Part shown: positions 1 to 64,000 of the stretch, in pieces
Numbering within the stretch: the first letter of the stretch is position 1
How the letters are laid out: each line of letters starts with the position of its first letter
Source: Vicingaceae bacterium
Lineage (GTDB): Bacteria; Bacteroidota; Bacteroidia; Flavobacteriales_E; Vicingaceae
Assembly: GCA_018402765.1 (NCBI GenBank)
Contig: JAGYIE010000001.1
Location: 124,001 to 188,000 of the forward strand
Length of the DNA: 64,000 nucleotides
Direction of reading: 5' to 3'
Program-made: the position numbers and the translations under genes
The notes under the pieces: model-generated
Told to the model about the DNA's origin: nothing
Databases searched by the model: none
Seen by the model: the letters and a program-made list of their open reading frames with translations, nothing else

Positions 1-423
1 GACAATGCTGCAATACACCGTAATATTTATGATAGTTCTTCAGAAAGTAGACTGCGATTATTAGGATATTCGATAAGTGAGAAAATGCAATTATTTTTAG
101 ATCATGGCTTTGCTATTATTGGCCTTTCAGAAGAAGAATTACAACGATTTAATTACCAAAAAGGCGATACGGAAGGAATTGTAAATTTTCCATTATCCAT
201 TCAAGAAGTTAAAGTCTCGGTATTCCTATCAGCAAAAGATGACAAAGTAAAAATGTCGTTTAGATCTAAAAGCGATATTGCAGTTAATTCAATTGCTAAT
301 ACTCATTTTAGCGGCGGTGGCCATGCGAATGCAGCTGGTGGAATTTCTTCTTTACCTTTAGCCGATACAATTGAAAAATTAATAGAACTCCTAAAAGAAA
401 GTTTTCCAATTGAAACAAAATGA
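1..423 (+). CDS. DHH-family phosphoesterase (NrnA-like), C-terminal part
   Basis: The reading frame is open from base 1, so the gene starts outside the window and only about 140 C-terminal residues are visible. The glycine-rich motif GGGHANAAGG near the end is the hallmark of the DHHA1 domain, which binds the substrate in NrnA-type oligoribonuclease/pAp phosphatases. Members degrade short RNA oligomers (nanoRNA) and dephosphorylate 3'-phosphoadenosine 5'-phosphate in the cytoplasm. The catalytic DHH domain lies upstream and cannot be checked. The stop codon lies just ahead of the GldI-like lipoprotein gene; this DHH-gldI neighbourhood is known in Flavobacteriia. The family call is firm, the exact substrate is inferred. 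Confidence 0.88.
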   Translation, partial: DNAAIHRNIYDSSSESRLRLLGYSISEKMQLFLDHGFAIIGLSEEELQRFNYQKGDTEGIVNFPLSIQEVKVSVFLSAKDDKVKMSFRSKSDIAVNSIANTHFSGGGHANAAGGISSLPLADTIEKLIELLKESFPIETK

Positions 424-430
424 TAGCAAC

Positions 431-955
431 ATGAAATTCTCATTACTAATTACAGTTTTAATGTTTATCATTTCTGCTTGTAATAGCCAAGAGCAAAAAA
501 AAGAATTGCCATACACCACTAAAGCTGATTTTGAAGAGTCAATGATTCAGTCACACAAACGCTTTATAGAAAAAACTTCTATAGCTATTACCGCTTATAT
601 TGATAGTTCAGACCATAACTTTTTTTCTTCGGGCACAGGACTTCGCTATGCAATTCTTAAAAAGGGATTTGGGGCACAACCTAAAAAGGGGAATGAAGTA
701 AAAATTAATTACACGATTCAGTTTTTAGACGGAGAAGCTGTGATGGAGTTTGACACACCTAAGTCAATTTCTTTTTTTATAGAACAATCTGATGTAGAGA
801 CAGGTATGCATGAAGCGCTCCAATTAATGAAGGTTGGCGAGAAAACAGAATTTATATTCCCACCTCATTTAGCATTTGGTATAAGTGGCAATAGAAATGG
901 TATTCCTCCTCAGTCTACTTTAGTGTATACAATTGAACTTGAAGCTATCCGATGA
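431..955 (+). CDS. gldI: GldI-like FKBP-type peptidyl-prolyl isomerase lipoprotein
   Basis: About 174 residues. I chose ATG 431 over the in-frame ATG at 410 because it gives a clean lipoprotein signal (MKFSLLITVLMFIISAC, lipobox ISAC) and starts just after the upstream stop. A single FKBP-like domain occupies the C-terminal half (INYTIQFLDG ... GIPPQSTLVYTIEL). The active-site tryptophan of FKBPs (usually in GWDEG) is replaced: the sequence reads GMHEAL, so catalysis may be weak or absent. GldI is a lipoprotein needed for gliding in Flavobacterium and probably assists folding of periplasmic or secretion proteins. Position after a DHH gene supports the call. It could also be a generic FKBP lipoprotein. 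Confidence 0.72.
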   Translation: MKFSLLITVLMFIISACNSQEQKKELPYTTKADFEESMIQSHKRFIEKTSIAITAYIDSSDHNFFSSGTGLRYAILKKGFGAQPKKGNEVKINYTIQFLDGEAVMEFDTPKSISFFIEQSDVETGMHEALQLMKVGEKTEFIFPPHLAFGISGNRNGIPPQSTLVYTIELEAIR

Positions 956-1824
956 GAAAAATCATTTATTTGGGAATAGCAATACTCATGTTTTCATGTA
1001 ATCGAGAAACTAAAAAGTTCGATATCTTAAATGACCAGTCAACTTATCAGTTGATTGCATTTGATGGAAATAGGGTTAAACCAACAGAAGGTCAATACGT
1101 AGCCACTTATTTAACCATAGTTGATTCATTAGGTGATACCATTCATTATGTCCCTTCGTATCATTATTTTATTGAATATTATAATGAGTCCCCAATTTAT
1201 GAAATTTTGAGTGAGCTATCTATTGGAGATTCTGCTCATTTTCAGGTTTCTGAAGGGCAACTTTATGATGCCTTTAGTTTTAATCGATTAATCGAAGGCA
1301 GTAAAAATAAGGTAGAATTGAGGATTAGGGCTGAGTATTTGGTTAATGAAGATCGGGTAAAGGACACCCTTATGGAAGAGCTAAGCCAACGAATTGAATC
1401 AGAGAAACAATTAATTTGGAATTATTTGAATAATGATGTTGATCCCCAGGCTTACTATGAACAATTAGGTTTATACAAGAAAAATACGCTAAAGTCGATA
1501 GAAGGAATCCAAATTAAAATGGGTGATCAGGTTACCTTAGAATATGAAGGCAGCTTTTTGAACGGATATGTATTTGATAAAAAATATGGTCCTGACGCTT
1601 TGGAAATTACCTATGGGATGAGTGATCAAATTCTTTCGGGATTAAGTATCGGAATTAAAGGAATGCGAGCAGGCGAAAGTGTGAAAATTATATTACCTTC
1701 GCACTATGCTTTTGGAGCGAGAGGTTCAATTAAAGGTATTGTTCCGCCTTATACTCCGGTAGTTTATAATTTATCTATAAAAAACGTAACACGTACAGAC
1801 AACAATGAAAAAGAACGTAATTAA
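952..1824 (+). CDS. FKBP-type peptidyl-prolyl isomerase-like lipoprotein
   Basis: 290 residues starting with a lipoprotein signal (lipobox MFSC). Residues 30-130 look like a degenerate FKBP-like fold, and the C-terminal 100 residues form a clearer FKBP domain (LEYEGSFLNGYVFD ... GIVPPYTPVVYNL). The usual GWDEG active-site loop reads GLSIGI, so the key tryptophan is missing. It overlaps the preceding gene by 4 bp (ATGA) and the next by 20 bp, so it sits in a translationally coupled array. Probably a periplasm-facing folding factor; a chaperone role without isomerase activity is possible. Confidence 0.8.
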   Translation: MRKIIYLGIAILMFSCNRETKKFDILNDQSTYQLIAFDGNRVKPTEGQYVATYLTIVDSLGDTIHYVPSYHYFIEYYNESPIYEILSELSIGDSAHFQVSEGQLYDAFSFNRLIEGSKNKVELRIRAEYLVNEDRVKDTLMEELSQRIESEKQLIWNYLNNDVDPQAYYEQLGLYKKNTLKSIEGIQIKMGDQVTLEYEGSFLNGYVFDKKYGPDALEITYGMSDQILSGLSIGIKGMRAGESVKIILPSHYAFGARGSIKGIVPPYTPVVYNLSIKNVTRTDNNEKERN

Positions 1825-2689
1825 AGGTATTTCAGCTGGATTAATTTTATCAGTAGCGATGATATCATGTGGTGAAAAACCTGAATATCCTGGTTTTTCT
1901 AAAATAGAGGAAGGATTGTTTATCAAATACGAATCAAGAGTAGAAGGTGAGCGAGAAGTAGAGTTTGGAGATATTTTAAGTATGGATTTAAAATATGGCA
2001 CTAAAGACTCTACCTTAATGGATACCAAAGAAAACGGAAATCCTTTTCGTTTACAAGTTGACAGTGGTACTTTTGTTGGCGATATCATGAATGCATTTAG
2101 CATTTTGAGAAATGGAGATAGTGCTACAGTTATTACAGGGGCTTACGATTTTTTTACAAAAACAGTAGGTGCTCAAATGCCTGATTTTATTGACTCTGCA
2201 GAAGCATTATATTTTACAATTAAGTTAAACAGAGTTGAATCTCAAGAAGAGGCTAAGCAAAAAGCGGAAGCGGAGAATGCTCAAGCTGCACTCATAGAGC
2301 AAGAAGAGTTAGCCGCTTATATTCAGTCAAACGGAATTACTGTAGAGCCAACTGCTAGCGGTTTATATTACATTTCTACTGAAGCGGGGAATGGTAAAGC
2401 TGCTGAGGCAAGTAAAAAAGTAAAAGTTCATTACACAGGTAAATTTTTAAATGGTCAAGTTTTTGATTCTTCTGTTGATAGAGGGGAGCCGTTTGAATTT
2501 ACGTTAGGTGTAGGGCAGGTAATCCGTGGATGGGATGAAGGTATCGCAATGATGAAAGTAGGAGAAAAGGCTACTTTAATTATTCCTTCAAGTATCGCTT
2601 ACGGTCCTCAACAAAATGGACCAATACCTGGATCTTCTACGTTGGTATTTGATGTCGAATTATTAGACGTTTCAGAAGCTGCAGAATAA
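1805..2689 (+). CDS. FKBP-type peptidyl-prolyl cis-trans isomerase lipoprotein
   Basis: 294 residues with a lipoprotein signal (lipobox MISC). An N-terminal degenerate FKBP-like region (about 30-140) is joined by an alanine/glutamate-rich helix to a canonical C-terminal FKBP domain (about 195-290). The active-site residues are intact there: VHYTGKFLNGQVFDSS, VIRGWDEG, IPSSIAYG and LVFDVELL. It should catalyse prolyl isomerisation in the periplasm. The start overlaps the upstream gene by 20 bp and the stop overlaps the next start by one base (TAATG), consistent with one operon. Confidence 0.9.
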   Translation: MKKNVIKGISAGLILSVAMISCGEKPEYPGFSKIEEGLFIKYESRVEGEREVEFGDILSMDLKYGTKDSTLMDTKENGNPFRLQVDSGTFVGDIMNAFSILRNGDSATVITGAYDFFTKTVGAQMPDFIDSAEALYFTIKLNRVESQEEAKQKAEAENAQAALIEQEELAAYIQSNGITVEPTASGLYYISTEAGNGKAAEASKKVKVHYTGKFLNGQVFDSSVDRGEPFEFTLGVGQVIRGWDEGIAMMKVGEKATLIIPSSIAYGPQQNGPIPGSSTLVFDVELLDVSEAAE

Positions 2690-3510
2690 TGAGTGAAATC
2701 ACAAAAATAGCAACACTGCTTCTCGGTATTACCTCTTTAAGTGCATGCAGTGTACTACAAAAAAGCAATGAAAAGGAAGTAGTCAGAAAGCTAAATCAAC
2801 CCGTTACTTCAGTTTCTGGATTAACTTACACTCTTACTGAGTTAGGTTCAGGGGAAACAGTTGATAGCGGAGATGTTGTAACCGTTCATTACACAGGCTT
2901 TTTAACTAACTCAACTAAATTTGATTCATCTAAAGACCGTAGTAAACCTTTCACTTTTAAAGTAGGTTCAGGTCAAGTAATCGAAGGGTGGGATGAAGGA
3001 TTAAGTTATTTGAATGTGGGTGATAAAGCCACTATTAACATACCATCTGCGTTAGGTTATGGAGAAAGAGCTCAAGCAGCAATTCCTGCAAATTCTGATC
3101 TAATTTTTGATATAGAAGTATTGGAAAGAAAAGAAGGTGCTAAGCCTTACGATGTTGAAGGGTTAGATACTATCTTACTAGAATCTGGTCTTAAGATGAT
3201 TATGTTAAAGTCACTTCCTGGAAATCCTCAACCTGTATCTGGCAATTTAGTCTCTGTAGATTATTCAGGTTATTTAACCGATGGAAAGTTATTTGATTCC
3301 TCTGTTGATCGAGGAGAACCAATTAAATTCCCTGTTGGGAATGGACGAGTAATCAGAGGTTGGGATGAAGCAATTTTATTACTTCATAAAGGAGAAAAAG
3401 CACGATTAATTATTCCATCAGAATTAGGATATGGAAGTAAAGGGGCAGGTAATGTTATTCCGCCCAATGCAACACTAATATTCGATGTAGAATTAATAGA
3501 AATTGACTAA
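2689..3510 (+). CDS. Tandem-domain FKBP-type peptidyl-prolyl isomerase lipoprotein
   Basis: 273 residues with a lipoprotein signal (lipobox LSAC). It holds two complete FKBP domains, about 40-150 and 165-273. Each keeps the catalytic pattern: VHYTGFL/FDSS/GWDEGL in the first and VDYSGYL/FDSS/GWDEAI in the second. Both end in the typical LIFDIEVL/LIFDVELI strand. Last gene of the FKBP array, followed directly by a strong hairpin terminator. The double domain suggests a processive or bivalent foldase for exported proteins, which is an inference. Confidence 0.9.
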   Translation: MSEITKIATLLLGITSLSACSVLQKSNEKEVVRKLNQPVTSVSGLTYTLTELGSGETVDSGDVVTVHYTGFLTNSTKFDSSKDRSKPFTFKVGSGQVIEGWDEGLSYLNVGDKATINIPSALGYGERAQAAIPANSDLIFDIEVLERKEGAKPYDVEGLDTILLESGLKMIMLKSLPGNPQPVSGNLVSVDYSGYLTDGKLFDSSVDRGEPIKFPVGNGRVIRGWDEAILLLHKGEKARLIIPSELGYGSKGAGNVIPPNATLIFDVELIEID

Positions 3511-3515
3511 TAGTT

Positions 3516-3547
3516 AAAGGCCTTCAGTTATTGAAGGCCTTTTTTTT
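3516..3547 (+). terminator. Rho-independent terminator after the FKBP array
   Basis: An 11-bp perfect stem (AAAGGCCTTCA / TGAAGGCCTTT) with a 5-nt loop runs into a run of T residues at 3541-3547. It begins 5 bases after the stop codon of the last FKBP gene. Confidence 0.9.
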
Positions 3548-3665
3548 GTTAATTATAGTAAGGAATTAACAATTAACTGTTCAATGTTTACTATGTAAAT
3601 CTCTCATTTATGAAATGAATGATTAACTTTGTAATGGATAGTTTCTAATAAACGAGCTTCAATTC

Positions 3666-5213
3666 ATGGAAAAATTTGATTTATGCGTAATTGGTGGTGG
3701 TCCTGCAGGTTATGCTGCTGCTATGCGTGCAATGGATTTCGGCAAAAAGGTAATTCTAATCGAAAAAGCCAAGTTGGGTGGTTACGGAATTTATGATGGT
3801 GCCTTGGCTTCTAAAACGATGTGGGAGTTATCAAATAAAATTAGAACCGTAAGAGAAACAATTGGTCAGGATAAACGGATTGATATGACCTTCGAGGAGG
3901 TTAAAACAATTATTGAAGAAGCTTTATTTGAGCGTAAATTTCAACTTTCTTGCCACCTTCGAATTATTCATGCAGAGACAAATTTAATTACCTACGAAAG
4001 AGGTTTAGCAAGTTTTATTACTTCTAAAGAAATAAATATTGAAAAGCAAAATGGTGAAAAACATACCATTTTTGCTGATAATACAATCATTGCTACAGGA
4101 AGCAGACCTCGGGTTATACCTTCTATAGATGTTGACGAGAAAACAATAATGACTTCTGATGGAATTCTGCATTTAGATGAATTTCCAAAAAGTATGGTAA
4201 TTCTTGGTGCAGGTGTAATAGGATGTGAATTTGCAGCTATGTTCTCTAATTTTGGTCAAACCAAAGTGTACTTAATTGATAAAGCTGATCGAATTCTTCC
4301 TTTTGAAGATCAAGATGTTGCTGATATGGTTGCAACTAATTTAGAAGAGAATGGTGTAGTAATACACCGAGGTTCTCAGTTGATTAGAATGGAACATAAA
4401 GATGGGGGAGTAGAGTACGAGCTAGAAAATAAAGATGGCACTCGTGAAGTCATTCAAGTGGATAAGGCACTTTTATCCATAGGTAGAGTTCCAAATTATG
4501 AGAATTTAAATCTTAGTAATGCCGGTGTTTCTATGAGTAAGCGTGGAGTGCATATTGGTGACGTAGATACGCAAACAAACATTCCACATATTTATGCAGT
4601 AGGTGACGTTTCAGGAAATATGGCGCTTGTTAATATTGGGGAGCGCGAAGCTCGTCACGCAGTAGTTAAAATGTTTGCAGATTTTCCTGTTAAACCAATT
4701 CGCTATTCCAATATATCTACAATAATGTTTTTAAATCCTGAGGTTGCGGCTGTAGGGATTAATGTCCAGCAAGCTGCTGAACAAAATATTCCAATTCGAG
4801 TTTCTAAAGTAGATTACTCAACAATTGCTAGGGCAATCGCAATGCGAAAGACGAATGGATTCTTTAAAATTATTGTTTCTGACGATGATGATATGAAGGT
4901 TCTTGGAATGCGTGCAGTAGGTGAACACGCCTCTAGTGCAATCCAATCAGTCGCTTTATTAATGTATATGGGCAAGGGAATTGATGAGTTGGCGCATATG
5001 ATTCACCCTCACCCTTCTATAGTCGAAGGTATTCAAGAATGTGTTCGGATGTTATTGGGTAAAAGTGTTTATAAATCGTCTGTGTTTAAAGACAAACTAA
5101 AATGCTACCGTCTGGTAAATGGTGAAAAAATGCCATTAAACATTATCGAAAAGTCCCGAGGAATGACACACGTAGAAAATGTTTCTAAATATCATGAATA
5201 CAAAGAGGACTAA
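3666..5213 (+). CDS. FAD/NAD(P)-dependent disulfide-reductase-family oxidoreductase lacking the redox cysteines
   Basis: 515 residues with the layout of dihydrolipoamide dehydrogenase and soluble transhydrogenase (SthA): FAD-binding GGGPAGYAAAMRA at 10-22, NAD(P)-binding GAGVIGCEFAAMF near 185, second FAD motif TNIPHIYAVGDV near 300, and a dimerisation domain with HPHPSIVEG near 445. The helix that normally carries CxxxxC (GGTCLNVGCIPSK) reads GGYGIYDGALASK, so neither redox cysteine is present. SthA keeps one cysteine at this place; this protein keeps none. It therefore probably moves hydride between NAD(P)H and another acceptor rather than reducing a disulfide. A TAACTTTG motif at 3624-3631 resembles a Bacteroidota -7 element. 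Single gene, convergent with the next. Confidence 0.8.
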   Translation: MEKFDLCVIGGGPAGYAAAMRAMDFGKKVILIEKAKLGGYGIYDGALASKTMWELSNKIRTVRETIGQDKRIDMTFEEVKTIIEEALFERKFQLSCHLRIIHAETNLITYERGLASFITSKEINIEKQNGEKHTIFADNTIIATGSRPRVIPSIDVDEKTIMTSDGILHLDEFPKSMVILGAGVIGCEFAAMFSNFGQTKVYLIDKADRILPFEDQDVADMVATNLEENGVVIHRGSQLIRMEHKDGGVEYELENKDGTREVIQVDKALLSIGRVPNYENLNLSNAGVSMSKRGVHIGDVDTQTNIPHIYAVGDVSGNMALVNIGEREARHAVVKMFADFPVKPIRYSNISTIMFLNPEVAAVGINVQQAAEQNIPIRVSKVDYSTIARAIAMRKTNGFFKIIVSDDDDMKVLGMRAVGEHASSAIQSVALLMYMGKGIDELAHMIHPHPSIVEGIQECVRMLLGKSVYKSSVFKDKLKCYRLVNGEKMPLNIIEKSRGMTHVENVSKYHEYKED

Positions 5214-5228
5214 ATTTTAGTCCTCTTT
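5202..5228. terminator. Bidirectional hairpin between convergent genes
   Basis: A 13-bp inverted repeat (AAAGAGGACTAAA / TTTAGTCCTCTTT) overlaps the last codons of the flavoprotein gene and precedes the stop of the minus-strand peroxidase gene. T-rich DNA follows on the plus strand (5236-5242). The tract on the minus side is weaker. Confidence 0.65.
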
Positions 5229-5240
5229 AATATCCCTTTT

Positions 5241-6374
5241 TTATGGTCGAAATGCAGGATTCGTAACAAACTCCTCATCTGATAGCGCCTTTAGGAATGC
5301 AATTAAATCTGACTTCTCTTGTGATGTAAGGTTAATTATGTGACCATTAGCACCTGTTCTATGAAACATATCAGGGCTGATATTTGGTGAATTGGGATTT
5401 ACACCTGTAGTGTAAAAGTTGATTACTTCTTCTAATGTTGCAAATCGTCCATCATGCATATAGGGGGAAGTGTAAATTAGATTCCTCAATGAGGGTACTT
5501 TAAATTTTCCAATATCATAAGGCTGTTTAGTTACGGCCGCAAGTCCAGAGTCAGGGATAGCATCCAAACCGTTGTTTCTAAAGCTGTAATCTGTCCAATT
5601 AAAATTAAATTTTCCACCGTGGCAGTGGCCACAATCGCCTCTTTCAGGGTCATCAAACACTTCAAATCCTCTTCGCTCTTCTGCTGTCATAATTGCTCCC
5701 GTAACTGGAAATCCAAAATCAGCTGCGAATTCATTATCAGGATGCGTATTTCCTGAAATCAGGGTCCGTTCAAATTGTGCAAGTGCTTTTGTAATAATTA
5801 CAGAATCTATTGGCTCGTTCGGAAACGCTTTATCGAAGTCTTTTACATATGTGGGATCTCCTTGTAGCTTTTGAGCAACATTTTTCCACGTTTCCATCAT
5901 TTCAAGCGGATGAGCAACAGGCATTAATGCTTGTTCTTCTAGCGAGTTTGCAGATCCATTCCAGTTGAATTTATCTGCATAAATTAAATTGAAGAGTGGC
6001 ATAGCATTGATTATACCTGGTTGTCCTTGAGCACCTAAACTAAATGCTACACCTTTATCATTAAATGAATTAGCAGGATTATGACAACTACTACAAGAAA
6101 TAGAATTGTTTATTGATAATCTTTTTTCATAAAATAGACGCTTTCCCAATGCAATACCTTCAACTGTTAGTGGATTGTCTGCCGGGATATTTAATGGTGT
6201 TGTTGAGCTTGAGAATAGTGGAGGTAATTTTAATGAATAGGGAGTAGGCGTATTATTAGTTGGACAATTACTGCAAGGAATAGGCTCTATAGGATCGTCA
6301 TCACTGCAAGCTGTAAATGCAGAAACCCCAAATATAAGCAATACAATAATTTGATATTTTTTCAGGTGTTTCAT
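5241..6374 (-). CDS. Di-haem cytochrome c peroxidase / MbnH-MauG-like lipoprotein
   Basis: 377 residues, exported as a lipoprotein (Cys23 in FTAC). Two c-type haem motifs are present: CSSCH at about 94-98 and CGHCH at about 248-252. Family landmarks include GKRLFYEKRLS, FERTLISG and the C-terminal PSLRNLIYTSPYMHDGR. These periplasmic enzymes use peroxide and high-valent haem to oxidise a partner. The neighbour downstream of its promoter side is an MbnP-like protein. In methanotrophs and relatives, the MauG homologue MbnH oxidises a tryptophan of MbnP to create a copper site, so this is the likely job here. A plain cytochrome c peroxidase is the alternative. Last gene of a four-gene minus-strand cluster. 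Confidence 0.88.
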   Translation of the reverse strand: MKHLKKYQIIVLLIFGVSAFTACSDDDPIEPIPCSNCPTNNTPTPYSLKLPPLFSSSTTPLNIPADNPLTVEGIALGKRLFYEKRLSINNSISCSSCHNPANSFNDKGVAFSLGAQGQPGIINAMPLFNLIYADKFNWNGSANSLEEQALMPVAHPLEMMETWKNVAQKLQGDPTYVKDFDKAFPNEPIDSVIITKALAQFERTLISGNTHPDNEFAADFGFPVTGAIMTAEERRGFEVFDDPERGDCGHCHGGKFNFNWTDYSFRNNGLDAIPDSGLAAVTKQPYDIGKFKVPSLRNLIYTSPYMHDGRFATLEEVINFYTTGVNPNSPNISPDMFHRTGANGHIINLTSQEKSDLIAFLKALSDEEFVTNPAFRP

Positions 6375-6424
6375 TTTATTGGATTTTAAATAAAGAGCCT
6401 ACTAAAAAAGTAGACTCTCTACAA

Positions 6425-7222
6425 TTACTTCTTTCTTACAGTAAACACATCTCTGCCGTTGGTGTTCAAAAGTCGTTGGGCATCATAAATTGGCATTATA
6501 CCGGGTCCATATACATTAAAATCCCAGTTTACAGGATTAGTATACCATTCATTGATATCAATAGTAAATTCCAATTCGAAATCAACATTGCCTACTGTAA
6601 AACTTGAATTAGGAATCAGTACATCAAAATGATTTGCAACGTAAGCTGTACCTGAAGAGTCAATTTTTCGTGCCGTACCCATATGTGTAGCAAAAAAACG
6701 ATCACTGTTTGTTGAATCAACAAATTCACCTTCTAACTGCATAAAGTGGTATCCACCTCCCAACATCCCTGGCCAGTTCCAATTCGCAGCATTTAAGTCC
6801 GGATAGATTCCATCTGTGTTATCCTCCTCATTAAAACCAAACGTATAAGATATCCCGCTATATACTCCTTGAGGAACTAATTTTGAAGGATTAAATGTGA
6901 ATGTTTCAGGTTTAGAAAAATCGACAAAAAAGTATTCATCAAATTCAATTTCTTCACCATTTAATTGATGTAGAGTAACATTTGAAACTAAATAACGCAA
7001 TTTGCTCACATTATATACTTGTCCTAAAGCATTAGTATAAGGTTTATTAGTCGTATTGAGCATTAGTGTGTCATTTCCTGACATATGATTAAAACGAATA
7101 CTTGCACTTTGTGAAGGAGTTGCAGGTGTTATTGGGTCCTCATCTTCATCATCACATGAGCTTAGGCTTGTTACTGCTCCAAAAGCAGCTATTATTAGCA
7201 TTGATTTAAAAATTGTTTTCAT
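6425..7222 (-). CDS. MbnP-like copper-binding lipoprotein
   Basis: 265 residues with a lipoprotein signal (lipobox LSSC, Cys23). The body matches the MbnP family pattern: an opening beta strand (SIRFNHMSGNDTL), VSKLRYLVSNV, a mid-region NWNWPG followed by GYHFMQLEGEF, and a DVLIPNSSF strand. MbnP proteins are extracytoplasmic copper binders whose conserved tryptophan is oxidised by a di-haem partner. The Trp-rich NWNWPG segment is the candidate region for that residue. It lies 50 bp upstream of the di-haem peroxidase gene and 21 bp downstream of the barrel gene, so co-expression is likely. The family call rests on motif memory. Confidence 0.8.
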   Translation of the reverse strand: MKTIFKSMLIIAAFGAVTSLSSCDDEDEDPITPATPSQSASIRFNHMSGNDTLMLNTTNKPYTNALGQVYNVSKLRYLVSNVTLHQLNGEEIEFDEYFFVDFSKPETFTFNPSKLVPQGVYSGISYTFGFNEEDNTDGIYPDLNAANWNWPGMLGGGYHFMQLEGEFVDSTNSDRFFATHMGTARKIDSSGTAYVANHFDVLIPNSSFTVGNVDFELEFTIDINEWYTNPVNWDFNVYGPGIMPIYDAQRLLNTNGRDVFTVRKK

Positions 7223-7243
7223 ATTATGGTCGTTTTAAGTGTA

Positions 7244-8239
7244 TTAAAAATAATAATTTAATTCTGTAATCAATCGCATTCTGTTTTGAATTTGATTGTC
7301 ATTTAATTGTTGGTAAAGCGGATTAAAGTAAGTCATCCCAATGGATACTTTTTGATAGAAAGCTGTTAGACTTACATTGCCAAATACTGTTTCTCCTCCC
7401 GAGTTTCGGTAAGGTTCTCCATTGTCTGTATCTCTATTACTTACTTCATACGCTGCACCTATTGTTGGCATTAATTTTACAGTCTTTAGTTCTTTAATGT
7501 AGAATAAAGACGGATTAAAATTGAAACGGTTGGCAAACCTGAAATTATTTTTATTGGTTGTATTTAATTTATAGCTTAAGTTAGTGTTTAAACCCCAATT
7601 GTCGCGCATTATTACACCTTCTAAAAATAAAATAAAATCTACACTTCCTGTGCCTGCTTGCATGTGTGGATCAAGGTGATTTTCCGGATCACTATAGTAG
7701 ACTCCTTTAGTATTCGAACTAACAGGATAATATTGATAGGTCTTGTTGAAAGTACCTGTAGGTAGTTTTAAACCAACTCCTGCGGTTAACCGTTTAACCC
7801 ATTCACTGCTGTCATTGCACAGTTTACTATTATACAACTGATATTTCGCCATAACTACTAAATCTCCGGGGCCGGCAATTGATTGTGTAATACTATCATT
7901 TCTGCCTATGTAATTATCCGAGAATGATAAGGAAGCATTTAGTTGAACTCTAGATGTTAGAAAATACCTAAACCAAAGATCATAACTGTTAAATACTTCT
8001 TGTAAACTGTAGTCTTCAAATGAAAACTCTTCTCCATGCTTGTTCAAGCTTGAGTTTGGAACAGTTGCTAAAAAATCACTATCGAATGAGCGGTATCTAT
8101 GGACTATACCAAAGGAACTTTGATAATCATCTGGACGAATACCTACATATATATTGCACAAATCGCAAGCATAAATATTGTTGCTAAGAAGACTCAATAA
8201 TCCTAATATCAACAGCTTTAGCTGTTTTTTAATTAACAT
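7244..8239 (-). CDS. Predicted outer-membrane barrel protein with CDLC N-terminus (MbnP neighbour)
   Basis: 331 residues. A hydrophobic signal sequence ends at NIYA, and the predicted mature protein begins with CDLCNIYVG. The rest alternates short amphipathic strands with turns and ends in an aromatic residue (ELNYYF), typical of outer-membrane beta-barrels or porin-like transporters. The CxxC at the mature N-terminus could bind copper or form a disulfide. Proteins with a CDxC start are common beside MbnP genes. Proposed role: handling of the metal or electron partner used by the MbnP/MbnH pair. Function not established. Confidence 0.7.
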   Translation of the reverse strand: MLIKKQLKLLILGLLSLLSNNIYACDLCNIYVGIRPDDYQSSFGIVHRYRSFDSDFLATVPNSSLNKHGEEFSFEDYSLQEVFNSYDLWFRYFLTSRVQLNASLSFSDNYIGRNDSITQSIAGPGDLVVMAKYQLYNSKLCNDSSEWVKRLTAGVGLKLPTGTFNKTYQYYPVSSNTKGVYYSDPENHLDPHMQAGTGSVDFILFLEGVIMRDNWGLNTNLSYKLNTTNKNNFRFANRFNFNPSLFYIKELKTVKLMPTIGAAYEVSNRDTDNGEPYRNSGGETVFGNVSLTAFYQKVSIGMTYFNPLYQQLNDNQIQNRMRLITELNYYF

Positions 8240-8299
8240 ACAATAATTTCTTATATGAGAAAATTAGCCAATTTAAATGGCCTGTAGCGATAAGAAATA

Positions 8300-8686
8300 T
8301 TATGCTTTTGGAGGATTCTTTGCGGGTTGTTTAAATCCATCACTTATTGAGTTATTAATAACACGATAAGAAAGTATTTCAGATGGAATTGGGGTAGTAT
8401 TTAAAGTGATTTCACTGTAAAAAAGCGTGATTGTTCGTTCTTCTTTATTTGGTTTATCATCGCCATTTCTTTCCTCATCAGCCGTCTTAAGTTGATTCAT
8501 TTGCTGCATAAAGTGACATTGACCTTCACAAGCTAATTGAGGTTTGTCTTTGTTTATACAGAAGGTTTCAGTAATGTATTCTCTGTTTAATTGAAAATTA
8601 AATGTAACAAATGAATAATGAAAAGTACCTACCAAAAACAATGGCAAGATCACAAATGAGGACAATATTTGCAGTACTTTTAACAT
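8300..8686 (-). CDS. Small single-pass membrane protein with cysteine motif
   Basis: About 128 residues from ATG at 8686. An upstream in-frame start at 8728 would add 14 residues ahead of the hydrophobic helix, so the inner start is preferred. One membrane segment near the N-terminus is followed by FCINKDKPQLACEGQCHFMQQ, with a CxxxC pair, and a charged tail. Small proteins with this cysteine signature are frequent in Bacteroidota near metal and cytochrome genes, but I know no assigned function. It is the first gene of the minus-strand cluster, 60 bp ahead of the barrel gene. A TACTTTTG motif (8692-8699, minus) sits directly before the ATG and would give an almost leaderless transcript. Confidence 0.65.
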   Translation of the reverse strand: MLKVLQILSSFVILPLFLVGTFHYSFVTFNFQLNREYITETFCINKDKPQLACEGQCHFMQQMNQLKTADEERNGDDKPNKEERTITLFYSEITLNTTPIPSEILSYRVINNSISDGFKQPAKNPPKA

Positions 8687-8705
8687 TACTTCAAAAGTAG
8701 GACAT

Positions 8706-8740
8706 AAAAAGTAATCCTTTTGTGACATTTGTTACTTTTT
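8706..8740. promoter_or_regulatory. Inverted repeat between divergent genes, candidate operator
   Basis: A perfect 9-bp inverted repeat (AAAAAGTAA / TTACTTTTT) with a 17-bp spacer lies between the copper/haem cluster and miaA. The spacer contains a smaller imperfect palindrome, GTGAC-N4-GTTAC. It overlaps the expected promoter region of the minus-strand cluster. No regulator is known from the sequence. Confidence 0.4.
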
Positions 8741-8751
8741 AATAAAATTAT

Positions 8752-9663
8752 ATGCATAAACCGTTAATTGTAGTTCTTGGTCCCACCGCTATAGGGAAAA
8801 CTCGTTTGTCTTGTCACCTATGTAAAATCTTGAACGGGGAGCTAATTTCTGCAGATAGCCGGCAAATTTATACAGGGATGGACATAGGAACGGGTAAGGA
8901 TCTAGAGGACTTTAAGCTTTCAGATTTCGAAGTTCCATATCATTTAATTGATATTAAAAAGGCAGGGGAGACGTATAGCGTATTCGATTTTCAACACGAT
9001 TTTTTAACTGCCTTTCAACTCATTTCTGAAAAAGATAAGTATACTGTATTGTGCGGTGGAACAGGGTTGTATCTTTCTTCAGCTCTACAAGAACATAAAT
9101 TAATTCCTGTTCCTAATAGCGAGAAACTAAGAGCAGAGTTGACATTGTTAACAAATGAAGAGTTGATAAATCGATTGTCAGTATTGAAGTTACTGCACAA
9201 TACGTCTGACACCTTAGATCGAGACAGGTTATTTAGGGCAATAGAAATAGCTGAATTTGAACAAAATAATCCAAAAGAATTGATGCCAAAGATTCCTCGA
9301 ATTGTTTTTGGAATAAGAGCTGATCGCGAACTCATTAAATGGAATATTCATTCACGTTTAAAACATCGTTTAGCCAATGGTTTGGTAGAAGAAGTAGAGC
9401 AACTCGTTGCTGATGGGGTTAAGCACGAACAACTTAACTACTATGGTTTGGAGTATCGATATGTTAGTCAATTTTTACAAAGTAAAATTGACAGGAACGA
9501 ACTTTTTACCGAGCTTTATAAAGCGATTTGTAACTTTGCTAAGCGCCAAATGACTTGGTACAGAAGAATGGAAAAACAAGGTGTCACTATTCATTGGATA
9601 GAAGGAAAGCTCCCATTGGATCAGCAAATTAATTCAGTTTTAGGAATATTAGCCCAAGCTTAA
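8752..9663 (+). CDS. miaA: tRNA dimethylallyltransferase MiaA
   Basis: 303 residues, the usual length. The P-loop GPTAIGKT (10-17) and the substrate motif ISADSRQIYTGMDIGTGK near 34-51 are diagnostic. LHNTSDTLDRDRLFRAIE and FAKRQMTWYRR near the C-terminus are also conserved. The enzyme transfers a dimethylallyl group to N6 of A37 in tRNAs reading codons that start with U, stabilising codon-anticodon pairing. The stop lies 2 bp before the helicase gene, so the two are probably cotranscribed. Confidence 0.97.
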   Translation: MHKPLIVVLGPTAIGKTRLSCHLCKILNGELISADSRQIYTGMDIGTGKDLEDFKLSDFEVPYHLIDIKKAGETYSVFDFQHDFLTAFQLISEKDKYTVLCGGTGLYLSSALQEHKLIPVPNSEKLRAELTLLTNEELINRLSVLKLLHNTSDTLDRDRLFRAIEIAEFEQNNPKELMPKIPRIVFGIRADRELIKWNIHSRLKHRLANGLVEEVEQLVADGVKHEQLNYYGLEYRYVSQFLQSKIDRNELFTELYKAICNFAKRQMTWYRRMEKQGVTIHWIEGKLPLDQQINSVLGILAQA

Positions 9664-9665
9664 AT

Positions 9666-12600
9666 ATGTTTAAAATTTATAAATCATCAGCAGGTTCTGG
9701 TAAAACGTTTACATTAGTAAAGGAGTATTTAAAGCTTGCATTAAACGCTAGTTCTGAATTAACGTTTCGTAGAATATTAGCAACAACATTTACCAATAAA
9801 GCCGCTAATGAGATGAAAAGTAGAGTGCTGGAAGCATTGGCTTTTTTATCTGATCCAAACCCATCTTCTCAAAAACATGCTGTTTTAAAAGAGGTTTTAT
9901 TAATGGAACTTTCGCTAACAGCTCCTCAGTTACAACAAAAGTCTTTATTGGTATTACGAGCGATTCTTCACAATTACGCCGACTTTGGTATTGGCACCAT
10001 TGATCGGTTTACGCATCGCATTGTTCGAACTTTTGCAAGAGACCTAAATTTACCTGCAAATTTTGAGATTGAACTTGATGATAAACCATTGATAGACAAA
10101 GCTATTGATTTATTACTTGCTCAAATAGGGGTAGATCAATCTCTTACTAAGTTTTTAGTAAAGTTTACTCAGTCTAAGGTAGAAAGTGGGGATAAATATC
10201 ATTTGGAGTCAGATATACAATCAATTGCAAAAGAGCTATTAAAAGAAGATGGTGCTGTTTATATAAAATTATTACAGCGCTTTAGTTTTGAAGATTTTAA
10301 AGATAAAATAGATCGTTATCAAAATGAAAATGACACTTTTTTAGCTAAGCTTGAAAAAGTTGGAAAAGTGGCAGTTGATTTAATAAATAAAAGTGGTGCT
10401 GTGGCTGAAAGTTTTAATAGGGGAAAAGCGGGCATTCCTGCATACTTTAACTACTTAAAAGAATTACGTACTGATAAACTATCTCCCAATAACTATGTAA
10501 AAGAGACCATCGAACAAGATAAGTGGTATAGTGGAAAAGCGAAAAAGGATGCTACCCAAATGGCAGCCATTGATGGGATTAAGCATCAATTGAAAGATTT
10601 GTATATAGAGGCTTTATCAACTATTGAAGAGGAACTTTCTGCGTTTATCGAACGTCAAGTTGCTTTAAAGAATTTATATTCAGTAGCATTAATAAATGAG
10701 TTAGATAAGTTAATTGGTGAATTAAGAACGACTGAAAATAAAGTGCATATTTCTGAATTTAACAAACGAATCTCTGAGGTGATTTCAAAAGAGCCTGCAC
10801 CTTTTATTTATGAGCGTATTGGCGAGCGTTATCAGCATTATTTGATAGATGAATTCCAAGATACCTCTGTAATGCAATTTCATAATTTAATACCATTGTT
10901 TACTAATTCCTTAAGTCAAGGTCACTTTAATATGTTGGTAGGTGATGCCAAACAAGCGATATACAGATTTAGAGGTGGAGAAGTAGAGCAGTTTGTTGTT
11001 TTACCGGAGATTTACAAAGCAATTAATAATCCAACGGTAGCATCTAGTCAATCTCTTTTTAATGAGGTAATTGACGTTGATAATCTGTCTAAAAACTTTC
11101 GATCAAAAGAAGAGGTAGTGAATTTTAATACAGACTTTTTCGATTATTGTGTTAAAAGCTTTAGTGAGTTGGAGCAGCTTTTTGAAGGTCATGCCCAAAC
11201 ACCTAGAGCAAACAACAGTGGGGGTTACTTAGAAATACATTTTTGTGAAAAGCAACAAGGAGGTTCCACTTATGATGCAAGTGAAGAGGATGAAGATGAT
11301 CCAGAACAAATACAAATCATTATAAACCGCATTGAGGTTTGCCTTTCTCAAGGCTATCAATTACGCGATATTGTATTGTTGTTCAGAACGAATACAAAGG
11401 CAAATCAGGTGGCAAAAATTCTAATAGATAAAGGGTTTGCAATCTCTTCAGCTGAGTCAGTTATGATTTCTAATTCGCCTTCAGTCAAATTAGTAGTTAG
11501 TATTTTATATGCAATGCTCTATCCAAATGAACAGATCTATAAAAAGTCAATTATTGATGCATTATTTGCAGAGAATTATTTTGCAGAAGAAGAATTAACT
11601 GCAGTTTATTTGCGGTTAATTAAGCAACAACAAGGTGATTCTTTTTGGAAAAGTTTAGGAGGCAATGCGGCCCAATTGGCTTTTCAGTCACTTCGTCAGC
11701 GTCCATTATTTGAAATTGTAGAAACTATCTTTAGGACGTTTAATTTACTCGATGTTGCCAACCCATACATTCAATTTTTCTTGGATGAAGTATTTGATTA
11801 CGCATTAAATAATAATAACGACTTACTAGGATTTTTAAATTGGTGGGACGAACGAAAGGATAAAAAATCTATCGAACTACCTGAAGGTCTGGATGCTCTA
11901 AATATTATGACTATTCATAAATCTAAAGGGTTAGAGTTTCCTGTTGTAATAATGCCTTATGCAACAGATCGGATAAAAGTAGACGGTGGTAAATGGGTGC
12001 AAGATTTAGATAAAGAACACCCAATAGATCAATTGGAATATTTGACGATATCTGAGAGTTTGGAGAATACGAAATACCACTACGTCTATAAAGAAGAAAA
12101 GCGAAATGCTATTATTGACTTTTTCAATACGTTGTATGTTGCTTTTACTCGTCCAGAGGATAGATTATATATAATTAGTAGTAAGCCCTCAAAGAGTTCG
12201 AATAGTATAAATATACCAACATTAATGTCAGAATATTTAGCTAATAAAGGCGATTGGGATTCAGAAAAGCAAACCTATGTTTTGGCTGGGGAGCAGTTAC
12301 CTGTTACCAAAAAGTATTCAAAAGAAAATAGCAACTCAAAGGAATTAGTAAGTTTTATTTCCAAAGATTGGAACGAAAAATTGGCCTTAAGTTATCAAGC
12401 TCCTGACTATTGGGATATCTATTTTGGTGAAGATGCTCGTCAATATGGAAATACAATTCACCTTATTTTAGCGTTAATTAAAACGAAAGATGATGTAGAA
12501 AAGGTGCTCGATAAATTGTTAAAACAAGGTAGTATTACAGATTCAAAACGTAGTACTTACGCTTCAGAAATTCTTCAATTATTAGAACAGCCTGCTTTCG

Positions 12601-12857
12601 CTCCATATTTTGAAAAAGGATTAAAGGTGAAAACAGAATGTGATTTGCTCACACCTGATGGAAAAACGTTTAGGCCTGATCGAGTTGTTTACTTCGAAGA
12701 CTCTATTAAAGTTATAGATTTTAAAACAGGGCAGGCATTAGAAAAACATAAAGATCAATTGAAAAATTATATTTCTTTATTGCAGCAAGCAGAGCATAAA
12801 AAAGTGACTGGTAGTTTGATTTATATAAAGGATTTAGAAGAAGTGGAGGTATTCTAA
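9666..12857 (+). CDS. UvrD/AddA-like helicase with C-terminal PD-(D/E)xK nuclease
   Basis: 1063 residues. The N-terminus has the superfamily 1 Walker A (SSAGSGKT, 7-14). Walker B and adjacent motifs read YLIDEFQDTS and VGDAKQAIYRFRGG near 395-435, followed by NFRS and, later, IMTIHKSKGLEFPVV and LYVAFTRPEDRLY. The C-terminus has the nuclease motif FRPDRVVYFEDSIKVIDFKTG broken as DRVV ... DFKTG. This is the AddA/RecB arrangement for processing DNA double-strand breaks before recombination. The second subunit (AddB-like) is not in the window. It starts 2 bp after miaA. Confidence 0.92.
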   Translation: MFKIYKSSAGSGKTFTLVKEYLKLALNASSELTFRRILATTFTNKAANEMKSRVLEALAFLSDPNPSSQKHAVLKEVLLMELSLTAPQLQQKSLLVLRAILHNYADFGIGTIDRFTHRIVRTFARDLNLPANFEIELDDKPLIDKAIDLLLAQIGVDQSLTKFLVKFTQSKVESGDKYHLESDIQSIAKELLKEDGAVYIKLLQRFSFEDFKDKIDRYQNENDTFLAKLEKVGKVAVDLINKSGAVAESFNRGKAGIPAYFNYLKELRTDKLSPNNYVKETIEQDKWYSGKAKKDATQMAAIDGIKHQLKDLYIEALSTIEEELSAFIERQVALKNLYSVALINELDKLIGELRTTENKVHISEFNKRISEVISKEPAPFIYERIGERYQHYLIDEFQDTSVMQFHNLIPLFTNSLSQGHFNMLVGDAKQAIYRFRGGEVEQFVVLPEIYKAINNPTVASSQSLFNEVIDVDNLSKNFRSKEEVVNFNTDFFDYCVKSFSELEQLFEGHAQTPRANNSGGYLEIHFCEKQQGGSTYDASEEDEDDPEQIQIIINRIEVCLSQGYQLRDIVLLFRTNTKANQVAKILIDKGFAISSAESVMISNSPSVKLVVSILYAMLYPNEQIYKKSIIDALFAENYFAEEELTAVYLRLIKQQQGDSFWKSLGGNAAQLAFQSLRQRPLFEIVETIFRTFNLLDVANPYIQFFLDEVFDYALNNNNDLLGFLNWWDERKDKKSIELPEGLDALNIMTIHKSKGLEFPVVIMPYATDRIKVDGGKWVQDLDKEHPIDQLEYLTISESLENTKYHYVYKEEKRNAIIDFFNTLYVAFTRPEDRLYIISSKPSKSSNSINIPTLMSEYLANKGDWDSEKQTYVLAGEQLPVTKKYSKENSNSKELVSFISKDWNEKLALSYQAPDYWDIYFGEDARQYGNTIHLILALIKTKDDVEKVLDKLLKQGSITDSKRSTYASEILQLLEQPAFAPYFEKGLKVKTECDLLTPDGKTFRPDRVVYFEDSIKVIDFKTGQALEKHKDQLKNYISLLQQAEHKKVTGSLIYIKDLEEVEVF

Positions 12858-12965
12858 TTTTGCTGAATAGGACTAGACGTATTAATTACCTAAACTTATT
12901 TTTAATGGTTTTATTTGCTATTATTTGACTGTTTAAAAATTAGGAAATGGAGTTATTGAAAATTC

Positions 12966-13455
12966 CTAAATTAACGGTAAGCCCAAATAAACGGTAAAAG
13001 TTAGAATTACTATAGAGATCAAGTTTAGCCAACCCCTGTTTTTATCATATCTCCCATTCTTACAAATCTAGTACCAAAAACAAGCGCATTTGAAGGTGTT
13101 GTTACAACGAACATAAAAGCGCAAGATGCAGCTGTGGTGGCTGCTACCAATAACAAAAATGGATGAGTATCCAATACCATCGCTAAAGCAGCTAAAATGG
13201 GGAGTAGGTCAGCTGTAGTGTCTAAATTAGAAGTGATTTTTGTTAGAAAATTTACAGCTGAAACGATAATTAAGAGCAGCAAAAAAACTGAAAGTCCTCG
13301 TACTTGTTTATTAGCTTTCAATCCAATTAGCTAATCCACTTGTTTAAAATCCTATGGCTAAAGCTATTCCACCTCCAAATAACCAAAGGACACCTCATGG
13401 CAACTCTACAGTATCTTTCCATGTCAATTGTTTTTTTGCAACGCTACTTCAGGTC
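12966..13455 (-). pseudogene. Remnant of an SLC13 (DASS) anion/dicarboxylate symporter gene
   Basis: Read on the minus strand, the conserved C-terminal third of an SLC13 transporter can be followed with lesions. A piece WKDTVELP is followed by TGA (13395-13397) where WGV is expected, then WLFGGGIALAIGF and a TAA (13344-13346), then SGLANWI. After a frameshift comes a 98-codon open part with FLTKITSNLDTTADLLPILAALA and AASCAFMFVVTTPSNALVFG. A last frameshift near 13027-13033 leads to WLNLISIVILTFTVYLGLPLI and a stop at 12966. The N-terminal two thirds are absent because rpoD begins immediately upstream. At least two stops and two frameshifts make it non-functional. Confidence 0.85.
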
Positions 13456-13470
13456 TAGAAACACAATAAA

Positions 13471-13506
13471 AATAAAAAAACCTCCACTGCTAGCAATGGA
13501 GGTTTT
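13471..13506 (-). terminator. Rho-independent terminator of rpoD
   Basis: On the minus strand AACCTCCATTGC pairs with GCAGTGGAGGTT (one G-U pair), followed by TTTTTTTATTTTT. It starts 22 bp after the rpoD stop and separates rpoD from the transporter remnant. Confidence 0.9.
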
Positions 13507-13528
13507 GGGTAAGCCCTAAATAAGATTT

Positions 13529-14392
13529 CTATAAATATGTTTGAAGATTTGTTTGAGAAGAAACTCTTCTTAAACGTCTTAAACCTCTTTCTTTTATTTG
13601 TCTTATTCGCTCTCTAGTTAATCCGAAGGTGTTACCGATTTCTTCCAATGTCATTTCACTAGAACCACCTAATCCGTAGAACAATCGAATAACTTCGGCT
13701 TCCATTCCTTTTAAGTAGGAAAGCGTGCGTTCTAAATCTTTAGATAGCGACTCTTGCATTAATGAATCTGTAGGATCGGGGGTATCATTGTTTTCTAAAA
13801 CACTTACTAAGCTGTTGTTGTCATCATCATTGCTCATTGGAGCATCGATAGATACTTGTTTTTTGGACATTTTAAGAGACATTTCTACTTTTGCAACATC
13901 CATTTCAGTCAAATCACTCAATTCGTCTGCAGTAGGTGTACGCTCATTCTTTTGTTCGAATTCGTTTGATGCCTTACTAATTTTTTGAATTTCACCTAAT
14001 CTGTTATGCGGTAGACGAATAGTACGTGAGTTATCTGCAGCAGCTTTTAAGATACTTTGTCTAATCCACCATACTGCATACGAGATAAATTTAAACCCCT
14101 TGGTATGGTCATATCTTTTCGCCGCCTCAATTAACCCGAGGTTTCCTTCGTTAATTAAATCTTCAAGCGTAAGACCTGTGTTTTGGTATTGTTTAGCCAC
14201 AGAAATCACAAAACGCAAGTTGGCTCTCACCAATCTATTTAATGCTCTCTCATCACCGGTTTGAATTTTTATCGCTAATTCAACTTCCTCCTCCGCATTG
14301 ATCATTTCTTCTTTAGAAACGTCCTGCAGATACTTTTCAAGCGATTTACTTTCTCTCTTGGTGATCTGTTGACTAATTTTCAGTTGTCTCAT
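13529..14392 (-). CDS. rpoD: Primary RNA polymerase sigma factor (sigma-70/RpoD)
   Basis: 287 residues, the short form typical of Bacteroidota primary sigma factors, which lack the long region 1.1. Region 1.2 (SLEKYLQDVSKEEMI), region 2 (GNLGLIEAAKRYD, FKFISYAVWWIRQSI), region 3 and region 4 (GLTRERIRQIKERGLRRLR) are all recognisable in order. It directs core polymerase to housekeeping promoters; in this phylum these have a TAnnTTTG -7 element. Monocistronic, with its own terminator and a 640-bp upstream gap. An alternative sigma factor is unlikely given regions 1.2 and 2.4. Confidence 0.95.
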   Translation of the reverse strand: MRQLKISQQITKRESKSLEKYLQDVSKEEMINAEEEVELAIKIQTGDERALNRLVRANLRFVISVAKQYQNTGLTLEDLINEGNLGLIEAAKRYDHTKGFKFISYAVWWIRQSILKAAADNSRTIRLPHNRLGEIQKISKASNEFEQKNERTPTADELSDLTEMDVAKVEMSLKMSKKQVSIDAPMSNDDDNNSLVSVLENNDTPDPTDSLMQESLSKDLERTLSYLKGMEAEVIRLFYGLGGSSEMTLEEIGNTFGLTRERIRQIKERGLRRLRRVSSQTNLQTYL

Positions 14393-15033
14393 ATGTTATA
14401 CTTCTATTTGTTTAATTGTACTATGACTTAACTATTACTAGCAATTATTGTACTAGATTTTTTATTTAATCTTTTTATATCATTTTTACTTTCGAAACCG
14501 TAATACTCCTATACACCCTAATTATTTTCCAATAATTTAGATTAAACATTTCTGTCGGGTTTCGATTGTATAATCGACGTCTTTATTCACTATCTTGATT
14601 GGTTTCTTCAATTGTGTGTTCACCTGAAAATTCAAACCGTATTACATTAGGATACCTCACCATATGTTAACGTATAATTTCAACTAAAGTTGCCATTTCA
14701 CGGTAAAGTTTTCTACGATTAATCAGCATATATTTATTGTCTTCAAATTATTCATTTCAGGCTACGATTACGATAGAAACATGTAAAATGTTCGCCAACT
14801 TTCTTCCAAAAATAACTTCGTAACGTAGTTTTTAGTCCATACTAATGTAAAACATAGTGCAGCTTTCAATTGGCAGTACTACTATTTTATAAGGAGTTAG
14901 CAATATGCTTCACTATTTTAATTGCAAAGATAAAACAAATCTCCTTTTTTGAAAATAGTATCACAAATATTATGTGTTTGCAGCTCTGTTTGGTTATTTT
15001 TGTTTCTTTTGATTAATGATAAAAGACTAAAAA
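14393..15033. other. Gene-free intergenic region upstream of rpoD
   Basis: 641 bp between the divergent rpoD and DnaJ-domain genes. It is very AT-rich, and stops occur in all frames at about the chance rate. TATTTTTG at 14995-15002 fits the Bacteroidota -7 consensus and may serve the plus-strand gene. No RNA gene, repeat or convincing gene remnant was recognised; the region probably holds the rpoD promoter(s) and leader. Confidence 0.5.
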
Positions 15034-15774
15034 ATGGCAGGTTTTTCAAAGTGGATTGGTGGTGGGTTAGGATGGGCATTTGGTGGTCCATTAGGTGCTA
15101 TGCTTGGTTTTGCAGTTGGCAGTATGATTGATAGAGCTTCTACTGAGGTAGATACTAAATTTGTAAATGACGAGCCTAGAAGAAATAGAACACAATCAGG
15201 TGATTTTAGTGCTAGCCTAATTGTATTAGCGGCTGCAGTGATGAAGGCTGACGGCAAAGTGGTAAAAAGTGAATTAAATTATGTTAAAGCTTTTTTCGTT
15301 CGCCATTTTGGTGAAGCGAAAACAAAGGAGTTACTTCCTTTATTAAAGAAGGTTTTAGATCAACAAATAGATATTTACGGAATTGGACAACAGATACGAC
15401 TTAATATGTTGCAGGCGGATCGCTTGCAATTGTTACACTTTTTATTTGGTGTAGCAGGAGCTGATGGGTCTTATTCCGATACAGAAGTAGCCGTGTTAAA
15501 TCAAATAGCCTCAGCTATGGGTATTCATTCCTACGATTTTCAGTCTATTAAGGCTATGTTTATTAAAGAAATAGAAGGTGATTATAAGATTTTGGAAATA
15601 GATACGAATGCATCTGACGAAGAGGTAAAGAAAGCTTATCGTAAAATGGCTGTCCGTTTTCACCCTGACAAAGTGGCGCATCTTGGAGAGGATGTCAAAA
15701 AAGAGGCACAACAAAAGTTTGTTAAACTGCAAGAAGCTTATGACAATATTAAGAAAAAGAGAGGGTTAAAGTAA
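15034..15774 (+). CDS. DjlA-like protein: TerB-type domain plus C-terminal DnaJ domain
   Basis: 246 residues. A glycine-rich hydrophobic N-terminus (GGGLGWAFGGPLGAMLGFAVG) acts as a membrane anchor, broken here as GGGLGWAFGG and AMLGFAVG. A TerB/DjlA helical domain follows (about 55-165: LIVLAAAVMKADGKVVKSEL, VAGADGSYSDTE). The C-terminal 70 residues are a J-domain with the diagnostic FHPDK (VRFHPDKVAHLG). It should stimulate DnaK at the membrane. The start is ATG 15034, directly before the glycine-rich segment. Its last 9 bp overlap the end of a small convergent gene. Confidence 0.88.
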   Translation: MAGFSKWIGGGLGWAFGGPLGAMLGFAVGSMIDRASTEVDTKFVNDEPRRNRTQSGDFSASLIVLAAAVMKADGKVVKSELNYVKAFFVRHFGEAKTKELLPLLKKVLDQQIDIYGIGQQIRLNMLQADRLQLLHFLFGVAGADGSYSDTEVAVLNQIASAMGIHSYDFQSIKAMFIKEIEGDYKILEIDTNASDEEVKKAYRKMAVRFHPDKVAHLGEDVKKEAQQKFVKLQEAYDNIKKKRGLK

Positions 15775-16005
15775 TTGTTCCCCTTCTTTCTTAGAATGAA
15801 TAGTAGCCTTTGGTAAAGCGGTATCCGCTTTTTGTATAATTAAACTATAGGCTATTTGAAACAAGGAAAACTCATACTTGACTGTTGTTTGCTTTTGGCT
15901 TGATTTTTTAAGGTTATCATTCGACCCTACAGAAGAATTTGCTAAAGCGGAAGAACTAACAAAAAAGAAAATTGCCGTAGCGGGAATTAAGATATGCTTT
16001 TTCAT
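15766..16005 (-). CDS. Small secreted protein of unknown function
   Basis: 79 residues with a clear signal peptide (hydrophobic core, then SSSALA as the likely cleavage site) and a polar mature part of about 57 residues. No domain recognised. It overlaps the DnaJ-domain gene tail-to-tail by 9 bp and has its own upstream gap of about 90 bp. The signal peptide argues that it is real. Confidence 0.55.
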   Translation of the reverse strand: MKKHILIPATAIFFFVSSSALANSSVGSNDNLKKSSQKQTTVKYEFSLFQIAYSLIIQKADTALPKATIHSKKEGEQLL

Positions 16006-16097
16006 TGGCTTATGTATTTAAAAAGTAAGATTACTTATTTTTTTGAAGTTATCTTAGTAAATTGTGTTTAACGGTCGATTAAGTTTAACAGGTACCT

Positions 16098-16826
16098 ATG
16101 GATAAAACTGAAAAAAAACGATTCTTTTATGCTATTCTTTTTCCTTCAACTTTTGTAGCTGTTTTATGGTTGGTAAAATTGATAGAATTTTATTTTGATG
16201 TTTCTTTTTCTACTTGGGGAATTGAGCCTCGCACAATTTTAGGTCTAAGGGGTATTGCGTTTATGGTCTTTTTACATGGTGATTTTAATCATTTATTTAA
16301 CAATTCTATTCCATTAGTGATTTTGGGAAGTAGTTTATTTTACTTTTATCGCCCTGTTGCATTCAAGGTTATACTCTGGTCGATATTGATGAGTGGTTTA
16401 TGGACATGGATTTCCGCTAGAGAGAGTTACCACATAGGGGCTAGTGGTTTAGTTTACAGCTTATTTGGATTCTTGTTTTTTAGTGGATTTATTCGGAAGC
16501 ATTTTAGATTGATTGCTATTTCATTTCTAGTAGCTTTTCTTTATGGTAGCATGGTTTGGGGAATTTTTCCAATTGATCAGAAAATATCTTATGAAGGGCA
16601 TTTTTGGGGAATGTTTGCAGGAGTTATATTGGCCTATGTCTACAAAGAAAAAGGCCTAAAGCGTAAACCTTTTATTTGGGTAGATGAAGATGAACGAGAT
16701 GAAAATGATCCTAACGCTTATTGGAATAAGCCTTTAAAAACTCAACATTCACAATCTACTAAAAATCCTACAAAAGATAGGGAAGTGATTTATCATTTTA
16801 AACCGACAAATCATCCGAACAAATGA
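16098..16826 (+). CDS. Rhomboid-family intramembrane serine protease
   Basis: 242 residues, about six membrane helices followed by a polar C-terminal tail. The catalytic serine lies in GASGLVYSLFG (about residue 115), the catalytic histidine in YEGHFWGMFAG (about 174), and the oxyanion-loop HLFNN motif is at about 62-66. It cleaves transmembrane segments of membrane proteins inside the bilayer; the substrate is unknown. Stand-alone gene. It ends 1 bp before the convergent acetyltransferase gene. Confidence 0.9.
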   Translation: MDKTEKKRFFYAILFPSTFVAVLWLVKLIEFYFDVSFSTWGIEPRTILGLRGIAFMVFLHGDFNHLFNNSIPLVILGSSLFYFYRPVAFKVILWSILMSGLWTWISARESYHIGASGLVYSLFGFLFFSGFIRKHFRLIAISFLVAFLYGSMVWGIFPIDQKISYEGHFWGMFAGVILAYVYKEKGLKRKPFIWVDEDERDENDPNAYWNKPLKTQHSQSTKNPTKDREVIYHFKPTNHPNK

Positions 16827-16827
16827 T

Positions 16828-17313
16828 TTATTTTAAGGTATATATCATCCGAGTGGTGCATGCGAAGTGACCTGTATTTCCCATGCGGTAATTGATGTAT
16901 ATGAATCCTGTTTTCTCGTAAAGGTGAATGGCTTCTTTTAGGGCAGGGAATGTCTCTAAATAACAAATTTCAAATTTTTTTGATTTGGCAAAATCGAGGC
17001 ATAATTGCATTAACTTTTTACCAATTCCTTTGCCTCTTGCAGTAGGTTTTAAAAACATACGTTGTAGTTCGCATACACTTTCTGATTCACCTGAAAGTAA
17101 GTTAATACCTGCACCACCTAGTAATTCATCGCCTAGATAGGCAACAAAATAACGACTTCTTTTATCAATAAATGTCGTAGATAATTGGTTTGTACCTTCA
17201 TCTGTAAAAACTGTTCCTGCTGTTGCCGAATCATATTCTACTAAAGTACTTTTAATGATTTTTGCTAATGCTGAATTATCAGTTGTATTGATTTGACGAT
17301 AGCTTACTTCCAT
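16828..17313 (-). CDS. GNAT-family N-acetyltransferase
   Basis: 161 residues. The acetyl-CoA-binding motif A is clear: ELQRMFLKPTARGKGIGKKL, with the RGKGIGKK pyrophosphate loop near 93-100. YEKTGFIYIN near the end is the usual motif B region. The acceptor is unknown. The start overlaps the stop of the upstream barrel gene by one base (ATTA on the plus strand), so it forms a unit with the two outer-membrane protein genes. Confidence 0.88.
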   Translation of the reverse strand: MEVSYRQINTTDNSALAKIIKSTLVEYDSATAGTVFTDEGTNQLSTTFIDKRSRYFVAYLGDELLGGAGINLLSGESESVCELQRMFLKPTARGKGIGKKLMQLCLDFAKSKKFEICYLETFPALKEAIHLYEKTGFIYINYRMGNTGHFACTTRMIYTLK

Positions 17314-19409
17314 TAGAATTTTAATCGTAATTGTGCAATAACTTCACTCTTCGTATTACCTGTTATTAGCTCTTTGCTTGAGCCAATCTCATTTCTATCC
17401 GCATAATATGTCTGAGCATAACGTACCCATAAATCTAGACCCCTAGAGATGTGGTATTTGGTAGAAAGATAAAATCGCGTACCTCTGCCATTGTATGCAG
17501 GAATCGCGAATGCATAAAGTACACTATTTTCATATGCATAGATTCTACTATTGTAAGAATCAGTATCGAATAAAGCATACCGAAGTGAAAAAGAAATTGG
17601 GCTTCCTAAACTTTTATAGGTAACATCTTGATAGATTAAATATCCAAACTCTTTAGGCAGTTCTCCTTGTTGATATTGAGAAAACTCTACCCGACTGTCA
17701 ATATCCCATGATTTATTTACTTTATAGCTGATATTGTATCGGTAAGCTTGCTGTTTTTCATTCACTACCTGATCTATATTTGCACTTTCTAATCTTAGAC
17801 TTGCTCCACGTTCACGAGTTCGAATTCTTCCATACATACTGAGTTTTTTGTTTGGAGAAAAAGTGAGTTGAGCCAAGTAGCTAAAACCATTAGATGGACC
17901 ATCTGCTTGAAACCTTAACCAAGGGAAAATAAATCGATCAAAATAGGCAGATAATGTAACTGATTTAAATGGTTTTGCAGTAATGCCCATAAATACTCCT
18001 TGTTCATTACTATTGGCAGTACTTTCTCCGATAGCGTTACTTTCGAATGGTTTAAAATCTCGATCGAACTTGCGTTGATGAACTGCTAATGAAAGCTTTG
18101 GGTCTAAATAAACTAACATTCCATTGGTTAATGCCATACCGCCATCTATTGACTGACTCACTTCACCAAAGAAATTAAAATTTTTATAGATGTAATTATA
18201 ATCTACACCTACATTGGTATTTTCGTTTCCGAGCTGACTAAATTGATTGTAAATACGCGTGTTAGGTTGGAAATTACCATCTAATTCACTTCTAGCCGCA
18301 GTTATACCGATATTTAAGTTTCTCTTTTTGTAAGTTAAATGAGCCCCATAATAAGTTCTCCGGATTCTGTTTTTCTTGTCTATTTCGTTTTTGGTTCGGT
18401 GAAAACCGGACTCGCCTAATGAGGAGAAAACAAGAATTTCTTGATCTTCAATGGTGTCAGTAACATTTGCATCTACCTTATTAGAAGAGTAAAAGATGGT
18501 TAGCTCAACATTTCCTTTTTGTAGAGTAATTCCACCTCCACGCATAAACCGATCTTCCTGAACGGAAGTGTATGGTCGTAAACCTCTAGCACTTCTTTTT
18601 ATAGTTTGTAAATCAGCAGTTTTTCCAAAAGCTAACCCTGACCAAAAGGTTAATCCTTGACCAAATTGAGCTTGGAAATCGCCTAAAGCAAATTCTTTAA
18701 CAATACCAAAGTTTTGCAAATACAAGTGACCACTGTAAAAGTCAAATCCTTTTTTTTGAGAACCTTTAAAAAATTCCTCACCTGCATCTTTTTCTGCAGT
18801 AAATCCTGCACTAACATTATTACTGTAAGTAAATTTATATCTAGTATATAATTTATCTTGACTACCTAAATAGCGTGAATTTGGGTCAGCTTGTAACTCT
18901 TCATCTGATATATCAGCATATCCTTCTTGTTCTTCCAATATGCGTGTATAACGCATAAATAGTTGATTATCTCCATCGGAAATGATTTCTCTAAAACTAG
19001 CATTTGGAGAATCTAAATTTCTATTTACAGTTATAAAAGGCAAAATAAGTCTGATGGTTTCTAAATCAAACCCATCAACAGTTTGTAATTCCTCTAGTGT
19101 TATTAGGTTGCCATTCTTTTCAATATGAATAAGCAGGTTATTAATTAAGATGTCATTAATTAACCCCAAAGTTTGCAGCTGCTCATATGATGTTTTATTT
19201 AAATTAATTGGTTTGCGAAAATAAAACTCCAGCTGCTCGAAAAGCGTTGTGTAATCAGCTTCGCCACTTTCATTATTATCCAATAAAAACTCAATTCTTG
19301 ACTCAACAATTAAGTTTTTTTCCTTTTCTATATCTAAGGATTGACCATAAGAACCTAGGCTCAGAAAACAAACCACAATGAAGATGCTATGACCATAGAA
19401 TAACTGCAT
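17313..19409 (-). CDS. Helix-hairpin-helix (ComEA-type) domain fused to a predicted outer-membrane barrel
   Basis: 698 residues with a signal peptide (ends near SYGQ). Residues about 50-125 form two helix-hairpin-helix repeats: INLNKTSYEQLQTLGLIND and LITLEELQTVDGFDLETIR. Such repeats bind DNA in ComEA. The remaining 550 residues are amphipathic strands with many aromatic ends (HLYLQNFGIV, ARSELDGNFQ), ending in IAQLRLKF, a typical barrel C-terminus. The combination is widespread in Bacteroidota but unassigned; it could be a DNA-binding surface protein or a T9SS-associated barrel. Upstream it overlaps the PorQ-like gene by one base. Confidence 0.8.
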   Translation of the reverse strand: MQLFYGHSIFIVVCFLSLGSYGQSLDIEKEKNLIVESRIEFLLDNNESGEADYTTLFEQLEFYFRKPINLNKTSYEQLQTLGLINDILINNLLIHIEKNGNLITLEELQTVDGFDLETIRLILPFITVNRNLDSPNASFREIISDGDNQLFMRYTRILEEQEGYADISDEELQADPNSRYLGSQDKLYTRYKFTYSNNVSAGFTAEKDAGEEFFKGSQKKGFDFYSGHLYLQNFGIVKEFALGDFQAQFGQGLTFWSGLAFGKTADLQTIKRSARGLRPYTSVQEDRFMRGGGITLQKGNVELTIFYSSNKVDANVTDTIEDQEILVFSSLGESGFHRTKNEIDKKNRIRRTYYGAHLTYKKRNLNIGITAARSELDGNFQPNTRIYNQFSQLGNENTNVGVDYNYIYKNFNFFGEVSQSIDGGMALTNGMLVYLDPKLSLAVHQRKFDRDFKPFESNAIGESTANSNEQGVFMGITAKPFKSVTLSAYFDRFIFPWLRFQADGPSNGFSYLAQLTFSPNKKLSMYGRIRTRERGASLRLESANIDQVVNEKQQAYRYNISYKVNKSWDIDSRVEFSQYQQGELPKEFGYLIYQDVTYKSLGSPISFSLRYALFDTDSYNSRIYAYENSVLYAFAIPAYNGRGTRFYLSTKYHISRGLDLWVRYAQTYYADRNEIGSSKELITGNTKSEVIAQLRLKF

Positions 19410-20224
19410 TAGTCAAACGTGTAAACCAATGAAAGTTTTGGTGAAAACCCTAGATTAGAATCGAAACTAGAAGTAAAATCAAGTTGAAAATCACTGATTA
19501 GAAGTCCAAAACCAAATGTACTTAACGTAGGTTTATTTGCTATGCCCGCGCGTAAATAAAGAATATCTATAGCTTGGTATTCTAATCCCAAATGAATGCT
19601 AGGATCAAAATCTATGTCTTTGTTGACTTGAATACTGCTGTTTAGTTTTTTTGAGAATGTATAATTTAACCCCAATTGTATTTCAGTTGGCAGTCGATCA
19701 TTTGCTCTGTCAGTATGTTTAGTTCTTGTTGGGTTATTTAGTGTTGCAGCTAAAGTTAAGTCATCATTAACTAATGCATAAAGTCCAATTTTTGCAGTAA
19801 ACGTATTTGTGCTACCATACCCTTCTCCAATTTTTAAATTGAAGTAATTAATTTGTGCTCCTACTCCAAAATTTTCACTCAGTTTTAGTCCATAACTTAG
19901 CCCCACCTTATTTTCTTGATATTGGGTGTAGCCATACTGAGAAAGACTTATTCCAAATGCAGCTTTTTTTAATGAATATGACCCTACTACAGCTTTATTA
20001 GCAAGTTCATTTGAGAAGTATTCATTTGAGTAATAAGCACCAACAGCTGTTTTACCATAAAAGGCCATCGCGCCCATGTTGTTTTCAACTGACCATAAAT
20101 CGTATTGATTTATGCTTGTTTTTCCCATTGCTGCAGCTCTTCCGCCAAACGGTGAATTGAATTGACCTATTGCATCAATAGATATTAACACGGTAGTGAA
20201 TAATAAAAAAATGAATTGTTTCAA
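19409..20224 (-). CDS. PorV/PorQ-like outer membrane protein
   Basis: 271 residues with a signal peptide (ends near AIGQ). The mature start FNSPFGGRAAAMGKTSI matches the N-terminus of PorV/PorQ-type barrels, which shuttle or hold T9SS cargo at the outer membrane. Strand-turn repeats follow and the protein ends LSLVYTFD. Translation must begin at TTG 20224: MKQFIFLL follows directly and an in-frame stop lies just upstream with no ATG between. It overlaps the HhH-barrel gene by one base, so the two are cotranscribed. The exact PorQ assignment is uncertain. Confidence 0.72.
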   Translation of the reverse strand: MKQFIFLLFTTVLISIDAIGQFNSPFGGRAAAMGKTSINQYDLWSVENNMGAMAFYGKTAVGAYYSNEYFSNELANKAVVGSYSLKKAAFGISLSQYGYTQYQENKVGLSYGLKLSENFGVGAQINYFNLKIGEGYGSTNTFTAKIGLYALVNDDLTLAATLNNPTRTKHTDRANDRLPTEIQLGLNYTFSKKLNSSIQVNKDIDFDPSIHLGLEYQAIDILYLRAGIANKPTLSTFGFGLLISDFQLDFTSSFDSNLGFSPKLSLVYTFD

Positions 20225-20338
20225 CTTATTGTTTATTTAAGATTCTAAAATACAAAAAATGAGAGTAGCCATGTGAGATCAAAATTAATATTTAGTTATT
20301 CTTTATAAGTTTTGAATTTACGTGGTTATATTTGTCCA

Positions 20339-20884
20339 ATGCGTTTACTATCACTCATTATTTTTAAGTTAACAGGTTGGAATACAGCTGTAAATTCTTC
20401 TCCTGAAATAAACAGATGTGTACTTATTGCAGCTCCACATACTAGTAATTGGGATTTTGTATATGCTCGTGCAGCACTTTATATATTGCGAGTAAAGGTT
20501 CGTTTCTTAATCAAGGATGATTATTTTGTTTTTCCATTAAATTATATTCTTAAAGCAATGGGTGCAATTCCGGTTGATCGCTCAAAGGCGAAAGGAAATA
20601 AAGTACAAGCACTGATTGATATTTTTGATAGAAATAAAAAGATGGTAACCATGATTCCAGCAGAGGGAACCAGAAGTTTGGTAAAAGAATTTAGAAAAGG
20701 GTTTTATCATGTAGCAAATGGTGCAAAAGTACCTATTGCACTTGGATACCTAGATTATAAAAAGAAAGTAGCAGGAATTGGTCCACTATTTTATCCAACT
20801 GGTGATATAGAAAAAGATTTGCAAGAAATTTACGCTTTCTACAGAACCATTAGCGCAAGACATCCAAAGAATGCAATGCCTTAA
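20339..20884 (+). CDS. 1-acyl-sn-glycerol-3-phosphate acyltransferase-like (PlsC family)
   Basis: About 181 residues from ATG 20339; the upstream TTG at 20312 adds nine residues without clear merit. The acyltransferase motif HxxxxD appears as PHTSNWDF near 33-40, and motif III as PAEGTRS near 107-113. FRKGFYHVANGAKVPI fits motif IV. These enzymes acylate lysophospholipids at the inner membrane. The protein is shorter than standard PlsC (about 240) and resembles the small 1-acyl-glycerol-3-phosphate acyltransferase homologues of Bacteroidota. Stand-alone gene. Confidence 0.85.
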   Translation: MRLLSLIIFKLTGWNTAVNSSPEINRCVLIAAPHTSNWDFVYARAALYILRVKVRFLIKDDYFVFPLNYILKAMGAIPVDRSKAKGNKVQALIDIFDRNKKMVTMIPAEGTRSLVKEFRKGFYHVANGAKVPIALGYLDYKKKVAGIGPLFYPTGDIEKDLQEIYAFYRTISARHPKNAMP

Positions 20885-21082
20885 AATCAATAAGTCTAAT
20901 GAATCAAACAATCAAAGCAAATTCCTACGCATTGCAATAGTAGTGAATACAAGTAAATAATCTTTACTACTGACGATCTATATTTTAAAGCAAAAGGAGA
21001 TAGGTCGATACTAATTAGAATCTTGAAGTCTTAAAAGTCACTTGAAAGAATTGCGAAGCGATTCGTTGATTAATCATTATAG

Positions 21083-21568
21083 TTATTTTAGCTCTTCATT
21101 CATTTTGTCCACTTTTACTTTTAATCCTTCTTTATAAGCTTGTATATTGGCCATAATTGAAGGGTTAGAGGTAGCAATTACCTGAGCTGCAAGAATACCT
21201 GCATTTTTAGCTCCATCAAGAGCTACTGTGGCAACAGGAACTCCTCCAGGCATCTGAAGTATAGATAGAACTGAATCCCAGCCATCAATCGAATTTGACG
21301 ATTTTACAGGAACACCGATTACAGGAAGTGGGGTCATAGCAGCTACCATACCAGGCAAGTGGGCCGCTCCACCTGCCCCGGCAATAATTACTTTTAAGCC
21401 TCTATTTAATGCAGATTTAGCGTATTCGGCCATCAGGTCAGGTGTTCTATGCGCAGAAACAATTGAAATTTCATAACTAACTCCTAACACTTTCAACACT
21501 TCTGCAGCTTCGTTCATCACGCTTAAATCAGAGCTACTGCCCATTATAATTCCTACTTCTACTTTCAT
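21083..21568 (-). CDS. purE: N5-carboxyaminoimidazole ribonucleotide mutase PurE
   Basis: 161 residues, standard size. [13 protein letters not shown] at 7-19 and the active-site SAHRTPDLM near 39-47 are diagnostic, as is [13 protein letters not shown]. It converts N5-CAIR to CAIR in purine synthesis, after PurK. Its start overlaps the purK stop by one base, so the two are translationally coupled. Confidence 0.97.
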
Positions 21569-22710
21569 TATGCTTTTATTTTAATGGTTTCTTTTACTTT
21601 CTTAGCAATCTTTTTTGCTTCTGATAAGGTTTCTGCCACTATGGTAACATGGCCCATTTTTCGAAAACTTTTAGTTTTTGCTTTTCCGTATAAATGCACA
21701 TTTACTCCGTTCATAGCGATAATATCGGCTATACCCTCATAAATAGCATCGCCTTCATAGCCTTCTTCGCCCAATAAATTAACCATTACCGAAGGTTTTA
21801 TCATGGCTGTTTGGCCCAAAGGTAAATTTAAAATGGATCGAATATGTTGATCAAATTGAGAGGTGTAATTACCTTCAATGCTTTGATGTCCGCTATTGTG
21901 AGGTCTTGGGGCAATTTCGTTAACGAATAATTCGCCTGATTGACTCAAAAAGAATTCTACGGCTAACAATCCAACCATATTCAGTTCAGCAATTATTTTG
22001 GCAGCAATACCTTGTGCTTGTTGCTCAATATCAATGGAAATATTAGCAGGAGCGAAAAGAAATTCTACCATATTTGCGATTGGATTAAATTCTAACTCAA
22101 CTACGGGGTATTGTTTTAATTCACCACTTTCATTTCTTGCAACAATTACTGAAAGCTCCTTATCCATTTCTACTCCAACTTCGCACATGGATGGACCTTC
22201 CATCGCATTTACAACATCATTTGCATCATTAATCTTTTGCACTCCATAGCCATCATATCCTGATGTTCTCAATTTTTGAAATATAGGGTAGTTGGTAGCC
22301 TTAGCTAGAATATCTTCCTTATTAGTAGCAATAAAATAAGGAGAAGTAGGTACACCAATTTTAGTGAAGAACTCCTTTTGTAATCCTTTATCTTGTATTG
22401 TTTTCAATATCTTAGCTTGAGGAAATACCCTTACTCCAAGGTCTTCTAATGCTTGAAGTGCATCCGAATTCACATCTTCAAATTCAATAGTAACCACATC
22501 TTTGTCTTTACCGAACTCAAAAACGGTGTCGTAATCTTTAAAATTACCAACAACAAACTCATTGGCTATTTGATGACAAGGCGCTTGAGGATTAGGGTCC
22601 AAGACAGCAATGTGAAGGCTGTAATCATAGGCTTTTTGTATCATCATTCTACCTAGTTGTCCGCCACCTAAAAGGCCAATTTTAAAATTTGAACTGTGGA
22701 TACTTTTCAT
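21568..22710 (-). CDS. purK: N5-carboxyaminoimidazole ribonucleotide synthase PurK
   Basis: 380 residues of an ATP-grasp enzyme. [12 protein letters not shown] at 14-25 is the PurK N-terminal signature. [12 protein letters not shown] near 148 and [24 protein letters not shown] around 250-273 (shown as [12 protein letters not shown]) form the ATP and metal sites. It carboxylates AIR to N5-CAIR with ATP and bicarbonate. First gene of the purK-purE pair; a katG terminator lies 80 bp beyond its start. Confidence 0.97.
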
Positions 22711-22782
22711 TTTGCAAAGATAAACCGATTAAGCAAATCCTGCCAACTATTTAGTTGGAATTATTGAGCGTGATTTTTACAC

Positions 22783-22820
22783 ATAAAAAAAAGGCGATTT
22801 GATTTGCATCAAATCGCCTT
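22783..22820 (-). terminator. Rho-independent terminator of katG
   Basis: On the minus strand a 12-bp perfect stem (AAGGCGATTTGA / TCAAATCGCCTT) with a 6-nt loop is followed by eight T residues (22783-22790 as A on the plus strand). It begins 20 bp after the katG stop. Confidence 0.93.
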
Positions 22821-22839
22821 AGACTAAATTATGTTTATT

Positions 22840-25116
<2,277 letters not shown>

Positions 25117-25173
25117 TTATTGTTTTAAAAATTACGTTACAAAGATGAAACCTTATTCTCATTTATAAAAACG

Positions 25174-25192
25174 ATATTATCAATACTAATAT
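25174..25192. promoter_or_regulatory. Candidate OxyR/LysR-type operator between katG and oxyR
   Basis: A perfect inverted repeat, ATATTA-N7-TAATAT, contains the T-N11-A core of LysR-type sites. It is centred 41 bp before the oxyR start and about 70 bp before the katG start. TAGTTTTG at 25211-25218 fits a -7 element for oxyR. Confidence 0.55.
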
Positions 25193-25223
25193 AGACAACA
25201 TAGATTTTAGTAGTTTTGTAAGC

Positions 25224-26159
25224 ATGAACATTCAGCAATTTCAATATGTATTAGCCGTAGTTGATTTAAAAAATTTTGAGTTAGCTGCTGAGCGTTGTCA
25301 CATTACGCAATCTACTTTAAGTACCATGATTGGCCGATTTGAGGATGAAATAGGGATAAAAGTATTTAATCGAAAAACCAAACCTGTGTCAATTACTCCG
25401 GAAGGCGAAGCGCTAATTAAGCGCTTAAGAATTATACTTCATGAAATAGATTCATTGGATAATGTGATTCAGGAGTTGAAGGGGGAGATGAGTGGCGATT
25501 TGCGCATTGGCATAATACCTACAATAGCACCCTATTTATTGCCTTTATTTTTATCCACTTTTGCTGAAAAATTTCCAAAAGTAACTATTGTCGTTAAAGA
25601 GATGACCACACCACAGATACAACAATCATTAAAAGCAAGGCAGTTAGATATTGGGATATTAGCTGTTCCAATTAATGACGATTCTCTTGAAGAGCTATTT
25701 TTGTATACAGAACCGTTTTTGGTATATGATTTTAGAGATAAGAAATCAACAGAAAAAATATCCATTGATCAATTGGATTATTCCAAAATTTGGCTTCTTC
25801 AAGAGGGGCATTGTCTTAGAAGTCAAGTTTATAGAATTTGTGAATTATCAAATCAAACTCCCAAGAATAATGTAAACTTTGAATTCGAGTCTGGTTCAAT
25901 GGATAGTTTGCTCAGGATAACGAAAGCAAGTAAGGGAATTACTATTATTCCATATTTAGCATCAATTGATTTACCTGATAGCGAGCGTTCTAACTTGATT
26001 GAATTTATGGACCCAGTGCCTGTAAGGTCTGTAGGTTTATTAACCCATAAGCATTTTGTAAAGAAACGGTTACTAACTAAGTTAGAAACAACTATTCAAC
26101 AGTCAATTCGTGGACTGATTCCAGAAAATGAGCATTACACAGTTGTGCGCCCACTTTAG
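25224..26159 (+). CDS. oxyR: OxyR-type LysR-family peroxide regulator
   Basis: 311 residues. The N-terminal winged helix-turn-helix has the LysR signature AAERCHITQSTLSTMIGRFE. The effector domain contains EGHCLRSQVYRIC, with Cys197 and Cys206 separated by the same nine-residue spacing as the redox cysteines of E. coli OxyR (GHCLRDQ). Peroxide should oxidise them to a disulfide and activate transcription of katG, which is divergent next door. The combination of cysteine motif and context makes OxyR much more likely than another LysR regulator. Confidence 0.93.
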   Translation: MNIQQFQYVLAVVDLKNFELAAERCHITQSTLSTMIGRFEDEIGIKVFNRKTKPVSITPEGEALIKRLRIILHEIDSLDNVIQELKGEMSGDLRIGIIPTIAPYLLPLFLSTFAEKFPKVTIVVKEMTTPQIQQSLKARQLDIGILAVPINDDSLEELFLYTEPFLVYDFRDKKSTEKISIDQLDYSKIWLLQEGHCLRSQVYRICELSNQTPKNNVNFEFESGSMDSLLRITKASKGITIIPYLASIDLPDSERSNLIEFMDPVPVRSVGLLTHKHFVKKRLLTKLETTIQQSIRGLIPENEHYTVVRPL

Positions 26160-26306
26160 GAATTACATTGATCAAATCTTAATGAGCATATCTTATTAAA
26201 TTTTCAAAATCGTGAAGAAATGATTCAACAACTTTTATAGGATGTTGTTATCTTTTTTATCATACTGAATTGAAAAACGAATCATCTATTATACGTAATA
26301 TTGAAT

Positions 26307-27002
26307 ATGAGCCAACAAATTACCACTATTTCATTTTTTAAATACACTACGTTTAAAAGTAAATTGTGGGGATTCAAAATGATGCAGTTTGCGCATAAAG
26401 ATTTAGTAAATGTTGAGGGGCAGTCTTTTTACAGGCTTATGGGAAGTGGCAAAGGATTAGGTTTTAATCCCCTTCCAGATTGGTCGATTTATTGTTTACT
26501 ACAAGTGTGGGATTCTGAGAATGAAGCTAATCACTTTTTTTCTTCAACTGATTTAGTAAAACGATATCAAGAGAATACATCAGAATTGGTAACGCTTTTT
26601 ATGAGAAATATTTCAGCAGGAGGCACTTGGGTAAATAAGACCCCTTTTGAAAAAGGAATAGAGCTAAATCCGTTGCAACCTGTTGCTATCATTACTCGAG
26701 CAACTATTAAGTTTAGTTGGCTTCTCCGATTTTGGAAATACGTGCCTACTTCTCAAGAACCGTTACTAGAAAATAAGGGATTAATTTATACAAAAGGAAT
26801 AGGAGAGGTCCCGATAGTTCAGATGGCAACTTTCAGTCTTTGGAAAGATTTTGAGTCAGTTAAGGCATTTGCATATAAGAGTAAACAGCATCAAGAGGCA
26901 ATTAAAAGAACACGAAAATACAATTGGTACAAAGAGGAATTGTTTGCACGATTTCATCCTTATAAATCTTTAGGAACTTGGAATGGAGAGCAATTGCTTT
27001 AA
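26307..27002 (+). CDS. Spheroidene monooxygenase (CrtA)-like protein
   Basis: About 231 residues from ATG 26307 (a TTG six bases earlier is in frame). Conserved CrtA features appear in order: FYRLMGSGKGLGFNPLPDW, SAGGTWVNKTPF, ITRATIKFSWLLRFWKYVP, KGIGEVPIVQMATFSLW and KEELFARFHPY. CrtA adds keto groups to acyclic carotenoids using O2 and a haem-type cofactor. No other carotenoid gene is in the window, so the substrate here is open. It ends 9 bp from the convergent methyltransferase gene. Its start lies 147 bp after oxyR. Confidence 0.85.
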   Translation: MSQQITTISFFKYTTFKSKLWGFKMMQFAHKDLVNVEGQSFYRLMGSGKGLGFNPLPDWSIYCLLQVWDSENEANHFFSSTDLVKRYQENTSELVTLFMRNISAGGTWVNKTPFEKGIELNPLQPVAIITRATIKFSWLLRFWKYVPTSQEPLLENKGLIYTKGIGEVPIVQMATFSLWKDFESVKAFAYKSKQHQEAIKRTRKYNWYKEELFARFHPYKSLGTWNGEQLL

Positions 27003-27011
27003 TGGGAATTA

Positions 27012-27944
27012 TTAATTTTTAGGATGTGCAATTACTGTCATTATTCCTAATGAAGTTTTCTTTTCATTCCATTTTTTTGGTGTAAAAAGAAGCATATTTA
27101 GGGTAAAAGCCCAAAATTCATCTTCCATATTTTTATCCCAAGATATTCCTTTTTGTTCCATTTTACTCATCCAATAGAGTAAGTAGGGGTTCATAGTGCC
27201 ATATGTCAGTATTTTATCTACTTCCCATCCACTACTATTGAGTAATGCCTCTACATTGTTTGGGGAGAACAAAGAGGTGTGTCGCGGAGTGTGCCAACCT
27301 GCCCAATTTTTTCCAAACTTTATTCTGCTCAAAGAATCGAAGTTGGGAATTTCAATAATAAGTGTCGTGGAAGGTTTAGCAATCGATTTAAGGTAACTCA
27401 AGTTCTCCTTTGGGTAATAATCATGCTCTAAATAGTGCCACATTGTAATAATGTCCGGATTTAAGTCCTGCGTTAGGTTGCTAATTTCACCAATCTGCAA
27501 ATTTATTCCATCAAAACTTTCTGAAGTATTTGCCCAACCTTCATCACTAAAGTCTATACCAATAGTTTTACACTGTAGCTCATTTAAGCATGCTTTTAAA
27601 AAAGTGGGCTTACCACAGCCAATATCAAGTATCAAGGAATTCGTGGAAACAGTATGCCACTCTTGAACTCTTTTTATGCGCTTTACATCTAGTTTTGCCT
27701 GACTATCTTTGACAAAGTGTTCGTATTTGCCCCAAGCCTCAGATCCTCTGTAAGGTAAATAATGAGAAGTGTAGTAATTGTTAAGTTGATCTAACGGAAC
27801 CCTGGGATTTAAAAAAACAAGTTGACAATCAAAGCATTGATCAAAATTAAAAACTTCTTTCGTGTCATGCATTTGAGCTATGGTCTGAATGTGTGATTCA
27901 AATGAAGTTGAATTGCAAACGGGACAATTAGTAAGTTGATTCAT
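27012..27944 (-). CDS. Class I SAM-dependent methyltransferase with N-terminal zinc ribbon
   Basis: 310 residues. Two CxxC pairs at the start (CPVC at 8-11, FDQCFDCQL near 37-40) should bind zinc. SAM motif I reads LILDIGCGKPTFL near 104, and a later DIITMWHYLEHDYYPKE matches the family's post-motif. Such proteins methylate sugars or lipids in surface polysaccharide pathways, but no sugar genes flank it, so the substrate is unknown. Monocistronic. Confidence 0.85.
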   Translation of the reverse strand: MNQLTNCPVCNSTSFESHIQTIAQMHDTKEVFNFDQCFDCQLVFLNPRVPLDQLNNYYTSHYLPYRGSEAWGKYEHFVKDSQAKLDVKRIKRVQEWHTVSTNSLILDIGCGKPTFLKACLNELQCKTIGIDFSDEGWANTSESFDGINLQIGEISNLTQDLNPDIITMWHYLEHDYYPKENLSYLKSIAKPSTTLIIEIPNFDSLSRIKFGKNWAGWHTPRHTSLFSPNNVEALLNSSGWEVDKILTYGTMNPYLLYWMSKMEQKGISWDKNMEDEFWAFTLNMLLFTPKKWNEKKTSLGIMTVIAHPKN

Positions 27945-28557
27945 TGTGTTTATTGAGTTAAATCAATACATGATTCTTTAAACGGAATAAGCGAATAAAT
28001 TGTTTAAAGTTAAATTGATTTACCAATCAGCAAAGGTGTTTAACGCTGGAATATAGCTATCCGCTAAATTCCACTGATTTTGTATTTATGTTTTTACCTT
28101 TTGAAGGACGCTTTGCAGAAATTGCGTGATAACTTGAAATAGTTGCAATATTGCAGTGTGGATATAAAATTATTGTTACCTGTTCTATCTTTTTGACTGC
28201 AATACTTACTAGTCTTCAAATGGAATTTAAAACGTCAACAATTCAAAAGCGTAATAGTGAATTTTGGAATGTATTGTGTGCCCTAAAAAAACAATTTGTA
28301 AAATTTGGCAATGGCCAAAAAAGGCCACAGGAGGAAATTGTACAAGCAAAAAGTTGGTAACGACAAGGGTAAATGTTACGCTTAGTAAACTTAAAGATGT
28401 TAATGAATTGCCAACCGTAAACACTGAAGATTTGATAAACCGAAAGGTACAGGAATAAGATTATGAAGCAAACTGACATCTAATCTATGATCAATTGCTT
28501 GTTAAACAAGCTTTTTAATATAACCTTTAGAAAAAGGATAAGCAGGCATAACTAGGA
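27945..28557. other. Intergenic region with no confident gene
   Basis: 613 bp between two minus-strand genes. Several ORFs of 64-78 codons overlap in different frames, and none has recognisable features. A very basic 24-codon ORF on the plus strand (28311-28385, starting MAKKGHRRKLYKQK) is preceded by AAATTTGGCA. A different frame just after it (28371-28458) stays open with ordinary-looking codons. I could not identify any of these, and they may be chance. Confidence 0.4.
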
Positions 28558-29322
28558 TCAATTTACCAATTTTCTTAAACCTATAAATACAAGAATAAAA
28601 GTAGAGTATCCTATAAAAAATGGAATAATCAGTTGTTCTAAGTTAAAAGCGAGCATCATTCCTATTATTAATAATTGAAATCCTAATCCAAAAGTAGAAA
28701 CTGCTGTCATTAGCCAATTAGGTAAGTGATTATCTTCAATTGCTTTTTTGTCCAATTGGTAGATTGTTTTGTCAAATCGACTGTACAATAGGTAGTAAAC
28801 CTTAAAAAGGATATTTACATTTCGTTGTTTTTCTCCTATCATTGCTGTGGGGGCTTTATCTTCAAATATTCTACTTGTGGTGTCTCCCGCGTATTTATTT
28901 CTTAGAATTACATAGTAATAATTGTACAGCGTTCCTTGTAGTTGAATTCCGACAAAGGCTAGAATTGTGTAGTAAATGGAGGTGTCTGTTATGTACCAAA
29001 TAGTCAATAAAATTAAAAAGTTGAGTATAATATCAGAAACCGAGTCGAGGTAACGACCCACGTATGATGGTTGATTCTTTAGTCGTGCCAATTCTCCGTC
29101 TGCACCGTCTAAAATTGATTTAAGCACAAGAAGTGCTGCAGTAGTCCAATAATAATGATTCACAATGCATACTAATGCGATAAGACCTGTGATAATAAAT
29201 GCAATAGTGACATGAATTGCAGTGAATGAGGTATTCTGTAAGCTACGAGCAATAATTCGTGCAGCCGGTCTTCCGTAATCGGATAAATCGATAAAACGAT
29301 TTTCCTTAGGTAATTTTGACAT
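28558..29322 (-). CDS. CDP-alcohol phosphatidyltransferase family protein
   Basis: 254 residues, about six membrane helices. The family catalytic signature DGxxAR(x8)G(x3)D(x3)D is present as DGADGELARLKNQPSYVGRY followed by LDSVSD, near 90-115. These inner-membrane enzymes join a CDP-activated diacylglycerol or sugar to an alcohol to make phospholipid head groups. The alcohol is unknown; the long cytoplasmic loop after helix 4 (DTTSRIFEDKAP) is unlike PgsA or PssA. Single gene. Confidence 0.85.
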   Translation of the reverse strand: MSKLPKENRFIDLSDYGRPAARIIARSLQNTSFTAIHVTIAFIITGLIALVCIVNHYYWTTAALLVLKSILDGADGELARLKNQPSYVGRYLDSVSDIILNFLILLTIWYITDTSIYYTILAFVGIQLQGTLYNYYYVILRNKYAGDTTSRIFEDKAPTAMIGEKQRNVNILFKVYYLLYSRFDKTIYQLDKKAIEDNHLPNWLMTAVSTFGLGFQLLIIGMMLAFNLEQLIIPFFIGYSTFILVFIGLRKLVN

Positions 29323-29635
29323 GTTTTGAGAGCGGTAGAAAAAGGGGTTATGGAAATACGACTACACGTAAACCTCAAGGCACTTTATTCTACAAGTTGT
29401 CAAAAATACTACTTTTTTTAAAAGTCTATGTAATTAACCATCTATCAGATGTGAACATCTGTTAGAAAGTTAGACATTACAATAGTCAAATGAGCTACTT
29501 TTACTTTATTCTATTGGTGAATCAAGGAGTAGTTCATTCATTTTAAGCATTTCTTATCTAGTGATAAAATGGATGACTTTTTCAAAAGTTAAACTACAAA
29601 TAACTTTTGCAAAGCTGCCACAATGGTAAAATTAT
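29323..29635. other. Intergenic region with a 24-bp palindrome
   Basis: 313 bp between the CDP-alcohol transferase start and the TonB-receptor stop. The only clear structure is a palindrome at 29442-29465 (CAGATGT-GA-ACATCTG core, extended by CTA/TAG), about 120 bp upstream of the transferase ATG. It lacks a T tract, so an operator is more likely than a terminator. Confidence 0.45.
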
Positions 29636-32176
29636 TTAGAATCTGAATTGTAATTTTATATTAAGTTGTCTAGATGTTAAGTAGTTTGGAACAGCATACT
29701 GTCGGTTAGATACATCAGTAACCCATAAATATGAAATGGTATTGTTCCGCTGTAAAAGGTTGAAAACTTCTGCACTTAGCCAAATACTTTTAAAGTGTCT
29801 AAAAGGATTTTTATCAGAAAGAACTTTATCTTCACTTTTTAAAATTTTGGCAAATCCAATATCAACTCTTAGATAAGAAGGAATCCTAAGGGTGTCCTTG
29901 TATCGTTCATAGGAGGGTGGGCCAAAAGGTAAACCAGAAGCATAATGGAAAGTGATGTTTGCTTTTAAAGTTGGGTTATTTGGTAAATAATCTTGAAAAA
30001 ACAGACTAAAGTTGAATCTATTATCTGTAGGTCTTGGAATATATCCGGGTTCATACTTTATACTATCAACTGCAGTATTGTTAAACGTAAATCCTGAAAT
30101 TATTTTTTCTCCATCACTGTTAAAATAGTCATAGTAAAAGTCATCTTTGATATCTTCTTCTGTGCGCATTAACCCAAAGGTAGCCCATGACTCAACACCT
30201 TTTACAAATTCTCCATTTACCTTCATATCCATACCCACTGCATAAGCATTGGCATTATTTTCTGCATAGTACCGAATTCTTACGTTATCAACTTCGTAAG
30301 GAATTATGTTGGTCATATGCTTATAATAAACTTCAGTTGTCCACTTAAAAGGTCTATCCCAAGCTTTAAAATTATAATCCGCTGCTGCAACTATTTGAAC
30401 TGATTGCTGCGCTTTAATATTTTTATTTAACTCACCTTCAAAGTTTCTTAATTCTCTGTAAAATGGAGCTTGATAATAGTACCCACCTGACAATCTAAAA
30501 AGATAATCTCTTTTCCAATTTGGCTTATAGGCTACACTAGCCCTTGGGCTTAAAATGTTTTCATTATTAAACGTCCAATAGTTGGTTCTTACTCCTGCAG
30601 TAAAACTAAGCTCTGATGTATCTTTGAGACGGTAATTCCAATTGCGCTGTAAATAGGCAGTTACTCGATTTGAATTGATTTCATTTTGAGCTTTAAATAC
30701 ACTAGAAAGTGTTAGTTCCTTATTTCTTATTTGTGGTATTTGACTAGTATCATAACCAACAACATCTTTTGGTTTAGGTATAGAAAAACCCGCAGAGTCT
30801 AACATTTTCCACTCACTTAGCTTATCCTTGATCATTTCACGTTGAACCTTAGCACCCCATTCCCAACTTCCGTTATCTACAAATAGTTTCCCTTTGTGTT
30901 GTGTGTTTACAACGGTTACTTGAAGTGTATTTCTCGCGTGATCTCTAAATCCTCCAACTCCTCTGTTAAAAGCAACATCACCAAAATTATCGCTGCCTAA
31001 GTCTCTTTCTAGTTCATCAATAAAATACTCACCTAAGATATCAAATGTTTCATCTTCAAAAGCTCTGTAAGCAGATGTAATAAACTTTAAATTTAGATTA
31101 CTACTTGCTTTATATTCATTAGTTAATGCACCAAAATAGGTTTCGTAATTATTGACTTCTTGGCCTTCGAAATAAATGGTAAGCCTCAAAGCCTCGTTTA
31201 CAGTTCCAAAATCTGTGGTTCTCGTTTGAGGGATAAAGTTGTATTCATTTCTAGCTATATTTCCTAAAAAGCCTATTTCCCACTTATCGGAAATATCATA
31301 AGTTAAATACGTTTGTACATCTAAGAAATTTGGCCGGTATTGACCATCAGTGTCGAGACTACCAAGTACATAACGATTAGTTCTATAGCGAACTCCAGCC
31401 AAGTAAGTAAATCGATGATTGCCAGGAGATCCTTCAATATGCATACTTGCTCCTTGTAAACTTCCCGTAACAGATCCCGCAAATTTGTTTGGTTCTTTAT
31501 AATCTATAGCAAGTGCAGATGAGAATTTATCTCCATATTTTGCATCAAAACCACCTGCAGAGAACTCAATACCTGATACTAAATCAGAATTGATAAAACT
31601 TAGACCTTCTTGCTGTCCTGATCGAACCAAGAATGGTCTATATATTTCAACATCATTGACATAAATGAGGTTTTCATCAAAATTTCCACCTCGTACTGAA
31701 TATTGACTACTTAACTCATTATTTGAAGTTACTCCCGGCAAAGTTTTAATGATTGCCTCAAAATTTCCTGAAGGATTAGCTAGATAAGTAATATCTTTAG
31801 GGTCTATGCGTTGCATAGTGCTAGTGCGCTTTCTCTCATCTTGTATATCAACCCCACCTATTTCATATGATCTTGATTTTAGCGTAAAAACTATTTGTCT
31901 AACTTCCTTATTTTTAAAATATAGATCAACTACATCTAATTCATAGCTTATATGACTAATAATAATTTTAATGTTCTTTTCTGCAGGCACATCTAATTCA
32001 AACTCACCTAAACTATTTGATGTTGCTCCGCCACTTTGGTTACTTACGGAAACATTAACCCCAAAAATAGCGTTACCATTATCGTCCTTAATCGCACCAA
32101 TTATGGTAGCTTCTTGTCCAACTAGCAGGAAAGTAGTCAGGAGTAAACTGATAGCGAGGAAGACATTTTTTAACAT
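29636..32176 (-). CDS. TonB-dependent outer-membrane receptor with carboxypeptidase-like N-terminal domain
   Basis: About 846 residues from ATG 32176 (the longer frame begins with TTG). A signal peptide ends at LLVGQ. Residues 25-110 form a carboxypeptidase-regulatory-like domain (IIGAIKDDNGNAIFGVNVSV). Then comes the plug (TLPGVTSNNELSSQYSVRGG, NFDENLIYVNDVEIYRPF), and about 600 residues of barrel end in RQLNIKLQFRF. It imports an unknown ligand through TonB. No SusD-like partner is adjacent, which argues against glycan uptake of the SusCD type. Divergent from the NUDIX gene. Confidence 0.92.
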   Translation of the reverse strand: MLKNVFLAISLLLTTFLLVGQEATIIGAIKDDNGNAIFGVNVSVSNQSGGATSNSLGEFELDVPAEKNIKIIISHISYELDVVDLYFKNKEVRQIVFTLKSRSYEIGGVDIQDERKRTSTMQRIDPKDITYLANPSGNFEAIIKTLPGVTSNNELSSQYSVRGGNFDENLIYVNDVEIYRPFLVRSGQQEGLSFINSDLVSGIEFSAGGFDAKYGDKFSSALAIDYKEPNKFAGSVTGSLQGASMHIEGSPGNHRFTYLAGVRYRTNRYVLGSLDTDGQYRPNFLDVQTYLTYDISDKWEIGFLGNIARNEYNFIPQTRTTDFGTVNEALRLTIYFEGQEVNNYETYFGALTNEYKASSNLNLKFITSAYRAFEDETFDILGEYFIDELERDLGSDNFGDVAFNRGVGGFRDHARNTLQVTVVNTQHKGKLFVDNGSWEWGAKVQREMIKDKLSEWKMLDSAGFSIPKPKDVVGYDTSQIPQIRNKELTLSSVFKAQNEINSNRVTAYLQRNWNYRLKDTSELSFTAGVRTNYWTFNNENILSPRASVAYKPNWKRDYLFRLSGGYYYQAPFYRELRNFEGELNKNIKAQQSVQIVAAADYNFKAWDRPFKWTTEVYYKHMTNIIPYEVDNVRIRYYAENNANAYAVGMDMKVNGEFVKGVESWATFGLMRTEEDIKDDFYYDYFNSDGEKIISGFTFNNTAVDSIKYEPGYIPRPTDNRFNFSLFFQDYLPNNPTLKANITFHYASGLPFGPPSYERYKDTLRIPSYLRVDIGFAKILKSEDKVLSDKNPFRHFKSIWLSAEVFNLLQRNNTISYLWVTDVSNRQYAVPNYLTSRQLNIKLQFRF

Positions 32177-32272
32177 AAGCGACAAAAGTAGTAAAATCGG
32201 GTTTGCAAAACCGAACTTTTACAGGAGTAAAAACAGCTCTACTTTTGTTTTATTGCATTACTAGCAAAAGAA

Positions 32273-32731
32273 ATGGGTGATATCAGTCAAATTAAAAAGT
32301 TTAATGTAAGAGTTTATGGCATTTTGCGTTCTTATGACCGTAAGCATGTTTTACTTTCTGATGAGTATAAATTTGGATTGGCATTCACTAAATTCCCGGG
32401 CGGTGGACTAGAATTCGGCGAAGGGATACTAGATGCACTTAAAAGAGAATTTCAAGAAGAACTGTCAATAGAGGTAATCGATACCTCTCTATTTTTTGTA
32501 AATGAAGCATTCCAAGCCTCTGCTTTTGGGAGAGATGAACAATTGATAACCGTTTATTATTTAGTAGATAGCTTTAAAAACGAATTGCCTTCTACAACTA
32601 CTCATAAGTTTGATTTCGAAGAAAGGGAAGATCAGCAGGCATTTCGTTGGATTTCTATCAATAAACTTTCAGAAGATGAAATGACTTTTCCCATTGATAA
32701 ACTGATTGTGTCTAAAATCAAAAATTTATAA
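32273..32731 (+). CDS. NUDIX hydrolase
   Basis: 152 residues. The Nudix box is GGLEFGEGILDALKREFQEE followed by LSIEV, matching Gx5Ex7REUxEExGU except serine for the last glycine. The fold hydrolyses nucleoside diphosphates linked to another group; the substrate cannot be read from sequence. It lies between the TonB receptor and the B12 riboswitch but has its own start and is 80 bp upstream of the riboswitch promoter, so it is not part of the B12 operon. Confidence 0.9.
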   Translation: MGDISQIKKFNVRVYGILRSYDRKHVLLSDEYKFGLAFTKFPGGGLEFGEGILDALKREFQEELSIEVIDTSLFFVNEAFQASAFGRDEQLITVYYLVDSFKNELPSTTTHKFDFEEREDQQAFRWISINKLSEDEMTFPIDKLIVSKIKNL

Positions 32732-32776
32732 ATGAGTAATATGAATTGATTTATTTGTTAAATATTATCGTTAGCC

Positions 32777-32806
32777 ATTGTGAATTAAAAAAATGATATA
32801 CCTTTG
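32777..32806 (+). promoter_or_regulatory. Bacteroidota-type promoter for the B12 operon
   Basis: A TTG (32778-32780) is spaced 18 bp from TACCTTTG (32799-32806), matching the phylum consensus TTTG/TTG - about 19 bp - TAnnTTTG. The expected transcription start falls within a few bases of the first riboswitch helix. Confidence 0.7.
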
Positions 32807-32810
32807 CAAT

Positions 32811-32984
32811 GTTATTGGTTTTTGATGCTTTTGTATCAAGATTAAAAGGGAATTCGGTGAGAATCCGAGACTGTTCCCGCAGCTGTAAGCTTCAATAACT
32901 CTTTTACAATCCTTTGCCACTGTTCAGTTTACTGGGCGGGAAGGCTGCTAAAAGAGGAAGCGAGTCAGAAGACCTGCCTATAAC
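32811..32984 (+). promoter_or_regulatory. Cobalamin (AdoCbl) riboswitch
   Basis: All core elements of the B12 riboswitch appear in order: GGGAATTCGGTGAGAATCC with CTGTTCCCGCAGCTGTAAGC, the GCCACTG segment (32916-32922), GGGCGGGAAGGCTG, and the B12 box AGCGAGTCAGAAGACCTGCC at 32959-32978. P1 is formed by GTTATTGG (32811-32818) and CCTATAAC (32977-32984) with one mismatch. When cobalamin is bound it should shut down the downstream uptake operon. A 117-nt expression platform separates it from the first gene; no obvious intrinsic terminator was seen there. Confidence 0.97.
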
Positions 32985-33101
32985 TTTAATTAATGCTTTC
33001 GGGATAAAAGTGAATTGTTAGGTTATAGTTTATGGCGCCCTATGGTGTAATCTTCCTTTTCAATTTTCCCGGTTTATTTATTCATTTATAATTATAAACC
33101 G

Positions 33102-34361
33102 ATGAGAAAAAAGTTACTCATGTTTACCGCAGTTTTATCTGCAACCGCTTTGTCAGCGCAACAAGCCATTATCGTGAATGGTGGACAATATGGAAATCCA
33201 AATAATAATGTGAATCTGGTCAGTTATGACATTAAAACCGATGTCTATACCACCATAGATACTATTCACACACAATCTGTTCAAACGTTATTAGTAGAAG
33301 GCAATGTAGCTTATATCGCTGCTCAAGATTCGATTGTTTCTTATGATTTAAACACAAATAGGCGAATAGCGGCAGCCCCCTTTAATGGATTAAGCACCAA
33401 AGCACTTTCAATATATAATAACAAATTATTAGTCGGTAATTGGTACGGTAAAACAACTGATAACCTTTATGCTTTTGATAAGTCAACTTTAGTGCTAATA
33501 GACTCTGTTTCCCAAATAACAAAAGGAGTTTCCAATATGTTGGTTCATAATGATTCATTATATATCGCTCAGAATTATACCTCTTCAGGTTTTACAGATT
33601 CTGCAGGATATATCTCTGTAGTAGATTTAAATTCCATGAACTTTGTCAGAAATATTACTTTTTCAAACAATGGTGAAGGATTGGGCTTTTTAGTAAAAAA
33701 CACTGCGGAGACAGGCTTTTTAGGAATTAATACCAATTCTATCGTTCAATATGATTTTACAACTAGGACAATTTCTTCTTCCCCATCTATTTTTAGATTA
33801 TCAGCAGGAGCTGCAAAATATGCTAGAAAAGGAGATACCCTTTTTTTACAAGTCAACGATAATATTGGTTCAATAAGCTTATCATCAGGAAATATAATAG
33901 ACACTAACATTGTAGCATACAGGCCAACCTCTTTTACTGTTGATACCTTATCAAATACCATTTACGCTACTTCTACTGATTTCTTTAGTTATAGAGAGGG
34001 AAAAGTTTTTGATCAAAATGGAACTGAATTAGATACATTGATCGTTGGATATTCTCCTGAGATAGTTCAGATCTACTATGGAAATGTTACATCTACAGAT
34101 TATTTTGAAAAAGAATTGATGTCGTTTTCTGTATTTCCGAATCCGGCTTCCAATCAAGTAATTATTGATCTTAATACATTTAAGCCAGCATCCTATATAG
34201 CATTAAAAATAATAGATATTTCGGGCAAAATAGTTCAAGAAAAAAACTTTTCGTCAATGAATGTGTTTAGCTTGGCTATCGATAATTTAACTTCAGGTAT
34301 TTACTTGATTAATTTGCAAACCGAAAGGTATGTAGGTTTTCAAAAATTGATCGTGAAGTGA
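33102..34361 (+). CDS. Secreted beta-propeller protein with T9SS sorting domain, B12 operon
   Basis: 419 residues. A signal peptide (ends near ALSA) is followed by about 300 residues of propeller-like repeats (VNLVSYDIKTDVYTTI, NVAYIAAQDSIVSYDLNT, KSTLVLIDSVS), similar to YncE/DUF5074 proteins such as BtuG. The last 80 residues are a type A T9SS sorting domain (FSVFPNPASNQVIIDL ... SGIYLINLQTE). The protein should be exported to the cell surface by the type IX system. As first gene after the B12 riboswitch, it is a good candidate for surface cobalamin capture. The ligand is inferred from context. Confidence 0.82.
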   Translation: MRKKLLMFTAVLSATALSAQQAIIVNGGQYGNPNNNVNLVSYDIKTDVYTTIDTIHTQSVQTLLVEGNVAYIAAQDSIVSYDLNTNRRIAAAPFNGLSTKALSIYNNKLLVGNWYGKTTDNLYAFDKSTLVLIDSVSQITKGVSNMLVHNDSLYIAQNYTSSGFTDSAGYISVVDLNSMNFVRNITFSNNGEGLGFLVKNTAETGFLGINTNSIVQYDFTTRTISSSPSIFRLSAGAAKYARKGDTLFLQVNDNIGSISLSSGNIIDTNIVAYRPTSFTVDTLSNTIYATSTDFFSYREGKVFDQNGTELDTLIVGYSPEIVQIYYGNVTSTDYFEKELMSFSVFPNPASNQVIIDLNTFKPASYIALKIIDISGKIVQEKNFSSMNVFSLAIDNLTSGIYLINLQTERYVGFQKLIVK

Positions 34362-35338
34362 TGCTTCGAATGTTCTTAAATAGTCTATTTGTTTGCTTTT
34401 TGAGTGTTGCTTATGCTCAGGGCCCTTATGCTGCACAGGCTGGTTTGGCGGGCAGTTCTGCTATTCATAAGGATTCTAGTATAATATTGGCTTGGGCAAA
34501 CAAATGCGTACTCCAAAGAGGTCTGCAAAATATTGCAGATTCCTCTTTGGGATATGCTACTGTTGGCACCATTATTTCACCAACGGGAAAAGCCGGAGAA
34601 AATGGCATTTTAAGTTTAGGAGATGGGGGAGTAGCAATTTTAGAATTTCCTCATCCAATAAAGGACGGACCAGGCTACGATTTTGTTGTTTTCGAAAATT
34701 CATTTCTGCCAACATTTTTAGAGTTGGCTTTTGTGGAAGTGAGTTCTGATGGAATTAATTTCTTCCGATTCCCATCCCATTCATTAACAGATACAGCTAA
34801 TCCCATCGGTGGTTTTGGTAGCATAGAAGCGAGCAATATTAATAATTTAGCAGGTAAATATATAGCCAATTATGGCACTCCATTTGATCTTATTGAATTG
34901 CCCAATAGTCCGCTGTTAGATAAGCAACAAATTACGCATGTCAAAGTTATTGACGTAGTTGGCACGATAAATCCTCAATACGCCAGTTATGACACTGCAA
35001 ATAGAGCAATTCAAGACCCTTACCCAACACCTTATCCTAGTTCGGGGTTTGATTTGGATGCAATAGGTGTAATTCACATTGCAACTACAGGACTAGTTGA
35101 GCATCAATCTATAATTAAACAAGTTTATCCAAACCCTTCAAATGATGTAATTTATATACAATTAGTTGAAAAGGAATATAGAAATGCCGTTTTTGAGATT
35201 ATAAATTCACGCGGTTTAAGTGTTTTATCGGGACGTTTTGTCGATAAGTTAAATATATCAATGCTAAAAAGTGGTATTTACTATTTGCGTGTAACTTCTG
35301 ATGACGAGCAGACAACCATAAAAATCATTAAGAATTGA
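34361..35338 (+). CDS. T9SS-secreted protein of unknown function, B12 operon
   Basis: About 325 residues; ATG 34361 overlaps the preceding TGA by one base. A signal peptide ends near AYAQ. The middle (about 80-240) has a conserved-looking beta-sandwich pattern: ILEFPHPIKDGPGYDFVVFE, FVEVSSDGINFFRF and SSGFDLDAIGVIH. A T9SS type A sorting domain closes it (VYPNPSNDVIYIQLV ... SGIYYLRVTSD). Proteins of this type accompany B12 uptake genes in other Bacteroidota. It may be a cobalamin-binding or enzyme-like surface protein; nothing in the sequence fixes its activity. Confidence 0.75.
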   Translation: MLRMFLNSLFVCFLSVAYAQGPYAAQAGLAGSSAIHKDSSIILAWANKCVLQRGLQNIADSSLGYATVGTIISPTGKAGENGILSLGDGGVAILEFPHPIKDGPGYDFVVFENSFLPTFLELAFVEVSSDGINFFRFPSHSLTDTANPIGGFGSIEASNINNLAGKYIANYGTPFDLIELPNSPLLDKQQITHVKVIDVVGTINPQYASYDTANRAIQDPYPTPYPSSGFDLDAIGVIHIATTGLVEHQSIIKQVYPNPSNDVIYIQLVEKEYRNAVFEIINSRGLSVLSGRFVDKLNISMLKSGIYYLRVTSDDEQTTIKIIKN

Positions 35339-37254
35339 TGCAACATAAGTTTTACATGTTGTTTTCTTTGCTTGCTTTTTCGGTTACAGTTATTGCCCAA
35401 GAAAATGTTTTAGATACAATCCATATTCCAACTGTTACAATACATAGAGCTCACGCAATAGATGCGAATAAAACCTCCTTTAAAACAGAACATATTGACT
35501 CTGTTAAAATGAGTCAGAAAAGTACAGGAACTTTAGCAGACGTTTTAAACGAACATTCGACAATTTTTGTAAAATCATATGGAGTAGGAGGACTTTCTTC
35601 TGTTTCATTTAGAGGAACTTCTGCCTCACACACCATGGTGCTTTGGAATGATATTCCAATTAACTCATCATTAAATGGGCAAATTGACTTTTCATTGATT
35701 CCATTAGCTTTTTTTGATGGGATAGAGATTGATTTTGGAGGTGCAAGTATAGAGAAAAATGCTGGCAGTATTGGCGGTAGTATCAATTTAAAAAATACCG
35801 TTGATTACCAAAATAAAGCTTCAGTTAGCTTACAACAGCAATTTGCAAGTTTTGGCAATAGTGGAACTTCAGGTAGAGTAAGTTTAGGTTCTTACCGGTT
35901 ACAATCAAATGTTAAATTCTTTAAAAAGCAAGGGGAAAATAACTTTGACTATATCAATAAAGGAAAAGAAGGCTTCCCAGAAGAAAAGTTAACAAATGCA
36001 AGGATTGACCAATATGGTATTTTGAATGAGTACTATTTTAAGCCTACAAGCAGCAGTCAACTAATGCTGCAATTGTCATTAATCAACACAGATAGAGAAA
36101 TTCCTGCTATAATGCTCGTAAATAATAATCGAGAATTGCAAAAAGACCAAGCACATAGAATTACATTAGGTTACGAATTAGAAAAGGAAAAATGGAAGCT
36201 TGATTTTAAGTCTAGTGGCTTTTCAGACCAATTAGATTATGAGAATCAATTACTTCAAAACAAGACGACTACAACATTTCAAGGAATCAAAAACTTAATT
36301 AATTTTAAGTGGTATCCAGCCAAAAAGCACCAACTAAATCTAAAATTTCATGCAGACCTGGATCAAGCATTAAGTCATTCATTCGCAGAAAGTAAAACTC
36401 TTGAAAGAAGAGCTGCTTTTGTAAATCATAACTTTATGCCTACAAAGCGCTTTAAATCTTCTTTAAATGTTAGGGGGGAGTCACTAACTAATCAAACAAG
36501 TTTTTTATTACCTGCTATTGGGTTTATTTACCAATTAGCCGAAGAAAAAAATTATTTATTAAGAGTAAATGCTTCATTAAATGCAAAATACCCAAATCTT
36601 AATGATCTTTTTTGGCAACCAGGTGGAAATCCAAACTTAAAAGTTGAACGCAGTAAAAATCTTGAATTTGGACTATCCAATAATTTTATATTTATAAATG
36701 ATTGGATGAATTTTAAGTTTGAAGCAACTGCATTTTATATGTTAATTACAGACTATATTCTTTGGCAACCAACTGCTTTTGGCTATTGGAAATCAGAAAA
36801 TTTGCAAGAAGTAATTAGCAAGGGAGGGGAGTTAAATTGTACGATTAGAACAAAATTTGGAAAATGGAGAAATACGACAACAGTCCAATATGGATATACC
36901 TCTTCAGTAAATCAATTAGCAAAACAAGATAATGATGCATCGAAAAACAAGCAGCTCATTTATGTGCCGGAGCATTCTGCCAATGTGTTTAGCCAATTTA
37001 ATTATTCTAGTTGGCAATTTATTTATCAACTAAATTATATTGGAGAAAGGTATACCACTACCGATAATTCTGATTTTTTACCATTTTATAATTTACATAA
37101 TTTTAAAGTTCAGAGAGGATTTAGTTTTAATAAACATCAATTTTCACTTTCTATCCAAATAAATAATTTATTTAATGAACGTTATCAGGCCATACAATGG
37201 AGACCAATGCCTGGTAGGAATTATGGAATAACACTAAACTATACAATTAATTAA
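35338..37254 (+). CDS. btuB: BtuB-like TonB-dependent cobalamin receptor
   Basis: About 638 residues; ATG 35338 overlaps the previous stop by one base. A signal peptide ends at VIAQ. The plug domain (SQKSTGTLADVLNEHSTIFV, GLSSVSFRGTSASHTMVLWN) is followed by a barrel that ends PMPGRNYGITLNYTIN. Size fits BtuB (about 600) rather than the longer SusC-type receptors. Cobalamin specificity rests on the riboswitch upstream and the btuFCD genes downstream. The 3' end overlaps the BtuG-like gene by one base. Confidence 0.88.
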   Translation: MQHKFYMLFSLLAFSVTVIAQENVLDTIHIPTVTIHRAHAIDANKTSFKTEHIDSVKMSQKSTGTLADVLNEHSTIFVKSYGVGGLSSVSFRGTSASHTMVLWNDIPINSSLNGQIDFSLIPLAFFDGIEIDFGGASIEKNAGSIGGSINLKNTVDYQNKASVSLQQQFASFGNSGTSGRVSLGSYRLQSNVKFFKKQGENNFDYINKGKEGFPEEKLTNARIDQYGILNEYYFKPTSSSQLMLQLSLINTDREIPAIMLVNNNRELQKDQAHRITLGYELEKEKWKLDFKSSGFSDQLDYENQLLQNKTTTTFQGIKNLINFKWYPAKKHQLNLKFHADLDQALSHSFAESKTLERRAAFVNHNFMPTKRFKSSLNVRGESLTNQTSFLLPAIGFIYQLAEEKNYLLRVNASLNAKYPNLNDLFWQPGGNPNLKVERSKNLEFGLSNNFIFINDWMNFKFEATAFYMLITDYILWQPTAFGYWKSENLQEVISKGGELNCTIRTKFGKWRNTTTVQYGYTSSVNQLAKQDNDASKNKQLIYVPEHSANVFSQFNYSSWQFIYQLNYIGERYTTTDNSDFLPFYNLHNFKVQRGFSFNKHQFSLSIQINNLFNERYQAIQWRPMPGRNYGITLNYTIN

Positions 37255-38279
37255 TGAAACCAGTAACTAGACTATATCTCGCTTTTTTATTACTTTTTTT
37301 TGGCTGTAAGAAAAGTGAAGACCCCATTCCTCAGGTATTTTTCAATATGGATGTAATTATCTTAAATGAAGGAAATTTTGGACAAGGGAATGCAACCATA
37401 GATTTATACAATAGTCGAGACAAGCGCCAACAATCAGATGTATTTAGAAGTAATAATCAAGGACGACCAATAGGAGATGTGATTCATTCTATGTATGTTG
37501 GCCAGGATACTGGGTTTGTAGTGGTAAATAATTCTCAAAAGGTAGAATTAATCGATTTAAATGATTTTAAATCATTGGGTACAATCAATGGACTGAATTC
37601 CCCTCGGTACTTTTTACCAATCTCTTCTACTAAGGCTTATGTATCTGACTTATACGCCAAATCTATTCATGTAATTGATCTTCAAAGAAAAGTGGTTAAT
37701 AAAACTATTCAAGCCAATGGTTGGACTGAGCAAATGGTAAAAATAGAAGATACTGTATATATTGCCGATATGAGCAATAATGAATTGATTCGAATTAACA
37801 GTAAGCTAGATACAATCTTAAGTCGCTCGGCACTTATTCGACAACCCAATAGCGTAGTAGTAGATAAGAATAATACTATATGGGTTCTATGTAGTGGAGG
37901 TTTTGATGAAGTTTTGCCACGGCTTTACCAAATTTCTACTTCAGGTAATGTTATTCAGTTTTTTGAATTTCAGTCTGTAAGCATGAGTCCAGGAAATTTG
38001 ATAATTGACGGTGAAGGAGAAAAACTTTATTATTTAAATGGGGGAGTTTATAGCCATTCAATTACGGCAACACAGTTGGCCAATGATCCTGTAATTCCAC
38101 AGGATGGTCGTCTATTATACAGTTTGGCCATTCATCCTAGTTCGGAGGAACTTTACGTGGCTGATGCAATAGATTATCAGCAAAATGGAGTCATTTATCG
38201 TTATTTAAAGTCAGGAGAGTTAGTTCATCAATTTAGGTCTGGTGGGGTTATTCCTGGTTCATTTCAGTTTCTACCATGA
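37254..38279 (+). CDS. BtuG-like propeller lipoprotein (DUF5074/YncE family)
   Basis: 341 residues with a lipoprotein signal (lipobox FFGC, Cys19). Seven-blade propeller repeats follow: DVIILNEGNFGQGNATIDLY, GFVVVNNSQKVELIDL, AYVSDLYAKSIHVIDL, VYIADMSNNELIRINS and IWVLCSGGFD. In Bacteroides, BtuG is a surface lipoprotein that binds B12 very tightly and passes it to BtuB. Position directly after btuB, overlapping by one base, supports the same role. It overlaps the next gene by 4 bp (ATGA). Confidence 0.85.
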   Translation: MKPVTRLYLAFLLLFFGCKKSEDPIPQVFFNMDVIILNEGNFGQGNATIDLYNSRDKRQQSDVFRSNNQGRPIGDVIHSMYVGQDTGFVVVNNSQKVELIDLNDFKSLGTINGLNSPRYFLPISSTKAYVSDLYAKSIHVIDLQRKVVNKTIQANGWTEQMVKIEDTVYIADMSNNELIRINSKLDTILSRSALIRQPNSVVVDKNNTIWVLCSGGFDEVLPRLYQISTSGNVIQFFEFQSVSMSPGNLIIDGEGEKLYYLNGGVYSHSITATQLANDPVIPQDGRLLYSLAIHPSSEELYVADAIDYQQNGVIYRYLKSGELVHQFRSGGVIPGSFQFLP

Positions 38280-38977
38280 AGGAACGCATCGCATTTTCTT
38301 GGAGTGGAGGTAAGGATTCTGCATTTGCTTTGTATAAGTTACTTTTAAGTAATGCATATGAAGTTGCATATTTAGTTTCAAACTTTAATGCAGATAAAGA
38401 ATTAAGTATGCATGCTGTACCCATTAAACTAATTGATAAACAAGCCAAAGCGATACAAATTCCATTATTACAAGTACATGTAACGAGCAATGAAAATGAG
38501 AGTTACGAAAAGGCAATGGAGTTAGTTTTAGAAACGTTGAGAAAGGACGGTATTTTTAAGGTTGGATATGGAGATATTTTTTTAGAAAATTTAAAAACGT
38601 TTCGTGAAGAAAAGCTAAAATCTGTAGGTATGGAAGCACTTTTTCCATTATGGCAAGAGGATTCGTTAACCTTGATTAACCAATTTGTAGAATTTGGATT
38701 TAAGTCATTGGTTTGTTGTTTTAATGATCGAACGTTAGGTGCTGATTTCATTGACAAAACCATAGATAAGCAATGGATTTCTGCGCTTCCAAAAGACATA
38801 GATCCCTGTGGTGAAAATGGAGAATTTCATACATTTTGTTATGATGGTCCAATTTTTGAACATCCTGTAACCTTTGGAATCGCAAACAATTGGATAAAAG
38901 AATATGAGTTTAAATTAAGTGATGGTCAGTTAGTAAATGAATACTATAGATATAGTAAATTAATAGCTGTGGATTAG
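38276..38977 (+). CDS. DUF71/COG2102 ATP-pyrophosphatase, B12-associated subgroup
   Basis: 233 residues. The N-terminal PP-loop SWSGGKDSAFALYKL binds ATP, and the middle GYGDIFLENLKTFREEKL and the end DPCGENGEFHTFCYDGPIF match the family (Dph6-like amide-forming enzymes). Bacteria make no diphthamide, and comparative genomics has placed a DUF71 subgroup in B12 salvage. This gene lies in the riboswitch-controlled operon, overlapping the btuG-like gene by 4 bp, so it probably acts on imported cobamide. The exact reaction is unproven. Confidence 0.82.
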   Translation: MKERIAFSWSGGKDSAFALYKLLLSNAYEVAYLVSNFNADKELSMHAVPIKLIDKQAKAIQIPLLQVHVTSNENESYEKAMELVLETLRKDGIFKVGYGDIFLENLKTFREEKLKSVGMEALFPLWQEDSLTLINQFVEFGFKSLVCCFNDRTLGADFIDKTIDKQWISALPKDIDPCGENGEFHTFCYDGPIFEHPVTFGIANNWIKEYEFKLSDGQLVNEYYRYSKLIAVD

Positions 38978-39086
38978 TTGTTTAAAAAATACTCGTAAAT
39001 ACCTTGATAGCGTCCATGTATTCAATTTTGATTTGCGATATTTGTTAATTACACAATAAACTGCTGCAAAGGACATTTAATTGGTT

Positions 39087-42000
39087 ATGATTACATTTTT
39101 AAGATCCGGTCTCTATATTTTTTTTAGTTTTTTAACTATCTTTGGTGTTCAGGCTCAAAGTAGTAAGTTTGTTTTAGAAACCCTCGTGACTGAGGACGGT
39201 AGAAAGTTATCAAATGCATCCGTTACAGTATTCAAGAATGGAACAAAAATAGAAACGCTGAAAACTGATTCAAAAGGTCAAGTAAATGTTTTTTTGGATT
39301 TGGGAGCTAATTACACGGTTAATATCTCCTCCATGGGGATGGTAACAAAAAAACTAAACATCGATACACGTAACGTTCCACCTGAAGACCTTGGTGCAAA
39401 CTTCCCATTTCCTGCCGAAGTAGATATCTTTCAAAAAATTCCTGATTTAGATATCAAGATTTTAGACCAACCAATTGGTATAATTCGATACGACCCAAGT
39501 ATATCTAATTTTGATGTTGATCGGGCACACACTCAGCGAGTAAAGGCCCAGCTAGAACAATTACAAAATGATTACGAAGCTAAAAAGGCAGCAGAGGCTG
39601 CTAATGCTGCTAATGCGCAAAAAGTATATGATGGAGCCATAAAAAAAGCGGATAAGTTTTTTGCAAATGAGCAGTGGAAAGAAGCTAAAGCAGAGTATGA
39701 GATCGCTGCTAAGGCGATTCCTTTTGAAACATATCCCGCCTTTCAAATTGCGGAGCTTCAATCCAAGTTGATAAAAGAAGTTCAAGCAGATGATAAGTAT
39801 AATGCTGCAATGGAATCAGCAAAAAAAGCTTTTGGGGTTAAAGATTATCAGCGAGCTATATCTGACTATAAGATTGCTAAAAGTTTAAAACCAGAAGCGA
39901 GTGAGCCAGAGGCTAAGATTAAAGAGATTGAAGGATTTCTTGCACAACAAGCAAAGACAGAACAAGCCTATTTAGAAGTTATAAATAATGGGGATAAAGC
40001 CTTGATTGTAAGCAATCTTGAGGAGGCAAAGGCAGCTTTCCAAAAAGCAGCAGAATTAAAACCAACAGAAAGTTATCCTAAAAATAAACTTGCAGAAATC
40101 AGCGATGTAATGCAAAAGTCTGCTGCAAAAGACAAAGAATATGCAGACGCTATAGCTGCAGGAGAGCAAGCTATTAAAAATGGAGAATTGTCTAAAGCAA
40201 AAGGAGAGTTTATTAAAGCGCAAGGAATAAAACCTAAAGAAACACTTCCACAAGAAAAGTTAGCTCAAATTGAAACACTAATGGCTGAGCAAGCTAAAAA
40301 AGAGCAAAGCTATTTAGCTGCAATTCAAAAAGGGGATAACGCATTAACCGGAAATCAATATGATGAAGCAAAGAAAGCGTTTCAAGAAGCCTCAGCAATA
40401 AAGCCATCCCAGGAATATCCCAAGAATAAAATAAAAGAAATTGATGATTTTATTGCTAAAAATCAAGCAAAAGAGAAAGAGTATGCCGATGCTATTGCAA
40501 CCGGAGATAAGGCTTTGGGATTAAAGGACTACACAGGAGCAAAAACGAGTTATGAAAAAGCCAATGGCATAAAACCAAAAGAGGCCTACCCAACTCAAAA
40601 AATTACCGAGATTGAAGGAATTTTGGCAGCAAATGCCAAAAAAGAGCAAGAATATACGGCCGCTATTGCAAATGGCGATAAAGCATTAACGGCTGAGGAT
40701 TTTGACACTGCAAAGTCCTCATTTTTAAAGGCAGGTGAGATTAAGCCTGAAGAAAAATATCCAAAGGATAAGTTAATCGAAATAGAAAGTCTATTAGCGG
40801 ATTTAAACGAAAAGAACGAAGCGTATCAAAAGGCAATTAGCAATGGTGATGAATCGTTAGCAACGGCTAATTTAGAAGAAGCTAAAAAGTCTTTTCAGGC
40901 AGCTTTAGCTATAAAGCCAGAAGAGAGTTATCCAAAAACTAAGATAATAGAAATTGATGCGTTAATCGCTAAGGCTGCAGCAAATGAAAAGGCCTACACT
41001 GATGTGATAGCTAAAGCTGATGCAGATTTAAATGAAAATAAGTTAGATGATGCTAAGAAAGGGTATGAAGCAGCTATTACTTTAAAAGCAAAAGAGCAAT
41101 ATCCAAAAGATAAGCTAGCCGAAATTCAAGACTTATTAGCTATTGCTGCTAAAAAAGAGCAGGAATATACAGCTGCGATAACAGCTGCAGATAAGGCATT
41201 GCAAACTAAGGAGTATACCACTGCTAAGACTGAATATGAAAATGCTCAAAAAATTAAACCTAGCGAAGTATACCCAAAGGATAAACTAAAAGAACTAAAT
41301 ACTTTACTTGCAGAAGAGGCGAAACAAGAAGCGGCCTACATTGATGCACTTACTAAGGCAGACGCTTCATTTACTTCTGAAGCTTATGAAGATGCAAAAA
41401 GTGGATATAATCAAGCGCTAAAATTAAAGCCAAATGAATCATATCCAAAGGAAAAGATTGCAGAAGTAGAAGTGAAAATTGCAGCAAAACAAAAAGAACT
41501 TGAAGAAATTAGAGTTGCAAAAGAAAAAGAAGCTGCTGCTGAAAAATTATATGCAGATATAATTACTAAAGCTGATAAGCAACTATCTGAAAAAAACTAC
41601 ATCGAGGCAATTACAAGTTATGAGGAAGCGTTAAAAATAAAGATTACAGAAACTTATCCTGCTAATAAAATCAAAGAAGCTCAAACAGCAATTGCTGAAA
41701 TAGAAAAAGCAGAAAAACAATATTTAGCAGCAGTAAAAGAAGGTGATGATGCACTTAGTCAAGGAAACTACGATGCTGCTAAGAAAGGATATACAGCTGC
41801 TTTGTCATTAAAACCTAGTGAAAAATATCCTAAAGATAAAATAGATGAAGCAAATCGTTTAGCGGCAGATGCTGAGGCGGCAGCATTAGCTAAAGCAGAA
41901 GCAGAAAAGAAAGAAGTGGCCTACCAAGACCAAATTAAAGCTGGAGATACTGAGCTAGCTAATAAAAATTATGAAGGTGCAATAACACTTTATCAAAAAG

Positions 42001-44645
42001 CAAAAGAACTTAAGCCAAGTGAACAGTATCCATTAGACAAAATAAAAGAGGCTGAAGCATTTATCGCAGAAGCTATGGGAGTAAAAGCAGCTGCAGAAAA
42101 GGCTGCCAAAATTGAAGCAGAATATCAAGGGTTAATAGCAAAAGGAGATGCCGATTTAGTGGCTAAAAAGTATGATGCTGCAACTGAATCGTATTCAAAA
42201 GCGAAAACGGTAAAACCTTCTGAGACCTATCCGCAAGAAAAATTAGATGAAATAACTTCATTAAGAGGTGCTCAAGCAGCTGCAGAAAAGGCTGCTAAGA
42301 TTGAAATGGAGTATCAGGCTACTTTAGCTTTGGCCGAAAAAGCATTAAAGGAAAATAAATATGATTTGGCACTTGAAAAGTTTAATGGTGCATCAGAATT
42401 AAAATCACAAGAATCATATCCTAAAAGTAAAATTAATGAGATAAACGGATTGCTTGGGGAAAAGGCTGCGGCTGAAGCTGCTAAAAAGGTTGCGGCTGAA
42501 TTGGAAGCTAATTATAAGCGCTTATTATCAGAGGCAGATGGGCTTTATCAATCGGAAAAATGGCAAGATGCTAAGACAAAATACAATGCTGCGCTTGCTT
42601 TAAAAAATGAAGATTATCCGCTTAAACAAGTTGAATTAATTAATAGTAAACTTGATCAATTAGCTAAACAGCAAGAAGAAATACGTTTGGCAAATGAAAA
42701 GAATGCTGAAAAAGATACTAAGTATCAAGAGACAATTGTAAAAGCAAACAATCTATTTGTATCTGAAAATTTTAAAGAAGCAATTGAGGTATACAAATCA
42801 GCTCAATTATTAAAACCATCAGAAAGTTACCCTAAAGAGCAAATTAAACTAGCTGAGAATAAAATTGCTGAAAAAATTAGATTAGAAGAGGAGCGATTAG
42901 CTGCTGAGAAAAACTCTTATGAGACTAAAGCAACTTATTTAAATATTATCGCAAAGGCTGATCAGTTTTATGCACTTGAAGATTTTGATTTGGCTGTTGA
43001 AAAGTACAAAGAGGCCTTAACTGTAATGGACGAAGAATATCCTAAAGATCAGATAAAACGTATCGAAGATAAAAAGGATAAAGAGAAAGAAAATGCAGAG
43101 GCTGAGGCCTTAGCAAAAGCTAAATTGGATAAGGATTATAAGTTAGCTATTGAGAATGCAATAGTAGCTTATGATCAGAAAGATTATTCGAATGCATTAG
43201 CATCTTTTAGGACAGCAACCGAATTAAAACCAAATCAAGAGCTGCCAAAAGAGAGAATTGAAGAGATTGAGTTGATTTTAGCTAAACAAGATGAAGAAAA
43301 AAATAAGGCATTAGCTGTAAAAGAAAAAGCTGCTGAAAATGAGCTTGCCTTTTCTTCATTGATTAAGTCAGGGGATAATGCCTTTAAGAATCAAAACTAT
43401 TCTGCTGCAAAAGCAGATTACCAAGGTGCATTAAGGTTAAAACCTGAAGAGGCTTATCCACAAGAGCAGCTCAAATTAATAACTAATAAAATTACCCAAG
43501 AAAAACTAGAAAAGGATGAAGCTTCTAAAGCTTTTGCTGAGCAAAAGATTAAGGAGCAGCAAGAGAAAGAAAAAATAATCGTAACGGGCAAAAGTGAAGC
43601 TGAAATAGAATCCATATACAAAGAGATGTGGGCAAATAAGAACAGTAAAAAAGCTGAGGCTAAGAAAACTGAGGCAGAATTACTCGCTGAGCGCAGGGCT
43701 AAAGAAATAGAAGAGGATGAAGCAAAGCGCCAAAAGGAGCTTAAGCGATTAAACTCTATTTCTGTTAGTCTGGCTGAAAATAAGCCTGTAAGCAGTGATC
43801 GATATTTACAAAATTTAGAAACGTTGAATCAGCAAATAGAAGCAAAAGACAAGGAAGAGGAAGGGAGAATTATTTCTGCACAACGAGATCGCGAAGAAAA
43901 AATGATGGATTTAAATGATTTGCAAGCTAATGTAACCGAAACGAAAGAAGGATATACATATAGAACCTTAACACCAAATTATGAGAAGGTTAAAGCTTTA
44001 GCAGAAGCTAAAGAGCAGCAAAATAAAGCGTTGAACGATGAGCAGCAAGAGCGAATATTGAAATCACGTGAAGAGTTGGTTCAGATCGATCAAAAAATTC
44101 AAGCTTATCGTGCTGAGTTAGCTAAAGCAAGATTAGAAAAAACATCAAGCATTCCTGAAAATCAATCAAAAGCAATTAAGAGTGCTAAAGCTGAAAATGT
44201 AAAAGAGGCTGATCAAATTATTGCTTCCAATCAGAAAAAAATAGCCGATCTGCTTCAACAAAAAGAAGAACTTCAAGCTAAATATAGTCAGGATATATCT
44301 CAAAGAGGAATAGAGTTTAGTGAAGAAACGGTGAGACTTCAACAAGCTTTTGAAGACGAAGCTACTAGAAAGGCTAACATGACTTCTGATGCCAATATAG
44401 AGAACTATTATACAGGTGCGAAAAGAAAAAGAAATGACTCAGAGTTGTCCAATAAATATCCTCAAGGGGTTACTGAAGAAATTATAGACGGTGATTCGAA
44501 TAGCACAACCATTAGAAGAATTGTGGTTGGTGGGACTCAAGTAGATATTTATGAAAAAACGTTTTACTCTTGGGGTGCTATCTTTTATAGCAAGAACGGA
44601 GTAAATATAGATGAAGAAACCTGGAAAAGAGAGGCCAAGAAATAA
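39087..44645 (+). CDS. Giant TPR-like repeat protein with N-terminal beta-sandwich, inside the B12 operon
   Basis: About 1852 residues from ATG 39087; the frame's first TTG lies 6 bases earlier. A signal peptide ends near VQAQ. A carboxypeptidase-like beta-sandwich domain (about 25-120) is followed by about 21 repeats of 56-71 residues, each a helix pair like a TPR (GDKALxxxxYxxAKxxFxxA) plus KPxExYPKxKIxEI and a charged helix. Then comes a basic coiled coil, and a compact C-terminal domain of about 80 residues (YYTGAKRKRN ... RRIVVGGTQVDIYEKTFYSW). It is likely a long periplasmic or surface scaffold. It sits 103 bp after the DUF71 gene and 1 bp before btuF, so it is probably cotranscribed with the transporter. 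No B12 function is known. Confidence 0.8.
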   Translation: MITFLRSGLYIFFSFLTIFGVQAQSSKFVLETLVTEDGRKLSNASVTVFKNGTKIETLKTDSKGQVNVFLDLGANYTVNISSMGMVTKKLNIDTRNVPPEDLGANFPFPAEVDIFQKIPDLDIKILDQPIGIIRYDPSISNFDVDRAHTQRVKAQLEQLQNDYEAKKAAEAANAANAQKVYDGAIKKADKFFANEQWKEAKAEYEIAAKAIPFETYPAFQIAELQSKLIKEVQADDKYNAAMESAKKAFGVKDYQRAISDYKIAKSLKPEASEPEAKIKEIEGFLAQQAKTEQAYLEVINNGDKALIVSNLEEAKAAFQKAAELKPTESYPKNKLAEISDVMQKSAAKDKEYADAIAAGEQAIKNGELSKAKGEFIKAQGIKPKETLPQEKLAQIETLMAEQAKKEQSYLAAIQKGDNALTGNQYDEAKKAFQEASAIKPSQEYPKNKIKEIDDFIAKNQAKEKEYADAIATGDKALGLKDYTGAKTSYEKANGIKPKEAYPTQKITEIEGILAANAKKEQEYTAAIANGDKALTAEDFDTAKSSFLKAGEIKPEEKYPKDKLIEIESLLADLNEKNEAYQKAISNGDESLATANLEEAKKSFQAALAIKPEESYPKTKIIEIDALIAKAAANEKAYTDVIAKADADLNENKLDDAKKGYEAAITLKAKEQYPKDKLAEIQDLLAIAAKKEQEYTAAITAADKALQTKEYTTAKTEYENAQKIKPSEVYPKDKLKELNTLLAEEAKQEAAYIDALTKADASFTSEAYEDAKSGYNQALKLKPNESYPKEKIAEVEVKIAAKQKELEEIRVAKEKEAAAEKLYADIITKADKQLSEKNYIEAITSYEEALKIKITETYPANKIKEAQTAIAEIEKAEKQYLAAVKEGDDALSQGNYDAAKKGYTAALSLKPSEKYPKDKIDEANRLAADAEAAALAKAEAEKKEVAYQDQIKAGDTELANKNYEGAITLYQKAKELKPSEQYPLDKIKEAEAFIAEAMGVKAAAEKAAKIEAEYQGLIAKGDADLVAKKYDAATESYSKAKTVKPSETYPQEKLDEITSLRGAQAAAEKAAKIEMEYQATLALAEKALKENKYDLALEKFNGASELKSQESYPKSKINEINGLLGEKAAAEAAKKVAAELEANYKRLLSEADGLYQSEKWQDAKTKYNAALALKNEDYPLKQVELINSKLDQLAKQQEEIRLANEKNAEKDTKYQETIVKANNLFVSENFKEAIEVYKSAQLLKPSESYPKEQIKLAENKIAEKIRLEEERLAAEKNSYETKATYLNIIAKADQFYALEDFDLAVEKYKEALTVMDEEYPKDQIKRIEDKKDKEKENAEAEALAKAKLDKDYKLAIENAIVAYDQKDYSNALASFRTATELKPNQELPKERIEEIELILAKQDEEKNKALAVKEKAAENELAFSSLIKSGDNAFKNQNYSAAKADYQGALRLKPEEAYPQEQLKLITNKITQEKLEKDEASKAFAEQKIKEQQEKEKIIVTGKSEAEIESIYKEMWANKNSKKAEAKKTEAELLAERRAKEIEEDEAKRQKELKRLNSISVSLAENKPVSSDRYLQNLETLNQQIEAKDKEEEGRIISAQRDREEKMMDLNDLQANVTETKEGYTYRTLTPNYEKVKALAEAKEQQNKALNDEQQERILKSREELVQIDQKIQAYRAELAKARLEKTSSIPENQSKAIKSAKAENVKEADQIIASNQKKIADLLQQKEELQAKYSQDISQRGIEFSEETVRLQQAFEDEATRKANMTSDANIENYYTGAKRKRNDSELSNKYPQGVTEEIIDGDSNSTTIRRIVVGGTQVDIYEKTFYSWGAIFYSKNGVNIDEETWKREAKK
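39620..43560 (+). repeat. About 21 tandem coding repeats, period near 171-210 bp
   Basis: In-frame repeats within the giant gene. Units begin with the pattern Y..AI..GDKAL and share KP.E.YPK.KI.EI. The early units (2-10) are regular at 56-58 residues; later ones carry longer Ala/Lys/Glu linkers (up to 71). Unit-to-unit differences are many at both protein and DNA level, so the array is old rather than freshly amplified. Confidence 0.85.
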
Positions 44646-44646
44646 G

Positions 44647-45783
44647 ATGATTAATCGATTACTCCTCGTTTCTATTTTATTCTTTTTAATCGCTTGTGAT
44701 TCAGATATAAATTCTGTCGATGAGTCTACTGAATTGTTAGGGAGAGATATTTCTATAGGGTATGCAAAAGGTTTTGAAATTGTTGACTATAAAAAGTTTA
44801 AAAAATTAACTATAAAGCAAAGTTATAAGGGAAATAATCAGCAATTTGTTTATTTATTGGCTTCAGACTCTGTAAAGATACCCAGTACTTTTTCCGGTGA
44901 AATAATTATCACGCCAATCAAGAGCATAGCAGCATTGTCAGCTACCTATATTCCGTTTATACGTTTATTACATCAGACTTCTTCTATAGTGGCTATTAGC
45001 GGTAAGAATACCATATATGATTCTACAATATATCAGTTAATTCAAAAAGGTATAATAAAAGATCTTGGAGAGCCTGAATTAAATATCGAGCAAGCAATTG
45101 TATTGAATCCAGATGTGGTGATGGGTTTTGCCATTGATGCTCAGGGCATGAGTCGATTAACTGAGTTAAAAAGGTTTAATCAGTCTGTAATAATCAATGC
45201 AGAATACATGGAATCCTCTCCTCTAGCTAAGGCAGAGTGGATAAAGGTGTTTGGTGCTTTATATGATTTGGACTCACTTGCTAAAACTATATTTCAACAA
45301 ATAGAAAAGGATTATTTGCAATTGAAAAGACTTGCAGAAACTGCTGAAGAAAAACCAACTGTTTTTACATCCGTTCCTTGGAAGGGGACTTGGTATGTGC
45401 CAGGTGGGAAATCTTTTCAAGCAAAATTATTGAAAGATGCAGGTGCAAATTATTTATGGCATAATAACCCTGAAAGTGTAAGTCTACCTCTAGATTTTGA
45501 AGTAGTTTTTGCCAAAGCAATCGATGCCGATTATTGGTTAAATGTTTCTACGTTTCAATCATTAACGGAAATGCAGCTTGCAGATGAGCGCTTTACTTTA
45601 TTTAAAGCATTTAAAGAGAAAAAGGTGTTTAATAATACTAAAACGCTGACAGCTTATTATGGAAATGACTATTGGGAAACTGGCGCAGCACGTCCCGATT
45701 TAATTTTATCAGATTTAATTCAACTGTTTCATCCTGATATTTTGAAAAGTCAGGAGTTTAATTACTACGAAAGATTGCGATAA
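44647..45783 (+). CDS. btuF: Cobalamin ABC transporter substrate-binding lipoprotein BtuF
   Basis: About 378 residues from ATG 44647, which gives a lipoprotein signal (MINRLLLVSILFFLIAC); the longer frame from 44611 would start inside the previous gene. The body has the two-lobe class III binding-protein layout: IAALSATYIPFIRLLH, EQAIVLNPDVVMGFAI and PGGKSFQAKLLKDAGANYLW. It passes substrate to the BtuC/BtuD permease. Class III proteins also bind haem or siderophores, but riboswitch control points to cobalamin. It starts 1 bp after the giant gene and abuts btuC. Confidence 0.86.
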   Translation: MINRLLLVSILFFLIACDSDINSVDESTELLGRDISIGYAKGFEIVDYKKFKKLTIKQSYKGNNQQFVYLLASDSVKIPSTFSGEIIITPIKSIAALSATYIPFIRLLHQTSSIVAISGKNTIYDSTIYQLIQKGIIKDLGEPELNIEQAIVLNPDVVMGFAIDAQGMSRLTELKRFNQSVIINAEYMESSPLAKAEWIKVFGALYDLDSLAKTIFQQIEKDYLQLKRLAETAEEKPTVFTSVPWKGTWYVPGGKSFQAKLLKDAGANYLWHNNPESVSLPLDFEVVFAKAIDADYWLNVSTFQSLTEMQLADERFTLFKAFKEKKVFNNTKTLTAYYGNDYWETGAARPDLILSDLIQLFHPDILKSQEFNYYERLR

Positions 45784-46806
45784 ATGCTAGGTAATCATTT
45801 AAATAAGTGGCTTTTACTTTTAGGCTGTTTGCCGCTTCTTATCGGGGCAAATATATTTTTGGGTTCTGTTGATATTCCAGTCATTGAGATAATTGATGTT
45901 TTTTTTGGTAATTCAACCAATTTGGCTTGGAAGACAATTATAATCGAAAGTAGGGTGCCACGCATATTAACCGCCATTCTTTGCGGAGCAGCAATATCCA
46001 TTAGTGGTTTTCAAATGCAAGTGCTTTTTAGAAACCCTTTAGCAGGGCCATACATTTTAGGCATCAGTTCAGGAGCCAGTTTGGGGGTTTCTTTGCTAGT
46101 GCTAACAGGAGGGTGGTTATTTGGTATACACTTTATGGTTCAAGACTGGTCTATAGCTCTAGCGGCAACTATAGGAGCATTATTCATCCTCTTACTTGTT
46201 TTCGCTATATCCATTCGTGTTAAAGATATTATGACGGTACTAATTGTGGGCATAATGTTAGGTGCGCTTACAACTGCCATTATTGGTATCATGCAATATT
46301 TTAGTGCATCAGATCAGCTAAAGTCCTTTGTCATTTGGACCTTGGGTAGTTTAGATGGTGTGAACTTTAATGAGATCTTCATACTATCAATTGCAGTTAT
46401 AGTGGGGTTAGTGTTAGCATTTACGCAAATTAAACCGCTTAACTTACTGCTAATGGGTGAAACTTATGCCAAGAGTATGGGAATTAGTTTATCAAAAAGT
46501 AGGTTAATAATTATCTTAAGTGCAGGAATTTTAGCAGGATCTGTAACAGCATTTTGTGGACCAATCGGCTTCATAGGTATAGTTGTTCCTCACTTATGTC
46601 GGGTATGGTTTCAAACATCCAACTCAAGGATATTATTTCCTGCAATAATCATTTTAGGCATTAATATACTGTTATTAAGTGACTGTATTGCTCATTTACC
46701 TTTTAGTGATTTAGTGTTACCGATAAATTCAATTACCGCTATTTTAGGTATTCCGATTATATTTTGGATGGTTTTAGGACGTAAGAAAATATCAACAAAT
46801 CTATAA
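45784..46806 (+). CDS. btuC: Cobalamin ABC transporter permease BtuC (FecCD family)
   Basis: 340 residues, about ten membrane helices. Family signatures include PRILTAILCGAAISISGFQM, FRNPLAGPYILGISSGASLG and FCGPIGFIGIVVPHLCR. It forms the inner-membrane channel with BtuD. The ATG follows the btuF stop directly, and its stop overlaps the btuD start by one base. The family also serves iron; cobalamin is inferred from the operon. Confidence 0.9.
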   Translation: MLGNHLNKWLLLLGCLPLLIGANIFLGSVDIPVIEIIDVFFGNSTNLAWKTIIIESRVPRILTAILCGAAISISGFQMQVLFRNPLAGPYILGISSGASLGVSLLVLTGGWLFGIHFMVQDWSIALAATIGALFILLLVFAISIRVKDIMTVLIVGIMLGALTTAIIGIMQYFSASDQLKSFVIWTLGSLDGVNFNEIFILSIAVIVGLVLAFTQIKPLNLLLMGETYAKSMGISLSKSRLIIILSAGILAGSVTAFCGPIGFIGIVVPHLCRVWFQTSNSRILFPAIIILGINILLLSDCIAHLPFSDLVLPINSITAILGIPIIFWMVLGRKKISTNL

Positions 46807-47594
46807 TGAAAGAGCGCATAAAAATAGAAAATCTTTTAATTGGTTATGGCAGTAGGGCTAATGGATGCGCTATAATGGCGCCTATTAGTACTGAAGTAAA
46901 TGATGGGGAATTTATCTGTTTGATTGGAGAAAATGGCAAGGGGAAATCAACTTTATTAAAAACATTAGCAGGTAATTTACCGCCTTTATCAGGTGAGGTT
47001 TTAATAAACGGCAATGCGTTATCATCGTATAACAATCAAGCTTTAGCTAAGGAGTTAAGTCTAGTATTAACCGATAAAATTAGCATAGGATTAATTACTG
47101 TATTTGATTTGGTAGCTTTTGGTCGTTATCCTTTTACGAATTGGATGGCAAGCTTATCCTCTGTAGATAAGGCAATTATTGATGATGCCTTAAAAGTTTG
47201 CGGCGTTGAAGGATTAGCAAATAGGTATTTCAGTAATTTGAGTGATGGAGAAAAGCAAAAAGTCTTAATTGCTAGAGCTATAGCCCAGCAAACTCCAATT
47301 GTATTACTTGATGAACCATTAAATCATTTAGACTTGATCAATAAGGTAGAGATATTCTGTTTACTTCAAAACTTATGTAAGACCTCAGGAAAAACAATTA
47401 TTATTTCAACGCACCAAATTGAATTGGCATTGCAAGCTGCAGACAGGTTATGGCTTATTACCAACGATTATAAATTATCAATTTCCTCACCTGACGAAGC
47501 GATATCGTCCGGATTGTTTGAGAAGGCATTTAAAAGTGATAAAGTTGTTTTTGATTCTAGCTCTAAAACCTTCCTCTTAAAGTCATCTATTTAG
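46806..47594 (+). CDS. btuD: Cobalamin ABC transporter ATPase BtuD
   Basis: 262 residues. Walker A GENGKGKSTLLKTLAG near 40-55 (GKGKST in place of the usual GAGKST), Q-loop region VLTDKISIG, ABC signature LSDGEKQKVLIARA near 137-150, Walker B PIVLLDEPLNHLD and switch histidine STHQIE are present. It powers BtuC. Last gene of the riboswitch operon; its end overlaps a convergent small gene by 8 bp. Confidence 0.92.
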   Translation: MKERIKIENLLIGYGSRANGCAIMAPISTEVNDGEFICLIGENGKGKSTLLKTLAGNLPPLSGEVLINGNALSSYNNQALAKELSLVLTDKISIGLITVFDLVAFGRYPFTNWMASLSSVDKAIIDDALKVCGVEGLANRYFSNLSDGEKQKVLIARAIAQQTPIVLLDEPLNHLDLINKVEIFCLLQNLCKTSGKTIIISTHQIELALQAADRLWLITNDYKLSISSPDEAISSGLFEKAFKSDKVVFDSSSKTFLLKSSI

Positions 47595-47799
47595 GCGCAC
47601 CATAAATTTTGCGTTTCCTTCTCATCTCTCGTTTCATTTTTCGATTGCTCTTTTTCTGATCTTTTTGTATATCATCTGCAATTTGAACGCTCGGCGGTTT
47701 ATTGCCCATTCCTTTTGGGTCTACACCCTTAAATCCTTTATATGGATTACAGCTAATCAAAGCAATTAAAATGCACATTATAAGTAACTTATTCTTCAT
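47587..47799 (-). CDS. Small basic lipoprotein
   Basis: 70 residues with a lipoprotein signal (lipobox LISC, Cys17). The tail is strongly basic (KKSNRKMKREMRRKRKIYG). No known domain. It overlaps the upstream SCO gene by 11 bp and the convergent btuD gene by 8 bp. Probably cotranscribed with the SCO gene; function unknown. Confidence 0.6.
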   Translation of the reverse strand: MKNKLLIMCILIALISCNPYKGFKGVDPKGMGNKPPSVQIADDIQKDQKKSNRKMKREMRRKRKIYGAPK

Positions 47800-48439
47800 T
47801 TCTTAAAATCTTAATGTCTTTGATTAATCTGTTCACATCATCTTCTGACGTGCCATCATAAAATCCTCGAATTCTTTTTAGTTTATCAATTAAAATGAAA
47901 TTTTCGGTGTGTATAAAATCATTTACGCCCCCATCTCCTTCAGTTGTAACTGCGAAATATGACTTTCTTGCTAAACTATAAATTTCTGCTTTATCTCCTG
48001 TCAAAAATGTCCATTGGTTAGGATTAGCCATATGCAGTTTTGCATATTCTTTTAGCACTTGCGGGGAATCAAATTCTGGCTGAACAGAATGCGAAACAAT
48101 TTGCACATTTAAATCATTTGTAAAAGCATTTTGAACTCGCTCCAGCTCATTACTCATAACAGGACAAATAGTAGGGCAGGTGGTAAAGAAGAAGTCTGCA
48201 ACATAAATTTTATCTGTCAAAAAACTATTGTCTACTTCCTCACCGTCCTGATTTACCAATTTGAAATTTCGAATCCGATGGTTTTTATAAATATCTCGCT
48301 GATCTTTGTCAACTAATTCGGGGTTTAAGTCTTTTGGGCTATAAATCTTTAAAGGAACAGCTTTGTCTAACATAAAGTATGCTATTGTAATGGCTATAAG
48401 CATAATAATAGCACTAATAAGTATTCCTGATTTATTCAT
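47789..48439 (-). CDS. SCO1/SenC family copper/thiol protein
   Basis: 216 residues with an N-terminal membrane anchor. The thioredoxin-like fold carries the copper-binding CxxxC (FFTTCPTICPVM) near 88-96 and the conserved histidine in FIHTENFILID near 178. SCO proteins deliver copper to, or reduce cysteines in, the CuA site of cytochrome c oxidase. The oxidase genes are not in the window. It forms a minus-strand group with the TlpA-like gene (12 bp upstream) and the small lipoprotein. Confidence 0.92.
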   Translation of the reverse strand: MNKSGILISAIIMLIAITIAYFMLDKAVPLKIYSPKDLNPELVDKDQRDIYKNHRIRNFKLVNQDGEEVDNSFLTDKIYVADFFFTTCPTICPVMSNELERVQNAFTNDLNVQIVSHSVQPEFDSPQVLKEYAKLHMANPNQWTFLTGDKAEIYSLARKSYFAVTTEGDGGVNDFIHTENFILIDKLKRIRGFYDGTSEDDVNRLIKDIKILRNEE

Positions 48440-48451
48440 TTCCTACTTATC

Positions 48452-49843
48452 TTAATGAATCAATTGATCTAGAAATTTATCTAGTTCCTCAATCTCTACT
48501 TTTTTTATAATGATTTTCTTATCCTTATCTAATAAGTAGGTTTGAGGCGTGCTGTACACATCATAGGTATGTCTAAAGTTTGACGTAAACTCGCCGCCGT
48601 CAGACCCGTTTATAAAATCAAGTTTATTTTTCTTGATAAATTCAATCCATTTCTCATTTTCAAAGTCATTACCAACGGCAAAAACTTTTACTTCATCATC
48701 TTTGTATTTATCATAAAGTTTTTTCAGTACGGGAGTTGATTTTTTGCAATGTCCACATTCTGGGGACCATATGTAAACAATAGTGTAAGTAGCTTTTACA
48801 TCATATAACTGTAAGTAATTTTTTTGTGCTGTATCCTTTACAATAATATTTGGAGCTTTTTTTCCAATTAAAAGTGGCTCCAATGCATCAGCTCGCTCCT
48901 TTATCTTTTTTAATTGTTGTTCTGAAATCCAATCCGCTTTTCCATTTAAATAATAGTTTCTAGCCATGTGCACAAATACAGCATCCATTCCAATGTATTC
49001 GCTCTTTTCATAAGTGGTAGTAATGTAGCTTAATGTATATCTAAAGACTTCAGGATTTGTAGTCTTTCTTAATAAAAAATCTGCTGCTGCGTTGATGCTA
49101 TCAGGAATTTGTGGGGTTAGTTTAGAAATGTAATAAACCATCTTTTCATGATATGCAGGAGAGTTAATAAAGCGTTCGTCATTAAAATCTATATGATCAA
49201 ATAAGTGTTTCTTCATGTATCGGTATGGAAATAAACTGTCAGCTTGACCATTTTTTAATATAGGAGTTTCTGGAATCTCAGGAAACTCCATTGCCTGTAG
49301 AAATTTAGATGTAAACGAATTTCCATGTTTTTTAAAGAAACTCTTTCTGTAATCGCTTACAGTTTTATCTAATTCCGTTATAGATTCATTTATTTTTTCA
49401 ATTTCTTTTTTCTTTTCAGTTGAGGCTTTTTGAGCTTTCAAGTCTTTCATAATACTTTGTTGCACGCTCAAATAATTCATATATTCATAAAATAAGGCAT
49501 TCTCAGGACTATTTTCTATCACCATGTTTTTAAGTGGAGCAGTAGTATCAGTTGACATACTAAAATTCTGTCCGTCAACCATAAAGTCGAATACGCGCCC
49601 ATTATCTTTTATTATGGAATACATCCCTTCTTTTAATGGAGTTTCCCCCGTAAAGCTAAAAGTTCCATCAGTGGAGTAAGCGGTATCTTTGTAATACTGT
49701 CCAGATCCATAGTAGTTAGCTAAATATATTTCTCCATCAGGAACTCCTTTTATTTTAAAATTTAGTTGATATCCATCTTGCGCAAACAAAGATGACGTTA
49801 AAAACAATGAAATTGAAAATAGAAGTTTTTTGATAGTATTCAT
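48452..49843 (-). CDS. TlpA-like thioredoxin with N-terminal DUF4369 domain
   Basis: 463 residues with a signal peptide (ends near LFAQ). An N-terminal DUF4369-type beta domain (YQLNFKIKGVPDGEIYLANY) and a long helical middle precede a C-terminal thioredoxin domain with WSPECGHCKKSTPVL (CxxC = CGHC) near 360 and the cis-proline region YSTPQTYLLDKD. It is a periplasmic thiol-disulfide oxidoreductase, probably a reductant in cytochrome maturation or for the adjacent SCO protein. Partner inferred from context. Confidence 0.88.
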   Translation of the reverse strand: MNTIKKLLFSISLFLTSSLFAQDGYQLNFKIKGVPDGEIYLANYYGSGQYYKDTAYSTDGTFSFTGETPLKEGMYSIIKDNGRVFDFMVDGQNFSMSTDTTAPLKNMVIENSPENALFYEYMNYLSVQQSIMKDLKAQKASTEKKKEIEKINESITELDKTVSDYRKSFFKKHGNSFTSKFLQAMEFPEIPETPILKNGQADSLFPYRYMKKHLFDHIDFNDERFINSPAYHEKMVYYISKLTPQIPDSINAAADFLLRKTTNPEVFRYTLSYITTTYEKSEYIGMDAVFVHMARNYYLNGKADWISEQQLKKIKERADALEPLLIGKKAPNIIVKDTAQKNYLQLYDVKATYTIVYIWSPECGHCKKSTPVLKKLYDKYKDDEVKVFAVGNDFENEKWIEFIKKNKLDFINGSDGGEFTSNFRHTYDVYSTPQTYLLDKDKKIIIKKVEIEELDKFLDQLIH

Positions 49844-50034
49844 AAAATGATTCGTTTACATTCAAATTTACGATTTATCAATTCTTAATCGCCAAATTAA
49901 CGATTGTTAACAACAAAAAGTGGCCTAAGGCTTGCCTATCAAAAGGAAATAGGCAGTATAGTTTGAACGATTATTTTTCAATCTTATCAACAATAAATAC
50001 CTTATTTATGTTGATTAATTCTTATCATTGAACC

Positions 50035-50838
50035 ATGACAACCCCAATTTGGATTACATTTGTTATACTTTGTATTGCAGCAATTGTTGCGGGGATAATT
50101 GTTGCGTTTTACTTACTTCAAGAAGCATTAATATTCAATCCAATACGATTAAATAAAGATTTCAAATACCACTTTACTTTACCATTTGAGGAACGATGGT
50201 TTATGATCAATGGGCAAGTTGAATTAAATGCAATTCATTTCAAGGTAGAAAAACCAAAAGGACTTATTTTCTATTTACATGGTAATGCTGAGAATGTGAA
50301 ATACTATGGGGAAACTATTCAACATTTAACAGATTATGGCTACGATATTTTCCTATATGATTACCGAGGTTTTGGCAAGAGTAGTGGAAAAATTCGAAGA
50401 GAAAGTGAAATGCAGCGTGACGCAAAACATATTTACAACGAGCTTTTAAAAGAATATGCTGAACAATCGATCATCATATATGGATATTCACTAGGGACAG
50501 GAATTGCAGCTAGATTGGCTAGTAAAAACAATCCCAAAGCACTAGTATTGGAAACTCCATATTTTAATTTTATAGATCTAATACGATGTCATAAATCTTA
50601 CTTACCAGCCGATTTAATTACCAAATATAAATTCAGGACAGACCGATATTTAGAGGATGTGGATTGTGAAATCTATTTATTTCATGGAACTGAGGATAAG
50701 CAAATTCCTTATAAATCAGCCAAAAAACTAAGTAGATTACACGCTAAGGCCAAATTGATTACAATAGAAGGTGGCACACACAACGATTTAATGACGTTTC
50801 CTGAATATAAAGCGGAGATTCAGAATATATTAAGTTAA
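50035..50838 (+). CDS. Membrane-anchored alpha/beta hydrolase (BEM46-like)
   Basis: 267 residues with one N-terminal membrane helix. Hydrolase landmarks: oxyanion loop [19 protein letters not shown], nucleophile elbow GYSLGTG (Ser about 150), acid in [10 protein letters not shown] and histidine in GGTHND. The full Ser-Asp-His triad is present. Substrate unknown; BEM46-type proteins act as esterases or lipases. It overlaps prfC tail-to-tail by 4 bp. Confidence 0.87.
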
Positions 50839-52433
50839 GCGTAAAGTGCAGCCTTGTTATGCTCAGAGGTAAAGTGAAATTTAATGTCAGGATAGTTATC
50901 CATTGTAATTTGCAAAACACCTCTTGTTTGAGCTAAGAATACCAAGTTTTCATCCTTATCGTATACAATATAGTTAGATTTTAGTCGAACAAATTCATCT
51001 AAGACGTCTTTCTTATCACAAGTAATCCAACAAGCCTTGTAGAAATTCATCGGGTGAAAGTTTGCCGTTGCTCCGTATTCATGCTTTAAGCGGTATTGTA
51101 TTACTTCAAATTGGAGTTCTCCTACTGTACCGATATACTTTTTATTTCCCATTCTTTGGGTAAACAATTGAGCAACACCTTCATCTGTTAATTGAGATAT
51201 ACCTTTTTCTAATTGTTTAGTTTTCATTGGGTCAGCGTTAATAACCTCTTTAAAAATTTCAGGTGAAAATGAAGGTATTCCTTGGAACATAAAGTTTTCA
51301 CCTTCTGTTAATGTATCTCCAATTTTGAAGTTCCCGGTATCATACAAACCAATAACATCTCCAGGATAAGCTTTTTCGATCAGATTTTTTTCTTGGGCCA
51401 TAAAGCTAGTCGGATTATTAAATCGAATCTTTTTACTTAATCTAACGTGATGAAAAAACTTGTTGCGCTCGAATGTTCCTGAACAAACGCGAAGAAAAGC
51501 AATACGATCTCTATGATTAGGGTCAAGATTCGCGTGAATTTTAAATACAAATCCACTAAAATCTTCATTCGTTGGCTGGACATCTTTGCCTTCAGCTTCT
51601 CTAGCTTTCGGATTTGGCGCAATTTCAATGAACGTATCTAACATTTCACGTATTCCAAAGTTATTTACAGCACTGCCAAAAAATACAGGAGCAATTCTAC
51701 CTTCTAGGTATTCATTCTTATCAAATGGCTCATAAACGCCTTCAATAAGTTCTACATCTTCACGCAGTTGATTTGCGTATTTTCCAACCAATTCGTCGAG
51801 TTTTGGGTCTGACAAATCACTAATGGTAACAATATCCGTCTCTATCTTTGTTTTATTGGAGTTGAATAAGTTTACATTTTTGTCTACTAAATTATATACG
51901 CCTTTAAACGTTGGACCAATGCTTATGGGCCAGCTTAATGGTCGCACATTTATCGATAATTTCTCCTCCAATTCATCCAATAAATCAAAAGGGTCTTGAC
52001 CATCAAGATCCATTTTATTGATGTAAACAATTACAGGGGTATTTCTCATGCGGCAAACTTCCATTAGCTTTTCAGTTTGCGTTTCTACACCCTTTACACA
52101 GTCAATTACTAGAATTACACTATCTACTGCAGTAAGTGTTCTGTAGGTATCTTCGGCAAAGTCTTTGTGTCCAGGAGTATCTAAAAGATTTATAAGTTTG
52201 TCTTTATATTGAAATCCCATTACCGATGTAGCAACAGAGATACCTCTCTGCTTTTCAATTTCCATAAAATCAGAAGTAGCAGACTTGGTGATTTTGTTGT
52301 TTTTTACAGCCCCCGCAGTTTGAATAGCACCACCGAAAAGAAGCAATTTCTCTGTTAGTGTTGTTTTACCTGCATCTGGGTGACTTATAATACCAAATGT
52401 CTTACGCTTATTGATTTCTTCTTGTAATTTCAT
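50835..52433 (-). CDS. prfC: Peptide chain release factor 3
   Basis: About 532 residues from ATG 52433; an upstream in-frame start at 52454 is less likely since family members begin [13 protein letters not shown]. GTPase motifs: G1 [14 protein letters not shown]2 region [13 protein letters not shown]3 [17 protein letters not shown]4 NKMDLDG. The C-terminal part has RF3 signatures [20 protein letters not shown]3 recycles RF1/RF2 from the ribosome after peptide release. Single gene. Confidence 0.96.
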
Positions 52434-52577
52434 GGAATGTATTTGAAGCTGCAAAATTAATAAAAAGAAGGGAGCTACTTCATCAATCTTAAAAGAAGTA
52501 CCAATGTATAAACTGAACAGATTATCGAAAGTAATTTAAAAAGTGATTACGTTTGCTTTCAAACAATTTATTGACAT

Positions 52578-52904
52578 ATGAAGCTATATTTATTTTTAGG
52601 TTTAATTGGGAGTATTCTTTCACTTTCAAGTTGTACTAATTCAGATCATAAGATGGAAGAAAGGCCACCAATTGAAATGAATTCAACACTTTATAAGCAA
52701 ATTGCAGAAGTTATAGCCGAAGAGGGAGTTGATATTTATAATCAAGAAACCGGCGATGCTAACTTTGATGTGTATTGTGTAGAAAGAGAAAAAAAGTCTT
52801 TAGCATGTGTGTCTGCTTTGGGTGAACCATCTGACAACATCAACGTGAGAAGTTTTGTAGATGATATGGATACCATATTCTTTGCCTACGTGATGAAGAA
52901 ATAA
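52578..52904 (+). CDS. Small lipoprotein of unknown function
   Basis: 108 residues with a lipoprotein signal (lipobox LSSC, Cys19). The mature part has two cysteines (VYCVEREKKSLAC) and no recognised domain. It is single, with the bidirectional terminator 16 bp after its stop. Likely real given the signal and terminator. Confidence 0.65.
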   Translation: MKLYLFLGLIGSILSLSSCTNSDHKMEERPPIEMNSTLYKQIAEVIAEEGVDIYNQETGDANFDVYCVEREKKSLACVSALGEPSDNINVRSFVDDMDTIFFAYVMKK

Positions 52905-52920
52905 ACGTAATCTTTAAATT

Positions 52921-52955
52921 AAAAGGGTCTTTTGGTTACCCAAAAGACCCTTTTG
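52921..52955. terminator. Bidirectional rho-independent terminator
   Basis: A perfect inverted repeat with arms of about 16 bp (AAAAGGGTCTTTTGG / CCAAAAGACCCTTTT) lies between the convergent small lipoprotein and alkene reductase genes. A and T runs at both ends suit termination in both directions. Confidence 0.93.
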
Positions 52956-52959
52956 TATT

Positions 52960-54036
52960 TTAAACTGTAGGGTAATCAGTATACCCTTCAGGTCCTGGGG
53001 TGTAGAAAGTGTTAAAATCTGGATCTGCTAATTCAGCGCCTTTTTCCCATCTGGTAACTAAATCTGGATTAGAAATAAATGGACGACCAAATGCTACCAA
53101 ATCTCCATTGTTTTCACTTAAAGCTACTTCGGCAGAATCCTTATCATATCCTCCCGAAAGAATTAGGTTTCCTTTAAAGTTGGTTCTAAAGTATTCTTTG
53201 ATTGAATCAGGTAGAGCAGGAGCTCCCATTGGACCGTGATTTACTAAATGAACATATTGCAAATTCAATTTATTCAATTCATTTGCTAAGTAAAAGAAGG
53301 TTTCCACTTGTCCTTCAAACGGCCCAACATCATTCATTGCACCATTTGGCGATAATCGAATACCTACTTTTTCAGCACCAATGGCTGCAATGGTTTTTTT
53401 CGCAACTTCGAGCACAATACGACATCTATTTTCAATAGAACCACCGTAGTTATCTGTTCGCTTATTGCTTCCTGCATTAATAAATTGTTCCAATAAATAA
53501 CCATTGGCACCGTGGATTTCTACACCGTCAAATCCTGCTTTCATCGCATTATGAGCAGCTGTTACAAATTCCTCAATTGTTGATTCTATTTCAGCCGTTA
53601 TCATTTCTGATGGGGTAGGTATCGCTAATTCTCCTTCACCGTCTACATACATTTTAGTGTTTTCTGGAGCTATTGCAGATGGAGCTAAAATTTTTGCATC
53701 TTTAGCCATGTTTCCTGGGTGCGATACACGGCCTGTATGCATGAATTGAATAAATATTTTAGAACCCTTTGCATGCACAGCATTTGTCACCTCTTTCCAA
53801 GCTTGGATTTGCTTTTCATTGTAAATACCAGGTATTCTTGGATAGCCCACACCGTTTTTAGATGGAGATGTGCCTTCAGTAATTATTAAACCTGCTTCTG
53901 TTCGTTGCTCATAGTAGGTTGTCATAATTGGAGTAGGAACGTGGTCTTGTGTAGCTCTGCTTCTAGTGAGTGGAGCCAAAACTACTCTATTCTTTAATTG
54001 CAGTTGATTGTTATTGAATTCGTTTAAAAGGGTCAT
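52960..54036 (-). CDS. Old Yellow Enzyme-family alkene reductase (NemA-like)
   Basis: 358 residues, standard length. FMN and substrate motifs: RVVLAPLTRSRA near 17-28, FMQHTGRVSHP as FIQFMHTGRVSHPGN near 96-110, EIHGANGYLLEQFI near 175 (catalytic-site HxxN) and TDNYGGSIENRCR. The C-terminal LVAFGRPFISNPDL is typical. It reduces activated C=C bonds or nitro groups with NAD(P)H. Single gene. Confidence 0.95.
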   Translation of the reverse strand: MTLLNEFNNNQLQLKNRVVLAPLTRSRATQDHVPTPIMTTYYEQRTEAGLIITEGTSPSKNGVGYPRIPGIYNEKQIQAWKEVTNAVHAKGSKIFIQFMHTGRVSHPGNMAKDAKILAPSAIAPENTKMYVDGEGELAIPTPSEMITAEIESTIEEFVTAAHNAMKAGFDGVEIHGANGYLLEQFINAGSNKRTDNYGGSIENRCRIVLEVAKKTIAAIGAEKVGIRLSPNGAMNDVGPFEGQVETFFYLANELNKLNLQYVHLVNHGPMGAPALPDSIKEYFRTNFKGNLILSGGYDKDSAEVALSENNGDLVAFGRPFISNPDLVTRWEKGAELADPDFNTFYTPGPEGYTDYPTV

Positions 54037-54168
54037 AATTTTATCGTGTAAAAATTAGATGTATATACATTTAATGTACAAACATATATTTTTTAATTCG
54101 ATTGGTACGATCTCATGTATTAAATTTTCTTAATTCTTTTTAGCGATTAAAAAAGCCGTTTATTATTT

Positions 54169-54990
54169 TTATCGGACAGTAGTGCTTTTATTTAGCTTAT
54201 AACAAAATTCATCTAAATATAATTGCAAAATTTTTCCACTAATTTTGTGATAGTTGCTCAAATTATTTCGTTTGGCAATGCTTATTGTTATGTGAACCAA
54301 GTTTGGAGTTTCTTTGATTGTCTTTTTATCTAATTTCTCAGTTAAATGTGGCTCCAAAAACTCGGCTATGTCGATGTGAGTCGCTTTTATCTGTAAATAC
54401 AATACTTTTTTTCGTCAATCGAGTCATGAACAACTTGATTTATTTCGTTCTTAGGCTATAAAATATCTACACTGTTTGTTTTGCGCTTTTCTATATCTTC
54501 AAAAGTCACTGATTAAGCAATTATTGCTACAATTTACTTTCCTGCAGCTCCTCGAACTCTCATTGCTTTATTCGTTTAAAATTCGAATGAATCAACGGTA
54601 AAATAACCCTCATTTAATTCAATCATACCTTCTAGAATATGGCAATCAACTGTATTTTCAATTGCTTTTCTCAATTTATGAACCATTGCCCAAACAGGTT
54701 AATACCTTTATAGCTCCAACTATTTCTGAATTTCTTCACTAGAAACCCCCTTTTTTTCTTACTTAATAGAAACATAGTTTTGTACCAAACTAAAAAAGAT
54801 AGATTTGAATTTTACATAATGGTTCGGCTTCTACATTTATTACATTCAAAGCTTTATTGACTTTTGAACCTGTAATGCTGATCATGTTCGCAACGATAAC
54901 AATTCACTCCTAATTTATCACGCTCTGACTTAAAGTGCCCTCTAAAAGCCACTAAATTATCAAACTAAGCTGTAAAATTAAAAACAATTA
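54169..54990 (-). pseudogene. Decayed IS1595/ISXO2-type transposase (copy A)
   Basis: Minus-strand pieces in order match an IS1595-family transposase. Zinc ribbon: FRGHFKSERDKLGVNCYRCE, then CNKCRSRTIM. Next VWYKTMFLLS, SSEEIQK, VWAMVHKLRKAIENT and the DDE-domain LEGMIELNEGYFTVDS (usually DEGYFTV). Then RVRGAAGK and DIAEFLEPHLTEKLD. The end is NYHKISGKILQLYLDEFCYK. Many in-frame stops and a frameshift near 54374 interrupt it, and the last dozen residues are replaced by unrelated sequence. The 3' section (54186-54373) is repeated at 61717-61904. Terminal inverted repeats were not recognised. Confidence 0.85.
54186..54373. repeat. Direct repeat, left copy (188 bp)
   Basis: Aligned by eye with 61717-61904: same orientation, same length, seven mismatches (about 96% identity). 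It corresponds to the C-terminal transposase segment. Confidence 0.9.
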
Positions 54991-55168
54991 TACTATTTTT
55001 TGCACTAAATCTATCGCTTTTGTCCAGTTAATTTATTAATTTAATGTAACAAACTAATATGAAAAATTCACATTATTTTAACACATAATTAAAATAATCA
55101 CAACTTTTAATTAACTATTTAAACTGATTCTTTTAATTTCCTTTGAGTGTTCAAAATATTCAAAGAAA

Positions 55169-57928
55169 TTGAAAAATTTATTTATTTCGCTAAGTTTGAT
55201 AGGAGTTTTCTTTTCAAGCTATTCTCAAAACCATAGCTTTTCAGGAAAAGTCATTGAAAATAATACAGGAGAAAGTGTAATAGGAGCAACAATAATGTTG
55301 TTAAACACTGATTTTAATACTGCAACAGGATTAGACGGCAGTTTTATAATAAGAAATATTCCTCAAGGCACCTATGATGTCGAAATACGTTTTATAACAT
55401 TTGAAACTATAAATCAAAAGATTACAATTGATCAAAACGTAAAAATAGACTTCAAAATTAAAGAATCGAGTCTGCTTCTTGGTGATGTTGAGATAATAGC
55501 CACAAGAGATGAAAGTTCTGAATACAGCGCTAGAATGTCTGAAATGAAAGAGATGAAAGTACTTAATGTAATCTCATCTAAAGAAATTGAAGTTTCACCA
55601 GATATTACGGTTGCAAATGTTTTACAAAGAGTTTCGGGGGTTTCTTTAGAAAGAAATTCAAACGGTGATGGACAATTTGCCATTGTACGTGGAATGGACA
55701 AAAGGTACAACTACACTTTAGTTAATGGAATTAAAGTCCCTAGCCCTGATCCAAGAAATCGATATGTTCCTTTAGATATTTTTCCATCTGATTTAATTGA
55801 TCGTTTGGAAGTAACAAAAGCACTTACACCTAATATGGAAGGAGATGCAATCGGAGGAGTAATTGACATGAAAATGAAAAGTGCTCCTGATAGATTAACA
55901 GTTAATTTTAATGCAGGAACAGGTTACAACCAACTTTATTTTGACAATAAGTACCGAAGTTTTGATCGTTCTGCTACATCTATGGAGTCTCCAAGAATTG
56001 CAAATGGTAAAGACTACCAAGCAACAGTTGATGATTTCCCTCTTAATAGTGTGGATTTTCAGAACACACAGCCCCCTATTAATCAAATATATGGACTGTC
56101 TGTTGGGAATCGATTTTTTAAGAACAAATTAGGTGTTTTAGTAGCAGGGAGTTATCAAAACACCTATCGCGGTGCGAATAGTTTGTTTATGAATACATTC
56201 ATTGATCAAGCGACTAATACTCCCTATTACGAAATAGTTGAAAATAGACAGTTTTCTGCACAGCAAGTGAGAACAGGGTTACATGGAAAAGTTGATTATG
56301 AATTTAATAACCTACACAAGTTAGAATTGTATGTTGCCAATATTTCTCTCAATGACTTTGAGACGAGAACAAGAAATGATACTATCTTAAAAATTGGGAG
56401 GGGTCAAGGGCCTGGAACTGGTAGAATTGAATTGAGAGAAAGGTCCAGACAACGGTATCAAAAAATCTACAATGCAACTCTTCAGGGAACACACAAGTTC
56501 ACAGAAAAGTTAACGGCTGATTGGTCTGCAGTATATTCACTAGCTACCAACGATGATCCAGATCTAGCTCAACTTATGTGGTTGACAGCAGTTACTAGGA
56601 ATAGTGATGGTGAATTAGTGCAAGACCCGATAATGTATGGAACTGACTACACCAGAAGGTGGTCTAACAACACCGATGGTGACATTGCAGGTTACGGAAA
56701 TATCAAGTATGCACCAAAACTTTTTAATTTACCAATAGAGCTTTCTACTGGAGGTATGTATAGGCATAAAGACAGACAAAGTAATTTTGACGAGTATTTA
56801 TTTAGAGCTTCTCCAATTTTTCAAGAATGGTCAGGTGATGTGAATGATGGTTCATGGACTTTATTCAACAGTATTGGAACTCCAACAGATCCTCTTAATT
56901 ATACCTGTACTGAAGATGTTCTGGCTTTGTATGGAATGTTTAAAGTAGATTTTAAAAAATTAGAAGTCATGGGTGGAGCGAGGTATGAAGGTACTGCATT
57001 TCAGTGGATTTCAAATGCTCCAGTAACTGTAAAAGGTAAAACTGGCTCAATAACCTATAGTGATTTATTGCCAAGTATTCATTTCAAGTATAAACCAACT
57101 GATAAACAAAATATTAGGTTATCTTATTTCGCTTCAATTAGTCGACCGAGTTTTTACGAAGTAATTCCTTTCGAAATCAATGAAGAAGACTTTCGTGAAA
57201 GAGGAAATCCTTTTCTACAAAGAACTACTGCTGATAACTTTGATTTCAGGTATGAGCGTTTTACCAATTTTCTCGATAAAATAATGTTAGGATTCTTTTA
57301 CAAAAGGTTAGATAATCCAATCGAATCAGCTCTCGCCATTGTAGGTCAAAGTGTATTCTTACAACCAAATAACTTTGGTACTGCTCAAAATATGGGTATT
57401 GAATTTGATTTCACCAAGTACATTAGAAAGTTTGGTATTCGATTTTTCTACACCTATACAAATTCAGAAATTACCACAAGTAAAATTGTTCGTTTTAGAG
57501 GTGAAGATGGCAACTTGACTTCTAGACAGGAAAATCAAACAAGACCCCTACAAGGACAGTCTGATCACATTTCAAATATATCATTGCTTTACAAGGACAC
57601 TAAAAAAGGATTAAACTCTCAACTTTCTTGTGTTTACACCGGAAAAAGAATCATCAGTGTATCACCTTATCTAGATAATGATATATGGCAAAGAGGATTT
57701 GTTCAATTGGACTTCTCTCTTGAAAAAGAAATTGGCAAAGGATTTACAGCTTACCTAAAAATTAATAACGTGCTTAATACTCCATTAAGAGCTGATATTC
57801 TTCTTCCAAATACTTTTAATCCTGAACAAGCACCTTATTTAGACGCTTCTGAAAGTGTTTTAGTTCGTGAAGACTTTTACAGACAAATCTACTTTCTTGG
57901 TGTTAAATATCGATTTGTAAAAAATTAA
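55169..57928 (+). CDS. TonB-dependent receptor with carboxypeptidase-like domain
   Basis: 919 residues. The start must be TTG 55169: it begins a proper signal peptide (MKNLFISLSLIGVFFSSYSQ) and there is no in-frame ATG upstream before stops. A carboxypeptidase-like domain (FSGKVIENNTGESVIGATIM) is followed by the plug (TVANVLQRVSGVSLERNSNG, FAIVRGMDKRYNYTLVNGIK) and a barrel ending YFLGVKYRFVKN. The plug's VRGMDKRYN resembles the IroN/FecA-like receptors without SusD partner. The neighbours suggest uptake of a phosphorus- or metal-linked ligand, but the ligand cannot be read from sequence. Confidence 0.92.
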   Translation: MKNLFISLSLIGVFFSSYSQNHSFSGKVIENNTGESVIGATIMLLNTDFNTATGLDGSFIIRNIPQGTYDVEIRFITFETINQKITIDQNVKIDFKIKESSLLLGDVEIIATRDESSEYSARMSEMKEMKVLNVISSKEIEVSPDITVANVLQRVSGVSLERNSNGDGQFAIVRGMDKRYNYTLVNGIKVPSPDPRNRYVPLDIFPSDLIDRLEVTKALTPNMEGDAIGGVIDMKMKSAPDRLTVNFNAGTGYNQLYFDNKYRSFDRSATSMESPRIANGKDYQATVDDFPLNSVDFQNTQPPINQIYGLSVGNRFFKNKLGVLVAGSYQNTYRGANSLFMNTFIDQATNTPYYEIVENRQFSAQQVRTGLHGKVDYEFNNLHKLELYVANISLNDFETRTRNDTILKIGRGQGPGTGRIELRERSRQRYQKIYNATLQGTHKFTEKLTADWSAVYSLATNDDPDLAQLMWLTAVTRNSDGELVQDPIMYGTDYTRRWSNNTDGDIAGYGNIKYAPKLFNLPIELSTGGMYRHKDRQSNFDEYLFRASPIFQEWSGDVNDGSWTLFNSIGTPTDPLNYTCTEDVLALYGMFKVDFKKLEVMGGARYEGTAFQWISNAPVTVKGKTGSITYSDLLPSIHFKYKPTDKQNIRLSYFASISRPSFYEVIPFEINEEDFRERGNPFLQRTTADNFDFRYERFTNFLDKIMLGFFYKRLDNPIESALAIVGQSVFLQPNNFGTAQNMGIEFDFTKYIRKFGIRFFYTYTNSEITTSKIVRFRGEDGNLTSRQENQTRPLQGQSDHISNISLLYKDTKKGLNSQLSCVYTGKRIISVSPYLDNDIWQRGFVQLDFSLEKEIGKGFTAYLKINNVLNTPLRADILLPNTFNPEQAPYLDASESVLVREDFYRQIYFLGVKYRFVKN

Positions 57929-57980
57929 CTCTATTATATACAATCAATTAAACTTTAATCTAAATTAAAAATCAATTAAA

Positions 57981-59336
57981 ATGAAAACAACAAAAAACTT
58001 ATTTCTAACATCTGTAGTTCTAGGAGCTGTAGCAATGTTTGGTTACTCTTGTACCGATGACGAAGATATTACAATTGACGAGCCTACTAATGGTGGAGGG
58101 TCAGTTACCCTCATCACCAATGAAACTGTAGATTTAATGGGTCCTATGGAAGGAACATTAAGAGCAAATAAAACATATTTCCTAAAAGGAGATTTAATTA
58201 TTCCTGAAGGAAAAGAAATAGTTGCAGAGGCAGGCGTAACAATTATTGCTGTTGGTGACGGTGGCCCAATTGGTCCTGAAATTACCAATAACGGATCATT
58301 TGTTAGCTTAGGAACTGAGCAAAGTCCTAATTTGTTTACAGTACCTCAAGCACAAAGAACCCGTGCAAATGTATTTGCTGGTTTATGGGGAGGAATTCAA
58401 TGCTCAGACAAAGCTACATTGGTAGTTTTAAAATGGACACGAATGGAATATCTTGGTGGACAAGGTGGTCCTGGAACTCCTAGAGCAGGTAAAATTCGTT
58501 ACGGATTATGGACGTTGAATTCAAATACAGAGATTATAATAGAAGATTGTCATTTCTACGGAGCTAAAGACGATGTTTACCGTCCAGTAGGTGGAAAAAT
58601 TCACTTAGTAAGAAATACATTCGAATTTTGTGGTGAAACTGGTGGTGATGGCTTAAACGTTAAAGCAGGTACTGTTGGAAATATCGCATACAACGTATTC
58701 TATGGTTCAGCTACTAATGCATTTAAACCATCTAACGAAGGTGACGGAATTATTCAAACTAACATCAGCGTTTACAACAACACAATTATAAATGGTGGTT
58801 GGAGAAGACCAGGTATGTCAAGAGGAGCAAATATCAATTTTGAGGTTGGTGCTAGAGGCAGTGCATATAACAACATTATTGTAAATTGTAAGAGAGGCAT
58901 TAGAGTGTTAGAGGATGCTGATATTCCAAATATTACTGTTGACAATAACCTGTATTACGCTTCTTTTCAACAAATGGTAGATGAATTTATACCTCAAGAT
59001 GCTGTAACTTCAACTAATTCAGCTTCAGGAAATAACAATATTTATGGTAGAGTTAACGATAACAATCCAATGTTTGTAAACTATAATGTTGATCAGTTTG
59101 CTTATGCTGACTATGAAGCTGGAGAAAGTCAGCCAGATGCGATGAATTCAAATTCAGGAGCTAACCTTAGATTAGCCCAAGGTTCACCTGCAATTGGTGC
59201 CGGTACAACTAACTTTTCACCTGTATCTGTAAACTGGGTATATGCAGTTGGTAACAAAGCTCCAAGTGCTGCTGCTCCAAATTCAGACTTAGGTGCTTAT
59301 CCTTTTTCAGGAATGGGTGGCAACAGACACAATTAA
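57981..59336 (+). CDS. Right-handed beta-helix surface (lipo)protein
   Basis: 451 residues. A signal with a lipobox-like GYSC (Cys24) is followed by an acidic spacer (TDDEDITIDEP). The body repeats short strands with asparagine turns: NGSFVSLGTEQ, NTEIIIEDCHFYGAKDDVY, IHLVRNTFEFCGET, SVYNNTIINGG and AYNNIIVNCKRGI. This is the parallel beta-helix pattern of pectate-lyase-like folds. No polysaccharide-lyase catalytic residues could be assigned. It lies 52 bp after the TonB receptor gene and is closed by a terminator, so it is probably the receptor's surface partner. Confidence 0.75.
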   Translation: MKTTKNLFLTSVVLGAVAMFGYSCTDDEDITIDEPTNGGGSVTLITNETVDLMGPMEGTLRANKTYFLKGDLIIPEGKEIVAEAGVTIIAVGDGGPIGPEITNNGSFVSLGTEQSPNLFTVPQAQRTRANVFAGLWGGIQCSDKATLVVLKWTRMEYLGGQGGPGTPRAGKIRYGLWTLNSNTEIIIEDCHFYGAKDDVYRPVGGKIHLVRNTFEFCGETGGDGLNVKAGTVGNIAYNVFYGSATNAFKPSNEGDGIIQTNISVYNNTIINGGWRRPGMSRGANINFEVGARGSAYNNIIVNCKRGIRVLEDADIPNITVDNNLYYASFQQMVDEFIPQDAVTSTNSASGNNNIYGRVNDNNPMFVNYNVDQFAYADYEAGESQPDAMNSNSGANLRLAQGSPAIGAGTTNFSPVSVNWVYAVGNKAPSAAAPNSDLGAYPFSGMGGNRHN

Positions 59337-59354
59337 TCTTTTTCTTTGTTTTTT

Positions 59355-59397
59355 AAGGAATCAATGCTCAAAATTTTGTGCATTGATTCCTTTTTTT
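59355..59397 (+). terminator. Rho-independent terminator after the beta-helix gene
   Basis: A 13-bp perfect stem (AAGGAATCAATGC / GCATTGATTCCTT) with a 12-nt AT-rich loop runs into seven T residues. It begins 18 bp after the beta-helix stop and 3 bases before the next start codon region. Confidence 0.92.
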
Positions 59398-59400
59398 GAT

Positions 59401-60354
59401 ATGATGAATAAATCCTTTTTTATAATTTTTTTATTCTTCTTTCTATCTTGTAAAAAAGAGGACGATAATTCTGTTGATATTGAGCAGCAGGATACTTTTC
59501 TAGTTTATGACTATACGGTTACAAATTTAGATTACGAACCAGCGTTTCGGAGTGACACCACAAAAGGTGGAAGAATTGAAATTCCTGCATTAGTTGAAGC
59601 TTCAGGTCTTGCAGTGAGTAGAGCAAATCCAAACATTCTCTGGTCTCATAATGATAAAGGTCATGCAAATAGGCTTTATTGTTTAGGTAGCAAAGGTGAA
59701 AACTTTGGCGTCTTTTTACTTAATGGAGCCGGAAGTAGAGATTGGGAAGATATTTGCATTGGTCCAGGCCCAGATGATAATATTGATTATATTTATGTTG
59801 GTGATATTGGGGACAATGACGGAGTTTATCCTTACCTAGTGATTTATCGTTTTCCTGAACCTGATTTATTACAATTAGACAGTGGTAAATTGCAACAAAT
59901 TGACCAAAATACAGTTGAAAGATTTGAGTTTGAATATCCAGATGGGCCAAGAGATTCAGAAACATTAATGATTGATCCATGGACAAAAGACATCTACATT
60001 GTTTCTAAAAGAGATTATCGATCTGTGATTTATCGAGCTAAATACCCACAAAGCCCTGTAGAAAGAACCAAACTTGAAAAACTGGCTCAATTGCCTTTCA
60101 ATTGGGCGGTAGCAGGTGATATTTCGGCCGATGGAACTCAAATTGCCATTAAAGACCGAACTACAATTTATTATTGGAAGCGAGAACAAGGCGAAACAGT
60201 TATAAATGCATTAAAAAGAAAACCAACTAGATTGCCGTACATTTTAGAGCCTCAAGGCGAATCTTTTGCTTGGACAAATGATGGGAATGGCTATTTTACA
60301 TTAAGTGAACAGAGTGGACGTATCTCCCCGGATTTATACTATTACAGTAAATAA
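59401..60354 (+). CDS. Propeller-like lipoprotein
   Basis: About 317 residues from ATG 59401 (or 59404); the longer frame from 59293 reads through the terminator. A lipoprotein signal has lipobox FLSC. Repeated strands follow: EASGLAVSRANPNILWSHND, IDYIYVGDIGDNDGVYPYLV, LMIDPWTKDIYIVSKRDYRS, ISADGTQIAIKDRTTIYYWK. This is the layout of a beta-propeller. No catalytic motif recognised. It lies 6 bp before the phytase-like gene, so both are likely cotranscribed. Confidence 0.75.
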   Translation: MMNKSFFIIFLFFFLSCKKEDDNSVDIEQQDTFLVYDYTVTNLDYEPAFRSDTTKGGRIEIPALVEASGLAVSRANPNILWSHNDKGHANRLYCLGSKGENFGVFLLNGAGSRDWEDICIGPGPDDNIDYIYVGDIGDNDGVYPYLVIYRFPEPDLLQLDSGKLQQIDQNTVERFEFEYPDGPRDSETLMIDPWTKDIYIVSKRDYRSVIYRAKYPQSPVERTKLEKLAQLPFNWAVAGDISADGTQIAIKDRTTIYYWKREQGETVINALKRKPTRLPYILEPQGESFAWTNDGNGYFTLSEQSGRISPDLYYYSK

Positions 60355-60360
60355 ATAATT

Positions 60361-61665
60361 ATGAAACCCATCATTTGTAAATTCATTCCAGCAGCTTTAT
60401 TGTTATTTTCAATAGCTTGCTCTCAACCAAAAAAAGAAACTAATACTTCAACAAAAGTTGATAATAAAATTAGTTTGATCATGGATGTAGTTCTTACAAA
60501 TCCTCCATTAATAGGAGAATGGAACAACTTTAAAGTTTTCGAAGGTGGTTTTTCGGGAATTCAATATATAGAAGGATCAGATTTTGAATTTTATTTAATA
60601 AACGATCGCGGTCCGAATTTGCCAATGAACAACCACTCTTTAGCGAATGGAAAACAAGTTAAGCTTTTTCCCTTTCCAAACTATTCTCAAAAGTTGACTC
60701 GAGTAAAAGTCGAAGGTCAAGAACTTGTTGTGAAGGAGCTCAAGGAATTGAAAGATGCAAATGGAGTAACCTTAAATGGACTCTCAGTTCCTTTTCTAGA
60801 AGGTTCTCATGCAGAAGTTGCTTGGAAAAATATGAATGCAGATGTAATTCCTGAAAGCATTCAAGGAGTCGACATTGAGGCAATCGTATTTCAAAATGAT
60901 TCCATTTTCTGGTTTGTTGAAGAATATCGTCCATCTATATGGAAAATGAATAAAAATAATGGAAAACAACTAGCAATTTACTCTCCTTACTCTGAAGATT
61001 CAAATAGAATTGCTTTACCTGAAGTATTAAAGAAAAGAAAACCCAACAGAGGTTTTGAAGCGATTGCTGCAACTTCAACTAAAATATATGCTATGCTTCA
61101 GTCGCCCATGTGGAATCCTGACAAAACTGTTGAAAGCAAGTCTCAATTAACTCGTATTGTACAACTTGACACTGAAACCAATGAAGTTAAAACATTAATT
61201 TATGAATTAACAGCGGCTAAAGGAGCTGTAAAGCAAAAAGATTGGAAAATTGGTGACATGATTGCAATCAACGAAAATCAATTAGTAGTATTAGAGCACG
61301 GGAGCCGAGACAATGACATATTTATTGATGTTTATCAAATTGATTTATCCGAAGCTACTTTAATTGATTCTGATACAATTTTTGAAAAGAGTATTGAATC
61401 TCACCATACAGCTGAAAAACTCAAAGAAGAAACAGGAATTATTTCAGTTAAAAAAACCCACCTCTTTAATCTTGTGGAAGCTGGATACGACATTTCTTTA
61501 GGAAAACCTGAAGGAATGACAATGATTGGTGACAGCCTATTAGTACTTTTAAATGACAATGATTACGGTATTGAAACACCCAATGAGGATGGTGAAATAA
61601 TTGAAACTAAAGTAAAAACTCACCTGCTATTTTTTCGAATCGAAAAAGAAAATGTATCTCCTTAA
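60361..61665 (+). CDS. Phytase-like esterase lipoprotein (PF13449 type)
   Basis: 434 residues with a lipoprotein signal (lipobox SIAC, Cys20). Conserved family pieces are present: FSGIQYIEGSDFEFYLINDR (phytase-like propeller start), GVDIEAIVFQNDSIFWFVEE, RGFEAIAATSTKIYAMLQSP, MIAINENQLVVLEHG and KPEGMTMIGDSLLVLLNDND. Members are extracytoplasmic esterases or phosphatases of the phytase-like propeller fold. With the adjacent TonB receptor this suggests scavenging of organic phosphate; the substrate is inferred. The stop lies 5 bp before the transposase remnant. Confidence 0.8.
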   Translation: MKPIICKFIPAALLLFSIACSQPKKETNTSTKVDNKISLIMDVVLTNPPLIGEWNNFKVFEGGFSGIQYIEGSDFEFYLINDRGPNLPMNNHSLANGKQVKLFPFPNYSQKLTRVKVEGQELVVKELKELKDANGVTLNGLSVPFLEGSHAEVAWKNMNADVIPESIQGVDIEAIVFQNDSIFWFVEEYRPSIWKMNKNNGKQLAIYSPYSEDSNRIALPEVLKKRKPNRGFEAIAATSTKIYAMLQSPMWNPDKTVESKSQLTRIVQLDTETNEVKTLIYELTAAKGAVKQKDWKIGDMIAINENQLVVLEHGSRDNDIFIDVYQIDLSEATLIDSDTIFEKSIESHHTAEKLKEETGIISVKKTHLFNLVEAGYDISLGKPEGMTMIGDSLLVLLNDNDYGIETPNEDGEIIETKVKTHLLFFRIEKENVSP

Positions 61666-61669
61666 TTTG

Positions 61670-61910
61670 TTATATCCCGATAACAAGCCTACCAAAAAGT
61701 TTTTCACCAAAATATTTTTTATTTAGCTTATAACAAAATTCATCTAAATATAATTGCAAAATTTTTCCACTAATTTTGAGATAGTTGCTCAAATTATTTC
61801 GTTTGGCAATGATTCTTGTTATGTGAACCAAGTTTGGAGTTTATTCGATTGTCTTTTTATCTCATTTCTCAGTTAAATGTGGCTCCCAAAACTCGGCTAT
61901 GTCGTAGTTT
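61670..61910 (-). pseudogene. Decayed IS1595/ISXO2-type transposase, C-terminal fragment (copy B)
   Basis: The minus strand carries only the C-terminal part: DIAEFWEPHLTEK, then YLDEFCYKLNKKYFGEKLFG and RLVIGI before a stop at 61670-61672. It keeps the true C-terminus that copy A has lost, but has no DDE region; sequence beyond about 61905 is unrelated to the transposase. It abuts the phytase-like gene by 4 bp. Confidence 0.82.
61717..61904. repeat. Direct repeat, right copy (188 bp)
   Basis: Partner of 54186-54373, 7531 bp downstream, same orientation, seven mismatches by eye. Confidence 0.9.
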
Positions 61911-62534
61911 GTTTTGCTCCACTTAATTTTACAAACCTCGGATTCATTAGTTTTCTGCAGGAAAATACTGTTAAACATGCAACTACAGCGAAGAAGTAAG
62001 TGAAGAGTTGCCTATTTCTATTTAGCAAACTCCTTCGCTTAAAAATATCAATCGTACAACTTCTGCTAAACATACTCTACTACGGTATATAACTCAACTT
62101 CAACAAAGCTTTGAACCTTTGAAGAAGTTAAACCTCTATACCCTACCCAACAAATCCAACGCCTTCACAATGGGTTTACATTTTTGAAAACCAAACTTAG
62201 TCGTTTGTTGTCGTTCCTCCATTGGCTGACACATTAAAAACGGCTAAGAAAGTAGTTGTAATTAATTAAAATTACAGTTAAGAGTAAACTATTAAGGGAG
62301 TGGGGGTTAGGTAATGTCGAAGATAGGTAAAAAATCGAATAAAAATAGTGGAAGTGCTAAAAATTAATGTGTTGAAGTAAGTACATACGGATGGGCAAAA
62401 GTCACGGACTGCAAGTTTTCGCGAGTGGGGTTTATATCGTGAATACGACTCTTTTTTAATCAATTGTCGTTATCAGATTGGAAAAATTCGAGATTGAGTA
62501 TTAGTGTATAGTTAAAGTATTTTTTTAATCTATT
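61911..62534. other. Gene-free region right of the IS remnant
   Basis: About 620 bp without a supported gene. The part 62280-62460 is visibly richer in G and C than its surroundings (GGGAGTGGGGGTTAGG; CACGGACTGCAAGTTTTCGCG). It reads as a 61-codon minus-strand ORF with no recognisable features. It may be further debris of mobile DNA; I could not identify it. Confidence 0.4.
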
Positions 62535-63392
62535 TCACTCTTCTGTACTTACTAATTCGTCATTTTTCCAGGTGCCTTTCATTTTTTCTTTGTTATTGCT
62601 GTCATACAACACCCCAAAACCATTTCTTTTGTCATTAAACCATTGTCCTACATAGCGGTCACCACTTGCCCAAAAATAGGTTCCATATCCCTCTCTTCTA
62701 TCTAATGAATAATCTCCTTCGTATCTGTCACCATTTAAGAAATAATAAATCCCCGATTCGCCATCTTTCAAGTTGTTATTCCAAGTACCAATGTAAACAT
62801 TCCCACTTCGATAATAGCCCATTCCTTCCCCATTTGCTTTGTTATTCACTACTTCTCCAAAATAGGTCGTTTTTGTTCCATGTATACTATAAAATGAAAG
62901 CTCTTTAAGACTAGGTTTTACAGCTAAGGCACTTTTTAGCACCTGGATCTTATTTTTATACGTAGTAATTAGTGAGTCATTTGTGGATTTTTGTATGGTC
63001 TTTAATGACTCAATTTGTGAAGCCAGTAATTTATTTGTTGAACTATCTACTCTTACAACAACAAGATCTTCGTTTGCCTTCTGTTTTAGTTTATTATATT
63101 TTTTAGAATAGTTTTCTCTTTTTTGCAGAATAGAAGAGCCCGTATCTTTTCTATCCAATAAGCTATACAGTTTAAAAGCCGCTGTGTATTCAGCTTCGAG
63201 AAACAGTTCGTCTGCATCAGACTTAATTATAAGTTGTTTATTTTCTTTAAGTAAACTATCGTTTTCTTGTTTAGTTGAATGGTTTTGATTTTCAATAACT
63301 TTAATATCGAAATGCAATTTTACTGAATAGAATGCACTTGATAGCAGTAGTAGCAATGCAATGGTTAAAAATAGACGAATTTGTTTGTTCAT
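62535..63392 (-). CDS. MORN-repeat membrane-anchored protein
   Basis: About 285 residues from ATG 63392 (18 bases inside the longer frame). An N-terminal membrane helix and a coiled-coil region (about 30-165) precede four or five MORN repeats: GEGMGYYRSGNVYIGTW, DGESGIYYFLNGDRYEGDY, EGYGTYFWASGDRYVGQW and NGFGVLYDSNNKEKMKGTW. MORN repeats form beta-hairpin rods that bind lipids or proteins. Role unknown. It starts 18-21 bp after the DUF2490 gene stop, so the two may share a transcript. Confidence 0.85.
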   Translation of the reverse strand: MNKQIRLFLTIALLLLLSSAFYSVKLHFDIKVIENQNHSTKQENDSLLKENKQLIIKSDADELFLEAEYTAAFKLYSLLDRKDTGSSILQKRENYSKKYNKLKQKANEDLVVVRVDSSTNKLLASQIESLKTIQKSTNDSLITTYKNKIQVLKSALAVKPSLKELSFYSIHGTKTTYFGEVVNNKANGEGMGYYRSGNVYIGTWNNNLKDGESGIYYFLNGDRYEGDYSLDRREGYGTYFWASGDRYVGQWFNDKRNGFGVLYDSNNKEKMKGTWKNDELVSTEE

Positions 63393-63412
63393 TTTAATGA
63401 TTGGTTTCAACC

Positions 63413-64000
63413 TTAGTCTGTAAAATTAATTGTTGGCAGTTGCTTTGATTTTTTTCTAAAATCCAAAGAAACGTAGGCATTAAACCTTATTCCCCAGCGT
63501 TGCCTATAAATGCTACCATCGTTAAGCTGTTGCCCTGTAGTGTACATTAGACCGGCAGAATAGCTAACTCTTGGGTTTGCGATATAAGCTATAGATCCGT
63601 ATAATCTCAAATCGTCAATGGGACTGTTTGTTACTTCCTTACCACTTTGCAAGATAATTTCAATATCGGGCTTGGCGTAAAAGCTACCGGGAACTAATTT
63701 CTTCCCATTGAGTGGAATTTTCATGCTAAATTGATAACGATACCTATTTCTATAAATATACTCCGAACCTTTACGAGCACTGCGGCTCCACCGATGCTCT
63801 AATCTAATCCGGTGATAAATCTGATATCTAGGTGAAGGCATGACGAATAAATATTCGTGCCAAATTCGTGGCTCATATACAAGTGGTTCAAACAAATCGT
63901 TACCAGGTTGAGGAGAATAATCTAATCTCAGAACTCCACCTAAAGAAACACTTATATTTGAAGAAACCATGTAGCTAATTGCATGTCTATTGTACAATTG
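63413..64000 (-). CDS. DUF2490-type outer-membrane barrel protein, cut by the window edge
   Basis: The frame is open to base 64000, so the N-terminus lies outside. About 195 residues are visible with strands RYQIYHRIRLEHRWSR, YRNRYRYQFSMKIPL, DDLRLYGSIAYIANPRVSYS and RWGIRFNAYVSLDF. The pattern (arginine-rich HRIRLEHR and RNRYRY strands, late G-Y strands) fits DUF2490, a family of barrel-like proteins with no settled function. Confidence 0.7.
   Translation of the reverse strand, partial: QLYNRHAISYMVSSNISVSLGGVLRLDYSPQPGNDLFEPLVYEPRIWHEYLFVMPSPRYQIYHRIRLEHRWSRSARKGSEYIYRNRYRYQFSMKIPLNGKKLVPGSFYAKPDIEIILQSGKEVTNSPIDDLRLYGSIAYIANPRVSYSAGLMYTTGQQLNDGSIYRQRWGIRFNAYVSLDFRKKSKQLPTINFTD

Follow-up and report, generated by a model that had tools for sequence, protein, structure and literature searches.

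A conserved MbnP/MbnH cassette of Bacteroidota headed by a candidate nascent-chain copper sensor

Little is known about how copper passes the outer membrane of Bacteroidota and how these bacteria sense the metal. CruR (DUF2946; Bordetella pertussis) heads operons carrying TIGR01778 receptors and MbnPH-like genes (PMC9426467). CutF of Rhodobacter capsulatus acts via a stem that covers the start of the next gene; CutF-like proteins were reported to be abundant in Bacteroidota, and the main text of that work names none of MbnP, MauG, and the barrel family treated below (PMC9973294). On the side of the copper sites, MopE/CorA binds the metal with two His residues and a kynurenine, and is co-transcribed with a MauG-like protein (PMC3912023).

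We analyzed a stretch of 64,000 nucleotides from a Vicingaceae bacterium (contig JAGYIE010000001.1, positions 124,001 to 188,000; termed the window). Four genes, which an earlier note had assigned to a single minus-strand cluster, were all found where it had placed them:

8300-8686, minus strand: small exported Cys/Pro-Pro protein (128 aa, starting with MLKVLQ), the first gene of the operon
7244-8239, minus strand: FapF/COG4313-like 12-strand barrel (331 aa), predicted outer-membrane protein, by an AlphaFold model and a fold search
6425-7222, minus strand: MbnP lipoprotein (265 aa) of the GYH clade, by PF20243 and a structure model
6394-6418, minus strand: hairpin AGAGTCTACT...AGTAGGCTCT with a T-rich run behind it, in the mbnP-mbnH gap, read from the sequence
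5241-6374, minus strand: MbnH/MauG-like di-haem lipoprotein (377 aa), by CCP_MauG, TIGR04039, and its PDB relative
5202-5228, no strand assigned: hairpin AAAGAGGACTAAAATTTAGTCCTCTTT in the gap separating mbnH from the converging Pyr_redox gene, read from the sequence

The hairpin at 6394-6418, which was not among the output of the pattern scan, is possibly a partial terminator between mbnP and mbnH, and that at 5202-5228 is likely a bidirectional terminator. A scan for sigma-70 promoters yielded matches no commoner than chance. The four-gene cassette is conserved across Bacteroidota in two gene orders. The order seen here (small protein, barrel, MbnP, and MbnH) is found again in relatives with identities as low as 20-30%, and a second one (small protein, MbnP, MbnH, and barrel) is present in other Bacteroidota; thus, the arrangement is not a matter of chance. 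As the barrel and the small protein are absent from 55 of 102 MbnP loci, they are not obligatory partners of MbnP. No methanobactin gene was recognized within the cassette, and a literature search found no description of it. The host genome encodes heme-copper oxidases, which require copper, and a second MbnP-MbnH locus headed by an HYC_CC_PP protein (NF047658). No match to TIGR01778 was found in this genome at an E-value of 1e-15.

The first gene of the operon carries the features below, together with the stem that follows it:

8516-8560, minus strand: Cys motif C43-x9-C53-x-G-x-C57, by an alignment and the relatives
8309-8314, minus strand: codons of Pro125-Pro126, two residues short of the C-terminus, a putative ribosome-arrest site
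8246-8298, minus strand: RNA stem of 9 bp, ATTTCTTAT (8290-8298) paired with ATAAGAAAT (8246-8254), computed

We prefer the start at 8686 (MLKV...); the longest open reading frame begins at an alternative ATG at 8728, which was set aside, the aligned relatives beginning near MLK. The CEGQC noted earlier in this protein is present. The only invariant features are C-x9-C-x-G-x-C, in which C43, N45, C53, G55, and C57 did not vary in the alignment, and the C-terminal Pro-Pro. Both occur in 56/56 relatives, the Pro-Pro lying within the last 12 residues, where it was found in 1.9% of 806 other open reading frames. The spacing between the two is near-constant (66.5 +/- 2.6 residues, range 61-72), albeit the linker is poorly conserved. 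A hydrophobic segment (>1.6) was detected in 82% of cases, and the next gene lies on the same strand in 55/56 loci. No Pfam or NCBIfam family reached its cut-off for the small protein; DUF6693 (E-values of 0.05-0.13) was below the cut-off, mainly covered the hydrophobic segment, and was rejected. Neither a search of ten family members with PF11162 (DUF2946) at an E-value of 10 nor an NCBIfam search of the small protein, NF047658 included, at an E-value of 1 gave a match to these models.

About 40% of the Bacteroidota genomes sampled contained the family, which extends beyond MbnP loci, its members often being located upstream of TonB-dependent receptors. The copper receptor model TIGR01778 was the best one for 7 of the 10 receptors adjoining small-protein genes, and 57 of 150 matches to the small protein had a TIGR01778-like gene at most 6 kb away.

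The stem spans the region from just past the stop of the small gene to a few nucleotides before the ATG of the barrel. The gap after the small gene folds with low energy (z of -2.3). Nevertheless, the gaps after MbnP were also low (mean z of -4.1, 21 loci), and the small-gene gaps were indistinct from the control gaps, so general fold energy was dropped as evidence for the stem and replaced by a test on stem placement. A start-adjacent stem was found in 15 of 21 small-to-barrel gaps against 4.6 expected, under a strict criterion that was picked after window-type structures had been seen, which is a weakness; a looser test gave 40/51 against 30 expected. The MbnP-MbnH gaps, taken as controls, had such a stem in 3/17 cases (3.0 expected). 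No enrichment was observed where MbnP directly follows the small gene (1/11, 1.2 expected), and the control mechanism may differ in those loci.

At 128 aa, the small protein shows sequence hallmarks of the CruR/CutF sensor class (less than 150 aa, export, a Cys motif, C-terminal Pro-Pro, and a position upstream of metal genes), and the conserved distance from Cys to the putative arrest motif as well. We propose that it is a CruR/CutF-like nascent-chain copper sensor controlling the operon, a reading by analogy that is favored by the Cys motif, the near-fixed spacing, the C-terminal Pro-Pro, the position before the barrel, and the stem at the next start. The earlier note had suggested that the barrel and the small protein may be the outer- and inner-membrane parts of a metal route. 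The former part is supported, the barrel likely being an outer-membrane protein; the latter is not favored, the pattern of the small protein fitting a sensor better. An actual membrane-anchored chaperone, passing Cu(I) from the barrel or MbnP to inner-membrane acceptors, would agree with the three invariant Cys residues and the adjacent His downstream of a hydrophobic N-terminal segment, and with the linkage of the family to copper-type genes. We nevertheless regard it as unlikely: it leaves unexplained the Pro-Pro of every relative, the near-fixed distance across a poorly conserved linker, and the stem between the Pro-Pro codons and the barrel start, and CruR, which shares this design, acts as a regulator and went undetected in proteomes (PMC9426467).

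The barrel downstream of the putative sensor was identified by its fold. Its AlphaFold model (pLDDT of 81) matched FapF (5o67) in Foldseek with an E-value of 1.5e-11, and a structure comparison aligned it with 4rl8 (VIA Z of 24.4, 2.6 A over 246 residues). Its sequence matched no Pfam model at an E-value of 1, PF13557 included, and its profile retrieved FapF from PDB only at an E-value of 0.5; one relative matched PF13557 with 42.5 bits (cut-off of 22). The AlphaFold model and its structural matches place the barrel likely in the outer membrane.

8156-8167, minus strand: CDLC, residues 25-28, the mature N-terminus of the barrel, by an alignment

CDLC sits directly after the signal peptide, as the earlier note had read it. 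C25 and D26 are invariant and C28 is near-invariant in the barrel alignment, and CDxC is found in most of the linked barrels. Copper as the cargo is suggested by the gene context; similar channels carry several substrates.

The remaining two proteins were correctly identified by the earlier note as an MbnP/MbnH pair, as judged from profiles, closest structures, and an oxidizable Trp. The sites considered are as follows:

6773-6781, minus strand: W148-N-W150, the WxW motif, its first Trp being the expected kynurenine precursor, by alignments
6746-6748, minus strand: His159 (GGGYH), clade-specific, a candidate replacement copper ligand, by a clade count and a tree
6683-6685, minus strand: His180, an invariant candidate copper ligand, by three MbnP alignments
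6081-6095, minus strand: first haem motif, CSSCH
5619-5633, minus strand: second haem motif, CGHCH
5412-5414, minus strand: Tyr321, equivalent of MauG Tyr294, by an alignment to the MauG and MbnH structures

MauG Tyr294 is a ligand of the low-spin haem. The MbnH-like protein possesses both CXXCH motifs and aligns Y321 with that residue and with a Tyr in MbnH 6e1c, its closest solved relative (E-value of 3.5e-48), and thus bears the marks of the MbnH/MauG type. It matched CCP_MauG with 169 bits. In the profile searches, MbnP passed PF20243 (98.7 bits, cut-off of 27), with which a search of its own genome concurred, and TIGR04039 ('MbnH family') was the best NCBIfam model for the MbnH-like protein but stayed below the cut-off (247.3 against 362.85 bits). 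The equivalog model TIGR04052 (MbnP_like_WxW) gave 23.2 bits for this MbnP and 39.8 bits for the other MbnP of the host genome, both below the cut-off of 140. The structure model of MbnP (pLDDT of 88.6) had MbnP 7l6g as the top PDB match. A single-sequence search of PDB yielded only chance matches and a first MbnP profile missed 7l6g, which a broader profile recovered, aligning WxW with GMAWNWQAG and His180 with the His of VHVG.

The oxidizable Trp anticipated earlier is W148, and Trp is kept at this position in 64 of 65 MbnPs. The reading of the pair thereby withstood both outcomes that the earlier note had named as refuting it, a lack of any MbnP HMM match and a lack of a conserved oxidizable Trp. 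The Met two residues before it, which we take to be the Met ligand of the OB3b MbnP, is replaced by A146 here and absent from all 20 members of a well-supported clade of single origin (100/100), the GYH clade; we treat its lack as a point of difference that does not exclude the protein from PF20243. His159 is present in 20/20 members and never occurs alongside that Met. The sequences suggest that MbnPs of the GYH clade form a Kyn-His-His copper site, as in MopE/CorA. The exchange of Met for His might instead mark MbnPs that bind no copper or another metal, since a very long branch (1.71 changes per column) leads to the clade and two of its members lost the second Trp of WxW. We find this quite improbable, as the first Trp and His180 are invariant within the clade, an MbnH-like gene is near MbnP in every clade locus listed, and the linked small-protein family is associated with copper elsewhere.

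Setting out from the sensor reading, the operon may work as follows. The nascent chain of the first gene would be exported, its Cys motif sensing copper and its C-terminal Pro-Pro stalling the ribosome. Copper binding would alter the stall, and by analogy with CruR, low copper would lead to stalling and copper to relief. The stalled ribosome would hold open the stem upstream of the barrel start, and in copper scarcity the downstream genes would be made. The barrel would act as an outer-membrane pore whose CDLC Cys pair handles Cu(I) on the periplasmic side. By homology, MbnH would oxidize W148 of MbnP to kynurenine, which would form the copper site with His180 and, within the GYH clade, with His159 as the probable substitute for the usual Met; this site would capture Cu(I) in the envelope and deliver it.

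We consider it rather probable, judging from the sequences, that the operon serves a copper-responsive acquisition of copper, or the handling of copper in the envelope. It would alternatively protect the cell against copper, by sequestration in the envelope or export via the FapF-like pore, with copper strengthening the stall and turning on the operon. CutF works in that sense with a stem at the start of the next gene, as here, and FapF itself is an export channel. The same small-protein family is, however, located upstream of receptors for which the copper import model TIGR01778 gives the best match, and no efflux-pump gene was recognized among the cassette genes listed, part of which were scanned, so that we hold protection to be rather doubtful, even though the sequence does not tell uptake and protection apart. 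Our broadest proposal is a tentative one, possible but not the expected outcome: a Bacteroidota class of arrest peptides whose Cys motif, placed some 66 residues ahead of the arrest site, would just enter the periplasm from a translocon-docked ribosome and read the copper there, gating an operon that combines an MbnP converging on MopE/CorA through a change from Kyn-His-Met to Kyn-His-His with a dedicated TonB-independent copper channel. With this cassette come a candidate channel for copper in the outer membrane, a copper protein in which a ligand beside the kynurenine site has been naturally exchanged, and a candidate sensor of the nascent-chain type. Control of the CruR/CutF type would be extended to Bacteroidota MbnP/MbnH operons, and an unnamed family of small proteins would receive a probable role.

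Compared with the known systems, the small protein resembles CruR in being encoded by the first gene and in its export signal, Cys motif, C-terminal Pro-Pro, and conserved motif spacing, as well as in the company of TIGR01778 receptors and MbnP/MbnH genes. It differs in the lack of a DUF2946 match and of RAPP, in CX9CXGXC instead of CXXC, in a spacing of about 66 rather than 45 residues, and in a short gap with a stem where CruR has a gap of 162 bp and Rho-dependent termination. CutF shares the small exported Cys protein, the proline-rich end, and the stem over the start of the next gene, but its target is a multicopper oxidase, and its stalling becomes stronger with copper (PMC9973294). HYC_CC_PP (NF047658) likewise combines small size and Cys motifs with a Pro-Pro close to the C-terminus, but these motifs are HYC and CC, and its model does not match the small protein. 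The barrel has the 12-strand fold of the FapF/COG4313 channels (5o67, 4rl8; PF13557), and is distinguished by about 16% identity, the CDLC N-terminus, and the copper-operon context. For MopE/CorA, no chain was among the matches listed in the sequence or fold searches and the best fold match of the model was MbnP; the ligand set predicted for the GYH clade is nonetheless the same. MbnP/MbnH of Methylosinus trichosporium OB3b (7l6g, 6e1c; TIGR04052/TIGR04039) has the same two families encoded by adjacent genes, the WxW motif, and the invariant His, whereas the proteins of the window are Bacteroidota lipoproteins, both under the NCBIfam cut-offs, and their MbnP has exchanged the Met before WxW for a new His after Tyr.

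Judging from relatives that carry names, among them Acidiluteibacter ferrifornacis and a Vicingaceae bacterium, the window comes from a member of the Vicingaceae (Flavobacteriales). The cassette comprises four genes on the minus strand, separated by short gaps, in the order small Cys protein, barrel, MbnP and MbnH-like protein:

8300-8686, minus strand, small Cys protein
7244-8239, minus strand, outer-membrane barrel
6425-7222, minus strand, MbnP
5241-6374, minus strand, MbnH-like haem protein

This cluster is as the earlier note described, and its identification of an MbnP/MbnH pair was borne out. The lipoprotein at 6425-7222 matched Pfam MbnP with 98.7 bits (cut-off 27), and a broad family profile found the solved MbnP 7l6g (E 1.9e-11) with the WxW and His region aligned. 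When its AlphaFold model (pLDDT 88.6) was compared with the whole PDB, the sole matches below E 0.001 were six 7l6g chains. The haem protein carries two CXXCH motifs, matched CCP_MauG and has a Tyr where MauG has Tyr294 (residue numbers counted along the printed alignment). Among solved structures it is closest to MbnH 6e1c, and its best NCBIfam model is MbnH, with a score under the equivalog cut-off. A hairpin with a T-rich tail lies between mbnP and mbnH (6394-6418), and the gaps after MbnP fold very stably (mean z of -4.1 across 21 loci); such hairpins perhaps lower the level of MbnH relative to MbnP. On one flank, a gene that we take by eye to be of miaA type diverges from the cassette, and on the other a Pyr_redox gene converges on it with a perfect hairpin between. 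Four consecutive genes for FKBP-type or FKBP-like lipoproteins (410-3510, plus strand) lie beside the operon.

The barrel matched no Pfam or NCBIfam family. Its AlphaFold model (pLDDT 81) adopts a barrel fold with FapF as the closest match (E 1.5e-11), and aligned with the COG4313 channel 4rl8 at a Z of 24.4 and 2.6 A over 246 residues. One cassette relative of the barrel passed the PF13557 cut-off. Nearly all linked barrels have CD-x-C as the mature N-terminus, and the residues preceding the Cys favour ordinary signal cleavage over a lipobox.

The gene order is small-barrel-MbnP-MbnH in the relatives and small-MbnP-MbnH-barrel in other Bacteroidota. Across 296 genomes sampled throughout the phylum, 102 MbnP places were found: the small protein was within 8 kb of 43, the barrel of 33 and neither of 55; thus, the two are frequent but non-obligatory partners of MbnP. 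One relative retains a broken remnant of the barrel (locus L032:5509-6222) with MbnP and MbnH intact and no adjacent small gene detected, and the barrel of a congener is split into two overlapping frames (L023:5277-6321), reflecting a frameshift or an assembly error. In an expanded version (L026:1-6801), one small gene and one barrel are followed by three MbnP-like and three MbnH-like genes, and WDV replaces WxW in one MbnP copy.

The small-protein family is more widely spread than MbnP (118 vs 78 of the 296 genomes). A CX(5-9)CXGXC-type motif was found in all of the 56 relatives, as was Pro-Pro within the last 12 residues, which occurred in 1.9% of 806 other ORFs; the profile behind the later members includes the Pro-Pro columns, a mild bias, and the first 16 members, found via the neighbouring barrel and general sequence match, all have Pro-Pro (16/16). 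At least three consecutive Pro occur in 32% of the 56. The sole invariant residues in the alignment are C43, N45, C53, G55, C57, P125 and P126, and a poorly conserved linker separates the Cys motif from Pro-Pro by 66.5 +/- 2.6 residues. The following gene, on the same strand at 55 of 56 loci, encodes the barrel, MbnP or, in many cases, a TonB-dependent receptor. Of 10 of these receptors tested, 7 had the copper receptor TIGR01778 as their best NCBIfam model, under its cut-off. Of 150 small-protein places, 57 have a TIGR01778-like gene within 6 kb, and a small gene adjoins 12 of the 20 strongest TIGR01778-like genes. In three receptor-type operons, lipoproteins with a YtkA-like domain (PF13115) separate the small protein from the receptor (L080:5261-6184, L092:4089-4937 and L096:5421-6218).

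The earlier note regarded the small protein as a possible inner-membrane part of a metal route. Its Cys motif, Pro-Pro, spacing and CruR/CutF-like design make a regulatory rather than structural role more likely. CutF exerts its effect through an mRNA stem located where the following gene begins (PMC9973294). As a specific test of a CutF-like model, we searched for stems of at least 7 pairs that open 6-20 nt downstream of the first Pro codon and close at most 26 nt before the next start; for the null, the gap alone was shuffled and its dinucleotides were kept. Stems were found in 15 of 21 small-to-barrel gaps (4.6 expected) and in 5 of 10 gaps preceding genes, most of them for receptors, that belong to none of the four families (1.2 expected). 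The significance is optimistic: the set includes nearly identical loci, and a looser criterion had been tried before this stricter one. Small-to-MbnP gaps showed no enrichment (1/11 vs 1.2 expected), and the control MbnP-to-MbnH gaps had 3 of 17 (3.0 expected). In the window, the arms are ATTTCTTAT and ATAAGAAAT, six bases upstream of the barrel ATG, and the footprint of a ribosome positioned at Pro-Pro takes in the stop codon and ends against the 5' arm.

The same genome bears a second MbnP-MbnH locus (L021:5998-9566; contig C1, about 673.0-676.6 kb), which contains a HYC_CC_PP (NF047658) protein, an MbnP with a T9SS sorting tail and the usual Met (canonical MxWxW), and two MbnH-like genes without a barrel. 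The HYC_CC_PP protein heads the locus and, like the first protein of the window cassette, is small, contains Cys and has Pro-Pro close to the C-terminus. At L150:3287-6407 (C1, about 589-592 kb), a further HYC_CC_PP gene is followed by genes for a small, weakly HMA-matching protein and a TonB-dependent receptor; this is probably another metal operon with a small Pro-Pro protein at its head.

Since the small family leads import-type receptors, expression of the operon under copper scarcity is favoured; the opposite sense, as in CutF, is conceivable. The genome has two heme-copper oxidase genes and no TIGR01778 match at E 1e-15, consistent with a requirement for an alternative copper route. Given general nascent-chain lengths, a 66-residue spacing would be long enough for the Cys motif to emerge beyond the translocon, which suggests that the small protein reads periplasmic copper.

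The copper site of this MbnP is probably modified. In 39 of the 65 MbnPs compared, Met stands two positions ahead of the first WxW Trp, and none of these has His after the following Gly-Tyr; 20 have Gly-Gly-Gly-Tyr-His, none with that Met; and 6 have neither. The 20 form one clade (support 100/100, one origin, stem branch of 1.71), and therefore represent one evolutionary event, not 20. The exchange is seen in the sequences, and its chemical consequence is predicted from them. According to a published abstract, the ligands of the OB3b MbnP site are reportedly His, Met, solvent and kynurenine; from this set and the Met/His exchange, the candidate ligands in the window MbnP are His180, kynurenine-148 and, probably, His159. 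The predicted set is the same as that of MopE/CorA, two His and kynurenine (PMC3912023).

The small protein shares the design of CruR and CutF. CruR uses a Cys motif to sense copper while still a nascent chain, stalls at a C-terminal RAPP with conserved spacing, and leads operons containing TIGR01778 receptors and MbnPH-like genes (PMC9426467); CutF-like proteins are reported to be abundant in Bacteroidota (PMC9973294). No match to DUF2946, the Pfam family of CruR, was found for the window protein, so it would work like CruR and CutF without belonging to that family. The spacing also differs, being published as 45 in CruR (PMC9426467) and about 66 in the window family.
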